A DNA stretch of 64,000 nt from Salvelinus alpinus (Eukaryota > Chordata > Actinopteri > Salmoniformes > Salmonidae). Position 1 is the stretch's first letter. Each line of letters opens with the position of its first letter. The translations under genes were made by a program, and so were the position numbers. The stretch covers positions 28,466,364 through 28,530,363 of the forward strand of contig NC_092096.1 of the NCBI RefSeq assembly GCF_045679555.1, read 5' to 3'. Of this stretch, positions 1 to 64,000 are shown piece by piece. The notes beneath the pieces were generated by a model. That model saw nothing but the letters and a program-made list of their open reading frames with translations, made no database searches and was not told where the DNA came from.

Positions 1-3000
1 CTCTATAACATTAGGAGAGGAGAGGGTCAGTTACTACTACTACTCTATAACATTAGGAGAGGAGAGGGTCAGTTACTACTACTACTCTATAACATTAGGA
101 GAGGAGAGGGTCAGTTACTACTACTACTACTCTCTAACATTAGGAGAGGAGAGGGTCAGTTACTACTACTACTACTCTATAACATTAGGAGATGAGAGGG
201 TCAGTTACTACTATTACTCTATAACATTAGGACAGGAGAGGGTCAGTTACTACTACTACTACTCTATAACATTAGGAGAGGAGAGGGTCAGTTACTACTA
301 CTACTACTCTATAACATTAAGAGAGGAGATGGTCAGTTACTACTACTACTACTACTATATAACATTAGGAGAGGAGAGTGTCAGTTACTACTACTACTCT
401 ATAACATTATGTGAGGAGAGGGTCAGTTACTACTACTACTACTCTATAACATTAGGAGAGGGTCAGTTACTACTACTACTCTATAACATTAGGAGAGGAG
501 AGGGTCAGTTACTACTACTACTACTCTATAACATTAGGAGAGGAGAGGGTCAGCTACTACTATTACTCTATAACATTAGGAGAGGAGAGGGTCAGTTACT
601 ACTATTACTCTATAACATTAGGAGAGGAGAGGGTCAGTTACTACTACTACTATTCTATAACATTAGGATAGGAGAGGGTCAGTTACTACTACTACTACTC
701 TATAACATTATTAGAGGAGAGGGTCAGTTACTACTACTACTACTCTATATAACATTAGGAGAGGAGAGTGTCAGTTACTACTACTACTCTATAACATTAT
801 GTGAGGAGAGGGTCAGTTACTACTACTACTACTCTATAACATTAGGAGAGGGTCAGTTACTACTACTACTCTATAACATTAGGAGAGGAGAGGGTCAGCT
901 ACTACTATTACTCTATAACATTAGGAGAGGAGAGGGTCAGCTACTACTATTACTCTATAACATTAGGAGAGGAGAGGGTCAGTTACTACTATTACTCTAT
1001 AACATTAGGAGAGGAGAGGGTCAGTTACTACTGCTACTACTCTATAACATTAGGAGAGGAGAGGGTCAGTTACTACTACTACTCTATAACATTAGGAGAG
1101 GAGAGGGTCAGTTACTGCTACTACTCTATAACATTAGGAGAGGAGAGGGTCAGTTACTACTACTACTATATAACATTAGGAGAGGAGAGGGTAAGTTACT
1201 ACTACTACTCTATAACATTAGGTGAGGAGAGGGTCAGTTACTACTACTACTCCTCTATAACATTAGGAGAGGAGAGGGTCGGTTACTACTACTACTCTAT
1301 AACATTAGGAGAGGAGAGGGTCAGTTACTGCTACTACTCTATAACATTAGGAGAGGAGAGGGTCAGTTACTACTACTACTACTCTATAACATTAGGAGAG
1401 GAGAGGGTCAGTTACTACTACTACTACTACTACTCTATAACATTAGGAGAGGAGAGGGTCAGTTACTACTACTACTCTATAACATTAGGAGAGGAGATGG
1501 TCAGTTACTACTACTGCTACTCTATAACATTAGGCGAGGAGAGGGTCAGTTACTACTACTACTACTACTCTATAACATTAGGAGAGGAGTGTGTCAGTTA
1601 CTACTACTACTACTGTATAACATTAGGAGAGGAGATGGTCAGTTACTACTACTACTACTACTCTCTAACATTAGGAGAGGAGAGGGTCAGTTACTACTAC
1701 TACTACTCTATAACATTAGGAGAGGAGAGGGTCAGTTACTACTACTACTACTATATAACATTACGAGAGGAGATGGTCAGTTACTACTACTACTACTACT
1801 ACTATATAACATTAGGAGAGGAGAGGGTCAGTTACTACTACTACTACTCTATAACATTAGGAGAGGAGATGGTCAGTTACTACTACTACTACTACTCTCT
1901 AACATTAGGAGAGGAGAGGGTCAGTTACTACTACTACTCTATAACATTAGGAGAGGAGAGGGTCAGTTACTACTACTACTACTCTATAACATTAGGAGAG
2001 GAGAGGGTCAGTTACTACTACTACTACTCTCTAACATTAGGAGAGGAGAGGGTCAGTTACTACTACTACTACTACTATATAACATTAGGAGAGGAGAGGG
2101 TCAGTTACTACTACTACTCTATAACATTAGGAGAGGAGAGGGTCAGTTACTACTACTACTCTATAACATTAGGAGAAGAGAGGGTCAGTTACTACTACTA
2201 CTCTATAACATTAGGAGAGGAGAGGGTCAGTTACTACTACTACTCTATAACATTAGGAGAGGAGAGGGTCAGTTACTGCTACTACTCTATAACATTAGGA
2301 GAGGAGAGGGTCAGTTACTGCTACTACTCTATAACATTAGGAGAGGAGAGGGTCAGTTACTACTACTACTATATAACATTAGGAGAGGAGAGGGTCAGTT
2401 ACTACTACTACTCTATAACATTAGGTGAGGAGAGGGTCAGTTACTACTACTACTACTCTATAACATTAGGAGAGGAGAGGGTCAGTTACTACTACTACTC
2501 TATAACATTAGGAGAGGAGAGGGTCAGTTACTGCTACTACTCTATAACATTAGGAGAGGAGAGGGTCAGTTACTACTACTACTCTATAACATTAGGAGAG
2601 GAGAGGGTCAGTTACTGCTACTACTCTATAACAGTAGGAGAGGAGAGGGTCAGTTACTACTACTACTACTCGATAACATTAGGAGAGGAGAGGGTCAGTT
2701 ACTACTACTACTATATAACATTAGGAGAGGAGAGGGTCAGTTACTACTACTACTCTATAACATTAGGAGAGGGTCAGTTACTGCTACTACTCTATAACAT
2801 TAGGAGAGGAGAGGGTCAGTTACTACTACTACTCTATAACATTAGGAGAGGAGAGGGTCAGTGACTGCTACTACTACTACTCTATAACATTAGGAGAGGA
2901 GTGTGTCAGTTACTACTACTACTACTCTATAACATTAGGAGAGGAGAGGGTCAGTTACTACTACTACTACTCAATAACATTAGGAGAGGGTCAGTTACTA

Positions 3001-3905
3001 CTACTACTACTCTATAACATTAGGAAAGGAGAGGGTCAGTTACTACTACTACTACTCAATAACATTAGGAGAGGAGAGGGTCAGTTACTACTACTACTAT
3101 ATAACATTAGGAGAGGAGAGGGTCAGTTACTACTACTACTCTATAACATTAGGAGAGGAGAGGGTCAGTTACTACTACTACTACTCAATAACATTAGGAG
3201 AGGAGAGGGTCAGTTACTACTACTACTATATAACATTAGGAGAGGAGAGGGTCAGTTACTACTACTACTTCTACTCTATAACATTAGGAGAGGAGAGGGT
3301 CAGTTACTACTACTACTACTCAATAACTTTAGGAGAGGAGAGGGTCAGTTACTACTACTACTATATAACATTAGGAGAGGAGAGGGTCAGTTACTACTAC
3401 TGCTCTATAACATTAGGAGAGGAGAGGGTCAGTTACTACTACTACTGTATAACATTAGGAGAGGAGATGGTCAGTTAATACTACTACTCTCTAACATTAT
3501 GAGAGGAGTGTGTCAGTTACTACTACTACTCTATAACATTAGGAGAGGAGTGTGTCAGTTACTACTACTACTCTATAACATTAGGAGAGGAGATGGTAAT
3601 TTACTACTACTACTCTATAACATTAGGATAGGAGAGGGTCAGTTAATACTACTACTACTATATAACATTACGAGAGGAGATGGTCAGTTACTACTACTAC
3701 TACTATATAACATTAGGAGAGGAGAGGGTCAGTTACTACTACTACTACTCTATAACATTAGGAGAGGAGATGGTCAGTTACTACTACTACTACTACTCTC
3801 TAACATTAGGAGAGGAGAGGGTCAGTTACTACTACTACTACTCTATAACTTTAGGAGAGGAGAGGGTCAGTTACTACTACTACTACTCTATAACATTAGG
3901 AGAGG
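1..3905. repeat. Minisatellite, about 42-48 bp unit, derived from a CL intron/exon boundary
   Basis: The whole stretch is a head-to-tail array of one unit containing GGAGAGGAGAGGGTCAG, a variable run of TAC triplets, then TCTATAACATTA. The unit is 42 bp with short triplet runs and 45 or 48 bp with longer ones, so about 85-90 copies are present and the array runs past the left window edge. Because units vary in steps of 3 bp, long open frames arise that encode only repeats such as YYYYSITLGEE; these are not genes. One unit-like copy lies at about 41,348-41,387, exactly at the start of the CL pseudogene exon, where the minus-strand CTGACCCTCTCC begins the exon. The array therefore looks like an expansion of that boundary. 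Confidence 0.95.
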
Positions 3906-4459
3906 AGGAAAGAGAAGAGACACTGTGTTATCAGTGAACAAAACCACTTCAGATCAACAGTGCACACTGAATATACAATTTGCTACAGTACAGAGAACAA
4001 CTGAGAATAATGAAAAACAATCTATAAAGATAAAGGAAAACGAAAAAACTCTGAATTAGTTTTTAGACCAAACAATCCACCAGATAAATGTATGTTACAT
4101 TCATGCTCTACAGTTAGCACATGAAGTGCAACAAAACACTTGGAGCGGGTTTCATGGACACAGATGAAGCCGTGTCCTAGACTAAAAATCACTTTGATAC
4201 AGTCTGCATACAGCATGATTTAATATTCACAATTTTAAATAAGACATGAAATCTCCATCTTCATTTATGTCAAAGCTACTCAGATACAATCCCAAAATAG
4301 TATTTAAAACTATAGATGAGGTTTACCTTCAAACTGCCAGTGTTAACATCTACTATGAATGCAATACACAGTGTTGGTTTTATTATAGGAATAGGGGTAG
4401 CTTCATCTCAACAGAACAATGAGCTGACATTCAAAACTGATATCAAAATGTGCTCTTTT
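3906..4459 (-). other. J-C intron of the second CL isotype, left part
   Basis: No coding potential. From about 4,085 the sequence matches 41,390-41,740 (shared ATGTATGTTACATTC, TTTAATATTCACAATTTTAA and ATCAAAATGTG), the intron next to the CL pseudogene. Positions 3,906-4,085 have no counterpart there. The CL exon that belonged here would lie left of the window, beyond the minisatellite. Confidence 0.7.
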
Positions 4460-5134
4460 TGTCACACACTGATCTGTTTCACCTGTCTTTGTGATTGTCT
4501 CCACCCCCCCACCAGGGGTTGCCGATCTTCACAATTATCCCCTGTGTATTTATACCTGTGTTCTCTGTTTGTCTGTTGCCAGTTCGTCTTGTTTGTCAAG
4601 TCAAACAGCGTTTTTGTCTCTCAGCTCCTGCTTTTCCCAGTCTCTCTTTTTCTCGCCCTCCTGGTTTTTACCCTTGCCTGTCCTGACTCTGAGCCCGCCT
4701 GCCTGACCACTCTGCCTGCCCCTGACCCTGAGCCTGCCTGCCGACCCGTACCTTTGCCCCACCTCCGGATTATTGACCTCTGCTTACCCTGACCCTGCCT
4801 GCCGACCTGTACCTTTGCCCCACCTCCGGAATTTTGACCTCTGCCTACCCTGAGCCTGCCTGTCGACCTGTACCTTTGCCCCACCTCCGGATTATTGACC
4901 TCTGCCTACCCTGACCCTGAGCCTGCCTGCCGACCTGTACCTTGGCCCAACCTCTGGATTATTGACCTCTGCCTACCCTGACACTGAGCCTGTCTGCCAT
5001 CTGGTACCGTTGCCCCACCTCTGGTTTACTGACCCCTAACTGCCCTGACCTGTCTATTGCCTGCCCCTGTTGGATTATTAAACCATTGTTAATTCGACGT
5101 TGTCTGCATCTGGGTCGTACCTTCATACCTGATA
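4460..5134 (+). mobile_element. LTR-like retroelement fossil with internal tandem repeats
   Basis: The insertion is defined by comparison with the paralogous intron at 41,740, where the flanks are continuous. It starts TGTCACACACTGATC and ends near CATACCTGATA. It contains three to four imperfect copies of a roughly 66-bp unit (about 4,680-5,040, with the motif GCCTGCCGACCTGTACC). The TG start and terminal layout resemble long terminal repeats that I recognise as common in salmonid genomes, probably Ty3/Gypsy-related. No coding domain is present. Family assignment is from memory. Confidence 0.5.
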
Positions 5135-5258
5135 CTTCTTAATCACATGTTAGAATGCTTATGGTTTTATTGTCAAATGAACATGGTGGTATGTGAACAA
5201 TTCTCTCACTCTGAGCTCTAAACATCTACCATTCTGTCCACAAAAATCTCTAAAAATA
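5135..5258 (-). other. J-C intron of the second isotype, right part
   Basis: This resumes the match to 41,750-41,880 (ATCACATGTTAGAATGCTTA). It stops at the TA where the Tc1 element is inserted, so no J segment follows as it does near 50.9 kb. Confidence 0.65.
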
Positions 5259-6285
5259 CACTGCTCCAAAAAATAAAGGGAACACTTAAACAACACAATG
5301 TAACTCCAAGTCAATCACACTTCTGTGAAATCAAACTGTCCACTTAGGAAGCAACACTGATTGACAATAAATTTCACATGCTGTTGTGCAAATGGAATAG
5401 ACAAAAGGTGGAAATTATAGGCAATTAGCAAGACACCCCCAATAAAGGAGTGGTTCTGCAGGTGGTGACCACAGACCACTTCTCAGTTCCTATGCTTCCT
5501 GGCTGATGTTTTGGTCACTTTTGAATGCTGGCGGTGCTTTCACTCTAGTGGTAGCATGAGACGGAGTCTACAACCCACACAAGTGGCTCAGGTAGTGCAG
5601 CTTATCCAGGATGGCACATCAATGCGAGCTGTGGCAAGAAGGTTTGCTGTGTCTGTCAGCGTAGTGTCCAGAGCATGGAGGCGCTACCAGGAGACAGGCC
5701 AGTACATCAGGAGATGAGGAGGAGGCCGTAGGAGGGCAACAACCCAGCAGCAGGACCGCTACCTCCGCCTTTGTGCAAGGAGGAGCACTGCCAGAGCCCT
5801 GCAAAATGACCTCCAGCAGGCCACAAATGTGCATGTGTCAGCATATGGTCTCACAAGGGGTCTGAGGATCTCATCTCGGTACCTAATGGCAGTCAGGCTA
5901 CCTCTGGCGAGCACATGGAGGGCTGTGCGGCCCCACAAAGAAATGCCACCCCACACCATGACTGACCCACCGCCAAACCGGTCATGCTGGAGGATGTTGC
6001 AGGCAGCAGAACGTTCTCCACGGCGTCTCCAGACTCTGTCACGTCTGTCACATGTGCTCATGTGCTCAGTGTGAACCTGCTTTCATCTGTGAAGGGCACA
6101 GGGCGCCAGTGGCAAATTTGCCAATCTTGGTGTTCTCTGGCAAATGCCAAACATCCTGCACGGTGTTGGGCTGTAAGCACAACCCCCACCTGTGGACGTC
6201 GGGCCCTCATACCACCCTCATGGAGTCTGTTTCTGACCGTTTGAGCAGACACATGCACATTTGTGGCCTGCTGGAGGTCATTTTC
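5259..6285 (+). mobile_element. Tc1/mariner element, rearranged and 3'-truncated
   Basis: The left terminus CACTGCTCCAAAAAATAAAG follows a TA. A Tc1 transposase amino end is read on the + strand from about 5,550 ([20 protein letters not shown], helix-turn-helix region) to a motif [13 protein letters not shown] near 5,845. From there to about 6,280 the continuing transposase (QTVRNRLHEGGMRARRPQVG, then [19 protein letters not shown] and [10 protein letters not shown]) is read only on the - strand. The middle of the element has thus been inverted, and a piece of about 35 bp is repeated in opposite orientation at both edges. The usual right terminus is absent. Not functional. Confidence 0.8.
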
Positions 6286-6289
6286 CCCA

Positions 6290-6452
6290 CCTATGTTGTG
6301 GGATCTTGTTTTTGTACAGCTCTTGTAGCCTACGGAACAGTACGTTCGTTTTGGTTTCACTTTGTTAATTTGTTGCTGGTTCTCATTTAAATAAATGTGA
6401 TGACCACAAATTACGCTGCGCCTTGGTCTCCTTCAAACAACGAACGTTACAA
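6290..6452 (+). mobile_element. LTR-like 3' end, fossil fragment
   Basis: It contains an AAATAAA signal followed by GCTGCGCCTTGGTCTC and ends CGAACGTTACA. This closely resembles the 3' end of the LTR-like element that ends at 17,207. Only the terminal part is present. Assignment rests on similarity between the two places. Confidence 0.4.
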
Positions 6453-6674
6453 TTGCTATCATGTGCCAGCAGAAGTAAGACTGGAACATAGAATCAACAG
6501 GAACTGAAAGTATAGTTTCAACACACAGACATCTGACTTTTGTACAGTTGACCTCTTCATGCACTTACAAAGTCTCTACCACTGATTCTTACTCTCAAAC
6601 TAAAGAAAATCATGAATTGTGCAGTATAAGGTATTGAAAACATAATCAAATAATCTCTGTTTAATTATAACTTC

Positions 6675-6879
6675 CTAGCCTGGTACCACCAGAAACCTGG
6701 GGGAGCTCCTAAACTCCTGATATACTGGGCAACAACACTTCAGTCTGGGACTCCATCTAGATTCAGTGGCAGTGGCTCTCATAGTGACTTCACTCTGACC
6801 ATCAGTGGAGTCCAGGTTGAAGATGCAGGAGATTACTACTGTCAGAGTTACAACTACATCAATAGTAAAGATGTGTTCA
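6675..6879 (+). pseudogene. V1: 5'-truncated IgL V pseudogene with intact RSS
   Basis: The segment starts inside framework 2 ([17 protein letters not shown]) and runs open through FR3 ([19 protein letters not shown]) to the second cysteine ([19 protein letters not shown]). Leader, FR1 and CDR1 are missing; the sequence upstream of 6,675 has no V similarity. The RSS is intact: heptamer CACAGTG at 6,880-6,886, 12-bp spacer, nonamer ACAAAAACA at 6,899-6,907 (last base off consensus). Without promoter, leader and first cysteine it cannot encode a V domain, but it could still be cut by RAG or donate sequence in gene conversion. Confidence 0.9.
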
Positions 6880-6907
6880 CACAGTGATACAGAGCCGTAC
6901 AAAAACA

Positions 6908-7049
6908 TCCCTCAGTCAGACTGCACACTTATATCAGTTAGCAGGATGGCCATTCTTAACTGTGAAGTCACAGACTCACTGGTACGTTTGTCTGAGGGCA
7001 TCTTAAGGCAGCTGACAATATATTTAACCTGTCTGGGAACAGGTTTTAA
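6908..7049. other. V1 3' flank
   Basis: Short V 3' flank ending in two copies of TTAACCTGTCTGGGAAC (7,024 and 7,046). The second copy is the left edge of the next element. Confidence 0.5.
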
Positions 7050-8502
7050 CCTGTCTGGGAACCGCTTCCGCTAGCGGAACCCCTCGCCAACAGCCAATGA
7101 AATTGCAGGGCTCCAAATACAATTAAACAGAAATCTCATAAATTAAATTTCTCAAACATACAAGTATCAGCCACCATTTTAAAGATACAATTCTCGTTAA
7201 TCCAGCCACAGTGTCTGATTTCAAAAATGCTTTAGAGCAAAAGATCCACAAACGATTATGTTATGTCACCACCAAGTCACAGAAAAACCCAGCCATTTTT
7301 CCAGCCAAAGAGAGGAGTCACAAAAAGCACAAATAGAGATAAAATTAATCACTAACCTTTGATGATCTTCATCAGATGACACTCATAGGACTTAATGTTA
7401 CACAATACATGTATATTTTGTTTGATAAAGTGCATATTTATATCCCAAAATCTAATTTTACATTGGCGTGTTATGTTCAGTAATTCCAAAACATGCGGTG
7501 ATTTTTGCAGAGAGCCACATTAATTCACAGAAATACTCATTATAAATGTTGATGAAAATACAAGTGTTATGCATGGAACTTTAGATCCACTTCTCCTTAA
7601 TGCAACCGTGTGTCAGATTTCAAAAAAAGTTTACGGAAAAAGCATACCATGCAATAATCTGAGTAAGGAGCTCAGAGCCCAAACCAGCCAAAAGAAATAT
7701 CCGCCATGTTGCGCAGTCAACATTAGTCAGAAATAGCATTATAAATTATTCACTTACCTTTGATGATCTTCATCAGAATGCACTCCCAGGAATCCCAGTT
7801 CCACAATAAATGTTTGATTTGTTCGATAAAGTTCATAATTTATGTCGATATACCTCCTTTTGTTAGGGCGTTTGGTAAACAAATCGAAACGGGCGTGCAA
7901 CTTCCAGCGGAAAGGTCGGACGAAAATTCCAAAAAGTTAGATTACTGGTCGTAGGAACATGTCAAACGTTGTATAGAATCAGTCTTTAGGATGTTTTTAT
8001 CATAAATGTTCAATAATGTTCCAACCGGAGAATTCCATTGTCTGTAGAAAAGCCATGGAACGAGAGCTAACTCTCTCTTGACTGCGCGTCACAAGTCTGT
8101 GGCACTCTGCTAGACCCCTGACTCAAAGAGCTCCCATTCCCCCCTCCTTTATAGTAGAAGCCTGAAACAAGTTTCTAAAGACGGTTGACATCTAGTGGAA
8201 GCCTTAGGAAGTGCAATTTGACCCCATAGACACTGTGTATTCGATAGGCCAAGCTTTGAACAACAACCAACCTCAGATTTCCCACTTCCTGTTTGGATTT
8301 TTTCTCAGGTTTTTGCCTGCCATATGAGTTCTGTTATACTCACAGACATCATTCAAACAGTTTTAGAAACTTCAGAGTGTTTTCTATCCAATACTACTAA
8401 TAATATGCATATATTAGCATCTGGGACTGAGTAGGAGGCAGTTTACTCTGGGCACGCTTTTCATCCAAAAGTGAAAATGCTGCCCCCTATCCCAAAGAAG
8501 TT
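7050..8502 (-). mobile_element. Non-autonomous DNA transposon with TTAA target duplication
   Basis: A 1.45-kb non-coding element is flanked by TTAA (7,046-7,049 and 8,503-8,506). Its ends are related inverted repeats (CCTGTCTGGGA on the left; the right end reads CTTCTTTGGGATAGGGGGC on the other strand). An internal paragraph is repeated: CCTTTGATGATCTTCATCAG at 7,355 and 7,758. No transposase is visible. TTAA duplications are characteristic of piggyBac and Kolobok elements; I cannot choose between them. Related copies are at 27,622-29,060 and about 18,050-18,385. Confidence 0.7.
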
Positions 8503-8506
8503 TTAA

Positions 8507-9284
8507 GAACTTTACTCACCCTACAGAGTCATGGACATTGCTGACTGAGATAGCATAACTGTATTTTATATAATGTCCCCAACATAAGAACTGAGTTTGC
8601 TAAGAGTGCTTTTAGATTGGCTGTGTAGTAGAGCTGAACAACAATAGTTATTTCTGATAACTCAAAGCTGTTAGATCGTATTCAGTCACTTCCATTTGTT
8701 CTTGACTATCCCATGGAGAACCATGAACCCATCTACCTGCAAAACGGTTACAATCTGTAATCTTCCAAAACAGACTTCCTGATGCTCCTTGAAGATATTT
8801 GAAGTTACATCACACATATTGTACATTATATTCTTAATATGTAGAGGAGAAACTGGGTTTCATGTACTGTAATGGTAGTCTACAGAGTCCCAGTGTGTCT
8901 GATCAGAGACACAGGAGAGGAGGGAGGGAGCTGAACTCAGTCAGGGACAGAGTAGCAGTTCTGCACAGTGGACTCTCTCTTCTCTGTTGCAGTCCAATAT
9001 TCAGTCCACTCAGTCCACACAACTCACTACATTAACACTAATTTCCCTGCAGGGGGCGATACATGACCATTGATCACTGGGCGGTTTAACATGACTAGCG
9101 TTCCTATTTTCCATAGATATCAATACAGTATGTTACCATACCATATTAAATAATTAAATGGGTGCTTACATTTGTCTTATTTAACACATGTAGATGTGTG
9201 TATTATATGAGTTGGAAATGTGTTATTGGCATATGCCATCCACAGCCAGGGATCAGACATTATTGAGGGAAACCATGGAGCATT
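8507..9284. other. Intergenic V-flank sequence, no gene seen
   Basis: It contains a fragment of the common V 3' flank (TGTGTAGTAGAGCTGAACAACAATAG at about 8,620 in part). Near 9,060-9,165 it matches 14,670-14,745 (TTTTCCATAGATATCAATA). No open frame with family similarity. Confidence 0.5.
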
Positions 9285-9425
9285 TAGTGTTAAGTGCCTT
9301 GCTCAAGGGCACATCAAAATATTTTATTTACCTTGTCAGCTCGGGGATTCAAACCAACATTTCATTTACTAGCCCAATGCTCATAACCACTAGGATTCCT
9401 GCCACCCTCATTTCCATGAACATTT
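9285..9425 (-). mobile_element. tRNA-derived SINE fragment, reverse orientation
   Basis: On the - strand a degraded tRNA-like head with a box-B-like GGTTTGAATCCCC is followed by TGCCCTTGAGCAAGGCACTT. This pattern is shared with the SINE at 23,675 (AGCAAGGCACTTAACC). Not a functional tRNA. Confidence 0.65.
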
Positions 9426-9446
9426 AGCAACAGACAAAATTATACA

Positions 9447-9940
9447 CACTGAGTATACAAAACATTAAGGACACCTGCTCTTTCTATGACATAGACGGAC
9501 CGGGTAAATCCAGGTGAGATCTATGATCCCTTAGTGATGTCGCGTGTTAAATCCACTTCAATCAGTGTATATAAAAGGAAGGAGACAGGTTAAATAATTA
9601 TTTTTAAGACTTGTGTCAATTGAGACATGGACTGTGTGCGTGTGCCATTGAGGATGAATGGGCAAGACCAAAAATGTAAGTGCCTTTGAACAGGGTATGG
9701 TGGTAGGTGCCAGGCGCACCGTTTTGTGTCAAGAACTGCAACGATGCTGGGTTTTCCACGCTCAACAGTTTCTCGTGAGTATCAAGAATGGTCCACCCAA
9801 AGGGCATCCAGCCAACCTGACACAACTGTGGGAAGCATTGGAGTCAACATGTACCAGCATCCCTGTGGAACGCTTTCAACACCTTGTAGAGTCCATGACC
9901 AGACAAAGTGAGGTGTTCTTAATGTTTGGTATACTCAGTG
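9447..9940 (+). mobile_element. Internally deleted Tc1 element
   Basis: Terminal inverted repeats CACTGAGTATACAAAACATT and, at the right end, the matching TTTGGTATACTCAGTG bound about 494 bp. The inside encodes only scraps of Tc1 transposase: FEQGMVVGARR, then a frame change to [21 protein letters not shown], then [21 protein letters not shown]. The catalytic middle is missing. This is a MITE-like deletion derivative. Confidence 0.85.
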
Positions 9941-10246
9941 TATGTTAGTTAGTTACATTATATAGTACTTTTGAAAATATTTTCTCCAGTATTCATTATG
10001 TTATTGTCTTGCTAAACAACATTGATAGTAATCATATGTTATAGCCCTTAAACCAATAATATCCATTGTATTTATAACCTTTTTATTCACATAATTTATT
10101 TACATATTAATATGGACTTTAATGGTTATTAGGGGACAATTGTGGGAGCAAGATCAGGTTGTAATGGACTCTCAGTTGTAATCTGATAAATCCTTAGTGG
10201 TCTAAGTTTACTGACTAACGGTGGATGGGGAGACGACCAGAATATT

Positions 10247-10310
10247 ATTTGCATAGTGATGATGCTCTGCATAGACAGCACATGCTTCAGTGGTCTGGGG
10301 GTGTTTATAT
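10247..10310 (+). promoter_or_regulatory. V2 promoter: octamer and TATA
   Basis: A perfect octamer ATTTGCAT (10,247-10,254) lies about 50 bp before TTTATAT (10,304-10,310), which is about 65 bp before the V2 ATG. This octamer/TATA arrangement is the standard Ig V promoter. Confidence 0.85.
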
Positions 10311-10374
10311 CCCTGTGAGTTTAACACTTCATGACTGAGAGCTGTCCTTCATGACAACAGAACCCACAACAATC

Positions 10375-10882
10375 ATGACTTTTATCACCATCTTCATCTG
10401 GACACTTGCTTTCTACATCAAGGGTAAAAAAAATGTTTTGCATTTTTTATTAAAAATGAATTAAATCTACGCCATCAAAATGTATATTAATGTTAAAATT
10501 GATTCAGAGCTATTGATTACTATATGTAAAATAAATTTCATATAAATATTTGTATTCCGTTTTTCAGAATCTAGAGGACAGTACACTGTGACTCAAACTC
10601 CTGCAGTGAAAGCTGTTCTCGAAGGACAGACAGTCTCTCTGAACTGTAAAACCAGCAGTGATGTGCATGGTAATGTCTATCTAGCCTGGTACCAGCAGAA
10701 AAATGGAGGAACTCCTAAACTCCTTATTCACACTGCTACAACACTTCAGTCTGGGATTCCATCTAGATTCAGTGGCAGTGGATCTGGGAGTGACTTCACT
10801 CTGACCATCAGTAGAGTCCAGGCTGAAGATGCAGGAGATTACTACTGTCAGAGTTTACACTGCCCTAGTAGCTGTGTGTTCA
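10375..10882 (+). CDS. V2: open IgL kappa-like V gene with two extra CDR3 cysteines
   Basis: The leader exon at 10,375-10,423 encodes [16 protein letters not shown], a hydrophobic signal peptide, and ends G|GTAAAA. The V exon runs 10,568-10,882 after TTTTCAG. It is open from [17 protein letters not shown] through C23 (LNCKTSS), W41 ([10 protein letters not shown]) and FR3 ([18 protein letters not shown]) to C104 (DYYCQSLH). CDR3 then reads CPSSCVF, adding two cysteines. RSS: CACAGTG 10,883-10,889, 12-bp spacer, ACAAAAACC 10,902-10,910. The product is the variable domain of a light chain on B cells and in plasma. By V family it groups with V4 and V9. It looks functional apart from the unusual CDR3. 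Confidence 0.93.
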
Positions 10883-10910
10883 CACAGTGATACAGAGCCG
10901 AACAAAAACC

Positions 10911-11600
10911 TCCCTCAGTCAGACTGCACAGTGACTGTACTGCTACAGCTGGGACCTACTGCAGGTGCTGAGGGGAGGAGATGATCCAGTACAATGACAC
11001 AGTGTGTAGTAGAGCTGAACAACAATAGAGTCAAACTAGAGCTGTGTCTAGAAGACCTTAGATCATAACTGATCACTAAATGTTTCTCCTGAACATTAAC
11101 TACATGTTGACTCTGTTGAGTAACTCAAGGAAAACCATCAACCAATCTGGATTAGAGATGATGTGCAATGATCCAAACCCCTAAAGATGACCTGTGTTTT
11201 GAATAGCTAGAAATTAATCAACATGATTCAAACAGATACATTAAAGCCCCTAAACATTACCCATACATCCTCCCTCACACCACTGTGGTAGTTCCAGAGA
11301 GCAGCAGGTGAAGCAGGAGACTGGAGACGTCAGAGCTCTGGAGATCTCCTCTTTCGATCAGAGTCAGTCAGCAGCATCATAGTCCACACACAGACTGCAG
11401 TTACTGATCCTGACCACTGGAGGGAGACATAAAGCCGATACTATCTGCTCTAATAACACAGCAATAACAATATGCTCCATTTGTAGATGTCTATAATCAA
11501 TATATCAGTCCCCATTCAGCACTTATATTAGAAACCATGTCAGTCATTACATAGCTATCAGGTTTCTACATTACATCAGTTTGACTGTCCAGGAAAACTA
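10911..11600 (+). repeat. Type-A V 3'-flank block, copy 1 of 5
   Basis: Non-coding sequence beginning TGCACAGTGACTGTACTGC and containing TGTGTAGTAGAGCTGAACAA and CCACTGGAGGGAGACATAAA. It recurs nearly unchanged after V6 (42,842), V9 (55,315), V11 (58,965) and the V fragment (60,488), showing that V genes spread together with about 0.7 kb of 3' flank. No other feature is seen. Confidence 0.85.
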
Positions 11601-11607
11601 TTTACAT

Positions 11608-11733
11608 ATATATTTTTTTTATTTAACCTTTATTTAACTAGGCAAATCAGTTAAGAACAAATTCTTATTTACAATGACGGCCTACCCCGGCCAAACGCTG
11701 ACGACGCTGGGTCAATTGTGAATCCCCATACAT
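11608..11733 (-). mobile_element. SINE fragment inserted in the V3 promoter region
   Basis: The reverse-oriented tail ATTTAACCTTTATTTAACTA is followed by AGTTAAGAACAAATTCTTAT and GACGGCCTACCCCGGCC. It sits between the ATTTACAT and CTTTGCAT motifs that are about 10 bp apart in V10, V12 and V13, so it split the V3 upstream region. Confidence 0.75.
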
Positions 11734-11739
11734 AGGACA

Positions 11740-11785
11740 CTTTGCATAGACAGCACATGCTTCAGTGCTCTGGAAGTGTTTATAT
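11740..11785 (+). promoter_or_regulatory. V3 promoter
   Basis: One-mismatch octamer CTTTGCAT (11,740) and TTTATAT (11,779-11,785) ahead of the V3 leader. The upstream ATTTACAT is separated by the SINE. Confidence 0.7.
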
Positions 11786-11849
11786 CCCTGTGAGTTTAAC
11801 ACTTCATGACTGAGAGCTGTTCTTCATGACAACAGAACCCACAACAACC

Positions 11850-12342
11850 ATGACTTTAATCACCGTCTTCATATGTATATTTTCCCTGTGTCTCCAAGGT
11901 AATATATTTGACAGAAAATGACGCAAACCATTGCAATATTAGGCTATATAACCTTATTACAGCTTAAGATAATAATCTATATGGACAAATGAATGAACAA
12001 TTTAATGCTAATTCGACATGCCATCTCTGTTTCAGAGTCCAGAGGCCAGGTCATTGTGACTCAGACTCCAACAGTGAAAACTGTTTCATTGGGTCACTCA
12101 TTAACATTCAGCTGTAAGACCTGCAGTGCTGTATACAGTGCCATCTATGGAAAGGGGATGGCCTGTTATCAACAGAAACCTGGAGGAGCTCCTAAATACC
12201 TAATAAACTTAGATTATATCTAGATTCAGTGGCAGTGGATCTGGGAGTGACTTCACTCTGACCATCAGTGGAGTCCAGGCTGAAGATGCAGGAGATTACT
12301 ACTGTCAGAGTTTACACTACCCCAACAGTGTCTGGGTGTTCA
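11850..12342 (+). pseudogene. V3: IgL V pseudogene
   Basis: The leader exon 11,850-11,898 encodes MTLITVFICIFSLCLQ with a good donor. The V exon starts at 12,036 after TTTCAG ([20 protein letters not shown]). Two faults are visible. The invariant framework-2 tryptophan is cysteine (GMACYQQKPGG). A deletion between CDR2 and FR3 shifts the frame, giving a stop at 12,221-12,223. The remaining FR3 and CDR3 are recognisable in another frame ([20 protein letters not shown]). RSS: CACAGTG 12,343-12,349 and ACAAAAACC 12,362-12,370. The long CDR1 is unlike V2. Confidence 0.93.
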
Positions 12343-12445
12343 CACAGTGATACAGAGTCGTACAAAAACCTCCCTCAATCATACACCACTATGGTAGTTC
12401 CAGAGAGCAGCCGGCTCTGGAGATCTCCCCTTTAGATCAGTTGGG

Positions 12446-12650
12446 CTACCGAGTGGCGCAGCGGTCTAAGGCACTGCATCTCAATGCTAGAGGCATCACT
12501 ACAGGTGCTGGGTCGATCCCGGGCTGAATCACAAACGGCGGTGATTGGGAGTCCCATAGGGCGACGTACAATTGTCCCGGGGTAGGTTGTCATCGGAAAA
12601 AATTATTTGTTCTTAACTGACTTGCCTAAGTAGTAATTAATATATATATA
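12446..12650 (+). mobile_element. tRNA-derived SINE
   Basis: The head has pol III box A (GAGTGGCGCAGCGGTCTAAG) and a box B (GGGTCGATCCC). It is followed by the body (CAATTGTCCCGGGGTAGG) and a tail ATTATTTGTTCTTAACTGAC. It interrupts the type-A V flank between GATCAG and TCAGTCAGCAGC. It is not a tRNA gene: the anticodon arm is degenerate and an unrelated body follows. Confidence 0.85.
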
Positions 12651-12702
12651 TATATGTTTTTAAATGAAGTCAGTCAGCAGCATTTAAGTCTTTGAATGCC
12701 AA

Positions 12703-14203
12703 GTTAACAAACAGATCACTGGCCATTTCGAATCCCAACGTACCTTCTCCGCTCTGCAATCCGGTTTCCGAGCTGGTCACGGGTGCACCTCAGCCACGCT
12801 CAAGGTACTAAACGATATCATAACCGCCATCGATAAAAGACAGTACTGAGCAGCCGTCTTCATCGACCTGGCCAAGGCTTTCGACTCTGTCAATCACCGT
12901 ATTCTTATCGGCAGACTCAACAGCCTTGGTTTCTCAAATGACTGCCTCTCCTGGTTCACCAACTACTTCTCAGATAGAGTTCAGTGTGTCAAATCGGAGG
13001 GCCTGTTGTCCGGACCTCTGGCAGTCTCTATGGGGGTATCAAATCTCGGGCCGACTCTTTTCTCTGTATATATCAATGATGTCGCTCTTGCTGCGGGTGA
13101 TTCCTTGATCCACCTCTACGCAGACGGCACCATGCTGTATACATCTGGCCCTTATTTGGACACTCTGTGAACAAACCTCCAATCAAGCTTCAATGCCATA
13201 CAACACTCCTTCCGTGGCCTCCAACTGCTCTTAAACGCTAGTAAAACTAAATGCATGCTCTTCAACCGATCGCTGCCCGCACCCGCCCGCCCGATTCGGC
13301 TTCCTATATCGCAACAAAGCCTCCTTCTCTCATGCTGCCAAACATACCCTCGTAAAACTGACCATCCTACCGATCCTCGACTTCAGCAATGACATTTACA
13401 AAATAGCCTCCAACACTCTACTCAGCAAACTGGATGCAGTCTATTACAGTGCCATCCATTTTGTCACCAAAGCCCCATATACCACCCACAACCGTGACCT
13501 GTATGCTCTCGTCGGCTGGCCCTCGCTACATATTCGTCGCCAGACCCACTGGCTCCAGGTCATCTACAAGTCTTTGCTAGGTAAAGCTCCGCCTTATCTC
13601 AGCTCACTGGTCACCATAACAACACTCACCCGTAGCACGCGCTCCAGCAGGTATATCTCACTGGTCATCTCCAAAGCCAACACCTCCGTTGGCCACCTTT
13701 CCTTCCAGTTCTCTGCTGCCAATGACTGGAACAAATTGCAAAAATCACTGTAGCTGGGGTCTTATATCTCCCTCTCGAACTTTAAGCATCAGCAGTCTGA
13801 GCAGCTTACCGATCACTGTACCTGTACACAGCCAATCTGTAAATAGCACACCCGACTACCTAATCTCCATATTATTACTTACCCTCTTGCTCTTTTGCAC
13901 CCCAGAAACTCTACTTGCACATCATCATCTGCACATCTATCACTCCAGTATTAATGCTAAATTGTAATTATTTTCGACTCTCGGGCCTATTTATTGCCTA
14001 TCTCCACTACTCTTCTGCATTTGCACACATTGTACATAGATTTTAAATTGTTATTTTCTTTTGTGTTATTGACTGTACGTTTGTTTATGTGTAACTCTGT
14101 GTTGTTGTTTTTGTCGCACTGCTTGCTTCATCTTGGCCAGGTCGCAGATGTAAATGAGAACTTGTTCTCAACTGGCCTACCTGGTTAAATAAAGGTGAAA
14201 TGA
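12703..14203 (+). mobile_element. CR1/L2-type LINE, 5'-truncated copy (LINE B family)
   Basis: It carries reverse-transcriptase blocks: FRAGHGCTSATLKVLNDI, FIDLAKAFDSVNH, NSLGFSNDCLSWFTNYFSD and a YADG box in place of YADD (frame broken). The 3' region PYLSSLVTITTLTRSTRSS is followed by the tail TACCTGGTTAAATAAAGGTG. Several stops and an internal deletion of about 130 bp near 13,295 (relative to 29,180-29,320) show it is dead. Clade assignment is by motif memory. Confidence 0.85.
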
Positions 14204-14660
14204 ATAGAGAAATTGATCGGAGGAACCTGCATGATGTAAGTGTCCGTCTCATTACACTTTTTAACATTTTATCTCTGTCCTGTAGGCGACAGAAAAGCCT
14301 TATACTCTTTCTACCATATCCTATATCCGTTACATGATTATTTTCTGTGGAACGCCGCAGCGATGTGTCTCTCCAACAGCACCCTGGAGAGGAGCACTGG
14401 GAATGGACAAGCAAAATGTTTTGCGCCCCTGCCTTTGTCAAAGTGGGCACTGCTTATCATAGGGCTGCATCAGCGCTCACCTAAAAAGCCCATATGCCAC
14501 TGGTTGAGAGAAATGATCATTGTTTTTGGGCAGAATTATGTGAGGTTTTATGTGTTGCTGTATGTGTGAACTGGTCAGTTTAGCTCAGAAAATGCCGCCC
14601 TCGTCAATCTAACGCCATAGGTGGCCGCCTAATCCTGCCTAATGAGCGGGCTGGCCGTGC
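14204..14660. other. Unidentified insertion between V flanks
   Basis: About 450 bp absent from the paralogous flank at 9,060-9,165. It contains CCGCAGCGATGTGTCTCTCC and GGTGGCCGCCTAATCCTGCC. No open frame resembles a known protein. It is probably a transposon fragment, but I do not recognise its family. Confidence 0.4.
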
Positions 14661-15149
14661 CAATGATCACTGGAAGGTGGAAACTGACTGGTATTCCTCT
14701 TTTCCATGGATATCAATATGTTACCATAGCATATTACCATAACACTAATAAACAGATAAAGTGATATGTTCAGAAGTTACATGATGTATGACTTTAAAAA
14801 AACGATCACCATTATTAATTATAATTTTGTCTTGCTAATAAACAACCAATAACCAAAAATAGCATTGTATTTATGCCCTTTTTATTCACGTAACTGAACA
14901 TTACTTGAAAGTTACAATCACTTCAGGCTCCCAAGCCATCGGAAAATCCCCAACTGGACCTTACAACCAGCTGTGGAAATCCAATGGATGTGATCATCAA
15001 CAGCAGCATATTAACTTTTTTCATGAGTAGGTTACGTACTGTTAGCTCTGTGAATGAGACCTGACGCTGGATTCAACATGAGACACATGTAAACTACTTG
15101 TACATAAACTATCATCATTAAGTAGAATACCCATTTTATCTATCATTAA
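14661..15149. other. V 3'-flank sequence without a V
   Basis: It matches V-linked flanks elsewhere (TTACAATCACTTCAG; TGTGAATGAGACCTGA at about 15,050, also 25,070 and 40,360). No V exon remains. Confidence 0.5.
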
Positions 15150-15435
15150 TTACATGGTGGCATATATGTTATGTCTCCCTTCCTGCATCCACCATAGAGG
15201 TTAAAACCAGTCACTCCCTCACATCTGGCCCAGTTCAGGGTATTTCAGACAGTGAAACTGTTCAACTGCTAGACTGATAGCTGTGGGAGTGAAACTGAGA
15301 TTTACATACACAGGGCTGGGTGGTTCTGCTTGTCCCAGAATAGAGCAGCACTGTCACCAGATGTTCACTCTATTCCCAGGGGGTTGGAGGTAGAAAAGAC
15401 TCTTTGACTATCTTGAAGATGTGATACCGTTGAAA
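15150..15435. promoter_or_regulatory. Conserved octamer/E-box block, copy 1 (candidate IgL 3' enhancer)
   Basis: Non-coding block also present at 25,175, 40,475 and 46,215. The shared core includes CACATCTGGCCCAG, GGGTATTTCAGACAGTGAAA, an octamer-like ATTTACAT, and GGCTGGGTGGTTCTGCTTGT followed by CAGATG. CATCTG and CAGATG fit E-boxes. It lies on the 3' side of the minus-strand C1 gene. Enhancer function is inferred, not shown. Confidence 0.5.
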
Positions 15436-15604
15436 TTACGTGGATCTTGTAAAACAGACGTTGCTTAATACAAGTGTGATCAAATGTTGATAACATTAGC
15501 GTACTGTCTTTATGAATCTATAAATCAAGCATGGTCAAAAAATGGTCCAAAGATATGAATCAAAATAACCATCACCTACTACATGTGGCTAGACCTGTCC
15601 TGTT

Positions 15605-16400
15605 ATTCTTGAAACATTGTACTGTCTAGACCTCTCCAGTTAACTGTTAACATTGTAGTATATACACCTCTCCTGTTAATCTGTTAACGTTGTAGTATCT
15701 ACACCTCTCCTGTTAATCTGTTATCATTGTAGTATCTACACCTCTCCTGTTAATCTGTTATCATTGTAGTATCTACACCTCTCCTGTTAATATGTTAACA
15801 TTGTAGTATCTACACCTCTCCTGTTAATCTGTTATCATTGTAGTATTTAGACCTCTCCTATTAATCTGTTAACATTGTAGTATCTAGACCTCTCCTGTTA
15901 ATCTGTTATCATTGTAGTATCTACACCTCTCCTGTTAATCTGTTAACATTATAGTATCTAGACCTCTCCTGTTAATCTGTTAACATTGTAGTATCTACAC
16001 CTCTCCTGTTAATCTGTTAACATTATAGTATCTAGACCTCTCCTGTTAATCTGTTAACATTATAGTATCTAGACCTCTCCTGTTAATCTGTCAACATTGT
16101 AGTATCTAGACCTCTCCTGTTAATCTGTTAACATTATAGTATCTACACCTCTCCTGTTAATCTGTTAACATTGTAGTATCTACACCTCTCCTGTTAATCT
16201 GGTAACATTATAGTATCTAGACCTCTCCTGTTAATCTGGTAACATTATAGTATCTAGACCTCTCCTGTTAATCTGTTAACATTGTAGTATCTACACCTCT
16301 CCTGTTAATCTGTTAACATTATAGAATCTAGACCTCTCCTATTAATCTGTTAACATTGTAGTGTCTAGACCTCTCCTGTTAATCTGTTAACATTGTATTA
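15605..16400 (+). repeat. 37-bp tandem repeat array, about 21 copies
   Basis: The unit is TATCTAGACCTCTCCTGTTA followed by ATCTGTTAACATTATAG, with small variation (CTACACC/CTAGACC, TTATC/TTAAC). The same sequence occurs as a single unit at 46,672-46,714, ending in the same CTTGTGTTA, so the array expanded only in this copy of the flank. Confidence 0.95.
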
Positions 16401-16792
16401 TCTTGTGTTAATATCAACTGCTGTAAAATGGCGCCAGAGAAGAAGGCAGATGTTTTACGTGCCCCCAGCAGATTGTATATTTTGTTTGTTTATTTGCGTT
16501 GTTTGTAACTTATTTTTTTACTTATTTTGTTCATAATGTTGCCGCTACCATCTCTTATGAACAAAAATAACTTCTAGACATCAGGACTGCGATTTCCACA
16601 GACTAGCAGAATCCTTTATTTCATTTCATGACTCTGATGAGCCCGATGTGAAGGATATACTGCTTCCTCTGGAACAGGCCCCGATCCCCGTGATCTGCGT
16701 GAAAAGGAGGCGAAGAAAGAGGGGCCGAAGGGTGGGCTGCCTTCTGAGACTTTGTAGGCGATCGAGAAAAACCCCCACTTCCCTCCATTCTG

Positions 16793-17207
16793 TGTCACGC
16801 CCTGACCGTAGAGAGCTTTTTATGTCTCTATTTTGGTTTGGTCAGGGTGTGATTTGGGTGGGCATTCTATGTTCCTTTTTCTATGATTTGTATTTCTGTG
16901 TGTTTGGCCACGTGTGGTTCTCAATCAGAGACAACGACAGACAGCTGCCTCTGATTGAGAACCACACGTGGCCAAACACACAGAAATACAAATACTAATT
17001 CATACAGTAATACATACTTAGGTAGCCTTTTCCCACCTGTATTTGTGGGTAGTTGTCTATGTGTAGTTGCATGTCAGCACTAGTTGTTTATAGCTTCACG
17101 TTCGTTTTTGTTATTTTGTTAGTTTGTTTAAGTGTTCTTCGTTTAATAAAGAAGAATGTATTTCAATCACGCTGCGCCTTGGTCTCATCGTTACGACGAA
17201 CGTGACA
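16793..17207 (+). mobile_element. Solo-LTR-like fossil with 5-bp target duplication
   Basis: A 415-bp element starting TGTCACGCC and ending CGAACGTGACA, flanked by TTCTG on both sides (16,788-16,792 and 17,208-17,212). TG...CA ends, an AATAAA signal about 60 bp before the end and a 5-bp duplication fit a solo long terminal repeat. It lies inside LINE A and so is younger than it. It contains a perfect inverted repeat (16,886-16,930 with 16,949-16,993). Confidence 0.7.
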
Positions 17208-17496
17208 TTCTGCTAGCAAATGTGCAATATTAGGAGAATAAAATTGACGAATTATGCAGAAGATCGAACTACCAACGGGACATTAAAAACTGTAACATCT
17301 TATGCTTCACGGAGTCGTGTCTGAACGACGACAATATCAACATACTGGTTATCCGATGTACTGGCAGGATAGAACAGCGGAGTCTGGTAAGACAAGGGCC
17401 GGCGGACTATGTATTTTTGTAAATAACAGCTGGTGCACGATATCTAAGGAGGTCTCGAGCTATTGCTCACCTGCGGTAGAGAATCTCATGATAAGC

Positions 17497-17843
17497 TAAG
17501 TTCTAGATAAGTTCTAGACGACCAATTCTCATAGCTTTTAGCCGTACCTTTATCCTACTCCTCCTCTGTTCCTCTGGTGATGTAGAGGTGAATGCAGGCC
17601 CTGCAGTGCCTAGCTCCACTCCTATTCCCCAGGCGCTCTCTTTTGATGACTTCTGTAACCGTAATAGCCTTGGTTTCATGCATGTTAACATTAGAAGCCT
17701 CCTACCTAAGTTTGTTTTATTCACTGCTTTAGCACACTTTGCCAACCGGGATGTTCAAGCCGTGTCTGAATCCTGGCTAAGGAAGAAGCACTTGCCTACC
17801 TGGTTAAATAAAGGTGAAAAAAATAAAAAAAATAAAAAAGCTG
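17497..17843 (+). mobile_element. Internally deleted LINE B copy inserted in LINE A
   Basis: It encodes the start of a LINE B endonuclease domain (GFMHVNIRSLLPKFVLFTAL, then DVQAVSESWLRK). It then jumps directly to the LINE B 3' tail (TACCTGGTTAAATAAAGGTG followed by an A-rich run). The host LINE A frame continues on either side (CTCATGATAAGCT, then AGCTGTAGACCACAC), giving a short AGCT target repeat. Confidence 0.75.
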
Positions 17844-18049
17844 TAGACCACACTACATACCGAGAGAGTTTCCATCCTTATTCTTCGTAGCTGTTTACGT
17901 ACCACCTCAGTCCGAGGCTGGCACTAATACAGCATTGAATGAGCTGTACTCCGCCATAAGCAAACAAGAAAACGCTCACCCATAGGCGGCGCTCCTAGTA
18001 GCCGTGGACTTTAATGCAAGGAAACTTAAATCCGTTTTACTTAATTTCT

Positions 18050-18385
18050 ATCTTCAGGCTAGGGTCCTTTTTTCTCAATTTTTGCCTGACTGACGTGCCC
18101 AAAGTTAATTGCCTGTTACTCAGGCCCTGAAGCCAGGATATGCATATAATTGGTACCATTGGAAAGAAAACACTTTGAAGTTTTTGTAGAAATGTTAAAA
18201 TAATGTATGAGACTATAACAAAATAGATATGGTAGGAGAAAATCCAAAGAATAACCAACCGTAAAAAAAATAATTGAGATCCCATGCTCTTACAATGGAA
18301 AGTATAGGGTAAGTCCAGCTCCCATATTGCAATTCCTATGGCTTCCACTAGGTGTCAGCAGTCTTTGCTAGTGGGACGCCTATCC
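18050..18385 (+). mobile_element. Truncated TTAA-type repeat inside LINE A
   Basis: It carries motifs seen in the element at 27,622: TATGCATATAATTGGTACCA and TTGGAAAGAAAACA. It ends CTATCCCTGAGAAG before TTAA, like the right end of the 7,050 element. It interrupts the LINE A sequence between about 18,045 and 18,389. Confidence 0.65.
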
Positions 18386-20832
18386 CTGAGAAGTTAAATG
18401 TGCAACCAGGGGAAAAAGAACTCTGGAGCACATATACTCCACACACACAGACGCATACAAAGCTCTCCGTTGCCCTCCAATTGGCAAATATGACCATAAT
18501 TATATCCTCCTGATTCCTGCTTACGAGCTAAAATTAAAGCAGGAAGCAACAGTGACTAGATCAATAAAAAAGTAGTCAGATGATACAGATTCTAAGCTAC
18601 AGGCCTGTTTTACTGGCACAGACTGGAATATGTTCTGGGATTCCTCTGATGGCATTGAGGAGTACACCACGTCAGTCATTGGGTTCATCAATAAGTGGAC
18701 GTCGTCCCCACAGTGACCGTACGTACATTCCCCAACCAGAAGTCATGGATTACAGGCAGCATCCGCACTGAGCTAAAGGCTAGAGCAGCCGCTTTCAAGG
18801 AGCAGGACTCTAACCCGGAAGCTTATAAGAAATCCCGCTATGCCATCCGATGAACCATCAAACAGGCAAAGCATCAATACAGGACCAAGATCGAATCAAT
18901 CTACACCGGCTCTGACACTAGTTGGATGTGGCAGGATTTGCAAACCATTACAGACTACAAATGGAAGGACAGCCAAGAGCTGCACAGTGACACAAGCCTT
19001 CCAGATGAGCTAAACTACTTCTATGCTCGCTTCGAGGCAAATAACACTGAAACATGCATGAGAGCACCAACTGTCACGGAAGACTGGATGATCACGCTCT
19101 CTGCAGCCGATGTGAGTAAGACCTTTAAACAGGTCAACATTTTTAAGGCCGCAGGGCCAGAAGGATTACCAGAACGTGTACTGCGAGCATGCGCTGACCA
19201 GCTGGCAAGTCTCTTCACTGACACCTTCAACCTCTCCCTGTCTGAGTCTGTAATACCAACATGTTTCAAGCAGACCACCATAGTCCCTGTGCCCAAGAAC
19301 ACTAAGGTAATCCTGCCTAAATGACTACCAACCCATAGCACTCACGTCTGTAGCCATGAAATGCCTTGAAAGGCTAGTCATTGCTCACATCTACACCATC
19401 ATCCCAGCAACCCTAGACCCACTCCAATGTGCATACTGCCCCAATAGATCCACAGGTGATGCAATCTCTATTGCACTCCACACTGCCCATTCCCACCTGG
19501 ACAAAAGGAACAACTATGTGAGAATGCTATTCATTGACTACAGCTCAGCTTTCAACACCATAGTGCCCTCAAAGCTCATCAATAAGCTAAGGACCCTGGG
19601 ACTAAACACCTCCCTTTGCAACTGGATCCTGGACTTCCTGACGGGCAGCCCCCAGGTGGTAAGGGTAGGTAACAACACATCTACCACGCTGATTCTCAAC
19701 ACGGGGACCCCTCAGGGGTGTGTGCTCAGTCCCCTCAGGTACTCCCTGTTCACCCATGACTGCATGGCCAAGCATGACTCCAACACCATAAATTAAGTTT
19801 GCCGACGACACAACAATGGTAGGCCTGATCACCGACAATGATGAGACAGCCTATAGGAAGTTAGTCAGAGACCTGGCCATGTGGTGCCAGGACAACAACC
19901 TCTCCCTCAACATGATCAAGACAAAGGAGATGATTGTGGACTACAGGAAAAGAGGACCAGGCACGCCCCCATTCTCATCGACGGGGCTGCAGTGGAGCAG
20001 GTTGAGAGCTTCAAGTTCCTTGGTGTCCACATCACCATCAAACTAACATGGTCCAAACACACCAAGACAGTTGTGAAGAGGACACAACAAAACCCATTCC
20101 CCCTCAGGAGACTGAAAAGATTTGGCATGGGTCCTCAGATCCTAAAAAGGTTCTACAGCTGCAACATCGAGAGCATCCTGACCGGTTGCGTCACTGCCTG
20201 TCATGGCAACTGCTAGGCCTCCGACCGCAAGGCTCAACAGAGGGTGGTGCGAACGACCCAGTACATCACTGGGGCCAAGTTTTCTGCCATCCAGGACCTC
20301 TATACCAGGTGGTGTCAGAGGAAGGCCCTAAAAAGGACCTAAAAAACTCCAGCCAACCTAGTCATAGACTGTTCTCTCTGCTGCCGCATGGCAAGATGTA
20401 CCGGAGAGCCAAGTCTAGGTCCAAGAGGCTTCTTAACAGCTTCTACCCCCAAGCCATTAGACTCCCGAACATCTAGTCAAATGGCTACCCAGACTATTTG
20501 CATTGCCCCCCCTCTCCCCCTCTTTACACCACCGCTACTCTCTGTTGTCATCTATGCATAGTCACTTTAATAAATCTACCAACATGTACATACTACCTCA
20601 ACGAACCGGTGCCACCTCACATTGACTCTGTATCGGTTCCCCCCTGTATATAGTCTCACTATTGTTATTTTACTGCTGCTCTTTAATTACTTGTTACTTT
20701 TATCTCTTATTCTTATCCATATTTTTTTTAGACTGCGTTGTTGGTTAGGGCTCTCGTAAGTAAGCATTTCTCTGTATGGTCTACATCTGTTGTATTCGGC
20801 GCATGTGACTAGTAACATTTGATTTGATTTGC

Positions 20833-21018
20833 TGGTTGAAGATGATGTGGTTTCAAGTGAGAACATGAATAACTAAGCAGTGACATTTAGGTCTGATAGT
20901 TTTCAAAGAAACTGTGAATCAGGCTTTATTAATATATGTCAATACCATTCAACAACATTTAAGACTGTAGTTTAATTATTTAAAAAGACAACAGAAATAT
21001 GTGTTCCAAAGGGAAATC
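20833..21018. other. C1 3' flank
   Basis: Matches the C2 3' flank from 49,250 (CATTTAGGTCTGATAGTTTT). No other feature. Confidence 0.6.
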
Positions 21019-21024
21019 TTTATT
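21019..21024 (-). terminator. C1 polyadenylation signal
   Basis: TTTATT on the + strand is AATAAA on the coding strand, about 260 bp past the C1 stop codon. The equivalent is kept after C2 at 49,422-49,427. Confidence 0.7.
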
Positions 21025-21282
21025 TTCATCTATTCATCAAAGCATCAAAGCAATCATTCCTACAGTATCTACTAGTAATAAAACAGAACTCAGAACAGAA
21101 CTCATCAAATTTAACACTGACACAACCTCAGTCTACAGAGAGGATTGACACATGAACTCAAGCAAAGCCCCCTGTTAGTCAACATGTCAGTGATCAAAAG
21201 ACAGAGAACATCTGATCTCAGAACAGAGTCAAAGCAGAGGAACCAGCAGCCTCTCTCCACAGGGGTGTGTGACTGAGGGGTC

Positions 21283-21599
21283 CTACCCAGAACAGTCAGC
21301 CTTCCTCAAGGTCTTGGTGACTGGAGTCTGGGATTTCTGCTGGGCTTCACAGGTCACCTCTCCTGCCTTGGTCCACTCCTGGCCAGTGAGAGTCAGGGTG
21401 CTGCTCCAGCTGTACAGACCGTCCTTCTCCAGGACCCCGAGACTGGTCTTCTGGTTCTTGCTGGTCCCGTCCACTTTCCAGCTCAAGGTCCAGTCTGAGG
21501 GGAAACCCTTGTTGGCCAGACACGTCAGTGTGGCTGTTGTTGTACTGGACAGCTCCTCACTAGAGGGGGGCAGGACGGTGAGGGTGGGGGCACTGTTAC
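21283..21599 (-). CDS. C1: IgL constant-domain exon (CL)
   Basis: A single 317-bp exon after a TTCCAG acceptor, phase matching the J donors (A|GT gives Ser). The protein reads [19 protein letters not shown], then [20 protein letters not shown] (first domain Cys and Trp), [14 protein letters not shown], and [19 protein letters not shown] (second Cys). It ends ADCSG, whose Cys would bond the heavy chain. It is a complete C1-set Ig domain of normal CL length, 104 residues. It lies 0.9 kb from J1 and 1.4 kb from J2 on the same strand, with a poly(A) signal. It is likely the functional light-chain constant region of this cluster, in the kappa-like teleost group judging by RSS type; the isotype number is not certain. 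Confidence 0.95.
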
Positions 21600-22517
21600 C
21601 TGGAACAAACAGAACACATCAACTAAGTAACTACATCAAGTACAGCTACAGTAAGAGATTATCTTCAGCAAAGGACACAACAAAATAAAGTGAATTGGAA
21701 ATGCCATCTAAATATTAATGTAGAAGTTGGATTGTTTAAAAGATGTGGAGAAACACTAAAGTAATATGATATAAAGCAGATTTATGAACCAAACAAGTAG
21801 AAAGTGTTTAAATAACTAGAGTTACTAGTCATACGGTGTCAGTTATACATGTTATACAGATATTGTTCAGGAATGGATTTGATCAGAACAGCCTGCTCAT
21901 ATTCATAGTATTTTCATCACGTATCATCCATGTTGGATTATGAAGTCAGTTACAACCATAACTGAGACCCTTTGTCTTCACACTAACAATGAAGTCTACC
22001 ATGAACACAATGCAACAATGATGAATACTATATACAATACTATTAGTTATTATACCAGAATTAGGAGTGATATTCTGCAATTATACAAATCAGACATACA
22101 AATAAACCTACAATTTATCATTTTGATTCAATAAATATTTATTTGAAAGAAGGCTCTGTTAAAGCTACATTTAACCAAAAATATTTGAGTTAAAGATAAT
22201 AAAAATATAAATAACAAAATCGCACACAAACAGTAATACACAATGCAACAACTATATTCCATATTATTAAATAGTTATCATACTAGAACTATCCTCTGCA
22301 ATCCATCAAACCACACATTTAACTTAACACCTACATTTGAACATTTTACTTAAATAACATTTTATTTGAAAGAAGGTTTAGTCAAAAGTAATAGAAAAAA
22401 TATATTTTTTTCGGAAGTAAATATGTAAAAAAGCAACATTTTCATAGAGATGGAGTTTCACAAAAAAAATCCCCCCAAAAATTATCTGAAAGAAATATTA
22501 AAGAGCTTGTTACTTAC
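21600..22517 (-). other. J1-C1 intron
   Basis: AT-rich intron without other features. The first 240 bp after the C1 acceptor match the C2 intron at 49,972-50,210. The rest (about 21,840-23,125, including J1 and J2) has no counterpart by C2. Confidence 0.8.
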
Positions 22518-22555
22518 TTCCAACATCGAGTCTGGTGCCGCTACCAAAAGTGTAC
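22518..22555 (-). CDS. J1 segment with 23-bp-spacer RSS
   Basis: It encodes YTFGSGTRLDVG with the J hallmark FGSG and ends GGAA|GTAAGT, a strong splice donor in phase with C1. RSS on the - strand: nonamer GGTTTTTGT (22,586-22,594), 23-bp spacer, heptamer CACTGTG (22,556-22,562). It pairs with the 12-spacer V signals under the 12/23 rule. Confidence 0.95.
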
Positions 22556-23025
22556 CACAGTGATACAATCCCTATTGCTGCTCGTACAAAAACCTCCTGC
22601 ATGTTTGGCACTCTTAATTTCTTTAGACTGTGGTTCAAATAATTAACTCAGCTATAGTATGAATACATTTCAGAAATTATTTAATCTATTCAATTTTAAA
22701 TAAAGTGTTTTTTATTTCGTTTTCCTTAACATTGAGCAGAAACCTACTGTTTACTATATATTTCCTACAAGGTGCAGTATGTTTATTCATACAACTAATC
22801 TAAGATGCAGGCTAATCACTTTAATCTTTAGAAAATATTGGTCAAATTTGATTAGATGAAATAACTTTTGTATTCAAATTGGCCATAGTACGTGTAGGCC
22901 TTGTGTATTGTTTTTGAAATCTTAAAAAAAAAAAAATGATCCTCAATATTGAGGCAAAAATAATGGAGAACTTGAAACACAACATCAAAAGGTGAATAAA
23001 ATGTAGATTTTTTTTGTTTACTTAC

Positions 23026-23063
23026 TTCCAACATCAAGTCTGGTGCCGCTACCAAAAGTCCAC
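23026..23063 (-). CDS. J2 segment with 23-bp-spacer RSS
   Basis: It encodes WTFGSGTRLDVG with donor A|GTAAGT. RSS: heptamer 23,064-23,070, 23-bp spacer, nonamer 23,094-23,102. J1 and J2 differ at the first residue and at a silent site, and about 70 bp around each is nearly identical. They therefore arose by local duplication. Confidence 0.95.
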
Positions 23064-23102
23064 CACAGTGATACAATCCCTATTACTGCTGGTACAAAAA
23101 CC

Positions 23103-23674
23103 TCTCTGTGCTGTGATGTTGCAGTTGTTACAGTGAAGATCACTCATACAGAATCATAATCAACACAAATACACTTTAACATCTTCCAGGTAGAACAAAC
23201 ACTTCATATTAGCTGTTTCTAGGTAATAAAAATATGAATTGTGTCTTAAATCCAGATATTAGTATTGTTTTCCTTCCTCTGTGTATCAGGTGTTCTCCTA
23301 GTCTGTAGGTACAGTCCAGCATCAGATCAGTGTTGCTAGTATTCCTCCATATTGTCCATATAAAAGACAACAGCAGCAGTAGTGATAGTGATCCATGTTG
23401 TATATTCCTTTATTAAACATGTTGATCTCAGATTTAACAGTGGTGGTAAAGTCACAGAGGACAGACAACACTACCAGAGGAATCCTACCAGCTTTAGTTT
23501 AGAGAAGTGTTCACTAACTGATTAGAGGAACTTACATCAGAGACCAAGCATGAGTGAACAGACAGTTCATTATATCTGATCATCATCAGAATCAAAATAT
23601 AATTGTGGTGTGACATAAAAGTTGCCATACATTAGTTATCTTAGTAAAAAGTTGCTGTTTGATGTTATTAAAGG
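23103..23674. other. J2 5' flank
   Basis: Matches 50,200-50,600 near C2 (GTGAAGATCACTCATACAGA; ATCTGATCATCATCAGAAT). No gene seen. Confidence 0.6.
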
Positions 23675-23900
23675 GGTGACATGCAGCTAGCGGTTACAGT
23701 GTTGGGCTAGTAACCGAAAGGTTGCTAGTTCAAATCCCCAGGCCGACACGGTGAAACATCTGTCGATGTTCCCTTTAGCAAGGCACTTAACCTTAATTGC
23801 TCCAGGGTCGCAGTTGATAATGGCAGATCTTGGCTGTGACCCCACTCTCCGAGGCTGTCTCAGGGGGAGTTGGGATATAAAAAAATAAACATTTTTAATT
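23675..23900 (+). mobile_element. tRNA-derived SINE (HpaI/SmaI-like)
   Basis: The head GCGGTTACAGTGTTGGGCTA then GTAACCGAAAGGTTGC and box B GTTCAAATCCCC give a clear tRNA-like fold, of tRNA-Lys type by memory. The body AGCAAGGCACTTAACC ends in an A-rich tail. It is absent from the paralogous C2 flank at about 50,610. Confidence 0.8.
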
Positions 23901-24022
23901 CACACATGCGTGAAATAGGACAAATATAAGCACCACCTAGTTGTTATAAAGGAAAGCTCATGCAGGACAAAATATATTCTAATGGGAGCCTACTTGGAAA
24001 CTGAAATAGATTTGAAACATTA

Positions 24023-24066
24023 ATTTGCATAATGCATCTGCGCCGCTGCTCTAAGAGCATTTATAT
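24023..24066 (+). promoter_or_regulatory. V4 promoter
   Basis: Perfect octamer ATTTGCAT (24,023-24,030) and TTTATAT (24,060-24,066), 65 bp before the ATG. Confidence 0.85.
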
Positions 24067-24130
24067 CCCTGTGAGTTTAACACTTCGTGACTGAGAGCTG
24101 TCCTTCATGACAACAGAACCCACAGCAACC

Positions 24131-24636
24131 ATGACTTTTATCACCATCTTCATCTGGACACTTGTTTTCTACATAGAAGGTTAACATTTTCAGAATGTAT
24201 TATTGCAAATTAATTAAATCTACAGTGTTTACATGTACAGTATATCAACGTTAATATTTATATTCAGAACTATTCATTACTATATGTAACATTTCATTCT
24301 TATAAATGTTTTTACTATATTTTTCAGAATCCAGAGGACAGTACGTTGTGACACAGACTCCGGCAGTGAAAGCTGTTGTCCCAGAACAGACAGTCTCTCT
24401 GAACTGTAAAACCAGCAGTAATGTTCACAACAATGACTTTTTAGCCTGGTATCAACAGAAACCTGGAGGAGCTCCTAAACTCCTTATTTACCGTGCTACA
24501 ACACTTCAGTCTGGGACTCCATCGAGATTCAGTGGCAGTGGAACTCATAGTGACTTCACTCTGACCATCAGTGGAGTCCAGACTGAAGATGCAGGAGATT
24601 ACTACTGTCAGAGTTACCACAGTAGTGGAGAGTTCA
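24131..24636 (+). CDS. V4: open IgL V gene
   Basis: Leader exon 24,131-24,179 ([16 protein letters not shown]) ends G|GTTAAC. The V exon 24,328-24,636 is open: [21 protein letters not shown]23 in [12 protein letters not shown] in [14 protein letters not shown]2 [10 protein letters not shown]3 [20 protein letters not shown]104 in [23 protein letters not shown] 24,637-24,643, 12-bp spacer, ACAAAAACC 24,656-24,664. It is the nearest V to J1/J2, about 1.1 kb away in opposite orientation with both RSSs facing right, so joining requires inversion of the stretch between. All functional elements are present. Confidence 0.95.
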
Positions 24637-24664
24637 CACAGTGATACAGAGTCGTACAAAAACC

Positions 24665-25174
24665 TCCCTCAGTCAGACTGCACAGTGACTGTACTGCTAC
24701 AGGTTGGACCTACTGCAGTAAGAGACAATGACATTGAACACTGATCAGGTCAACTTTGAATATGGTTAGAACGCATGATTCACACGTTCTCCAACGTCCT
24801 CATTATCGTCCTCATCATCATCGCCATTAATATCATCATCATGGTTGTATCTTGTTATATTGGTAATGAACTGAAAGTGTGTATGAAAGTTATTAGACGT
24901 TTTGAAACACATTACCAGTCCATATGCAGAGTAAGATCTACAGAAGTAAAAGAAAAGTGATGTTAAATCATCATCAGCCCCTCAAACCAAATCCCTACAT
25001 GCACTTCACCACCAGTTATTGATGTGATCATCTAGCATGTATTAACCCTTTTCATGAGCTGTTAGATCTGTGAATGAGACATGATGCTGGGCTCAAACAT
25101 GAGACACATTTACGTGGAGACATACACTACACACTATCATCGTGAAGTATAATCTTTTTTTTATCTGTCATTAA
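24665..25174. other. V4 3' flank
   Basis: Contains a CATCATCATCATC-like microsatellite near 24,810-24,840. It then carries the flank shared with other V copies (CATGTATTAACCCTTTTCATGAG-like, TGTGAATGAGAC). No gene. Confidence 0.6.
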
Positions 25175-25395
25175 TTACTTGGTGCCTTATCTGTTATGTG
25201 TCCCTCCCTGAATCCACCATAGAGGTTAACATCAGTCACCTCCCTCACATCAGTCCCAGTCCAGGGTATTTCAGGGAGGGAAACTGGTTAACTGGTAGAC
25301 TGGGAAGGAGTGAAACTGAGATTTACATAGACAGGGCTGGGTGGTTCTGCTTGTCCCAGAATAGAGCAGCACTGTCACCAGATGTTCAGCCAAGG
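25175..25395. promoter_or_regulatory. Conserved octamer/E-box block, copy 2
   Basis: Same block as 15,150. The core GCTGGGTGGTTCTGCTTGTC is intact, with ATTTACAT. The right end is fused after CAGATGTTCAG to a V 3'-flank (GACAGTGACATGGA) like that following V8 at 53,610. A deletion or unequal crossover has therefore removed what followed; no CL gene follows this copy. Confidence 0.5.
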
Positions 25396-26574
25396 GGAAG
25401 AGACAGTGACATGGACCACTGACTGAACTAAACAGTGGCGGTCGGTGACATTTAAGATGAGGGAGGATGATTCTTTTTTTTATGAGCATGGCCTTATTTC
25501 TATTACAGCATATTGGATGACTGTCATTGATATTACATTCACCCAGTTTCACATAGATTGGTTTATGCTACTAAATATTACTTGCATTTTCCCTATACCC
25601 ATCATGAGGTACCTACAACCTGGCCTATTAATTCAACGTAGCTCGAGAGAAAGGTTTGTGGTGACTGACAGTGACACATGGACAGACAGTGACACATTCA
25701 ATACCGCCTTGCACCCTCTTGCCTGCATCTAGCTAACCTATGGTGTAATCATTAGTCCAACAGTTGCAAACTGCAGAGGTGTGGACTCGAGTCACATGAC
25801 TTGGACTCGAGTCAGACTCGAGTCACAAATATGATGACCCGCAACTCGACTTTGACTTTAACACCAATGAATCGTGACTTGACATGGACTCTTGAGCCTT
25901 TTGACTCGACCTGACTTGATACCCTCCCCAAGCCCAAATATTAAAAATAATGCCGTTAGAAAAAGTGTGCAGCGCATCAACTCTTCATTTAATGGATTAC
26001 AGTTTGAATCGGACAGCAGCCAATGAAATTGTGCCAGCTGAGAAAAAGTTGTGTGTGGCAATGCAGAGGAACGTCGGAAGGTGAATTCAGATGGAGCCCT
26101 TGGAAAGATGATACGTAAAATTATTATTTTCGGATATAAAGACAACGATGTATCAATATTAAACGGATTGCAACTTGCAAAACATGAGGGAAGAAAATTA
26201 CAGACGGAGGCGCGACAATTTGAAGCTGCACAAAGAACGATAAGTCGTGGCTAATATAGCCGACAGCTATATATTTTATTACTTTAATAGTGTATCATGT
26301 AGGCTAACATAACGTTAAATCAATGAGCCTCCACACAGTCAGTCAGTGTGGGAACGTGATCATTGCACCCAAGATTGAGCTACAACTGGCTAGGCAGTTG
26401 GTAGCCTAAATCCTGCCTGATTTTACTGCTGTTCCTAAAACCATTGACATACGTTAGCCTACTGTAACCACACAGAGAGTGTGTGTGTGTGTGTTAAAAT
26501 TGGGCGATTGTGGACAAGCCTACATCGCCCGATTGCGCCTCGATGGTGATCGACTATCGATCCTCGATAGTCTT

Positions 26575-29500
26575 AAATAAGCATGCCCCTTTCAAAAAAT
26601 GTATAACTAAGAACAGATATAGCCCTTGGTTCACTCCAGACCTGACTGCCTTGACCATTACAAAAACATCCTGTGGCGGACTGCAATAGCATCGAATAGT
26701 CCCTGCGATATGCAACTGTTCAGGGAAGTCAGTAACCAATACACACAGTCAGTCAGGAAAGCAAAAGGCTAGCTTTTTCAAACAGAAATTTGCATCCTGT
26801 AGCTCTAACTCCAAAATGTTTTGAGACACTGTAAAGTCCATGGAGAACAAGAGCACCTCCTCCCAGCTGCCCACTGCACTGAGGCTAGGTGACACGGTCA
26901 CCACCGATAAATCCATGATAATCAAAAATTTCAATAAGCATTTCTCTACGGCTGGCCATGCTTTCCTCCTGGCTACCCCAACCCCGGCCAACAGCTCCGC
27001 ACCCCTCGCAGCTACTTGCCGAGCCTCCCCAGCTTCTCCTTCATCCAAATCCAGATTGCAGATGTTCTGAAAGAGCTGCAAAACCTGGACCTGTACAAAT
27101 CAGCTGGGCTAGACAATCTGGACCCTCTATTTCTAAAATTATCCGCCGCCATTGTTGCAACCCCTATCACCAGTCTGTTCAACCTCTCTGTCCATTTCGT
27201 CCGAGATCCCTAAAGATTGGAAAGCTGCCGAGGTCATCCCCCTCTTCAAAGGGGGATATCATAACCGCCATCAATAAGAGACAGTACTGTGCAGCCGTCT
27301 TCATCGAGCTGGCCAAGGATTTCGACTCTGTCAATCACCGTATTCTTATTGGCAAACTCAATAGCCTTGGTTTCTCAAATGACTGCCTCGCCTGGTTCAC
27401 CAACTACTTCGCAGATAGAGTTCAGTGTGTCAAATCGGAGGGCCTGATGTACGGACCTCTGGCAGTCTCTATGGGGGTACCACAGGGTTCAATTCTCGGG
27501 CCGACTCTTTTCTCTGTATATATCAACGATGTCGCTCTTTCTACTGGTGATTCCCTGATCCACCTCTACTCAGACGACACCATTCTGTATACATCTGGCC
27601 CTTCTTTGGACACTGTGTTAACTTCTTGAGAATACAGGGGGTGCTATTTTCCCATTAGCATAATTTGCTCTACAGATTAAACTGCCTCTTATTCAATTAT
27701 TGCTCTTACTATATGCATATAAATAATACCATTGGAAAGAAAACAATCTCTAGTTTCTAAAACCGTTTCAATTTTGTCTCTGAGTGATACACAAGTCATT
27801 TGACAGCACTTTCCCTGACCAAGAAGTAGAATGCAAGAAGTCTATGCTCGCTTCAACGCTCTGCCTATATATGGTCATGACCCCTATGACCAGAAACACA
27901 CTTCATTCGCCTTCCTCTGGGTGTCAAGAGGACGTCAGAGGAGAAATTCTTTGTTTATCTGGTACTGACGTGAAATAAGACCTATTTCTTTGGCGTGACC
28001 GACAACTTCCGGTTTTCTGATTCGCACGAGTTGGAGCTGCGATTGTGTACTGTTTTGCTGGCGTTATGGATGAAAACTATCTCCGTGTCGAATTTTGTTT
28101 GATACATGTGACCATATCATCGTAATGTATGTTTTTTCAATATAGTTTAATCAGATTATTTGAATTTTCTCGGGAGTTTTGTGGTGTTCCGTTGTCTGAT
28201 TTTATTTACGTTTGAGAGATCCGTGCCACTCGACCAGTACCTGTGCTAAATGGAGTGGGAAAGGAACAATTCTGAACGGAACCAACGACTCATCTTGACA
28301 AAGGACACTTTGATCAACATTCTGATGAAAGATCAGCCATAGTAAGACCCAATTTACGATGTTATATCATATCTGTTGTGCATGTGAACTGGCCGTGGGC
28401 GCCTAGCCGAATCTGCCTGGTATAGCTATGCTAATTTAGCGCTACATTTTGTTTTTGTTATAAAACATTTAATAAATCTGAAATATTGTTTGGATTCACC
28501 AGATGTTGGGCTTTCAATATCTGTACGCTGTGTATTTTTCTGAAATGTTTTAAGATGAGTAATTCGTTATATGACGTTGGTCTCTGTAATTGTTCTGGCT
28601 GGGTCAGCACTATTTCAGATTGCAGCTGCAATGTAGAACTGTGATTTATACCTGAAAAATGCAAATTTTTCCAAAAAAAAACTATGCTATACCATATATA
28701 TGTTATCAGACTGTCATCTTATGAAGTTGTTTCTTGGTTAGTGGCTATATATATTTTTATTTAGTCGAATTAGTGATAGCTACTGACGCATGAAAAAACT
28801 TTTGGGAGTAAACAAATCGTGTCCTTTGCTAACGTGGTTAGCTAATAGATTTACATATTGTGTCTTCCCTGTAAAACATTTTACAAATCTGAAATGGTGG
28901 CTTTATTCACAAGATCTGTATCTTTCATTAGGTGTCTTGGACTTGTGATTTAATGATATTTAGATGCTACTATTTAATTGTGACGCTATGCTAGCGATGC
29001 TAATCAGTGTGGGGGGGGGTGGGGGGTGATCCCGGATCCGGGGTTGAGGCTCGTTAGAGGTTAACTAACCTCCAAACGAGGTTCAATGCCATACAACACT
29101 CCTTCCGTGGCCTCCAACTGCTCTTAAACGCTAGCAAAACCAAATGCATGCTTTTCAACCGTTCGCTGCCTGCACCCGCCCGCCCGACTAGCATCACTAC
29201 TCTGGACGGTTCTGACCTAGAATACGTGGACATTACAAATACCTAGGTGTCTGGCTAGACTGTAAACTCTCCTTCCAGACTCATATCAAACATCTCCAAT
29301 ACAAAATCAAATCTAGAATCGGCTTTCTATTTCACAACAAAGCCTCCTTCACTCACGTCGCCAAACTTACCCTTGTAAAACTGACTATCCTACCGATCCT
29401 CGACTTCGGCGATGTCATCTATAAAATAGCTTCCAATACTCTACTCAGCAAATTGGATGCAGTCCATCACAGTGCCATCCATTTTGTTACCAAAGCGCCA

Positions 29501-30260
29501 TATACCACCCACCACTGCGACCTGTATGCTCCAGTCGGCTGGCCCTCGCTACATATTCGTCGCCAGACCCACTGGCTCCAGGTCATCTACAAGTCTATGC
29601 TAGGTAAAGCTCCGCCTTATCTCAGCTCACTGGTCACGATAACAACACCCACCCGTAGCACACGTTCCAGCAGGTATATCTCACTGATCATCCCCAACGC
29701 CAACACCTGATTTGGCCGCCTTTCCTTCCAGTTCTCTGCTGCCAGTGATTGGAACGAATTGCAAAAATCGCTGAAGCTGGAGACTAACATTTCCTTCACT
29801 AACTTTAAGCATCAGCTATCTGAGCAGCTAACCGATAGCTGCAGCTTTACATAGTCCATCTGTAAATAGCCCACCCAATCTACCTACCTCATCCCCATAT
29901 TGTTTTTATTTACTTTGCTGCTCTTTTGCACACCGGTATCGCTACTTACACACCATCATCTGCTCATCATCATCTGTTCATCTATCACTTCAGTGTTAAT
30001 CTGCTAAATTGTAATTACTTTGCTACTATGGCCTATTTATTGCCATACCTCCTCATGCCATTTGCACACACTGTATATAGACTCTCTTTTTTTTCCTATT
30101 GTGTTGACTGTACGCTTGCTCATTCCATGTCTAACTCTGTGTTGTTGTCTGTATCACACTGCTTTGCTTTATCTTGGCCAGGTCGCAGTTGTAAATGAGA
30201 ACTTGTTCTCAACTAGCTTACCTGGTTAAATAAAGGTGAAATAAAATAAAAAAAATAATA
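26575..30260 (+). mobile_element. LINE B copy inside the hAT-like element, itself interrupted
   Basis: From about 26,575 it encodes the linker and reverse transcriptase: STSSQLPTALRLGDTVTTDK, DLYKSAGLDNLDPLFLKLSA, FIELAKDFDSVNHRILIGKL, MGVPQGSILGPTLFSVYIND and a YSDD box. After the interruption (27,622-29,060) it resumes with KLTILPILDFGD, PSLHIRRQTHWLQVIYKSML and the LTRSTRSSRY-like end. It finishes with the tail ACCTGGTTAAATAAAGGTGA and an A-rich run. Lacking the 5' endonuclease and carrying frameshifts, it is dead. Confidence 0.85.
27622..29060 (+). mobile_element. TTAA-flanked non-autonomous DNA transposon inside LINE B
   Basis: TTAA at 27,618-27,621 and 29,061-29,064 bounds 1,439 bp starting CTTCTTGAGAATACAGGGGG and ending GGCTCGTTAGAGG. 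The LINE B frame is continuous if it is taken out. It is related to the elements at 7,050 and 18,050 (shared TTGGAAAGAAAACAATC-like core). No protein is encoded. Confidence 0.8.
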
Positions 30261-30443
30261 ATAATTATGACTTGTTTAGGATTCGAAACTCAACGTTTAG
30301 GACTTGAGACTTGACTTGATATTTGACGGTCTTGACTTGAGACTTGACTCGGACTTGCCTGTCTTGACTAGGGACTTGAGTACTAAGACTTGAGACTTAC
30401 TTGTGACTTGTAAAACAATGACTTGGTCCCGCCTCTGGCAAAC

Positions 30444-30760
30444 TGTAAGGACTGACGCCGGACAGGAGAAGCAGGTACGGGGAGACATTTATTAGGGAAC
30501 AGACAAGGAAGCAAGACAGGAACATCGTCGGAACACGGACATGAGACAATCAATCCCGAAGCAGGGAACAGAGCTTGGGAACAGACAGATATAGGGAAGG
30601 TAATGACACGAGTAATTGAGTCCATGTGAGTCCAATGATCGCTGATGTGCGTGACGGAGGGAAGGCAGGTGTGCGTACTGATGGTGGCTTGAGTGTGTAA
30701 TGCTGGGGATCCTGGCGCCCTCGAGTGCCAGGGGGAGGAAGAGCGGGAGCAGGCGTGACA
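30444..30760 (-). mobile_element. Solo-LTR-like fossil with GCAAAC target repeat
   Basis: A 317-bp element starting TGTAAGGACTGACGCC and ending GCAGGCGTGACA, flanked by GCAAAC (30,438-30,443 and 30,761-30,766). TG...CA ends and a short duplication fit a solo LTR, likely Ty3/Gypsy-related. Its left junction lies inside the 8-bp duplication of the hAT-like element. Confidence 0.7.
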
Positions 30761-30904
30761 GCAAACAATAGTTTCTATTGCACAAATTAATGTATGTTTA
30801 TTCACGTTTCGCTCCGTTTGCTTCCGTTTAAGAAGTGTTTTTCAACAGAATCGGCGGAATGAATACACCCCTGATCACATGCAAACAGTTCCCTTTTGTA
30901 GCCA

Positions 30905-32050
30905 CATACTCTTGCTAAACAAGGGCAATGGACGCGGTGGGAAGGCCTGGAGAGGAGAAAGATCAACTGGAGTGAGCTTTGGCAAATGGAGGCAAGCAAC
31001 ATCAGCTTCATCATAAGAGCTGTTTATGATGTGCTTCCATCACCAAAAAACGGTAATGGTATGGCGAGGACCCGACCTGCCCCCTCTGCCCAGCTCCAGC
31101 GACTCTCAGGCATATAATGACAGGTTGCAAGACCAGCCTCTCACAAGGCCGCTACACCTGGAGGCACAATCAGGTCCTCAAGAGCCTGGCTGCAGCACTT
31201 GAGACCAAGAGGAGTGCAACCAATTCATTACCTCCAAAAACAAGCAATCCCGTCAAAACAACAACATTCATCCGGGAGGGACAGAAAAGGCCCAAGCATC
31301 CTCCTACAAAGCCAGAAACTGGACACCTAGGCATGGCCCGGGACTGGAAGATGCTTGTCGATATTGGCCAGCAACTAATCTTTCCACCTGAGATTGCTTC
31401 TACCAACCTTAGGCCAGATATAGTACTCTGGTCCCCTTCACGAAAGGCTGTGTACATCATAGAGCTCACAGTCCCGTGGGAAAACTCTGTTGAAGAGGCC
31501 TACGAGCGTAAGAAACTGCGTTACACAGAGTTGGCAGCAGACGCAACTCAGCGTGGCTGGAATGCAAAAGTCTGGCCAGTTGAAGTGGGATGCAGAGGAT
31601 TCGTGGCTTCTTCCACCATCAGGTTGCTGAAAGAACTTGGAATCCATGGACAGGCTCTGCGGCAGACCGTCAGAGCAGTTTCTAAAGCAGCTGAAAGAGG
31701 CAGCCAGTGGATCTGGATCAAACGGAAGGACCCTTGCTGGGCTATAACTTCATGACCCCCCACCCCCACCTGAGAACCCAATTCAGATCCCTCCAACTTG
31801 AGGAGGGCATATGAGGTATGCGGTCAGCTGTAGGGCTGGCTCAGGGAAGAGGACGCCCCTGCCTTGCATAGTCCCGTGGGAAATCTTAATTGGGCATGGG
31901 ACACAAGCTAAGGCTTGATCACCCTTTAGCTGGCCACCTTTGATGAGGGTGTTTAGTGATTAAAGGCCGAAACACCCACTGATTCGAAGGCACACTACTG
32001 AGGATGTGTCCCAAAATTGACATCTTAACCCAGTCTAAGAAATAAACCTC
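30905..32050 (+). mobile_element. 3' fragment of an RLE-type (R2/NeSL-like) LINE with an intact 212-codon frame
   Basis: It carries the carboxyl end of a site-specific type LINE protein. A zinc-knuckle motif CPLCPAPATLRHIMTGC (CCHC; one frame change before it) comes first. Then follow RYTWRHNQVLKSL, DWKMLVDIGQQLIFPPEIAS, and RPDIVLWSPSRKAVYIIELT, which fits the PD-(D/E)XK restriction-like endonuclease motif. The end is AERGSQWIWIKRKDPCW. The frame 31,117-31,755 is open to its natural stop. 3' UTR-like sequence follows. No reverse transcriptase is present, so it is a 5'-truncated insertion. Confidence 0.75.
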
Positions 32051-32466
32051 CCATGCCACTCTGTCAACATCACGGCAAATCTCATGTGAGTGCATACCAT
32101 CTATTGGCACAATGGACAGTTTTAACATCTCGTCCCGTGTTTTATGATTCCAAACAGCTCGTTGTATTTATTCTCGGATCTATGCGCTCTCCTCCTCTCA
32201 CATTTTCCCTTCACTTGTGGACTTCAGTGTTCAACACATCAGCTGTCTGTGACCAGGCGAAAAAACCTTTCCTAGCTAAACCTTCATATCATAACCGCAG
32301 CTAGCTCACCATATTAGCTAAAGTAACGTCATAGTCAACATAGCTAATATAACTAACGCGTTAGTAAACCCGCTACAATTATGCAGCACAGTGTACAGTC
32401 AGTAAGCAGTTTAGCAGTTACACCAGCAGGCCCCAGTGGCAATACATTAGTCAAACTAAAAGCTTA

Positions 32467-33895
32467 CAGTGCATTCGGAAAGTATTCAGACCCCTTGACA
32501 TTTTCCACATTTAGTTATGTTACAGCCTTGTTCTAAAATGGATTAAATAAAACCATTTCCTCAGCAATCTACACACAATACCCCATAATGAAGAAGTGAA
32601 AACAGGTTTTTAGAAATTGTTTCTAATTTATTTAAATCTAAAAACAGAAATACCTTATTTACATAAGTATTCAGACCCTTTGCTATGAGACTCGAAATTG
32701 AGCTCAGGTGCATCCTGTTTCCATTGATCATCATTGAGATGTTTCTAAAACTTGACTAGAGTCTACCTGTGGTAAATTCAATTGACTGGGCATGATTTGG
32801 AAAGGCACACACTTGTCTATATAAGGTCCAACAGTTGACAGTGCATGCCAAGCAAAAACCAAGCCATGAGGTAGATGGAACTGTCCGTAGAACTCAGAGA
32901 CAGGATTGTGTCGAGGGTACCAAAAAATGTCTGCAGCATTGAAGTTCCCCAAGAACACAGTGACCTCCATCATTCTTAAATGGAAAAGTTTGGAACCACC
33001 AAGACTCTTCCTAGAGCTGGTTGCCCGGGCAAACTGAAGCCGATGGTCATACTGACAGAGCTCCAGAGTTCCTCTGTGGAGATGGGAGAACCTTCCAGAA
33101 GGACAACCATCTCTGCAGCACTCTACCAATTAGGCCTTTATGGTAGAGCGGCCAGATGGTAGCCACTCCTCAGCAAAAGGCACATGACAGCCCGCTTGGA
33201 GTTTGCCAAAAGGCTCCTAAAGATTCTCAGACCATGAGAAACAAGATTCTCTAGTCTGATGAAACCAAGATTGAACCCTTTAGCCTGATGCCAAGCGTCA
33301 CATCTGGAGAAAACCTGGCACCATCCTACGGTGAAGCATGTTGGTGGCAGCATTATGCTGTGGGGATGTTTTTCAGCAGCAGGGACTGGGAGACTAATCA
33401 GGATCGAGGCAAATCCTTGATGACAACCTGCTCCAGAGTGCTCAGGACCTCAGACTGGGGCGAAGGTTCACCTTCCAACAGGACAAATACCCTAAGTACA
33501 CAACCAATGTAGGAGTGGCTTCGGGACAAGTCTCTTAATGTCCTTGAGTGGCTCAGCCAGATTCTGGACTTGAACCCAATGGAACATCTCTGGAGAGACC
33601 TGAAAATAGCTGTGCAGCAACGCTCCCCATCCAACCTGACAGAGCTTGAGAGGATCTGCTGAGAAGAATGGAAGAAACTCCCAAAATAATGGTGTGCCAA
33701 GCTTGTAGCGGCATACCCAAGAAGACTTGAGGCTGTAACCGCCGCCGAAGGTGCAAAAAAAAAAATTCTACAGTTTTTTATTTGAAATTATAGGGTATTG
33801 TGTGTAGATTTATGAAGAAGAAAAAACGATTTAATCTGTAACGTCACAAAATGTGGAAAAAGTCAAGGGCTATGAATACTTTCCCGAAGGCACTG
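32467..33895 (+). mobile_element. Tc1 element, full length but inactive
   Basis: Terminal inverted repeats CAGTGCATTCGGAAAGTATT and, at the right, AATACTTTCCCGAAGGCACTG, between TA dinucleotides (32,465 and 33,896). The transposase is recognisable from about 32,880 ([38 protein letters not shown]) but has many stops and frame changes, including in the catalytic region. The flanking host reads on as AAGCTTA|CCTTGACTTGG. Confidence 0.9.
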
Positions 33896-33924
33896 TACCT
33901 TGACTTGGAAGAGTTCTAGTGTTG

Positions 33925-36045
33925 GTTTGCCATGGTTACTGTTGGCAACTAGAGAAGTTGTCCAGGACAGTATAGGATTTAGTCCAAATTATCTGTTTTT
34001 TGGACATGCAGTGCGTGGCCCTCTGGCTGTGTTGCAGGACAGCTGGGGAACAGTAGAGCCACCACTAAATGTACTTGATTATGTCAATGGTGTTCGTAAT
34101 AGACTGTGCTCTGCTGGTGAAATGGGAAAAGAGAAACTGGAAAGTGCACAAGTAAAGATTAAGCATATTTATGACGTTCGGTCTGAGCGTAGACAATTTA
34201 GCTCTGGTGACCAGGTTTTCGCTCTTTTACCTATTTGTAGGTTCTCCTTTGCAGGTTAAGTTCAATGGTCCTTTCACGGAGGTGCGCAAAGTGTCTGAAC
34301 AGAACTGTCTGATTGCAACTCCTAAGCGCAGGAAGGCCACCCAACTTTTTCATGTGAATTTGTTGAAACCTTACTACTCTCGTTCATCGGCATCAACTCC
34401 TGTTAAGTTAGGTGATAGTTCACTTAGAGTTGGTTCTGTCCTTTCTGCATTCTCAGTTGCCCTAGAGTCCTTTTCACCTCATACGTTGTATGAGGAGGAG
34501 AGTTCAGCTCCTGATGATGGTGTTTTTCAAGGCCATTTAAAATTTCAGAACTTTGGGGAATTTACAGTGGTGTAAAAATACTTTAAAGTACTACATAAGT
34601 CGTTTTGGGGTGATATCTGTACTTTAATGTTACTATTTATATTTTTACTATCTATTTATATTTGCCAATTTTTACTTTTACTTCACTATATTCATAAAGA
34701 AAATAATATACTTTTTACTCCATGCATTTTCCCTGACAACATCCCTGGTCATCCCTACTGCCTCTGATATGGCAGACTCATTAAACACAAATGCTTCGTT
34801 TGTAAATTCTGTCTGAGTGTTGGAGTTTACCCCTGGCTATCTGTCAATAAAAAAAGAAAAGAAAATTGTTCCGTCTGGTTCGCTTAATATAAAGATTTTG
34901 AAATTATTTATACTTTTGCTTCTGATACTTAAGTAAATTTTAGCAATTCCATTTACCTTTGATACTTAAGTAAAGTATATTTTAAACAAAATACTTTTAG
35001 ACTTTTACTCAATAAGTATTTTACTGGCCGACTTTCACTTTTACTTGAGTAATTTTCTATTGATGTATCTTTACTTTTACTCAAGTATAACAACTGAGTA
35101 CTTTTTCCACCACTGGGAATTTGCGTGCTCTATTGCGGTAAACGTATTGACAGTTATCCTGCGCTGTTTTCTGATACGCTCTCTCGTACTCATCTCATTG
35201 AGCATGATGTTGATGTTGGAGCTGCTCAGCCAATAAGACAGTGCTTCTATCGTGTTCTCCTGACAAGTGCAGGCACTTAGATGCGGAAGTCAAGTACATG
35301 TTGGATAACGATATTGCTGAACATTCTTGTTCCAGTTGGGCTTCACCTTATCTGTTAGCCAAGAAGCCTGGTGCATCTTTTAGGCCATGCACAGACTATC
35401 GTAAAGTTAACAACATTACGTAGCCTGATTCCTTTCCTCTTCCTCGTATGGAGGATTGTGTTGATCAAGTGGGTTCTGCAAAATTTGTGAGCAAGTTCGA
35501 TCTTCTAAAAGGGTACTGCCACGTCCCCTTGTCTCCTAGAACAAGGGAGATTTCTGCTTTCATCACAACTTCTGGACTGTATTCTTATACAGTTATGCCT
35601 TTTGGTTTGTAGAACCCAAATCAGAGGCTTATGAGGTGGGATCTGTTTTTGCAGGTCTACAATTTGGACATTCGTCTTATTAAGGGCAAAGAAAATGTCC
35701 TTGCCGATGCCTTGTCCCGTGCCTCAATGCCGTAGTTTTTGTCATTGTTTTGGATAACTTGCCTGTGCTGTCCCTCTTGCTTCCCCAGTTCTGTCTCTTT
35801 TTCTCTCACTCTTAAAGTGCTCCTTAGGATCTGAGGTTGCTGAGGTGGGAGAGGGAGGGGCAGCCTGGAGGGCAGAGGTGGGTCAGGGGGTATAGCTGGG
35901 TGTTTTTAAAATAATAATAAATGGCGCAATAAGGCATTTATTTTTTGTGTTTTGGTTGTTTCTGTTTTGTTTTTGTTTCAGGTTTGTGGTTTGTTAATTT
36001 GGCGCACCTGGGTAGCCACATCAGCCAGCACTCTCTCTTCCCTGA
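33925..36045 (+). mobile_element. Ty3/Gypsy-like retrotransposon fossil, integrase before reverse transcriptase
   Basis: From left to right it contains an integrase carboxyl part (about 33,930-34,560, with SIGFSPNYLFFGHAVRGPLA), then, after a hAT-type MITE, a reverse-transcriptase part (about 35,240-35,620, PCTDYRKVN, SKFDLLKGY, SGLYSYTVMPFG). A short RNase H-end-like piece (KGKENVLADALSR, near 35,690) follows. It is broken in many places and lacks visible LTRs. The order integrase then RT is that of the Gmr1-like branch of Ty3/Gypsy; an alternative is two separate fragments. Old, judging by decay. Confidence 0.7.
34565..35115 (+). mobile_element. hAT-type MITE inside the Gypsy-like fossil
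   Basis: Ends CAGTGGTGTAAAAATACTTT and GTACTTTTTCCACCACTG. Flanks GGAATTTA and GGAATTTG form an 8-bp duplication with one mismatch. Internal runs of ACTTTTACTC are typical of this non-coding family. A second, truncated copy lies at 48,400-48,686. Confidence 0.85.
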
Positions 36046-36437
36046 CTGGCAGTCATAGCCAGCTAGCTAACATAGCATCCCTCTGTTTAAGCCGGGTGCT
36101 TGAGTAGGCAAAACTAGCTAGTTGCATTTGCTAGCTAGCTAAGTAAGTGGAAGTGAAAAAAATATGAAATATAAGATCTCTCTCTCTTGCTCCTCCTTCA
36201 TTTTTTAATACATTAATTTGTTCAAAACTTTTTAACTTATGTTTTTCTCTCTCTTTGTGTCAATTACTCACCATATGTTATGCACTGCAGTGCTAGCTAG
36301 CTGTAGCTTATGCTTTCAGTACTAGATTCATTCTCTGATCCTCTGATTGGGTGGACAACATGACAGTTCATGCTGCAAGAGCTCTGATAGGTTGGAGGAT
36401 GTCCTCCGGAAGTTGTCAGAATTACTGTGTAATTCTT

Positions 36438-37690
36438 TGTGTAATGGTTACACAAAGAAAGGGGGTTGGGTTTGAATAAAGATGGGAAGACTGAGGAACA
36501 AAAGGATTGGGTCTCTATCGGGCCTTATGAAGCTATGCTATCGTAAGTACAGAATATTATGCATTCTAAATAACCGCCCATTCGGAAAAGGAAATGCAAG
36601 AAATATATTTACTCTGAGCTGTGCTTCAATAGATTGGTCGAAGATGGAAGGCTGGGTTGCCCAGCAGAGATCATCCCTGTCCTTTGAAGAACATGGTAGA
36701 ACGGATACGTTGTAGTGCCCTGTCGTCTGGTGGTAGAACGTGTACGTTGTAGTACCCTGTTGTCTGGTGGTACGACATATACGATGTAGCACCCTGTCGT
36801 TCCGAAGAGATTCTCCATCCCTTCCAAGGCCACGCACGTCCACAGCTGCTGCTGATAACTCGACGTCTAGGATGTATCACTTCTTTAGTGAATGAGAGTT
36901 CATACCAATTAGCCATACTATAAGCTCATGCTATATTTTGGCTGGTGTAGTCATATTCATCCTTCCAGCGTGGCGATCGTCACCTCCACGTTGAAATTCA
37001 CCCTTTAAAGCGTATGGACTTCAGTCCTCACGTCATCGGGAACACAACGTTAATTTCGTTAGGTTGTAGTCGTTCAACCATTCACAACCAGAGCTCACTC
37101 TGAGGTTGTCTTTGTTCTGTAGTTGATATTAGCCCTTCTAAACGTATGGACAGCAGTCAAGGGGAACATAAGAGGTTGACTTTCGCCAATGGGCTTTTGT
37201 AGTGGGGGAGAGAAGGGCGTGTTTCATAGTTCGCAACCAATGCCTGTTCACTTGGGCAGGGCCACTGAGTAAGCAATGTTCACTCATGAAAACAATTCTC
37301 TAATTTAGAAGCTAAAATTACATTTAATCTTTTCACAAATAGTTTCATATTTAAACATTTAATTTGCACAACAATTCCATGTGAATCTGATAACTAGAAT
37401 GTGTAGACTTCCAAAGATACCGTTTATGTCGTCCTATCATCAGTAATAATGTCTCCGACGACAACTGATCTGACATCATATTCTTTAAGTACCAACGGAC
37501 ACTTTCAACTGGTTGGATTACATAAAGATTGTTATTTTCCCCAACCTTTTGATGTTGCAAATACACTCTCTATGTTAACGAAAAAGCTTTCCAAGAGTCC
37601 ATTCTGTAGAGTGGAGAGAAAAAGGGGGAAAGGTATTTATGGGGGGGGGGGTCATAAACCTCCCGCCAACAGGGCAACGTCATGACACAT
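36438..37690. mobile_element. Unclassified repeat, LTR-like fossil candidate
   Basis: It starts near TGTAATGGTTACACAAAG. A short tandem repeat lies at about 36,690-36,800 (GTAGAACGGATACGTTGTAG then CCCTGTCGTCTGGTG, about 2.5 copies). No conserved protein is seen. It is placed by exclusion: paralogous V flank resumes at about 37,690. It may be a retroelement end or leader region; I cannot name the family. Confidence 0.35.
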
Positions 37691-37910
37691 AAATATTCCT
37701 CCCATTTTGTTATGGCCAACCTAAAAGAGTTCAAATGCAAACATTGCTTCAACATGTCACACAATATGTTGAAAGGAATCCATATATGTTCAATAGTAAT
37801 GTCTCACAAATTCTCAGAATAAAACCTCCAGTCTCTGTAAGTTCCCTCTGTCAAAATCTACCATATTTATTGAGATGGTATAACATGATTATAACACCTA
37901 ATCCCTAAAA

Positions 37911-38110
37911 CAGTGTTTCCCAAACCTCTCCTTAAGTACTTGAGGAAGTCCACATATTTGATTTTATTCCACAATTATTCCAGAGGATTTATCTAATGAG
38001 GGGCTTGCTAAATAGGTGACCATTTGAATCAGCTGTGCTAATTCTGGAACACATCGAATACTGTAAGTGTACTGTCTGGGGAGACTTGAAGAGAGGTTTG
38101 GGAAACACTG
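37911..38110. mobile_element. hAT-type MITE
   Basis: A 200-bp element with ends CAGTGTTTCCCAAACCTCTC and GAGGTTTGGGAAACACTG, flanked by imperfect 8-bp repeats (CCCTAAAA/TCCTGAAA). The paralogous site at about 53,960 (CCCCTAAAACAATGTG) lacks it. Confidence 0.85.
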
Positions 38111-38829
38111 TCCTGAAATGACCTGTGGTGCAGTCAACATAAAACCTCTCTCCTGCAACGCCCTGCTCAAACCTTCCAGTGCCTTTCCAGCCTTGAATTG
38201 AGTCCAGCTGAGGCTTGTTTACCAATCAAGGCCATGATTGGCTGGGCAATCAGCCCCACCGCTTAAAAATGCTCCTGCTCACACAAATCTCTTCAATTAC
38301 AATGGCTCTGTGGGACGAAGAAAGTCTGGGGCGTATGTATTAATTGTGCACTGTAGCAAAACGTTTTGCATTGCATAAAGATTTGAAACAAATACGTGAG
38401 TTTTTATTGGACAAATTCTGCTAGGTCCCTCCTGTTTTATTCCTTTTGCTACTGTTTGATTCTGTTTGGTTCCGTTAGGTTACTGAAACCGTTTACCGCT
38501 TAAGAACCAAACGAATACTTTATTGCTCGTTTTAATGGGCTTTATCATAATGGATGTAAATTAAGTCCATTTCTAATGTGGTGTAACTGAATATTATGTT
38601 TTATTCTACTTTTTCTTTATGTTGTTGTTTTCTCTTATTGTTTGGTTTTATGTTATTATTTTTATATTATTTTATTATTGTCCGTTTAAATATTCTTTAT
38701 ATCCCAATTTGTGCCCTGCTTGGACATCGGTATTGTAGTGGTCACGTCCTGTTTTTTTGTTTAAAAAAAAGAAACAAACAGAAGAGAACAGGCAGAAATG
38801 AATACACCCCTGTTTGCATAGATTGGACA
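38111..38829. other. V flank with A/T-rich repeat remnant
   Basis: 38,150-38,300 matches 54,000-54,130 (CCAATCA.GGCCATGATTG). 38,330-38,815 resembles a salmonid repeat end (ATGAATACACCCCTG at 38,798, also near 30,861). No gene. Confidence 0.5.
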
Positions 38830-38875
38830 CTTTGCATAGACAGCACATGCTTCAGTGCTCTGGTAGTATTTATAG
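38830..38875 (+). promoter_or_regulatory. V5 promoter
   Basis: CTTTGCAT (38,830) and TTTATAG (38,869-38,875), 65 bp before the leader ATG. Confidence 0.75.
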
Positions 38876-38939
38876 CCCTGTGAGTTTACCACTTCATGAC
38901 TGAGAGCTGTCCTTCATGACAACAGAACCCACAACAACC

Positions 38940-39437
38940 ATGACTTTTATCACCATATTCATCTGGACACTTGCTTTCTACATACAAGGTATAAGAATGA
39001 TGAATATCTAAGTAATGATAATTGAGTAAGTAATCATGCTTATCTCAGGGTAAATGTATTAATTGCATAATTTAAGATATTAAAAAGCGTTTTGTTTGTT
39101 TCTCTCACTATTCAATATTCAGAATCAAGAGGACAGTACACTCTGACTCAGACACCTGCAGTGAAAGCTGTTGGCACTGGAGAGACGGTCAAAATTGGCT
39201 GTAAACTCAGCAGTGTTATATACGGTACTTACCTTCACTGGTACCTACAGAGACCTGGAGAAGCTCCTAAACTCCTCATTTATCTGATAAACAACAAGTT
39301 CACTGGGACTCCATCTAGATTCAGTGGTAGTGGATCTGGGAGTGACTTCACTCTGACCATCAGTGTAGTCCAGGCTGAAGATGAAGGAGATTACTACTGT
39401 CAGAGTTTCCACTACCCTGGTAGCATTCGTTGGTTCA
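38940..39437 (+). CDS. V5: open, divergent IgL V gene
   Basis: Leader exon 38,940-38,988 ([16 protein letters not shown]), donor G|GTATAA. V exon 39,123-39,437: [40 protein letters not shown] (C23 and W41), [19 protein letters not shown] (unusual CDR2), [49 protein letters not shown] 39,438-39,444, 12-bp spacer, ACAGAAACC 39,457-39,465 (one mismatch in the nonamer). The leader matches the V2/V9 family but CDR1, FR2 and CDR2 are the most divergent of the open genes, so it may add specificities the others lack. Open throughout. Confidence 0.93.
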
Positions 39438-39444
39438 CACAGTG

Positions 39445-40474
39445 ATACAGAGTCGTACAGAAACCTCCCTCAGTCAGACTGCACAGTGACTGTACTGATA
39501 CAGCTGGGACCTACTGCAGGTGCTGAGGGGGAAGAGTCAGTAACATGGAACACTGATCAGTAGAGGAAACATTGAATAAGGTTAGAAAGCATCATTCAGA
39601 TCACATGTTCCCCATCATCATCATCATCATTATCATGGTTGTAACTAATTATATTTGTCATGACCTGAAAGTTCACTTAAACAAGTTTGATATTTTGGAA
39701 AAAAATGTTTATGTATTTATTTTACCTTTATTTTCCCAGGTCAGTCTCATTGAGATTAAACATATATTTCACAAGAGAGGCCTGGCCAAAATAGTGTCAC
39801 ACAAAGTTTTACACACAATTACAATATAAAACGCAAAGCACTACAGTTTAAAACCATAAATGTACACATTGAGAAGGCAATAATTATTTGGGGAGATGTG
39901 GTGCATTTAGGGGTCAAAACATTGACAGCCCCCCACTTCATTGTCCACCATAGTTTTTACCCTAGCTACAGTAGTCAGTCAAAGAGACGAGCTCCTGCAG
40001 TTTCATGTCCCTTTGAAGCTCCTTCAAGTGGAAGGGCCAGAGAACTGGAACACTTTCCCCCCCCAGCTCTGTACAGGCCTTAGGTACAGTCAACAAGATA
40101 CAGTCATGTGTAGACGATAGTTGTCATTTGTCTGCTGGACAATGTAGGTACACAGGTCAAATGGGAGCTATTACCAGTCCACATGAGAAGCCAAACAAAA
40201 AGTGTTATGACCTCTTCATTACTTCAAAGTTACAATCACTTCAGCCCCCCATAACAAGTCCTCATATGAACCTCAACCAAATGTCTGATTTAAATGGACA
40301 GCAAAATATCTACAGCAAAATATTAACTTTTTGTCCTTAGTAGGTTACTGACAGCTAGACCTGTGAATGAGACCTGATGCTGGACTCAACCATTAAACAC
40401 ATGTATACTATCCAACTACTTTATACACATACTACATGAAGTATTAAACAAATTGTGTCTGTCATTAACTACAT
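39445..40474. other. V5 3' flank
   Basis: Contains an ATCATCATCAT microsatellite (about 39,613), a degraded repeat tail (TTACCTTTATTTTCCCAGGT, about 39,722), and V flank shared with 44,500 (CTCATATGAACCTCAACCAA). No gene. Confidence 0.55.
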
Positions 40475-40715
40475 TATGGCATATCTGTTATGTCTCCCAT
40501 CCTGAATCCACTACAGAGGTTAAAACCAGTCACTCCCTCACATCTGGCCCAGTCCAGGGTATTTCAGACAGTGAAACTGTTCATCTGCTAGACTGGATGC
40601 TGCGGGAGTGAAACTGAGATTTGCATACACAGGGCTGGGTGGTTCTGCTTGTCCCAGAATAGAGCAGCACTGTCACCAGATGTTCACTCTGTTCCCAGAG
40701 GGTTGGAGGTAGAGA
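40475..40715. promoter_or_regulatory. Conserved octamer/E-box block, copy 3, with perfect octamer
   Basis: This copy has ATTTGCAT (40,619-40,626), where copies 1, 2 and 4 have ATTTACAT. It sits only about 360 bp past the stop of the minus-strand CL pseudogene, with E-boxes CATCTG and CAGATG. An alternative reading is an orphan V promoter, but no leader or V follows on either strand. Confidence 0.55.
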
Positions 40716-40905
40716 ATATCTTTTTAATTGATGCCCTTTTAATTCTGTTTGAAAACATGAGAGTAGCTGTAAACTACAATGCTAAATTATGAAAGAAGCT
40801 GATTGATATAAATTAGTATGAAATGTGCTGCCTATTCATGTGATAGTGATCACTGGAATCCTACTTAAAATCAACTCCTGGGGTTATATTTCAATCAAAA
40901 CAAGC

Positions 40906-40911
40906 TTTATT
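40906..40911 (-). terminator. Poly(A) signal of the CL pseudogene
   Basis: TTTATT on + (AATAAA on -) about 155 bp past the stop. Confidence 0.55.
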
Positions 40912-41066
40912 TAAACTCATAGGCAAGAAGACATGTACAACTTAATCTCAAAATAGTTCATCACACAGCACTTCTGATATTATTCACTATTATACTGTAA
41001 CATTCAGCTCTTAAACACTAAAATACAAACACAATGTGGGGACTCTCTAGCCTCCAGCATTGGCTT

Positions 41067-41358
41067 CTAGACACTACAGTGACTTCTGCGGAAGGCGGCC
41101 GAATCACTGGTGTTGTCCTGGGCGTCCCTGCAGGTGTACACCTCTCCCTCTTCCCAGCGTGCCTTGCTCAGGGTCAGGGTGCTGCTGCTGCGGCCGCCGC
41201 CCTTTTCTTCCTCTGTGGTGGTCAGGACCCCCTCCTTTACCTCCGCCCGTCTACCTCCCAGCTCACCATCGCCCCCTGAGGGGAGTAGTCACTCAGCAGG
41301 CAGGCCAGTGTGGCCGAGCCCCCGGAGAGCTGCTCAGAGGACGGGGGGAGAGGGTCAG
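41067..41358 (-). pseudogene. CL pseudogene of a second isotype
   Basis: On the - strand LTLSPPSSEQLSGGSATLAC, then LLSDYSPQGAMVSWEVDG, is a typical CL first half. A one-base loss in GACGGGCGGAGG shifts the frame to an immediate stop. In the shifted frame the rest is clear: EVKEGVLTTTEEEKGG, STLTLSKARWEEGEVYTC, then RRSHCSV and a stop. Compared with C1 it has a different G-strand and tail (SHCSV versus ADCSG), so it is a distinct isotype. The exon seems to lack its first residues; an AG lies directly before the first Leu codon, next to one minisatellite unit. Its J is also lost. Confidence 0.9.
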
Positions 41359-42221
41359 CTACTACTCTATAACATTAGGAGAGGAGTGGAGATAAACGTA
41401 TGTTACATTCATGCTCTACAGTTTAGCACATCAAGAGCAACAGAACACTGGGAGGGGGTTTCCTGGACACAAAAAATCACTAGATACAGTATCATTTAAT
41501 ATTCACAATTTTAAATCTGACATGAAATCTTCATATAAATTTATGTCAAATCGACTCTGAGATACAAGCCCAAAATGACCTCAAAATACATTTCAGAACT
41601 ACAGATGAATTTCACCTTCAAACCATGTCAGTGTTAACATTTACTATGAATGCAATACAAAGTGTTGCTTATATTACATAAATAGTCGTTGCTAAATCTC
41701 AACAGAACAATGAGGTGATATTCAATACAGTATATCAAAATGTGGTCTTTTTAATCACATGTTAGAATGCTTATGGTTTTATTGCCAAATAAAAATGGTG
41801 GTATGTGAACAATTCTCTCACTTCGGTGACTCTGCCCTCTACCAATCCACCGATCTGTCCACAAAAATCTCTAAAAAGATATTGCCTAAAAAAAAATGTT
41901 TTTCTGGAGAAGATGATAACATCTCATAACATTGTTCTGGTGAAGTCTCCGTACTAAAACCTCCTTCACACAATATTGAGAACCTTCATACGCAGAGTAC
42001 TCTCAATACCACCGTAATAGTCCTGAGGTACTAGTATAATACAATAGGGACTAATAGTCCTGGGTTCTGAGTAAATCTGAGTAAAGAACGGCAATCTTGG
42101 ATCACTGATTTACATAATGAGGTATTTAAAATATGATAATATAATTTAATAACATAATCTGTATCTGTATAATTTGTGTCATATTAAACAGTTATGAATG
42201 TGGGTCCTTACCAGGAAGACT
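41359..42221 (-). other. J-C intron remnant of the CL pseudogene; J deleted
   Basis: It matches 4,085-5,258 and 50,790-51,040. At about 41,938 the sequence jumps from CATAACATTGTT to CTGGTGAAGTCTCCG, then TACTAAAACCTCC. In the J3 copy the same two pieces are separated by the J coding sequence and heptamer. Only the nonamer side is left. Confidence 0.75.
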
Positions 42222-42267
42222 ATTTGCATAGACAGCACATGCTTCAGTGGTCTGGGAGTGTTTATAG
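42222..42267 (+). promoter_or_regulatory. V6 promoter
   Basis: ATTTGCAT (42,222-42,229) and TTTATAG (42,261). Confidence 0.8.
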
Positions 42268-42325
42268 CCCTGTGAGTTTAACACTTCATGACAGAGCTGT
42301 CCTTCATGACAACAGAACTTCAACG

Positions 42326-42813
42326 ATGACTTTTACCATGAGCTTCTTGTGGATATTGATGTTTTTAATTCAGGGTAAGACTATTGAATATCATGATCTG
42401 CAAATGATTTTTCTTATCAACATATTAAATCTAAATTGCCTCGACAGATTGAGATTCATGAAAATGTAAATAAAACAAACACATTTCAAAACATTCTTAA
42501 ATGGTCACTGTGACTCAGACTCCTACAATGAAAACTGTTCTCCCAGAACAGACAGTTATTATAAACTGCAAAACCAGTGTGACTGTATCTTTTGGTTGTA
42601 CTGGGTATTATTACTGTATGGCCTGGTACCAACAGAAACCTGGAGGAGCTCCTAAACTCCTGATGTACTCTTCAAACAGACTTCAGTCTGGGACTCCATC
42701 TAGATTCAGTGGCAGTGGATCTGGGAGTGACTTCACTCTGACCATCAGTAGAGTCCAGGCTGAAGATGCAGGAGATTACTACTGTCAGAGTTTACACAGT
42801 GGTCCAGTGTTCA
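42326..42813 (+). pseudogene. V6: IgL V gene lacking its splice acceptor
   Basis: The leader exon 42,326-42,374 ([16 protein letters not shown]) has a strong donor G|GTAAGA. The V exon is otherwise open: [65 protein letters not shown]3 intact, [13 protein letters not shown]. Compared with V7, about 25 bp are missing between TTCTTAAATG and GTCACTGTGACTC, removing the TTTCAG acceptor and the first codons (ESRGQ). Without a cryptic acceptor the transcript cannot splice. RSS: CACAGTG 42,814-42,820, ACTAAAACC 42,833-42,841. CDR1 has an extra cysteine pair. Confidence 0.9.
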
Positions 42814-42841
42814 CACAGTGACACAGAGCCGTACTAAAACC

Positions 42842-43545
42842 TCCCTCAGTCAGACTGCACAGTGACTGTACTACTACAGCTGGGACCTACTGCAGGTGCT
42901 GAGGGGAGGAGATGATCCAGTACAATGACACAGTGTGTAGTAGAGCTGAACAACAATAGAGTCAAACTAGAGCTGTGTCTAGAAGACCTTAGATCATAAC
43001 TGATCACTAAATGTTTCTCCTGAACATTAACTACATGTTGACTCTGTTGAGTAACTCAAGGAAAACCATCAACCAATCTGGATAGAGATGATGTGCAATG
43101 ATCCAAACCCCTAAAGATGACTTGTGTTTTGAATAGCTAGAATTTAGTCAACATGATTCAAACAGATATATTAAAGCCCCTAAACATTACCCATACATCC
43201 TCCCTCACACCACTGTGGTAGTTCCAGAGAGCAGCAGGTGAAGCTGGAGACGTCAGAGCTCTGGAGATCTCCTCTTTAGATCAGTCAGTCAGCAGCATCA
43301 CAGTCCACACACAGACTGCAGTTACTGAGCCTGACCACTGGAGGGAGACATAAAGCAGATACCATCTGGTCTAATAACACAGTAATAACAATATGCTCCA
43401 TTTGTAGATGTCTATAATTAAAGCACTTAGAGCACTTAAATCTAAAACCATGTCAATTATTACATAGCTATCATGTTTCTACATCACACAACATTTACTA
43501 ATAGTCTGACTGTCCAGGAAGACTATTTACATACAGTATAAGACT
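42842..43545 (+). repeat. Type-A V 3'-flank block, copy 2 of 5
   Basis: Near-identical to 10,911-11,600. No gene. Confidence 0.85.
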
Positions 43546-43590
43546 ATTTGCATAGACAGCACATGCTTCAGTGCTCTGGTAGTGTTTATA
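43546..43590 (+). promoter_or_regulatory. V7 promoter
   Basis: ATTTGCAT (43,546-43,553) preceded by ATTTACAT (43,525), and TTTATA (43,585-43,590). Confidence 0.8.
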
Positions 43591-43651
43591 GTCCTGTGAG
43601 TTTAACACTTCATGACTGAGAGCTGTCCTTCATGACAACAGAACTTCAACG

Positions 43652-44168
43652 ATGACTTTCATCATGAGCTTTGTGTGGATACTGACTTTCTTAATTCAGG
43701 GTAAGATTTTTGAATTTAATGCTCCAAAATGAACTTTGTTATCGAAGTATGTAATCTAAATATTAACTTTGACAGAAGGAGACTAATTAAAATTCAGACA
43801 AAAACATGTTTGAAATACAATATTCTTAAATGTCTCTGTTTCAGAATCCAGAGGACAGGTCACTGTGACTCAGACTCCTGCAGTGAAAACTGTTCTCCAA
43901 GGACTGCCAGTTATTATAAACTGTAAAACCAGTGCAAATGTAGCAGATGCATGTCGTGGTGATTACACCTGTATGGCCTGGTACCACCAGAAACCTGGAG
44001 GAGCTCCTAAACTCCTGATGCACTCTTCAAACCAACGTCAGTCTGGGACTCCATCTAGATTCAGTGGCAGTGGCTCTCATAGTGACTTCACTCTGACCAT
44101 CAGTGGAGTCCAGTCTGAAGATGCAGGAGATTACTACTGTCAGAGTTACCACAGTGGTGGAGTGTTCA
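43652..44168 (+). CDS. V7: open IgL V gene with cysteine-bearing CDR1
   Basis: Leader exon 43,652-43,700 ([16 protein letters not shown]). V exon 43,845-44,168: [40 protein letters not shown] (C23 plus two CDR1 cysteines), [65 protein letters not shown] 44,169-44,175, 12-bp spacer, ACAAAAACC 44,188-44,196. Same family as V6 and V14 (leader SFVWIL..., CDR2 SSNQRQSG). The CDR1 Cys pair, spaced six residues apart, could form a loop disulfide. All expression and recombination elements are present. Confidence 0.94.
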
Positions 44169-44196
44169 CACAGTGATACAGAGTCGTACAAAAACC

Positions 44197-44703
44197 TCCC
44201 TCAGTCAGACTGCACAGTGACTGTACTGCTACAGCTGGGACCTACTGCAGGTGCTGAGGGGGACGAGACAGTGACATGGAACACTGGTCACTAGAGGAGG
44301 TCAACTGTGACATGTGACATAAATAGAAAGCAATCATTCAGATCACATGACCATCCTCATCATCATCATCATGGTTATGACTTATAGTTTTTGTCATGGC
44401 CTTTTGGAATATATACAAGTTTTTGAAGTTTTGAAACACAATTACTTTCCATATGCAAAGCAAGATGTACAGAAGTAAAACAAAAGGTGCTATGACTTCA
44501 ACATTACTTCAAAGTTACAATCACTTCAGCCCCCCAAAACAAGTCCTCATATGAACCTCAACCAAATGTCTGATTTAATTGGATGTGATCTTCTAACATT
44601 ATATTAACTATTTTCATGAGCGGGATACTGACTGTTAGATCTGTGAATGAGAAATCATGCTGGGCTCAAACATAAGACACATATACACTACATACAGTAT
44701 CTA
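44197..44703. other. Type-B V 3' flank
   Basis: Shared with V5, V10 and V13 flanks (GCAGGTGCTGAGGGGGA, CTCATATGAACCTCAACCAA). Holds a CATCATCATCATCATG microsatellite near 44,358. No gene. Confidence 0.6.
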
Positions 44704-46174
44704 AACTCAGCAAAAAAAGAAACGTCCTCTCACTGTCAAATGCATTTATTTTCAGCAAACTTAACATGTGTAAATATTTGAATGAACATAACAAGATTCA
44801 ACAACTGAGACATAAACTGAACAAGTTCCACAGACATGTGACTAAAATAAATGGAATATTGTGTCCCTGATCAAAGGGCAGGTCAAAATCAAAAGTAGCA
44901 GTCAGTATCTGGTGTGGCCACCAGCTGCATTAAGTACTGCAGTGCATCTCCTCCTCATGCTGCACCAGATTTGCCAGTTCTGCTGTGAGATCTTACCCCA
45001 CTCTTCCACCAAGGCACCTGCAAGTTCCCGGACATTTCTGGGGGGAATGGCCCTAGCCCTCACCCTCCGATTCAACAGATCCCAGACGTGCTCAATTGGA
45101 TTGAGATCCGGGCTCTTTGCTGGCCGGGACAGAACACTGACATTCCTGTCTTGCAGGAAATCACGCACAGAATGAGCAGTATGGCTAGTGGCATTGTCAT
45201 GCTGGAGGATCATGTCAGGATGAGCCTGCAGGAAGGGTACCACATGAGGGAGGAGGATATCTTCCCTGTAACGCACAGAGTTGAGATTGCCTGCAATGAC
45301 AACAAGCTCAGTCCGATGATGCTGTGACACACCGCCCCAGACCATGACGGACCCTCCAACTCCAAATCGATCTCGCTCCAGAGTACAGGCCTCGGTGTAA
45401 CGCTCATTCCTTCGACGATAAACGCGAATCCGACCATCACCCCTGGTGATACAAAACCATGACTCGTTAGTGAAGAGCACTTTTTGCCAGTCCTGTCTGG
45501 TCCAGCGACGGTGGGTTTGTGCCCATAGGCGACGTTGTTGCCGGTGATGTCTGGTGAGGACCTGCCTTACAACAGGCCTACAAGCCCTCAGTCCAGCCTC
45601 TCTCAGCCTATTGTGGACAGTCTGAGCACTGATGGAGGGATTGTGCGTTCCTGGTGTAACTCGGGCAGCTGTTCTTTCCCCGCAGGTGTGATGTTCGGAT
45701 GTACCGATCCTGTGCAGGTGTTGTTACACGTGGTCTGCCACTGCGAGGACAATCAGCTGTCCGTCCTGTGTCCCTGTAGTGCTGTCTTAGGCGTCTCACA
45801 GTACGGACATTGCAATTTATTGCCCTGGCCACATCCTCATGCCTATACGCAGCATGCCTAAGGCACGCTCACGCAGATGAGCAGGGACCCTAGGCATATT
45901 TCTTTTGCTGTTTTTCAGAGTTAGTAGAAAGGCTTTTTTAGTGTCCTAAGTTTTCAGAACTGTGACTTTAACTGCCTACCGTCTGTAAGCTGTTAGTATC
46001 TTAACGACCGTTCCACAGGTGCATGTTCATTAATTGTTTATGTTTAATTGAACAAGCATGGGAAACAGTGTTTAAACCCTTTACAATGAAGATCTGTGAA
46101 GTTATTTGCATTTTTACGAATTATCTTTGAAAGTCAGGGTCCTGAAAAAGGGACGTTTCTTTTTTTGCTGAGTT
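44704..46174 (-). mobile_element. Tc1 element, full length with TA duplication; transposase broken
   Basis: 1,471 bp with terminal inverted repeats AACTCAGCAAAAAAAGAAAC and GTTTCTTTTTTTGCTGAGTT, flanked by TA. The - strand encodes a Tc1 transposase. It starts at 45,897 (MPRVPAHLRERALGMLRIGM), with a one-base loss before ARAINCNVRTVRRLRQHYRD (DNA-binding) and a second frame change near 45,600. From 45,480 the catalytic domain is open to the stop at 44,902 ([64 protein letters not shown]). It interrupts the V7 3' flank. It is recent, as few breaks are seen. Confidence 0.93.
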
Positions 46175-46214
46175 TACATAAGGTATAATTTTCATTTTAT
46201 CTGTCATTAATTAC

Positions 46215-46470
46215 ATGGTGGCATATCTGTTATGTCTCCCTCCCTGAATCCACTACAGAGGTTAAAACCAGTCACTCCCTCACATCTGGCCCAGTCCAGG
46301 GTATTTCAGACAGTGAAACTGTTCATCTGCTAGACTGGATGCTGTGGGAGTGAAACTAAAATTTACATAGACAGAGCTGGGTGGTTCTGCTTGTCCCAGA
46401 ATAGAGCTCTAATGTCACCAGATGTTCACTCTTTTCCCAGGCGATTGGAGGTAGAGAAGACTCTATGACT
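46215..46470. promoter_or_regulatory. Conserved octamer/E-box block, copy 4
   Basis: Same core as copy 3, with ATTTACAT instead of ATTTGCAT and the sequence AGAGCTCTAATGTCACCAG where others read AGAGCAGCACTGTCACCAG. Lies 3' of C2 once the 2.5-kb insertion is discounted. Confidence 0.5.
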
Positions 46471-46671
46471 ATCGTGAAGATGTGATACTTTTAATGTTAT
46501 GTGGACAACTTTTCAATCAAATGTAGCTTAATGCAGGTGTGATCATCACATTGTTAAGAGTCCAAGATATACATCAAATATTCAATAGCATTAGCTCACT
46601 GTCTGTAAAAGTCTAGAAGTCAACTGGGTCAAAAACTGAACAAGGACTATGATCTACTACATGTTGCTAGA

Positions 46672-46714
46672 CCTCACCTGTTAATCTGCGAAAATGTTAT
46701 TATTATCTTGTGTT
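46672..46714 (+). repeat. Single copy of the 37-bp unit
   Basis: CTAGACCTCACCTGTTAATC then ATTATCTTGTGTTA equals one unit of the array at 15,605-16,400 in the same position relative to the conserved block. Confidence 0.8.
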
Positions 46715-47733
46715 AGGGAGGGAAAGTTATGCTTACATGGAGAAAATTGGACGTCTCTAAAACGAAAATGGATGACCCTCACTGAACGCTTGAAAATTAA
46801 ACAAGTGACCCTCCCCTTTACCCAAAATAATAATTAAAACATAAAGTGGATAGCAGGGAATATGCCTACCGTTTACCCTCGTTTCTTGAACAGACCAGAG
46901 CTTTAGATGTGCAGTTTTATAAAGTGCTCTTCGCCCTGTAAGCATCAGGCCTCCATGGCAACGCAGGAATGTTGATAACGCACATGGCTGAAGGCCAGAA
47001 GGTTGTGGACAAGAGTAGGGGGAGAAAGATCTTTATAATAAAAGCATTGCATGGTATTTGCAGGTCAGAGAAAAATTTGCCTTTTATAAAAATTGCATGC
47101 AATTCTACATCATTTTACATATTAGCAGAATGTTTTTTTAATACCATACAAATTACCAAAATGACAGACTATAAAATGACAGAGAGATATTCTTATGTGT
47201 GCATTTTATCATGTTTCTCTATGCCAAATCACATCTTGTTTGCAACAAAACTGTCCCTGTAATGCAAATAATTCAATCTGAGATATAATTTGGAATCTGA
47301 GCACGGTAATTTCAAAAGTTGGCCTTTCCATCCCAGACTGAGTAGGTCTTCCGACGTAGCAAAATGTAAGCTTTAACTGCTGGCTACTGTTCTTCCATGG
47401 CTTAACTCAATGAAGGAAGGTTACAAGTGTTTCCCTAAAAGCTGTCTGAGTTTAAACATCTTCTAATGTACAGAATGTTCATAGTTTAATCAATCGATAG
47501 TGACAGAATTGTATTACTTCCCAAGCAAAGTCAATTTCTCAGCTTGTTTCTAGCATAAAGCATCGCTGACCAAAGAGCTGTCATAGATCACTTTATAGAT
47601 TTTTTATTTTCATCAAAACTTAAACTAACAATTGGTAGGCCTGTGCTTTTTGCAATTTACTTTAATAAAAGGTAGGCATATGGCGTACCCTCTCATGCCC
47701 CCTAATAGCCCTTCACTGACATGAGGTAGACAA

Positions 47734-47938
47734 CACTCTTAGAAAAAAATATGCTATCTAGAACCTAAAAAGGGTTCTTCGGCTGTCCACATAGGATAAC
47801 CTTTTGAATAACCCTTTTTGGTTTTAGGTAGAACCTTTTTGTAAACTCATTTCCACAGAGGGTTCTACATGAAACCAAAAAGGGTTATCCTATGGGGACA
47901 GCAGAATAACCATTTTGGAAAAAAAGATTCTAAGATTG
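47734..47938. mobile_element. Palindromic MITE
   Basis: About 205 bp folding on itself: CACTCTTAGAAAAAAA at the left and AAAAAAAGATTCTAAGATTG at the right, with inner arms AAAGGGTTCTTCGGCTGTCC and GGGTTATCCTATGGGGACAG. A common salmonid family by memory. Confidence 0.75.
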
Positions 47939-48399
47939 TAGGCTATTTAAAGCGTGCATGGTGGGTCGAGGAATTGACCGACAAATCTATGGATATTGCA
48001 GCCTATAGCCTAATTTCACTGGTCAAACGGATAGACCTACATCTTATTTCTTAAATAGGACGAAATAGGCATCAACACAAAGCCCTCTTGTTGTTAGTAA
48101 AGACTAATTGAAATGAAGACATTGAAATTAATACTTGAATTCTACTTGAATTTGCCTACTTTCAGCACCATGAGCTGTCTGACTATTGTGCCGCGACTGC
48201 TGCTTCAAGTTTCAGCACAATGTCAATGACTTGAATCTGGATTATTGTGAGGTCAATAACTCTTATGAATAGCCTACATGATGGGCAAGAAACATGTTTT
48301 TAATAAAATCAAAGTTGACTTCCAGTCCTCCTTCCAATATTTGCGCTGTCCTTATCAAACTGAACAGAACATAGGGTATAGGCTAGTCTGCACGCAATA

Positions 48400-48686
48400 T
48401 AATATTTTACTGGGTGACTTTCCCTTTTACTTATTTATTTTTTGACCCGCCTGGTCAGAGGCAGTAGGGATGACAAGAGATGTTCTTTTGATAACTGTGT
48501 GAATTGGAGTACTTTTTGTGTCAGGGAAAATGTATGGAGTAAAAAGGACATTATGTTCTTTAGGAATGTAGTGAAGTAAAAGTAAAAGTTGCCATAAATA
48601 TAAAAAGTAAAGTAAAGTACAGATACCGCCAAAAACTACTTAAGTAGTACTTTAAAGTATTTTTTCTTAAGTACTTTATACCACTG
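48400..48686 (-). mobile_element. Truncated copy of the 34,565 hAT-type MITE
   Basis: Shares TTTTACTGGGTGACTTTC and AGTAGTACTTTAAAGTATTT and ends ATACCACTG. Left part only partly preserved. Confidence 0.7.
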
Positions 48687-49421
48687 ACTAGGTCTAATCA
48701 AAAATTGCTTTCAGAAGAAGCCTTTGACTCTCCTCCTGAACTGTAACCATAGGCCTACACAGCACAGCCATTGGTTAGCCAGCACACAACACGTTTTTCA
48801 TCAGCAAGCATAGAGAAGGCCGGGGCTCAGGTTTGAAATATCCATTGCGATGTGTAATGCAGCATAGTTTTATTTACACCATCCCAACAGCTATCTTAGA
48901 AATAGAACTTTGCACTGTGCTTCTCTGAGCATACACTTCGTAGCCTATAGCCTCTAGGCTAGGGATCATTTGATTGAGAACACACTAAATAGCCTATAGG
49001 CGCACTTGATTATCAGGGGCGGCATCGGATACACATCGATATACTGTATAGCCTAATAAGCAACTAATTCTAAAACACTGAGAAATACACACATTTCATG
49101 AAATGCAAATTACATGACCCTCCCCTGGACTAAATTGAAAAAACTAAACTAAACCCTTCCCTTGAGTTAAATTGAAAAAGCATGAACCCATTTTCCACCA
49201 GGTACAAATTCTGCACATTTCGATCCATCCCTTACAATAAACTACTGGTTGATGACAACGCAGTTAGAACATAAATTACTAAGCAATGACATTTAGGTCT
49301 GATAGTTTTAAAAGAAACTGTGAATCAGGCTTCATTAATATATGTCTACATCATTCAACATGTACAACTAAAGTCTAATTATTCAAAGAGACAATTAAAA
49401 TATTTGTTCCAAAGCGAAATC

Positions 49422-49427
49422 TTTATT
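49422..49427 (-). terminator. C2 polyadenylation signal
   Basis: AATAAA on the - strand, about 230 bp past the C2 stop, in the same context as C1. Confidence 0.7.
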
Positions 49428-49654
49428 TTCATCAAAGCAAACATTCCTACAGTATCTGATAGTAATAAAACAGAACTCATCAAATCTAACACTGAAACAA
49501 CCTCAGTCTACAGAGATGATTGACACATGAACTCAAGCAAAGCCCTCTGTTAGTCTACATGTGATCAATAAGACAGAGAACATCTGATCTCAGAACAGAG
49601 TCAAAGCAGAGGAACCAGCAGCCTCTCTCCACAGGAGTGTGTGACTGAGGGGTT

Positions 49655-49971
49655 CTACCCAGAACAGTCAGCCCTCCTTAGGGTCTTGGTGACTGGAGTC
49701 TGGGATTTCTGCTGGGCTTCACAGGTCACCTCTCCTGCCTTGGTCCACTCCTGGCCAGTGAGAGTCAGGGTGCTGCTCCAGCTGTACAGACCATCCTTTT
49801 CCAGGAACCTGCAACTGTCCTCCTGCTTCTTGCTGGACCCGTCCACTTTCCAGCTCAAGGTCCAGTCTGAGGGGAAACCCTTGTTGGCCAAACATGTCAG
49901 TGTGGCTGTTGTTGTACTGGACAGCTCCTCACTAGAGGGGGGCAGGACGGTGAGGGTGGGGGAACTGTTAC
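49655..49971 (-). CDS. C2: IgL constant-domain exon with an extra cysteine
   Basis: A 317-bp exon, same length and phase as C1: [78 protein letters not shown]. It differs from C1 mainly in one loop, [14 protein letters not shown], where C1 reads [14 protein letters not shown]. This adds a cysteine besides the domain pair and the terminal Cys. The coding sequence is intact with acceptor and poly(A) signal. However, J1/J2-like segments are deleted from its upstream intron, and the only nearby J (J3) has no donor. It may therefore be expressed only by splicing from a distant J, or not at all. Confidence 0.93.
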
Positions 49972-50898
49972 CTGGAACAAACAGATCACATCAACTAAGT
50001 AACTCCATCAAGTACAGCTACAGTAAGAGATTATCTTCAGCAAAGGACACAACAAAATAAAGTGAATTGGAAATGCCTTCTAAATATGAATGTTAAAGTT
50101 AGATTGTTTAGAATATGTGGAGAAACACTAAAGTAATATGATACAGCAGATTTACAAACCAAACAAGTATAACGTGTTTAAATAACTAGAGTTACTAGTC
50201 ATACAGTGAAGATCACTCATACAGAATCAGAATCAACACAGATACACTTTAACATCTTCCAGGTAGAACAAAACACTTCATATAAGCTGTTTATAGATCA
50301 ATAAAAAAAATGGAATTGTGTCTAAAATCCAGATATGAGTCATTTTTCCTTCCTCTGTGTATCAGGTTCTCCTAGTCTTCTCCTAATATATTCCTTTATT
50401 AAACATGTTGATCTCACATTTAACAGTGGTGGTAAAGTCACAGAGGACAGACTACACTACCAGAGGAAGTATTCACTAACTGATTAGAGGAACTTATATG
50501 AGAGACCAAGCATGAGTGAACAGACAGTTCATTATATCTGATCATCATCAGAATAACAATATAATGGTGGTGTGACATAAAAGTTGCTGTACATTAGGGA
50601 TCTGAGTAAACACTTGCTGTTTTACTATATTAAATAAAGCACAATCAGGATAAAATACATTCTAATGATAAGAGCCTACTAAAAAGTGAAATATATTTGA
50701 ATAATACAAGTCCAATATGCAAAACAAGATGTAGAGAAGTAAAGAAAATTGTGGTGATGTTACATCAACATCATCCCCCCTAGATACAATCTCCATATGT
50801 ACCACAGAAATCTCTAAAAACATATAGCCTCAGTATTTTTTCTGGAGAAGATGATAACATATCATAACGTTGTTCAGTAGCGTGATTAAATGTCTTTT
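49972..50898 (-). other. Sequence between C2 and J3: fused flanks
   Basis: 49,972-50,210 matches the C1 intron. At GTTACTAGTCATAC|AGTGAAGATCACTC it jumps to the sequence beyond J2 (23,125). From about 50,790 it matches the second-isotype intron (ATCTCTAAAAACATATAGCC; compare 41,868). No gene. Confidence 0.75.
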
Positions 50899-50936
50899 TT
50901 ATCAGCACCAGTTTTGTGCCGCTTCCAAAAGTCCAC
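50899..50936 (-). CDS. J3 segment with good RSS but no GT splice donor
   Basis: It encodes WTFGSGTKLVLIK. RSS: heptamer 50,937-50,943, 23-bp spacer, nonamer GGTTTTTGT at 50,967-50,975. Where J1 and J2 have A|GTAAGT, J3 reads ATAAAAAAGACATT, with no GT. The nearest GT lies more than 25 bp on, in AACGTTATG. The J could rearrange, but its transcript is unlikely to splice normally. Its flanks match the second-isotype intron at 41,890-42,050, not those of J1/J2. Confidence 0.88.
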
Positions 50937-51004
50937 CACAGTGATTCATTCTGGTGAAGTCGCCGTACAAAAACCTCCTTCACACAAGAGTGAGAACCTT
51001 CCTG

Positions 51005-51300
51005 CAGAGCACTCTCAGTACCACCCTGATAGTACTAGTATATATATATATATACACACAACAGGGACTGATAGTACTGAAGTACTAGTATAATACAACA
51101 AGGACTGATAGTACTGAAGTATGGGTATAATAAAATAGGGACTGATAGTACTAGTATATATATATATATATGCACAACAGGAACTGATCAAACTGAACTA
51201 CTAGTATAACGCAGTAGGGACTCATAGTACTGCATTACTAGTATAATGCAAAAGGGACTCATAGTACTGCATTACTAGTATAATACAATAGGTGAGGTAT
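51005..51300. repeat. Imperfect tandem repeat with TA microsatellites
   Basis: Five to six copies of a phrase such as GGGACTGATAGTACTGAAGT followed by ACTAGTATAATACAA. Two carry TATATATATATA runs (51,038 and 51,155). About one copy lies at 42,020-42,065, so this array too has grown in only one paralog. Confidence 0.8.
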
Positions 51301-51535
51301 CCTGATAATAGATGATGTGTGCCAGCACAGAGGGATAGAGCAACATGTGAGTTATGTTTTAGTAAGGTTGTCCTCTTAGCGTTCATAACATCAGTTATCA
51401 ACTATACCACAGAAACGGAACGTAAATCACAGAGAAAATATTTTGTGGTGGCAGCTGCAGAGAAGTATTTGGGTATACGAGAGTAGACTTCAGAAGAGTT
51501 ATTATTATATTTGTTGTCGCTAATTTTGTGATATC
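51301..51535. other. No recognised feature
   Basis: Unique-looking AT-rich sequence without V, J or repeat similarity that I can see. Confidence 0.4.
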
Positions 51536-51850
51536 CAAGTGGAAGTTACAGTCTTGTCCGATCGCTGCAACTCCCCTATGGACTCAAAGGTCGAGAGCCA
51601 TGCGTCCTCCAAAACACAACCCTGCGAAGCCGCACTGCTCCTTGACACACTCTTCGCTTAACCCGGAAGCTAGCCACACCAACGTGTCATCACGGAAACA
51701 CCGTAACAGCTGGCGACCGAAGTCGGCTGGCAGTCGCCCGGCCCGCCACAAGGAGTTGCTAGAGCGCGATGGGACAAGGAAATCCCGGCCGGCCAAACCC
51801 TCCCCAACCCGGACGACACTGGGTCAATTGTGCGCCGCCTCGTGGGTCTC
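51536..51850 (-). mobile_element. SINE fragment, reverse orientation
   Basis: CAAAACACAACCCTGCGAAG, TTAACCCGGAAGCTAGCC and GGCCAAACCCTCCCCAACCC, then CAATTGTGCGCCGCC, form the body of the SINE family also at 52,388. The tRNA-like head is missing. Confidence 0.65.
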
Positions 51851-52250
51851 ACTTCATCAGTAGTCATCATACTGGAAACCATTGGTACACACTCACACAT
51901 TGTTTGGCTCTTCATCCCAAGCAGGGTCGTTCCGTTCGGCTCTTCCCGAGCAGTGTCACACTCATCCAGTCTCTTCTCCCCAGACACAGCAGTGGTAGTT
52001 GTGTGGTGGACCACAGCCTGGGGCACCTGTCCTCTCCCGCTGCTGGCTTGAATGTCCTGAACATTGTCTGAGAGCTGCCTTTGTGCAGGGCAGCTCATTA
52101 ACCCCAATACTCCTCAGGTGTGGGGGGCGTGGCTCAGGTCCCTAACTAACACACTCATTCCCTCATTCACTCAATGAGAAGAGCACTCAAAAGGAGTTAA
52201 CCAATTCAAAGGAAGTCAATCAAACAAGTAAATAAGAATTAAATCAAAAC
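51851..52250. other. No recognised feature
   Basis: Moderately GC-rich; no conserved frame on either strand. Possibly unrecognised repeat. Confidence 0.35.
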
Positions 52251-52254
52251 ACAG

Positions 52255-52385
52255 CACACGATAGGACTAAATAAATATTAAAGGACTTCTAAATAAATAC
52301 ATTCTAAATAAATACATTCCATATAACTTCATTCTATATAAATACATTCTATATTAATACATTCTATGTAAATACATTCTAAATC
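52255..52385. repeat. Short tandem repeat, about 17-bp unit
   Basis: Units such as ATAAATACATTCTATAT repeat about six times with variation. Confidence 0.75.
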
Positions 52386-52387
52386 AA

Positions 52388-52600
52388 GGAAATCCAGGCT
52401 GGCCAAACCCTCCCCTAACCCGGACGACACTGGTACAATTGTGCGCCGCCTCATGGGTCTCACAGTCACAGCTGTGACACAGCCTGGGATCAAACCCGGG
52501 TCTGAAGTGACACCTCAAGCACTGTGATGCAGTGCCTTAGAAACCTGCGACACAGAGTCTTAGACCGCTGCGCCACTCAGGAGGCCCACTTCAGCGGAGT
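52388..52600 (-). mobile_element. tRNA-derived SINE, reverse orientation
   Basis: Read on the -: GAGTGGCGCAGCGGTCTAAG (box A region) then a box-B-like GTTTGATCCC, and a body ending CGTCCGGGTTAGGGGAGG. Same family as 12,446. Confidence 0.8.
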
Positions 52601-53030
52601 TACAGGGTGTGTTGAGGGGTGGTGTCCCATCTTGCCAGGCCATTGGCATGGTGCAGGAGCAGATAGGGTCAAAGTAGTGGAATGGGGTAGTGGGTTTTAA
52701 TGTGTAGGTGGTAGCTGAAGAGAAGTACCTGGGTGTACCAGATATTACTGCAGATATTACTGCAGATATATGCAGATATTACTGTCCCACTGTTCATGGG
52801 ACAGTGTTTTTATGAAATAGTTGTATATAGGTGTAGGGTTAGTTGGTGTGTAAGTTTTTCCTTTTAGGAACAGGAATAATAAAGATAATGTAATGAAGAT
52901 GGCCTCACAATTTAGTACAGTAGGTGGCAGTTTATACACCCTTAAATTGAATGCAATCCTCCAACCCAATCCAGAAGAAGAAGAGGAGCTCTTCAACTAC
53001 AGCAGCACATGCTTCAGTGTTCTAACAGCA
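52601..53030. other. V8 upstream region, no octamer
   Basis: Contains a repeated GCAGATATTACT (52,745-52,795). Directly before the V8 promoter core, AGAAGAAGAAGAGGAGCTCTTC replaces the expected octamer sequence; a similar AAGAAGAAGAAG stretch lies before V9 at 54,609. Confidence 0.5.
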
Positions 53031-53101
53031 TTTATATCCCTGTGAGTTTAACACTCCGTGACTGAGAGCTGTCCTTCATGACAACAGAACCCACAACAAC
53101 C

Positions 53102-53527
53102 ATGACTTTTATCACCATCTTCATCTGGACATTTGCCTTCTGCTTTCAAAGTTAACATTATCAGAATTTATTGTTGAAAAATAATTGAATCTACACAAAG
53201 GTATAACATACAGTATATTCATGTTAATATTTATTTTCCTAACTATTGATTATTATATGTGATATTTCTTGGATAGAAATGTATTTATTATTTTCAGAAT
53301 CCAGAGGACAGATCACTGTGACTCAGACTCCTTCAGTGGAAACTGTTCTACCAGGACAGATGGTCTCCTTATTTATCGAGGAAGTACTCTTATTTCTGGG
53401 ACTCCATCTACAATCAGTGGCAGTGGATCTGGGAGTGACTTCACTCTGACCATCAGTGGAGTCCAGGCTGAAGATGCAGGAGATTACTGCTGTCAGTGTG
53501 CACGCCTTGTAAGTGCCTGGGTGTTCA
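53102..53527 (+). pseudogene. V8: IgL V pseudogene with CDR1-FR2 deletion
   Basis: Leader exon 53,102-53,150 ([16 protein letters not shown]) with donor A|GTTAAC. V exon 53,298-53,527 starts [20 protein letters not shown]. About 110 bp are lost between FR1 (GACAGATGGTCTCC) and the end of FR2 (TTATTTATCGAGG), removing the first cysteine, CDR1 and W41 and shifting the frame. FR3 onward is intact in the second frame ([20 protein letters not shown]). RSS: CACAGTG 53,528-53,534, ACAAAAACC 53,547-53,555. TATA TTTATAT at 53,031 but no octamer. Dead, yet RAG-competent. Confidence 0.93.
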
Positions 53528-53555
53528 CACAGTGATATAGAGACGTACAAAAACC

Positions 53556-54682
53556 TCTCTCAGATTTCACAGTAACTGCACTAGTTGAGTGTGACTGTAG
53601 GTGCTGTGGGGGAAGACACAGTGACATGGAACACTGACTGAACTTAAATACAGTGAGCTAAATATATCAGTGATGCTGACAGTAATGTCAACTCACCCAC
53701 CCTCATGTTAAATCATTCCTTAAGTGATAACACCCATATGTCCAGATTGCATTAGTATTCCTCCTATTTTGCGGTAGTTCATATGTAAACATTGCCTTTA
53801 CATGTCACATAATACGTTAAATGGACTCTGTGCAACAAGAGTGTCTCACATCATTTCAGAACAAAAAACCCAGTCTCTGTAAGATCCCTCTGTCAGGTAA
53901 TGAATTTCAAGCAAAGATTCAACCATATTTATTGAGATGGTATAACAAAGTTATAAGCCCCTAAAACAATGTGAGGTTCTGTCAAGGGCAAGACCTCTCT
54001 CCTGCTAGAACCTTCCAGCACCCTGCTAGACTCTAATTTAGCCCAGTTAAACCTAGTTTACCAATCAGGGCCATGATTGCCTGGACAATCAGCCCTAACC
54101 TTTAAAATGCTGCTGCTCACACAAACCTCTTCAACAGGTCTCTTACACGGAGGAGGTGGAAATAGTTGTAGGAGTTGAGCTGAGGAAGCTACGGCAGTGG
54201 ATGACCCAGAGCCTGAGAATGTCATTGAGGGATCCTGATACACTGATCCGGTAGAAGGTGTATTTTGAGGCATTTATTGTGCAGGTGATAAATTAAACTG
54301 CTCAAATGAACAAGAAATCCAAGAAACTGGACATAATTGCATCTGCAGCTGAAAGGTTTTAGGGTGTTCAGGAAGTAACAGCCGAAGCATTGCAGGGAAT
54401 ACTGTCTGAAGATGTTTCTCCCTGCCAGCCCCCTGAGACTGTGTAGGGACCTGATTAGACAGGTGACTTTGACCTATGGAGTACATAGATATTTGTTGAT
54501 TTTATTTTAGGAACATTTTCACCTCTCTCCCTTTTTTCAACATAAATTAAGTGCAGTAATACACCTTTTTGGGGGGGGGGGTTGTAGTCTGAAAAAAAAA
54601 CTAAAATAAGAAGAAGAAGAAGAACCTCTTCAACTACAGTTTCCTAGTAGGACCAAAAAAGTAAGTTTGCATAGAGAGGACA
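53556..54682. other. V8-V9 intergenic, paralogous to the V5 upstream flank
   Basis: 53,690-54,130 matches 37,690-38,300 without the MITE found there. A G run (54,572) and AAGAAGAAGAAGAAG follow. No gene. Confidence 0.6.
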
Positions 54683-54728
54683 CTTTGCATTGGCAGCACA
54701 CGCTTCAGTGCTCTGGTAGTGTTTATAG
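54683..54728 (+). promoter_or_regulatory. V9 promoter
   Basis: CTTTGCAT (54,683-54,690), a second TTTGCAT at 54,666, and TTTATAG (54,722). Confidence 0.75.
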
Positions 54729-54800
54729 CCCTGTGAGTTTAAGAGACACTTCATGACTGAGAGCTGTCCTTCATGACAACAGAACCCACCACAACCCACA

Positions 54801-55286
54801 ATGACTTTTATCCCCATATTCATCTGGACACTTGTTTTCTGCTTCCAAGGTTACACATTTTTGAAAGAATTAATCCTACACTATCGACATGCATATCAAT
54901 GTTACTATTTCTTTCAAAAGGATTCATTACTATATGTAATATTTCATTTATATAAATGTTTTTATTCTCTGTTTCAGAATCCAGAGGACAGTACACTGTG
55001 ACACAGACTCCTGCAGTGAAAGCTGTTGTCCCAGGACAGACAGTCACTCTGAACTGTAAAACCAGCAGTGATGTGCATGGTGGTTACTTTCTAGCCTGGT
55101 ATCAACAGAAACCTGGAGGAGCTCCTAAACTCCTTATTTACTATGCTACAACACTTCAGTCTGGGACTCCATCTAGATTCAGTGGTAGTGGATCTGGTAG
55201 TGACTTCACTCTGACCATCAGTGAAGTCCAGGCTGAAGATGCAGGAGATTACTACTGTCAGAGTTACCACAGTGGTGATGTGTTCA
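54801..55286 (+). CDS. V9: open IgL V gene
   Basis: Leader exon 54,801-54,849 ([16 protein letters not shown]), donor G|GTTACA. V exon 54,978-55,286: [104 protein letters not shown] 55,287-55,293, 12-bp spacer, ACTAAAACC 55,306-55,314 (one mismatch). An extra heptamer CACAGTG lies inside the CDR3 codons (55,269). V9 is the closest relative of the body of the mosaic V11. Complete and likely functional. Confidence 0.95.
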
Positions 55287-55314
55287 CACAGTGATACAGA
55301 GTCGTACTAAAACC

Positions 55315-56010
55315 TCCCTCAGTCAGACTGCACAGTGACTGTACAGCTACAGCTGGGACCTACTGCAGGTGCTGAGGGGAGGAGATGAACCAGTACAATG
55401 ACACAGTGTGTAGTAGAGCTGAACAACAATAGGGTCAAACTAGAGCTGTGTCTAGAAGACTTTAGATCATAACTGATCACTAAATGTTTCTCCTGACTAT
55501 TAACTACATGTTGACTCTGTTGAGTAACTCAAGGAAAACCATCAACCAATCTGAATAGAGATGATGTGCAATGTTCCAAACCCCTAAAGATGACCTGTGT
55601 TACAAATAGCTAGAATTTAGTCAACATGATTCAAACAGATACATTAAAGCCCCTAAACATTACACATACATCCTCCCTCACACCACTGTGGTAGTTCCAG
55701 AGAGCAGCAGGTAAAGCTGGAGACGTCAGAGCTCTGGAGATCTCCTCTTTAGATCAGTCAGTCAGCAGCATCACAGTCCACACACAGACTGCAGTTACTG
55801 ATCTTGACCACTGGAGGGAGACATAAAGCCGATACTATCTGCTCTAATAACACAGTAATAACAATATGCTCCATTTGTAGATGTCTATAATCAATATATC
55901 AGTCCCCATTCAGCACTTATATCATAAACCATGACAGTGATTACATAGTTATCATGTTTCTACATCACATCACACAACATTTACTAATAAAGTCTGACTG
56001 TCCAGGATAA
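55315..56010 (+). repeat. Type-A V 3'-flank block, copy 3 of 5
   Basis: Near-identical to 58,965-59,680. No gene. Confidence 0.85.
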
Positions 56011-56012
56011 CT

Positions 56013-56074
56013 ATTTACATATAAGACACTTTGCATTGGCAACACATGCCTCAGTGGTCTGGGAGTGTTTATAG
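56013..56074 (+). promoter_or_regulatory. V10 promoter with paired octamer-like motifs
   Basis: ATTTACAT (56,013-56,020) then CTTTGCAT (56,029-56,036), and TTTATAG (56,068). The same pair stands before V11-V14. Confidence 0.75.
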
Positions 56075-56134
56075 CCCTGTGAGTCTAACACTTCATGACT
56101 GAGAGCTGTCCTTCATGACAACAGAACTTCAACA

Positions 56135-56655
56135 ATGACTTTCATCATGAGCTTTGTGTGGATATTGATGTTCTTTATTCAGGGTAAGGTTTTACAATTT
56201 ATTGGTCTAAAATCACTTTCTTATTGAAATGTTTAATCTTAATGTTGCCTCAAATTGAGAAAATTAGACATTAGAGATTTATACGACCAAATGTTATCAC
56301 ATAAATAATGAGTTCTTAAATGTCTCTGTTTCAGAATCCAGAGGACGGTACACTGTGACTCAGACTCCTACAGAGGAAACTGTTCTCCCAGGACAGACAG
56401 TCTCTCTGAACTGTAAAACCAGCAGTAATGTGTATTATGCACATGGAAAATATCCAGTACTAGCCTGGTACCACCAGAAACCTGGAGGAGCTCATAAACT
56501 CCTTATTTACCGTGCAACAACACTTCAGTCTGGGATTCCATCTAGATTCAGTGGCAGTGGATCTCATAGTGACTTCACTCTGACCATCAGTAGAGTCCAG
56601 GCTGAAGATGCAGGATATTACTACTGTCAGAGTTATAACAGTGATCCAGCGTTCA
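56135..56655 (+). CDS. V10: open IgL V gene, long CDR1
   Basis: Leader exon 56,135-56,183 ([16 protein letters not shown]), donor G|GTAAGG. V exon 56,335-56,655: [105 protein letters not shown] 56,656-56,662, ACAAAAACC 56,675-56,683. It forms a subfamily with V12 and V13 ([25 protein letters not shown]3). Its upstream region and leader belong to the V7/V14 family while CDR2 (RATTLQSG) matches V4, which itself suggests past sequence exchange. Open. Confidence 0.95.
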
Positions 56656-56683
56656 CACAGTGATACAGAGCCGTACAAAAACC

Positions 56684-57158
56684 TCCCTCAGTCAGACTGC
56701 ACAGTAAATGTACTGCTACAGCTGGGACCTACTGTAGGAGCTGAGGGGGAAGAGACAGTGACATGGAACACCGGTTGCTATATGAGGTCAACTGTGACAT
56801 GTGACAATATGGTTAGAAAGCGATCATTCAGATCACATGACCATCATCATCATCATTATGGTTATGTCTTAAAGTTTGTTTTATGGCCTGAAAGTGTATG
56901 TGCAAGTTATTCAATGATTTGAAACACAATTCCCGTCCATATATAAATCAAGATCTACAGAAGTAAAACAAAAGGTGCTATGACCTCAACATTACTTCAA
57001 AGTTACAATCACTTCAGCCCCCCAAAACAAGTCCTCATATGAACCTCAACCAAATGTCTGATTTAAATGGATGTGATCTTCTAACATTATAACTATTTTG
57101 ATACATGATGCTGGACTCAGTCATGACACAACAATAGATACTACATACACTATCTACT
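56684..57158. other. Type-B V 3' flank
   Basis: Shared with V13 (61,866-62,340), including the CATCATCATCATCATTATGG microsatellite. No gene. Confidence 0.75.
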
Positions 57159-57308
57159 AGGGTTGTGGTCAATTCCAGTTCATTTCAGGAAGTATAGAAA
57201 AACTCAAATTCCGGGTCTCTTCAATGCTTTTCAATGAGGAACATTTTGAATTTGAATTAGAGTTTGGGTTTGAGGTGACTGGAATTTAAATTAATTGACC
57301 CCAACCCT
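57159..57308. mobile_element. Short inverted-repeat MITE, copy 1
   Basis: Starts AGGGTTGTGGTCAATTCCAG and ends TTAATTGACCCCAACCCT. Copy 2 at 62,341-62,490 came with the same duplicated unit. Confidence 0.8.
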
Positions 57309-57470
57309 GCTATCTATACTACACCACATACATACACTATCTACACTATATTACCTACATTACATAATATATACTACACTATCTACACCATATACATACA
57401 CTATCTACACTACACTATCTACATACACTATCTACACTGCACTATCTACACTGTCTACATACACTATCTA
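57309..57470. repeat. CTATCTACA microsatellite-like tract
   Basis: Degenerate ACACTATCTAC repeats; repeated with length change at 62,491-62,675. Confidence 0.85.
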
Positions 57471-58058
57471 CACCAGGTATTCCCAAACTGGGGTACACGC
57501 GCATTCCCGGCGGGGTACGCCAAATAAAAAAGTGGTTCACATTTTTTAAAACAATAATAATAATAATTGTTTATTAAAAAAATGTACATTTCTTCACATT
57601 TTCAAAACAGTCCATTTATATTTTCCAACGGAACAATACATTTGGATGAGGTTTTTTTCTCGCCTGAGTAGCCTCGTTTCACTGCCAAAAATAAATGTAA
57701 CCATCTAGTGTTCAGCGAAATAACAACACAATGCCAAATGCAGGTAGCCTATCAAATAATTAACATCCAATCACATTAACCGTTACTCTCTCGCGGGAAT
57801 TCCACTAACGGTCCGTATGTAACCAAACATAGCTGCTGCTCATGTTGGTATCTGTACTGATGGCTAAAAAGCCATGACAGGGAGACATAATGGAGTGGAG
57901 TGGTAACGCAAGCAGTTGCTCCCGACGCCACTTGGGTACACTGCAGCATCCACCGAGAGGCTCTTGCTGCCAAGGGAATGCCTGGCAGCTTGAAAGACGT
58001 TTTGGACGCTACAGTGAAAATGGTTAACTTTGTTAAAGCAAGGCCCCTGAACTCTAAT
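57471..58058 (+). mobile_element. Fragment of a ZBED/SCAND3-like hAT transposon, copy 1
   Basis: It starts CAGGTATTCCCAAACTGGGG (typical terminus). On the + strand from 57,909 it encodes QAVAPDATWVHCSIHREALA then AKGMPGSLKDVLDATVKMVN, FVKARPLNS, a stretch I recognise from ZBED5/SCAND3-type hAT transposases. Internal deletion; no catalytic end. Confidence 0.7.
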
Positions 58059-58199
58059 GTATTTAAGCAATATATCAGTCCCCATTCAGCACTTATATAA
58101 GAAATCATGTCTGTGATTACATAGTTATCAGGTTTCTACATCACACAACATTTATTAATAAAGTCTGACTGTCCAGGAAGACGATTTACATATAAGACA

Positions 58200-58245
58200 C
58201 TTTGCATAGACAGCACATGCTTCAGTGGTCTGGGAGTGTTTATAG
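58200..58245 (+). promoter_or_regulatory. Promoter upstream of the assembly gap (assigned to V11)
   Basis: CTTTGCAT (58,200) and TTTATAG (58,239). Only 18 bp follow before the N run, so linkage to the V11 leader is assumed. Confidence 0.6.
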
Positions 58246-58263
58246 TCCTGTGAGTTTAACACT

Positions 58264-58363
58264 NNNNNNNNNNNNNNNNNNNNNNNNNNNNNNNNNNNNN
58301 NNNNNNNNNNNNNNNNNNNNNNNNNNNNNNNNNNNNNNNNNNNNNNNNNNNNNNNNNNNNNNN
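58264..58363. other. Assembly gap, exactly 100 N
   Basis: A run of 100 N, the usual placeholder for unknown length. Left sequence ends GAGTTTAACACT, right begins CATGACTGAGAG. In other V genes these are separated by a single T, so the two contigs could abut, or whole V units may be missing. Confidence 0.98.
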
Positions 58364-58404
58364 CATGACTGAGAGCTGTCCTTCATGACAACAGAACTTC
58401 AACG

Positions 58405-58936
58405 ATGACTTTGACTTTGATCATGAGCTTTTTGTGGATATTGATGTTCTTCATTCAGGGTAAGATTTTACTATTTAATGCTCTTAAAATTACTTTCTTA
58501 TCGAAATATGTAGTCTTAATATTGTCTCTGACTTGATAGAATTAGATAAATGTAAATGTACACAAAAACATGTTTGAAATGACTTTTTCCTAAATGTCTC
58601 TGTTTCAGAATCCAGAGGACAGGTACACTGTGACACAGACTCCTGCAGTGAAAGCTGTTGTCCCAGGACAGACAGTTACTCTGAACTGTAAAACCAGCAG
58701 TGACTGTGTATGGTGGTTGTACTGGGTCTTATACCTGTATGGCCTGGTATCAACAGAAACCTGGAGGAGCTCCTAAACTCCTTATTCACTATGCTACAAC
58801 CAACTTCAGTCTGGGACTCCATCTAGATTCAGTGGTAGTGGATCTGGTAGTGACTTCACTCTGACCATCAGTGAAGTCCAGGCTGAAGATGCAGGAGATT
58901 ACTACTGTCAGAGTTACCACAGTGGTGATGTGTTCA
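58405..58936 (+). pseudogene. V11: mosaic IgL V pseudogene
   Basis: Leader exon 58,405-58,459 ([18 protein letters not shown], two residues longer than its relatives), good donor. V exon 58,609-58,936 after TTTCAG. FR1 is V9-like, but GGACAGGTACACTG has one base more than V9 and shifts the frame. CDR1 (GGTTGTACTGGGTCTTATAC) is that of V14. FR2 is V9-like, and CDR2 (GCTACAACCAACTTCAG) blends V9 and V14 with two extra bases. FR3, CDR3 and flank are V9-like. RSS: CACAGTG 58,937-58,943, ACTAAAACC 58,956-58,964. The frameshifts lie at switch points, pointing to gene conversion as their cause. Confidence 0.92.
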
Positions 58937-58964
58937 CACAGTGATACAGAGTCGTACTAAAACC

Positions 58965-59680
58965 TCCCTCAGTCAGACTGCACAGTGACTGTACAGCTAC
59001 AGCTGGGACCTACTGCAGGTGCTGAGGGGAGGAGATGAACCAGTACAATGACACAGTGTGTAGTAGAGCTGAACAACAATAGGGTCAAACTAGAGCTGTG
59101 TCTAGAAGACCTTAGATCATAACTGATCACTAAATGTTTCTCCTGACTATTAACTACATGTTGACTCTGTTGAGTAACTCAAGGAAAACCATCAACCAAT
59201 CTGAATAGAGATGATGTGCAATGTTCCAAACCCCTAAAGATGACCTGTGTTACAAATAGCTAGAATTTAGTCAACATGATTCAAACAGATACATTAAAGC
59301 CCCTAAACATTACACATACATCCTCCCTCACACTACTGAGGTAGTTCCAGAGAGCAGCAGGTGAAGCAGGAGACTGGAGACGTCAGAGCTCTGGAGATCT
59401 CCTCTTTAGATCAGTCAGTCAGCAGCATCACAGTCCACACACAGACTGCAGTTACTGATCTTGACCACTGGAGGGAGACATAAAGCCGATACTATCTGCT
59501 CTAATAACACAGTAATAACAATATGCTCCATTTGTAGATGTCTATAATCAATATATCAGTCCCCATTCAGCACTTATATCAGAAACCATGACAGTGATTA
59601 CATAGTTATCATGTTTCTACATCACATCACACAACATTTACTTATAAAGTCTGACTGTCCAGGAAGACTATTTACATATA
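58965..59680 (+). repeat. Type-A V 3'-flank block, copy 4 of 5
   Basis: Near-identical to 55,315-56,010. No gene. Confidence 0.85.
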
Positions 59681-59685
59681 AGACA

Positions 59686-59730
59686 CTTTGCATTGGCAAC
59701 ACACGCTTCAGTGGTCTGGGAGTGTTTATA
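59686..59730 (+). promoter_or_regulatory. V12 promoter
   Basis: CTTTGCAT (59,686) with ATTTACAT 16 bp before it, and TTTATA (59,725-59,730). Confidence 0.75.
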
Positions 59731-59791
59731 GCCCTGTGAGTCTAACACTTCATGACTGAGAGCTGTCCTTCATGACAACAGAACTTCAACA

Positions 59792-60312
59792 ATGACTTTC
59801 ATCATGAGCTTTGTGTGGATATTGATGTTCTTTATTCAGGGTAAGGTTTTACAATTTATTGGTCTAAAATCACTTTCGTATTGAAATGTTTAATCTTAAT
59901 GTTGCCTCAAATTCAGAAAATTAGACATTAGAGATTTATACGACCAAATGTTATCACATAAATAATGAGTTCTTAAATGTCTCTGTTTCAGAATCCAGAG
60001 GACAGTACACTGTGACTCAGACTCCTACAGACGAAACTGTTCTCCCAGGCCAGACAGTCTCTCTGAAGTGTAAAACCAGCAGTAATGTGTATTATGCAGA
60101 TGCCAAATATCCCATACTAGCCTGGTACCACCAGAAACCTGGAGGAGCTCATAAACTCCTTATTTACCGTGCTACAACACTTCAGTCTGGGACTCCATCT
60201 AGATTCAGTGGCAGTGGATCTCATAGTGACTTCACTCTGACCATCAGTGAAGTCCAGGCTGAAGATGCAGGATATTACTACTGTCAGAGATATAACAGTG
60301 ATCCAGCGTTCA
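59792..60312 (+). CDS. V12: open IgL V gene
   Basis: Leader exon 59,792-59,840 ([16 protein letters not shown]). V exon 59,992-60,312: [105 protein letters not shown] 60,313-60,319, 12-bp spacer, ACAAAAACC 60,332-60,340. It differs from V13 in the translated V exon only at one CDR3 residue (QRY versus QSY), and leader and intron are almost identical, so this is a recent duplicate. Immediately behind it lies a second V 3' end with its own RSS. Confidence 0.95.
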
Positions 60313-60365
60313 CACAGTGATACAGAGCCGTACAAAAACCTCCCTCAGTCATACTGCACAGTAAA

Positions 60366-60459
60366 TCTCATAGTGACTTCACTCTGACCATCAGTGGAGT
60401 CCAGGCTGAAGATGCAGGATATTACTACTGTCAGAGTTACCACAGTGGAAATGTGTTCA
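60366..60459 (+). pseudogene. V fragment (FR3-CDR3) with a second intact RSS behind V12
   Basis: From TCTCATAGTGACTTC the sequence encodes [29 protein letters not shown]. It is followed by CACAGTG (60,460-60,466), a 12-bp spacer and ACAAAAACC (60,479-60,487). It starts abruptly in the V12 3' flank (GCACAGTAAA|TCTCATAG) and continues into a type-A flank, whereas V12 itself begins with a type-B flank. It is the scar of an unequal crossover or conversion between two V units. Confidence 0.92.
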
Positions 60460-60487
60460 CACAGTGATACAGAGCCGTACAAAAACC

Positions 60488-61205
60488 TCCCTCAGTCAGA
60501 CTGCACAGTGACTGTACTGCTACAGCTGGGACCTACTGCAGGTGCTGAGGGGAGGAGATGATCCAGTACAATGACACAGTGTGTAGTAGAGCTGAACAAC
60601 AATAGGGTCAAACTAGAGCTATGTCTAGAAGACCTTAGATCATAACTGATCACTAAATGTTTCTCCTGACTATTAACTACATGTTGACTCTGTTGAGTAA
60701 CTCAAGGAAAACCATCAACCAATCTGAATAGAGATGATGTACAATGATCAAAACCTCTAAAGATGACCTGTGTTATAAATAGCTAGAATTTAGTAAACAT
60801 GATTCAAACAGATACATTAAAACCACTAAACATTACCCAGACATCCTCCCTCACACCACTGTGGTAGTTCCAGAGAACAGCAGGTGAAGCAGGAGACTGG
60901 AGACGTCAGAGCTCTGGAGATCTCCTCTTTAGATCAGAGTCAGTCAGCAGCATCATAGTCCCCACACAGACTGCAGTTACTAATCCTGACCACTGGAGGG
61001 AGACATAAAGCCGATACTATCTGTTCTAATAACACAGTAATAACATTATGCTCCATTTGTAGATGTCTATAATCAATATATCAGTCCCCATTCAGCACTT
61101 ATATCAGAAACCATGTCAGTGATTACATAGTTATCATGTTTCTACATCACATCACACAACATTTACTAATAAAGTCTGACTGTCCAGGAAGACTATTTAC
61201 ATATA
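60488..61205 (+). repeat. Type-A V 3'-flank block, copy 5 of 5
   Basis: Follows the V fragment. No gene. Confidence 0.85.
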
Positions 61206-61210
61206 AGACA

Positions 61211-61256
61211 CTTTGCATTGGCAACACACGCTTCAGTGGTCTGGGAGTGTTTATAG
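61211..61256 (+). promoter_or_regulatory. V13 promoter
   Basis: CTTTGCAT (61,211) with ATTTACAT just upstream, and TTTATAG (61,250). Confidence 0.75.
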
Positions 61257-61316
61257 CCCTGTGAGTTTAACACTTCATGACTGAGAGCTGTCCTTCATGA
61301 CAACAGAACTTCAACG

Positions 61317-61837
61317 ATGACTTTCATCATGAGCTTTGTGTGGATATTGATGTTCTTTATTCAGGGTAAGGTTTTACAATTTATTGGTCTAAAATCACTT
61401 TCGTATTGAAATGTTTAATCTTAATGTTGCCTCAAATTCAGAAAATTAGACATTAGAGATTTATACGACCAAATGTTATCACATAAATAATGAGTTCTTA
61501 AATGTCTCTGTTTCAGAATCCAGAGGACAGTACACTGTGACTCAGACTCCTACAGACGAAACTGTTCTCCCAGGCCAGACAGTCTCTCTGAAGTGTAAAA
61601 CCAGCAGTAATGTGTATTATGCAGATGCCAAATATCCCATACTAGCCTGGTACCACCAGAAACCTGGAGGAGCTCATAAACTCCTTATTTACCGTGCTAC
61701 AACACTTCAGTCTGGGACTCCATCTAGATTCAGTGGCAGTGGATCTCATAGTGACTTCACTCTGACCATCAGTGAAGTCCAGGCTGAAGATGCAGGATAT
61801 TACTACTGTCAGAGTTATAACAGTGATCCAGCGTTCA
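61317..61837 (+). CDS. V13: open IgL V gene, near twin of V12
   Basis: Leader exon 61,317-61,365 ([16 protein letters not shown]). V exon 61,517-61,837 is open with the same residues as V12 except QSYNSDPAF in CDR3. RSS: CACAGTG 61,838-61,844, ACAAAAACC 61,857-61,865. Unlike V12 it keeps the full type-B 3' flank (61,866-63,260), so V12 plus the fragment probably derives from a V13-like unit whose flank was replaced. Confidence 0.95.
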
Positions 61838-61865
61838 CACAGTGATACAGAGCTGTACAAAAACC

Positions 61866-62340
61866 TCCCTCAGTCAGACTGCACAGTAAATGTACTGCTA
61901 CAGCTGGGACCTACTGCAGGTGCCGAGGGGGAAGACCCAGTGACATGGAACACCGATTGCTATATGAGGTCAACTGGGACATGTGACAATATGGTTGGAA
62001 AGCGATCATTCAGATCACATGACCATCATCATCATCATTATGGTTATGTCTTAAAGTTTGTATTATGGCCTGAAAGTGTATGTGCAAGTTATTCAATGAT
62101 TTGAAACACAATTCCCGTCCGTATATAAATCAAGATCTACAGAAGTAAAACAAAAGGTGCTATGACCTCAACATTACTTCAAAGTTACAATCACTTCAGC
62201 CCCCCAAAACAAGTCCTCATATGAACCTCAACCAAATGTCTGATTTAAATGGATGTGATCTTCTAACATTATAACTATTTTGATACATGATGCTGGACTC
62301 AGTCATAACACAACAATAGATACTACATACACTATCTACT
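61866..62340. other. Type-B V 3' flank
   Basis: Copy of 56,684-57,158. Confidence 0.75.
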
Positions 62341-62490
62341 AGGGTTGGGGTCAATTCCAGTTCATTTCAGGAAGTATAGAAAAACTCAAATTCCGGGTCT
62401 CTTCAATGCTTTTCAATGAGGAACATTTTGAATTGTAATTAGAGTTTGGTTTTGAGGTGACTGGAATTTAAATTAATTGACCCCAACCCT
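62341..62490. mobile_element. Short inverted-repeat MITE, copy 2
   Basis: Starts AGGGTTGGGGTCAATTCCAG, ends TTAATTGACCCCAACCCT; sits at the same place as copy 1. Confidence 0.8.
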
Positions 62491-62675
62491 GCTATCTATA
62501 CTACACCACATACATACACAATCTACACTATACTACCTACATTACACTATCTATACTACACTATCTACACCATATACATACACTATCTACACTACACTAT
62601 CTACACTGCACTATCAACACTGTCTACATACACTATCTACACTGCACTATCTACACTGTCTACATACACTATCTA
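62491..62675. repeat. CTATCTACA microsatellite-like tract, copy 2
   Basis: Longer than the copy at 57,309. Confidence 0.85.
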
Positions 62676-63262
62676 CACCAGGTTTTCCCAAACTAGGGTA
62701 CACACGCATTGCCGTCGGGGTACGCCAAATAAAAAAGTGGTTCACATTTTTTAAAACAATAATAATAATAATTGTTTATAAAATAAAAAGTAAATTTATT
62801 TTTCTTCACATTTTCAAAGCAGTCCATTTATATTTTCCAACGGAGCTATACATTTGGATGAAGTTTTTTTCTCGCCTGAGTAGCCTCGTTTCACTGCCAA
62901 AAATAACATGTAACCATCTAGTGTTCAGCGAAATAACAACACACTGCCAAATGCAGGTAGCCTAGTCAAATAATTAACATCCAATCACATTAACCGCTAC
63001 TCTCTTGTGGGAATTCCACTAACGGTCTGTATGTAACCAAACGTAGCTGCTGCTCATGTTGGTATATGTAGAAGGCTAAAAAGCCATGACAGGGAGACAT
63101 AATGGAGTGGAGTGGTAACGCAAGCAGTTGCTCCCGACGCCACTTGGGTACACTGCAGCATCCACCGAGAGGCTCTTGCTGCCAAGGGAATGCCTGGCAG
63201 CTTGAAAGACATTTTGGACGTTACAGTGAAAATGCTTAACTTTGTTAAAGCAAGGCCCCTGA
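62676..63262 (+). mobile_element. ZBED/SCAND3-like hAT fragment, copy 2
   Basis: Encodes the same DATWVHCSIHREALAAKG and GMPGSLKDILDVTVKMLNFV stretch as copy 1. Duplicated with the V unit, not an independent insertion. Confidence 0.7.
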
Positions 63263-63403
63263 ACTCCAATATATCAGTCCCCATTCAGCACTTATATAAG
63301 AAATCATGTCCGTGATTACATAGCTATCAGGTTTCTACGTCACATCACACAACATTTATTAATAAAGTCTGACTGTCCAGGAAGACTATTTACATATAAG
63401 ACA

Positions 63404-63449
63404 CTTTGCATAGACAGCACATGCTTCAGTGCTCTGGAAGTGTTTATAG
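63404..63449 (+). promoter_or_regulatory. V14 promoter
   Basis: CTTTGCAT (63,404) preceded by ATTTACAT, and TTTATAG (63,443). Confidence 0.75.
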
Positions 63450-63509
63450 TCCTGTGAGGTTAATACTTCATGACTGAGAGCTGTCCTTCATGACAACAGA
63501 ACTTCAACA

Positions 63510-64000
63510 ATGACTTTTACCATGAGCTTTTTGTGGATATTGATGTTCTTCATTCAGGGTAAGATTTTACTATTTAATGCTCTTAAAATGACTTTCTTAT
63601 CGAGATATGTAGCCTTAATATTGCCTCTGCCTTGATAGAATTAGATAAATGTAAATGTACACAAAAACATGTTTGAAATGAAATTATCCTAAATGTCTCT
63701 GTTTCAGAATCCAGAGGACAGGTCACTGTGACTCAGACTCCTACAGTGAAAGCTGTTCTCCCAGAAAATACAGTTATTATAAACTGTAAAACCAGTGTGA
63801 CTGTATATGATGGTTGTACTGGGTCTTATACCTGTATGGCCTGGTACCAACAGAAACCTGGAGGAGCTCCTAAACTCCTGATGCACTCTTCAAACCAACG
63901 TCAGTCTGGGATTCCATCTAGATTCAGTGGCAGTGGATCTCATAGTGACTTCACTCTGACCATCAGTAGAGTCCAGGCTGAAGATGCAGGAGATTACTAC
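63510..64000 (+). CDS. V14: IgL V gene cut by the window end
   Basis: Leader exon 63,510-63,558 ([16 protein letters not shown]), donor G|GTAAGA. V exon from 63,708: [40 protein letters not shown] (C23 and the CDR1 Cys pair), [39 protein letters not shown], up to EDAGDYY at the last base. Open as far as seen; C104, CDR3 and RSS lie outside. Same family as V6 and V7, and the apparent donor of the V11 CDR1. Confidence 0.92.

Follow-up and report, generated by a model that had tools for sequence, protein, structure and literature searches.

The tandem array that opens the analysed stretch of Salvelinus alpinus DNA (the window, 64,000 nucleotides, C11:28466364-28530363) belongs to a satellite that very probably originated in the J-C intron of a single light-chain isotype, from its last ~45 bases, and the most likely role of this satellite is none, i. 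e. it would be neutral. One and the same genome contains the seed, a form with a TAG expansion, a form with four units and arrays of 14 kb and 125 kb, and a direct comparison of the steps that lead from unique DNA to a satellite is therefore possible.

Extent, flanks and genomic distribution of the array

A preliminary description of the window had placed a minisatellite at positions 1 to 3905, and it is indeed there: TRF detects a tandem array at 1-3907 (period 42, 89.5 copies, score 5827). With one mismatch allowed, this part of the array contains 90 TAACATTA anchors, i. e. 89 steps, most of them 42 bp (43 steps) or 45 bp (31 steps) long; the others measure 48 bp (8), 37 bp (3), 51 bp (2), 47 bp (1) and 40 bp (1). 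On the minus strand, the unit reads CTGACCCTCTCCTCTCCTAATGTTATAGAGTAGTAGTAGTAA, and the lengths of 42, 45 and 48 bp are set by the number of TAG triplets. The earlier count of nearly 90 units is correct for the window, but the full array on C11 is far longer and has 2,797 anchors (953 + 1844) and 2,791 unit steps. With negative coordinates for positions to the left of the window and 0 for the base just before window base 1, the array spans -126,325 to 3,907, which corresponds to 130,233 bp, or to 125,042 bp without a 5,191-bp element. Long identical blocks recur at offsets of 3381, 2464 and 1963 bp and others, and distinct 400-mers account for 52% and 75% of the positions in the two blocks of the C11 array, as expected for block duplication.

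The element is an LTR retrotransposon at -83,549 to -78,359. Its two LTRs (448 and 446 bp) are identical apart from a GA indel of 2 bases, and thus the element is young; CTACT is a possible target duplication.

A sister array is present on C37: 337 anchors over 14.3 kb without any N, with 335 unit steps and 88 distinct units. Eight of these 88 units are shared with C11, and 99 of the 335 C37 units have an identical twin there. In both arrays, similar units are arranged head to tail, as in satellites and minisatellites. On one side, the C37 array is bordered by a J-C intron with a J-like core, and on the other side by a CL exon, of which the last ~60 bases remain, together with the 3' UTR (82% over 243 bp). 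This sister array is thus adjoined by a CL exon remnant in the orientation that had been predicted for the array of the window. The size of the C11 array rests on one assembly, and its long identical blocks are what an over-expansion of repeats during assembly could produce. We nevertheless regard it as improbable that the size is in part such an artefact, given that the array has no N, 253 distinct units and a single inserted element, and that an independent array exists on C37.

The right flank of the C11 array is J-C intron. Positions 4082-4460 match 41390-41752, i. e. the intron of the CL pseudogene at 41 kb (76.5%, E 2e-83), and 5135-5276 match 41747-41896 (82%, E 2e-38). Moreover, positions 3908-4081 are common to the C37 relatives L031 and L032, and 4082-4460 are shared with these relatives as well as with the pseudogene. 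The homology thus continues beyond the array, which therefore occupies the end of a J-C intron that faces CL, and the origin from a CL gene holds. A J core of the isotype of the pseudogene was not found in window 4-9 kb with up to 6 substitutions. Beyond the intron homology, positions ~5277-6300 look like what we take to be a remnant of a Tc1-type transposon. The features of the window are listed in Table 1.

Table 1. Features of the window that bear on the origin of the array
Feature	Position	Strand	Remark
Satellite array, right-hand 3.9 kb	1..3907	-	part of C11:28340038-28470270
J-C intron, upstream of the array in CL direction	3908..4460	-	homology to relatives
Insertion in J-C intron, ~61-bp GC-rich tandem repeat	4461..5134	.	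ends match L037
J-C intron homology to 41747-41896	5135..5276	-	
CL21, open CL exon, other isotype	21286..21597	-	J-C intron end without unit (control)
V gene stretch	24089..24562	+	94% match over 474 bp to truncated V at left end of C11 array
CL pseudogene CL41, isotype of the array	41071..41348	-	frameshifted
Single array unit joined to CL exon	41349..41387	-	53-bp deletion
J-C intron of CL41	41390..41896	-	homology
CL49, second open CL exon, other isotype	49658..49969	-	intron end without unit (control)

The left end of the C11 array is cut into a truncated V gene at -126,326. This gene is the one matched by the V stretch in the window, and the match ends at ...GACTTCACTCT, where the array starts. 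A search with two CL queries detected no CL exon adjoining this end; the closest CL to the left belongs to another isotype (-129,272 to -129,583). The CL exon that had been expected to the left of the window's array can thus be rejected. The absence of such an exon had been named as an argument against an origin from a CL gene; it applies to C11 and does not apply to C37, where the exon remnant adjoins.

As judged by the exact 38-base core of the unit, the satellite is confined to these two CL loci. In 2.37 Gb (928 contigs), the exact 38-mer AACATTAGGAGAGGAGAGGGTCAGTTACTACTACTACT occurs 1210 times in forward and 111 times in reverse orientation, and the reversed control does not occur at all. 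Local counts of 1210 in the C11 array and 111 in the C37 array account for all 1,321 genomic copies; the exact 38-mer is found nowhere else, and diverged copies elsewhere are possible. An unrelated satellite family spread over other chromosomes, which the preliminary description had set against its own reading, did not turn up with this 38-mer. The shorter 12-mer GGAGAGGGTCAG is not specific for the array (2377 + 1042 occurrences vs. 570 + 546 for the control). It is also present in a 35-bp minisatellite on C2 (L047 315-938, 17.8 copies) and in a 37-bp minisatellite on C3 (L046 478-1501, 27.7 copies); both were considered as members of the array family and rejected, as their units are different despite the common 12-mer. 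That unrelated minisatellites contain this 12-mer would also be compatible with a foreign satellite that landed in the locus and resembles the CL boundary by chance. This idea is hardly credible: the intron homology reaches the edge of the array at both loci, the unit matches the intron ends of six loci with scores that none of 500 shuffles reach, and the exact 38-mer has no copies outside the arrays.

Some other features of the window may be mentioned here. Positions 15589-16403 contain a 37-bp minisatellite of 22 copies (CTAGACCTCTCCTGTTAATCTGTTAACATTGTAGTAT); its best alignment to the array unit has a score of 23 over 20 bases only, which was reached by 1 of 500 simple shuffles. Another 37-bp tandem repeat is located at 51026-51292 (ACAACAGGGACTGATAGTACTGAAGTACTAGTATAAT), and by eye, similar words are present upstream of J in L031. 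There is a 100-N assembly gap at 58264-58363.

The unit and the border of the CL exon

As had been described, the unit of the array occurs singly at about 41,348-41,387, directly beside the CL pseudogene. The local alignment has a score of 59, and none of 500 dinucleotide shuffles reach this score. At this site, CTGACCCTCTCC had been taken for the first coding sequence of the exon, and this assignment has to be rejected: in 10 of 10 fetched relatives the exon starts with CTGGTCC, preceded by AG in 9 of them and by AT in L037, and therefore CTGACCCTCTCC is intronic. For example, the intron of the relative at C37:17.198 Mb ends with ...CTCACCCTCTCCTCTCTCCTCTTTTCCAG and the exon follows from CTGGTCC; the L031 intron ends with GTAGCTCACCCTCTCCTCTCTCCTCTTTTCCAG. 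As compared to L031, the pseudogene lacks 53 bp, i. e. 17 bp of intron including the AG and 36 bp of exon, and CTCC is present at each of the two break points. What looks like an intron-exon border at 41 kb is therefore the scar of a deletion, and only this deletion brings the unit into contact with the exon. In addition, two stretches of the L031 intron are missing from the pseudogene, one of ~165-200 bp next to the unit and one of ~100 bp in which J is located in L031. Neither CTGGTCC nor CCAG was found in the C11 or the C37 array, and the unit is thus devoid of exon sequence. Of the idea that the array arose from a CL intron-exon border, the end of the J-C intron has been retained; the part of the border that lies in the exon does not belong to the unit. 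In sequence terms, CTGACCCTCTCC would consist of a branch-point-like CTGAC and the presumed start of the polypyrimidine tract; the assignment of CTGAC as a branch point is by motif only.

It had also been proposed that the unit spans the border and that the array provides many acceptor sites in front of a CL exon, which could weaken or diversify splicing. The unit does derive from an intron end, it has one AG (TTATAG) ~24 nt after CTGAC and behind a pyrimidine run (pyrimidine fraction of 0.81 over 16 bases), and at C37 the J-C intron, the array and the exon remnant are retained in order. Even so, this scenario is very unlikely. First, as outlined above, CTGACCCTCTCC is intron and not exon. Second, an AG just before CTGACC is rare in the arrays: TAG precedes CTGACC at 3 of 80 sites in window 1-3907, at 7 of 2242 sites in the whole C11 array and at 15 of 313 sites on C37, and the usual form is TAA (76 of 80 in window 1-3907 and 2156 of 2242 in the C11 array). 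Third, on a rough matrix, the best AG of the unit has an acceptor score of 0.3, which is reached by 10.3% of background AGs, vs. 3.2-9.3 for 12 CL intron ends (the end of L037 has no AG). The right C11 block has 10,356 AGs on the minus strand, and 16 of them score at least 3.2, the value of the weakest real CL acceptor scored; the maximum is 3.8. Finally, there is no exon behind the C11 array, and the exon at C37 lacks its front. The many acceptor-like sites that had been anticipated thus appear to be weak, and a weak use of them is possible.

Relatives, growth of the repeat and gene death

A search with the CL peptide gave 63 matches, and 11 of the loci belong to the isotype of the pseudogene (best piece at least 64% identical). 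The 10 of these loci that are outside the window were fetched; the exons of L034 and L037 are partial, and L039 is also cut. The comparison of the unit consensus with the CL intron ends, which had been suggested as a check, bears out the relationship: no shuffle among 500 reaches the score at L031, L037, L041, L042, L043 and the 41-kb pseudogene. The stretch homologous to the unit directly precedes the AG that would serve as acceptor. L041, L042 and L043 have one unit each at the intron end. In L037, one unit is expanded by ~150 TAG-rich bases (about 1075-1235), and a second unit-like stretch is seen by eye closer to the exon. In L031, there are four units and the acceptor is intact. The alignment is weak in L034, in which an insertion splits the unit (4 of 500 shuffles reach the score), and it is limited to the pyrimidine run in L035, L038 and L039 (1, 1 and 4 of 500). 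L040 has no match at the intron end (323 of 500), and the same is true for the controls CL21 and CL49 (325 and 414 of 500), the other isotype of which we presume to be kappa-like. No exon start was found within 1.8 kb in L036, a tenth homologue of the intron.

It is plausible that the relatives with one unit, with the TAG expansion and with four units represent a birth series of the satellite. The seed would have been the presumed branch point (CTGAC) together with the start of the polypyrimidine tract. The first duplication may have occurred by slippage between copies of CCTCTCC, or of 6-base parts of it, on either side of the unit: such CCTCTCC pairs are 44 bp apart in L041 and 31 bp apart in the 41-kb pseudogene, and 6-base pairs flank the unit in L043; L042 has no pyrimidine repeat of at least 6 bases at such a spacing. 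Later growth would have proceeded by slippage and by unequal exchange, with duplication of blocks, and it would have been tolerated because the CL genes had died earlier or died along with it. A growth driven by hairpins is not favoured, since the folding of the unit is equalled or surpassed by 190 of 200 shuffles on one strand and by 100 of 200 on the other. TAACTGACC is the usual form in the C11 and C37 arrays and in the inner units of L031, and the single-copy forms have TAGCTGA. By eye, this suggests that both arrays and the L031 units go back to one small tandem ancestor. For the single unit at 41 kb, an array that has collapsed is a possible alternative to the ancestral state.

On C11 and C37, the repeat and gene death go together, and either order would be compatible with the sequences. 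All seven unit-bearing CL exons that were read on these contigs are broken: L031, L041, L042, L043 and the 41-kb pseudogene are frameshifted, L037 is frameshifted and has lost the AG, and L034, which was read in part, has a frameshift in that part. The open CL exons of a pair on C10 and of a copy on C38 have no TAG unit. The proposal that the array marks how its CL gene died fits both arrays, and the order of events is not part of this support. It is tempting to speculate that the array, growing at the end of the intron, destroyed the acceptor and then part of the exon, thus killing CL genes. Both long arrays lack the acceptor and the front of the exon, the C37 locus keeps only the last ~60 exon bases and the C11 locus none, and the seven broken exons would fit as well. 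However, we consider this order of events possible but unlikely: the damage in L041, L042 and L043, which have a single unit, consists of frameshifts elsewhere in the exon, and L031 with its four units has an intact acceptor and a frameshift in the exon. Moreover, L035 is frameshifted and has no TAG unit; therefore, death does not need the repeat and can come first.

Comparison with known repeats and light-chain loci

Unique sequence can turn into a minisatellite if slippage occurs between short direct repeats on its two sides. The array resembles such minisatellites in its single-copy unit, in its tandem growth and, as far as L041, L043 and the 41-kb pseudogene but not L042 are concerned, in the short direct repeats on both sides of the unit, and it differs in three respects: (i) the seed is the end of an antibody J-C intron, with the presumed branch point and polypyrimidine tract; (ii) several intermediates are present in one genome; and (iii) the end product has reached 125 kb. 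With its thousands of units and long identical blocks, the array is also similar to satellite DNA with higher-order duplication, from which it is set apart by its restriction, to the extent tested, to two light-chain loci. The class of event is known, and it is the seed, the size and the surviving intermediates that distinguish this array.

In mammals, the switch regions of the IgH locus are tandem repeats in the intron before an antibody constant exon. The array shares with them the location in an antibody-gene intron and the density of WRCY motifs, with 107/kb on the plus strand vs. 32/kb elsewhere in the window, nearly all of them TACT. In contrast to a switch region, the array lies in a light-chain locus and is poor in AGCT (0.1/kb vs. 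4.6/kb), and the intact constant exon that should follow downstream is missing at C11. It is highly improbable that the array is an AID-sensitive, switch-like stretch of 125 kb in which breaks, in B cells or in the germ line, drive deletions and inversions between light-chain clusters. If true, a switch-like array between kappa-like clusters would function in the manner of a switch region and still not be one.

The window contains V genes on the plus strand and CL exons of several isotypes on the minus strand, which is the content of a teleost light-chain locus. In the light-chain clusters of teleosts, V is opposite to J and C (PMC5241823, PMC5192425, PMC3014032). According to these accounts, several isotypes are arranged in clusters on several chromosomes, and the light-chain loci considered here are alike; the passages on these clusters mention no satellite array. 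The word 'repeat' does not occur in the torafugu paper, and we recognised no satellite in a light-chain J-C intron in a search that covered mainly literature outside subscription. CL peptide words used to place the isotype in the literature gave no match.

Satellites usually hide their origin, and in this case the steps are visible within one genome. We suggest that the array is probably a functionless by-product of the birth and death of light-chain genes that may destabilise the locus. It illustrates how constant exons can disappear from a light-chain locus next to an expanding repeat, and it provides a marker for the instability of antibody loci in Salvelinus alpinus.
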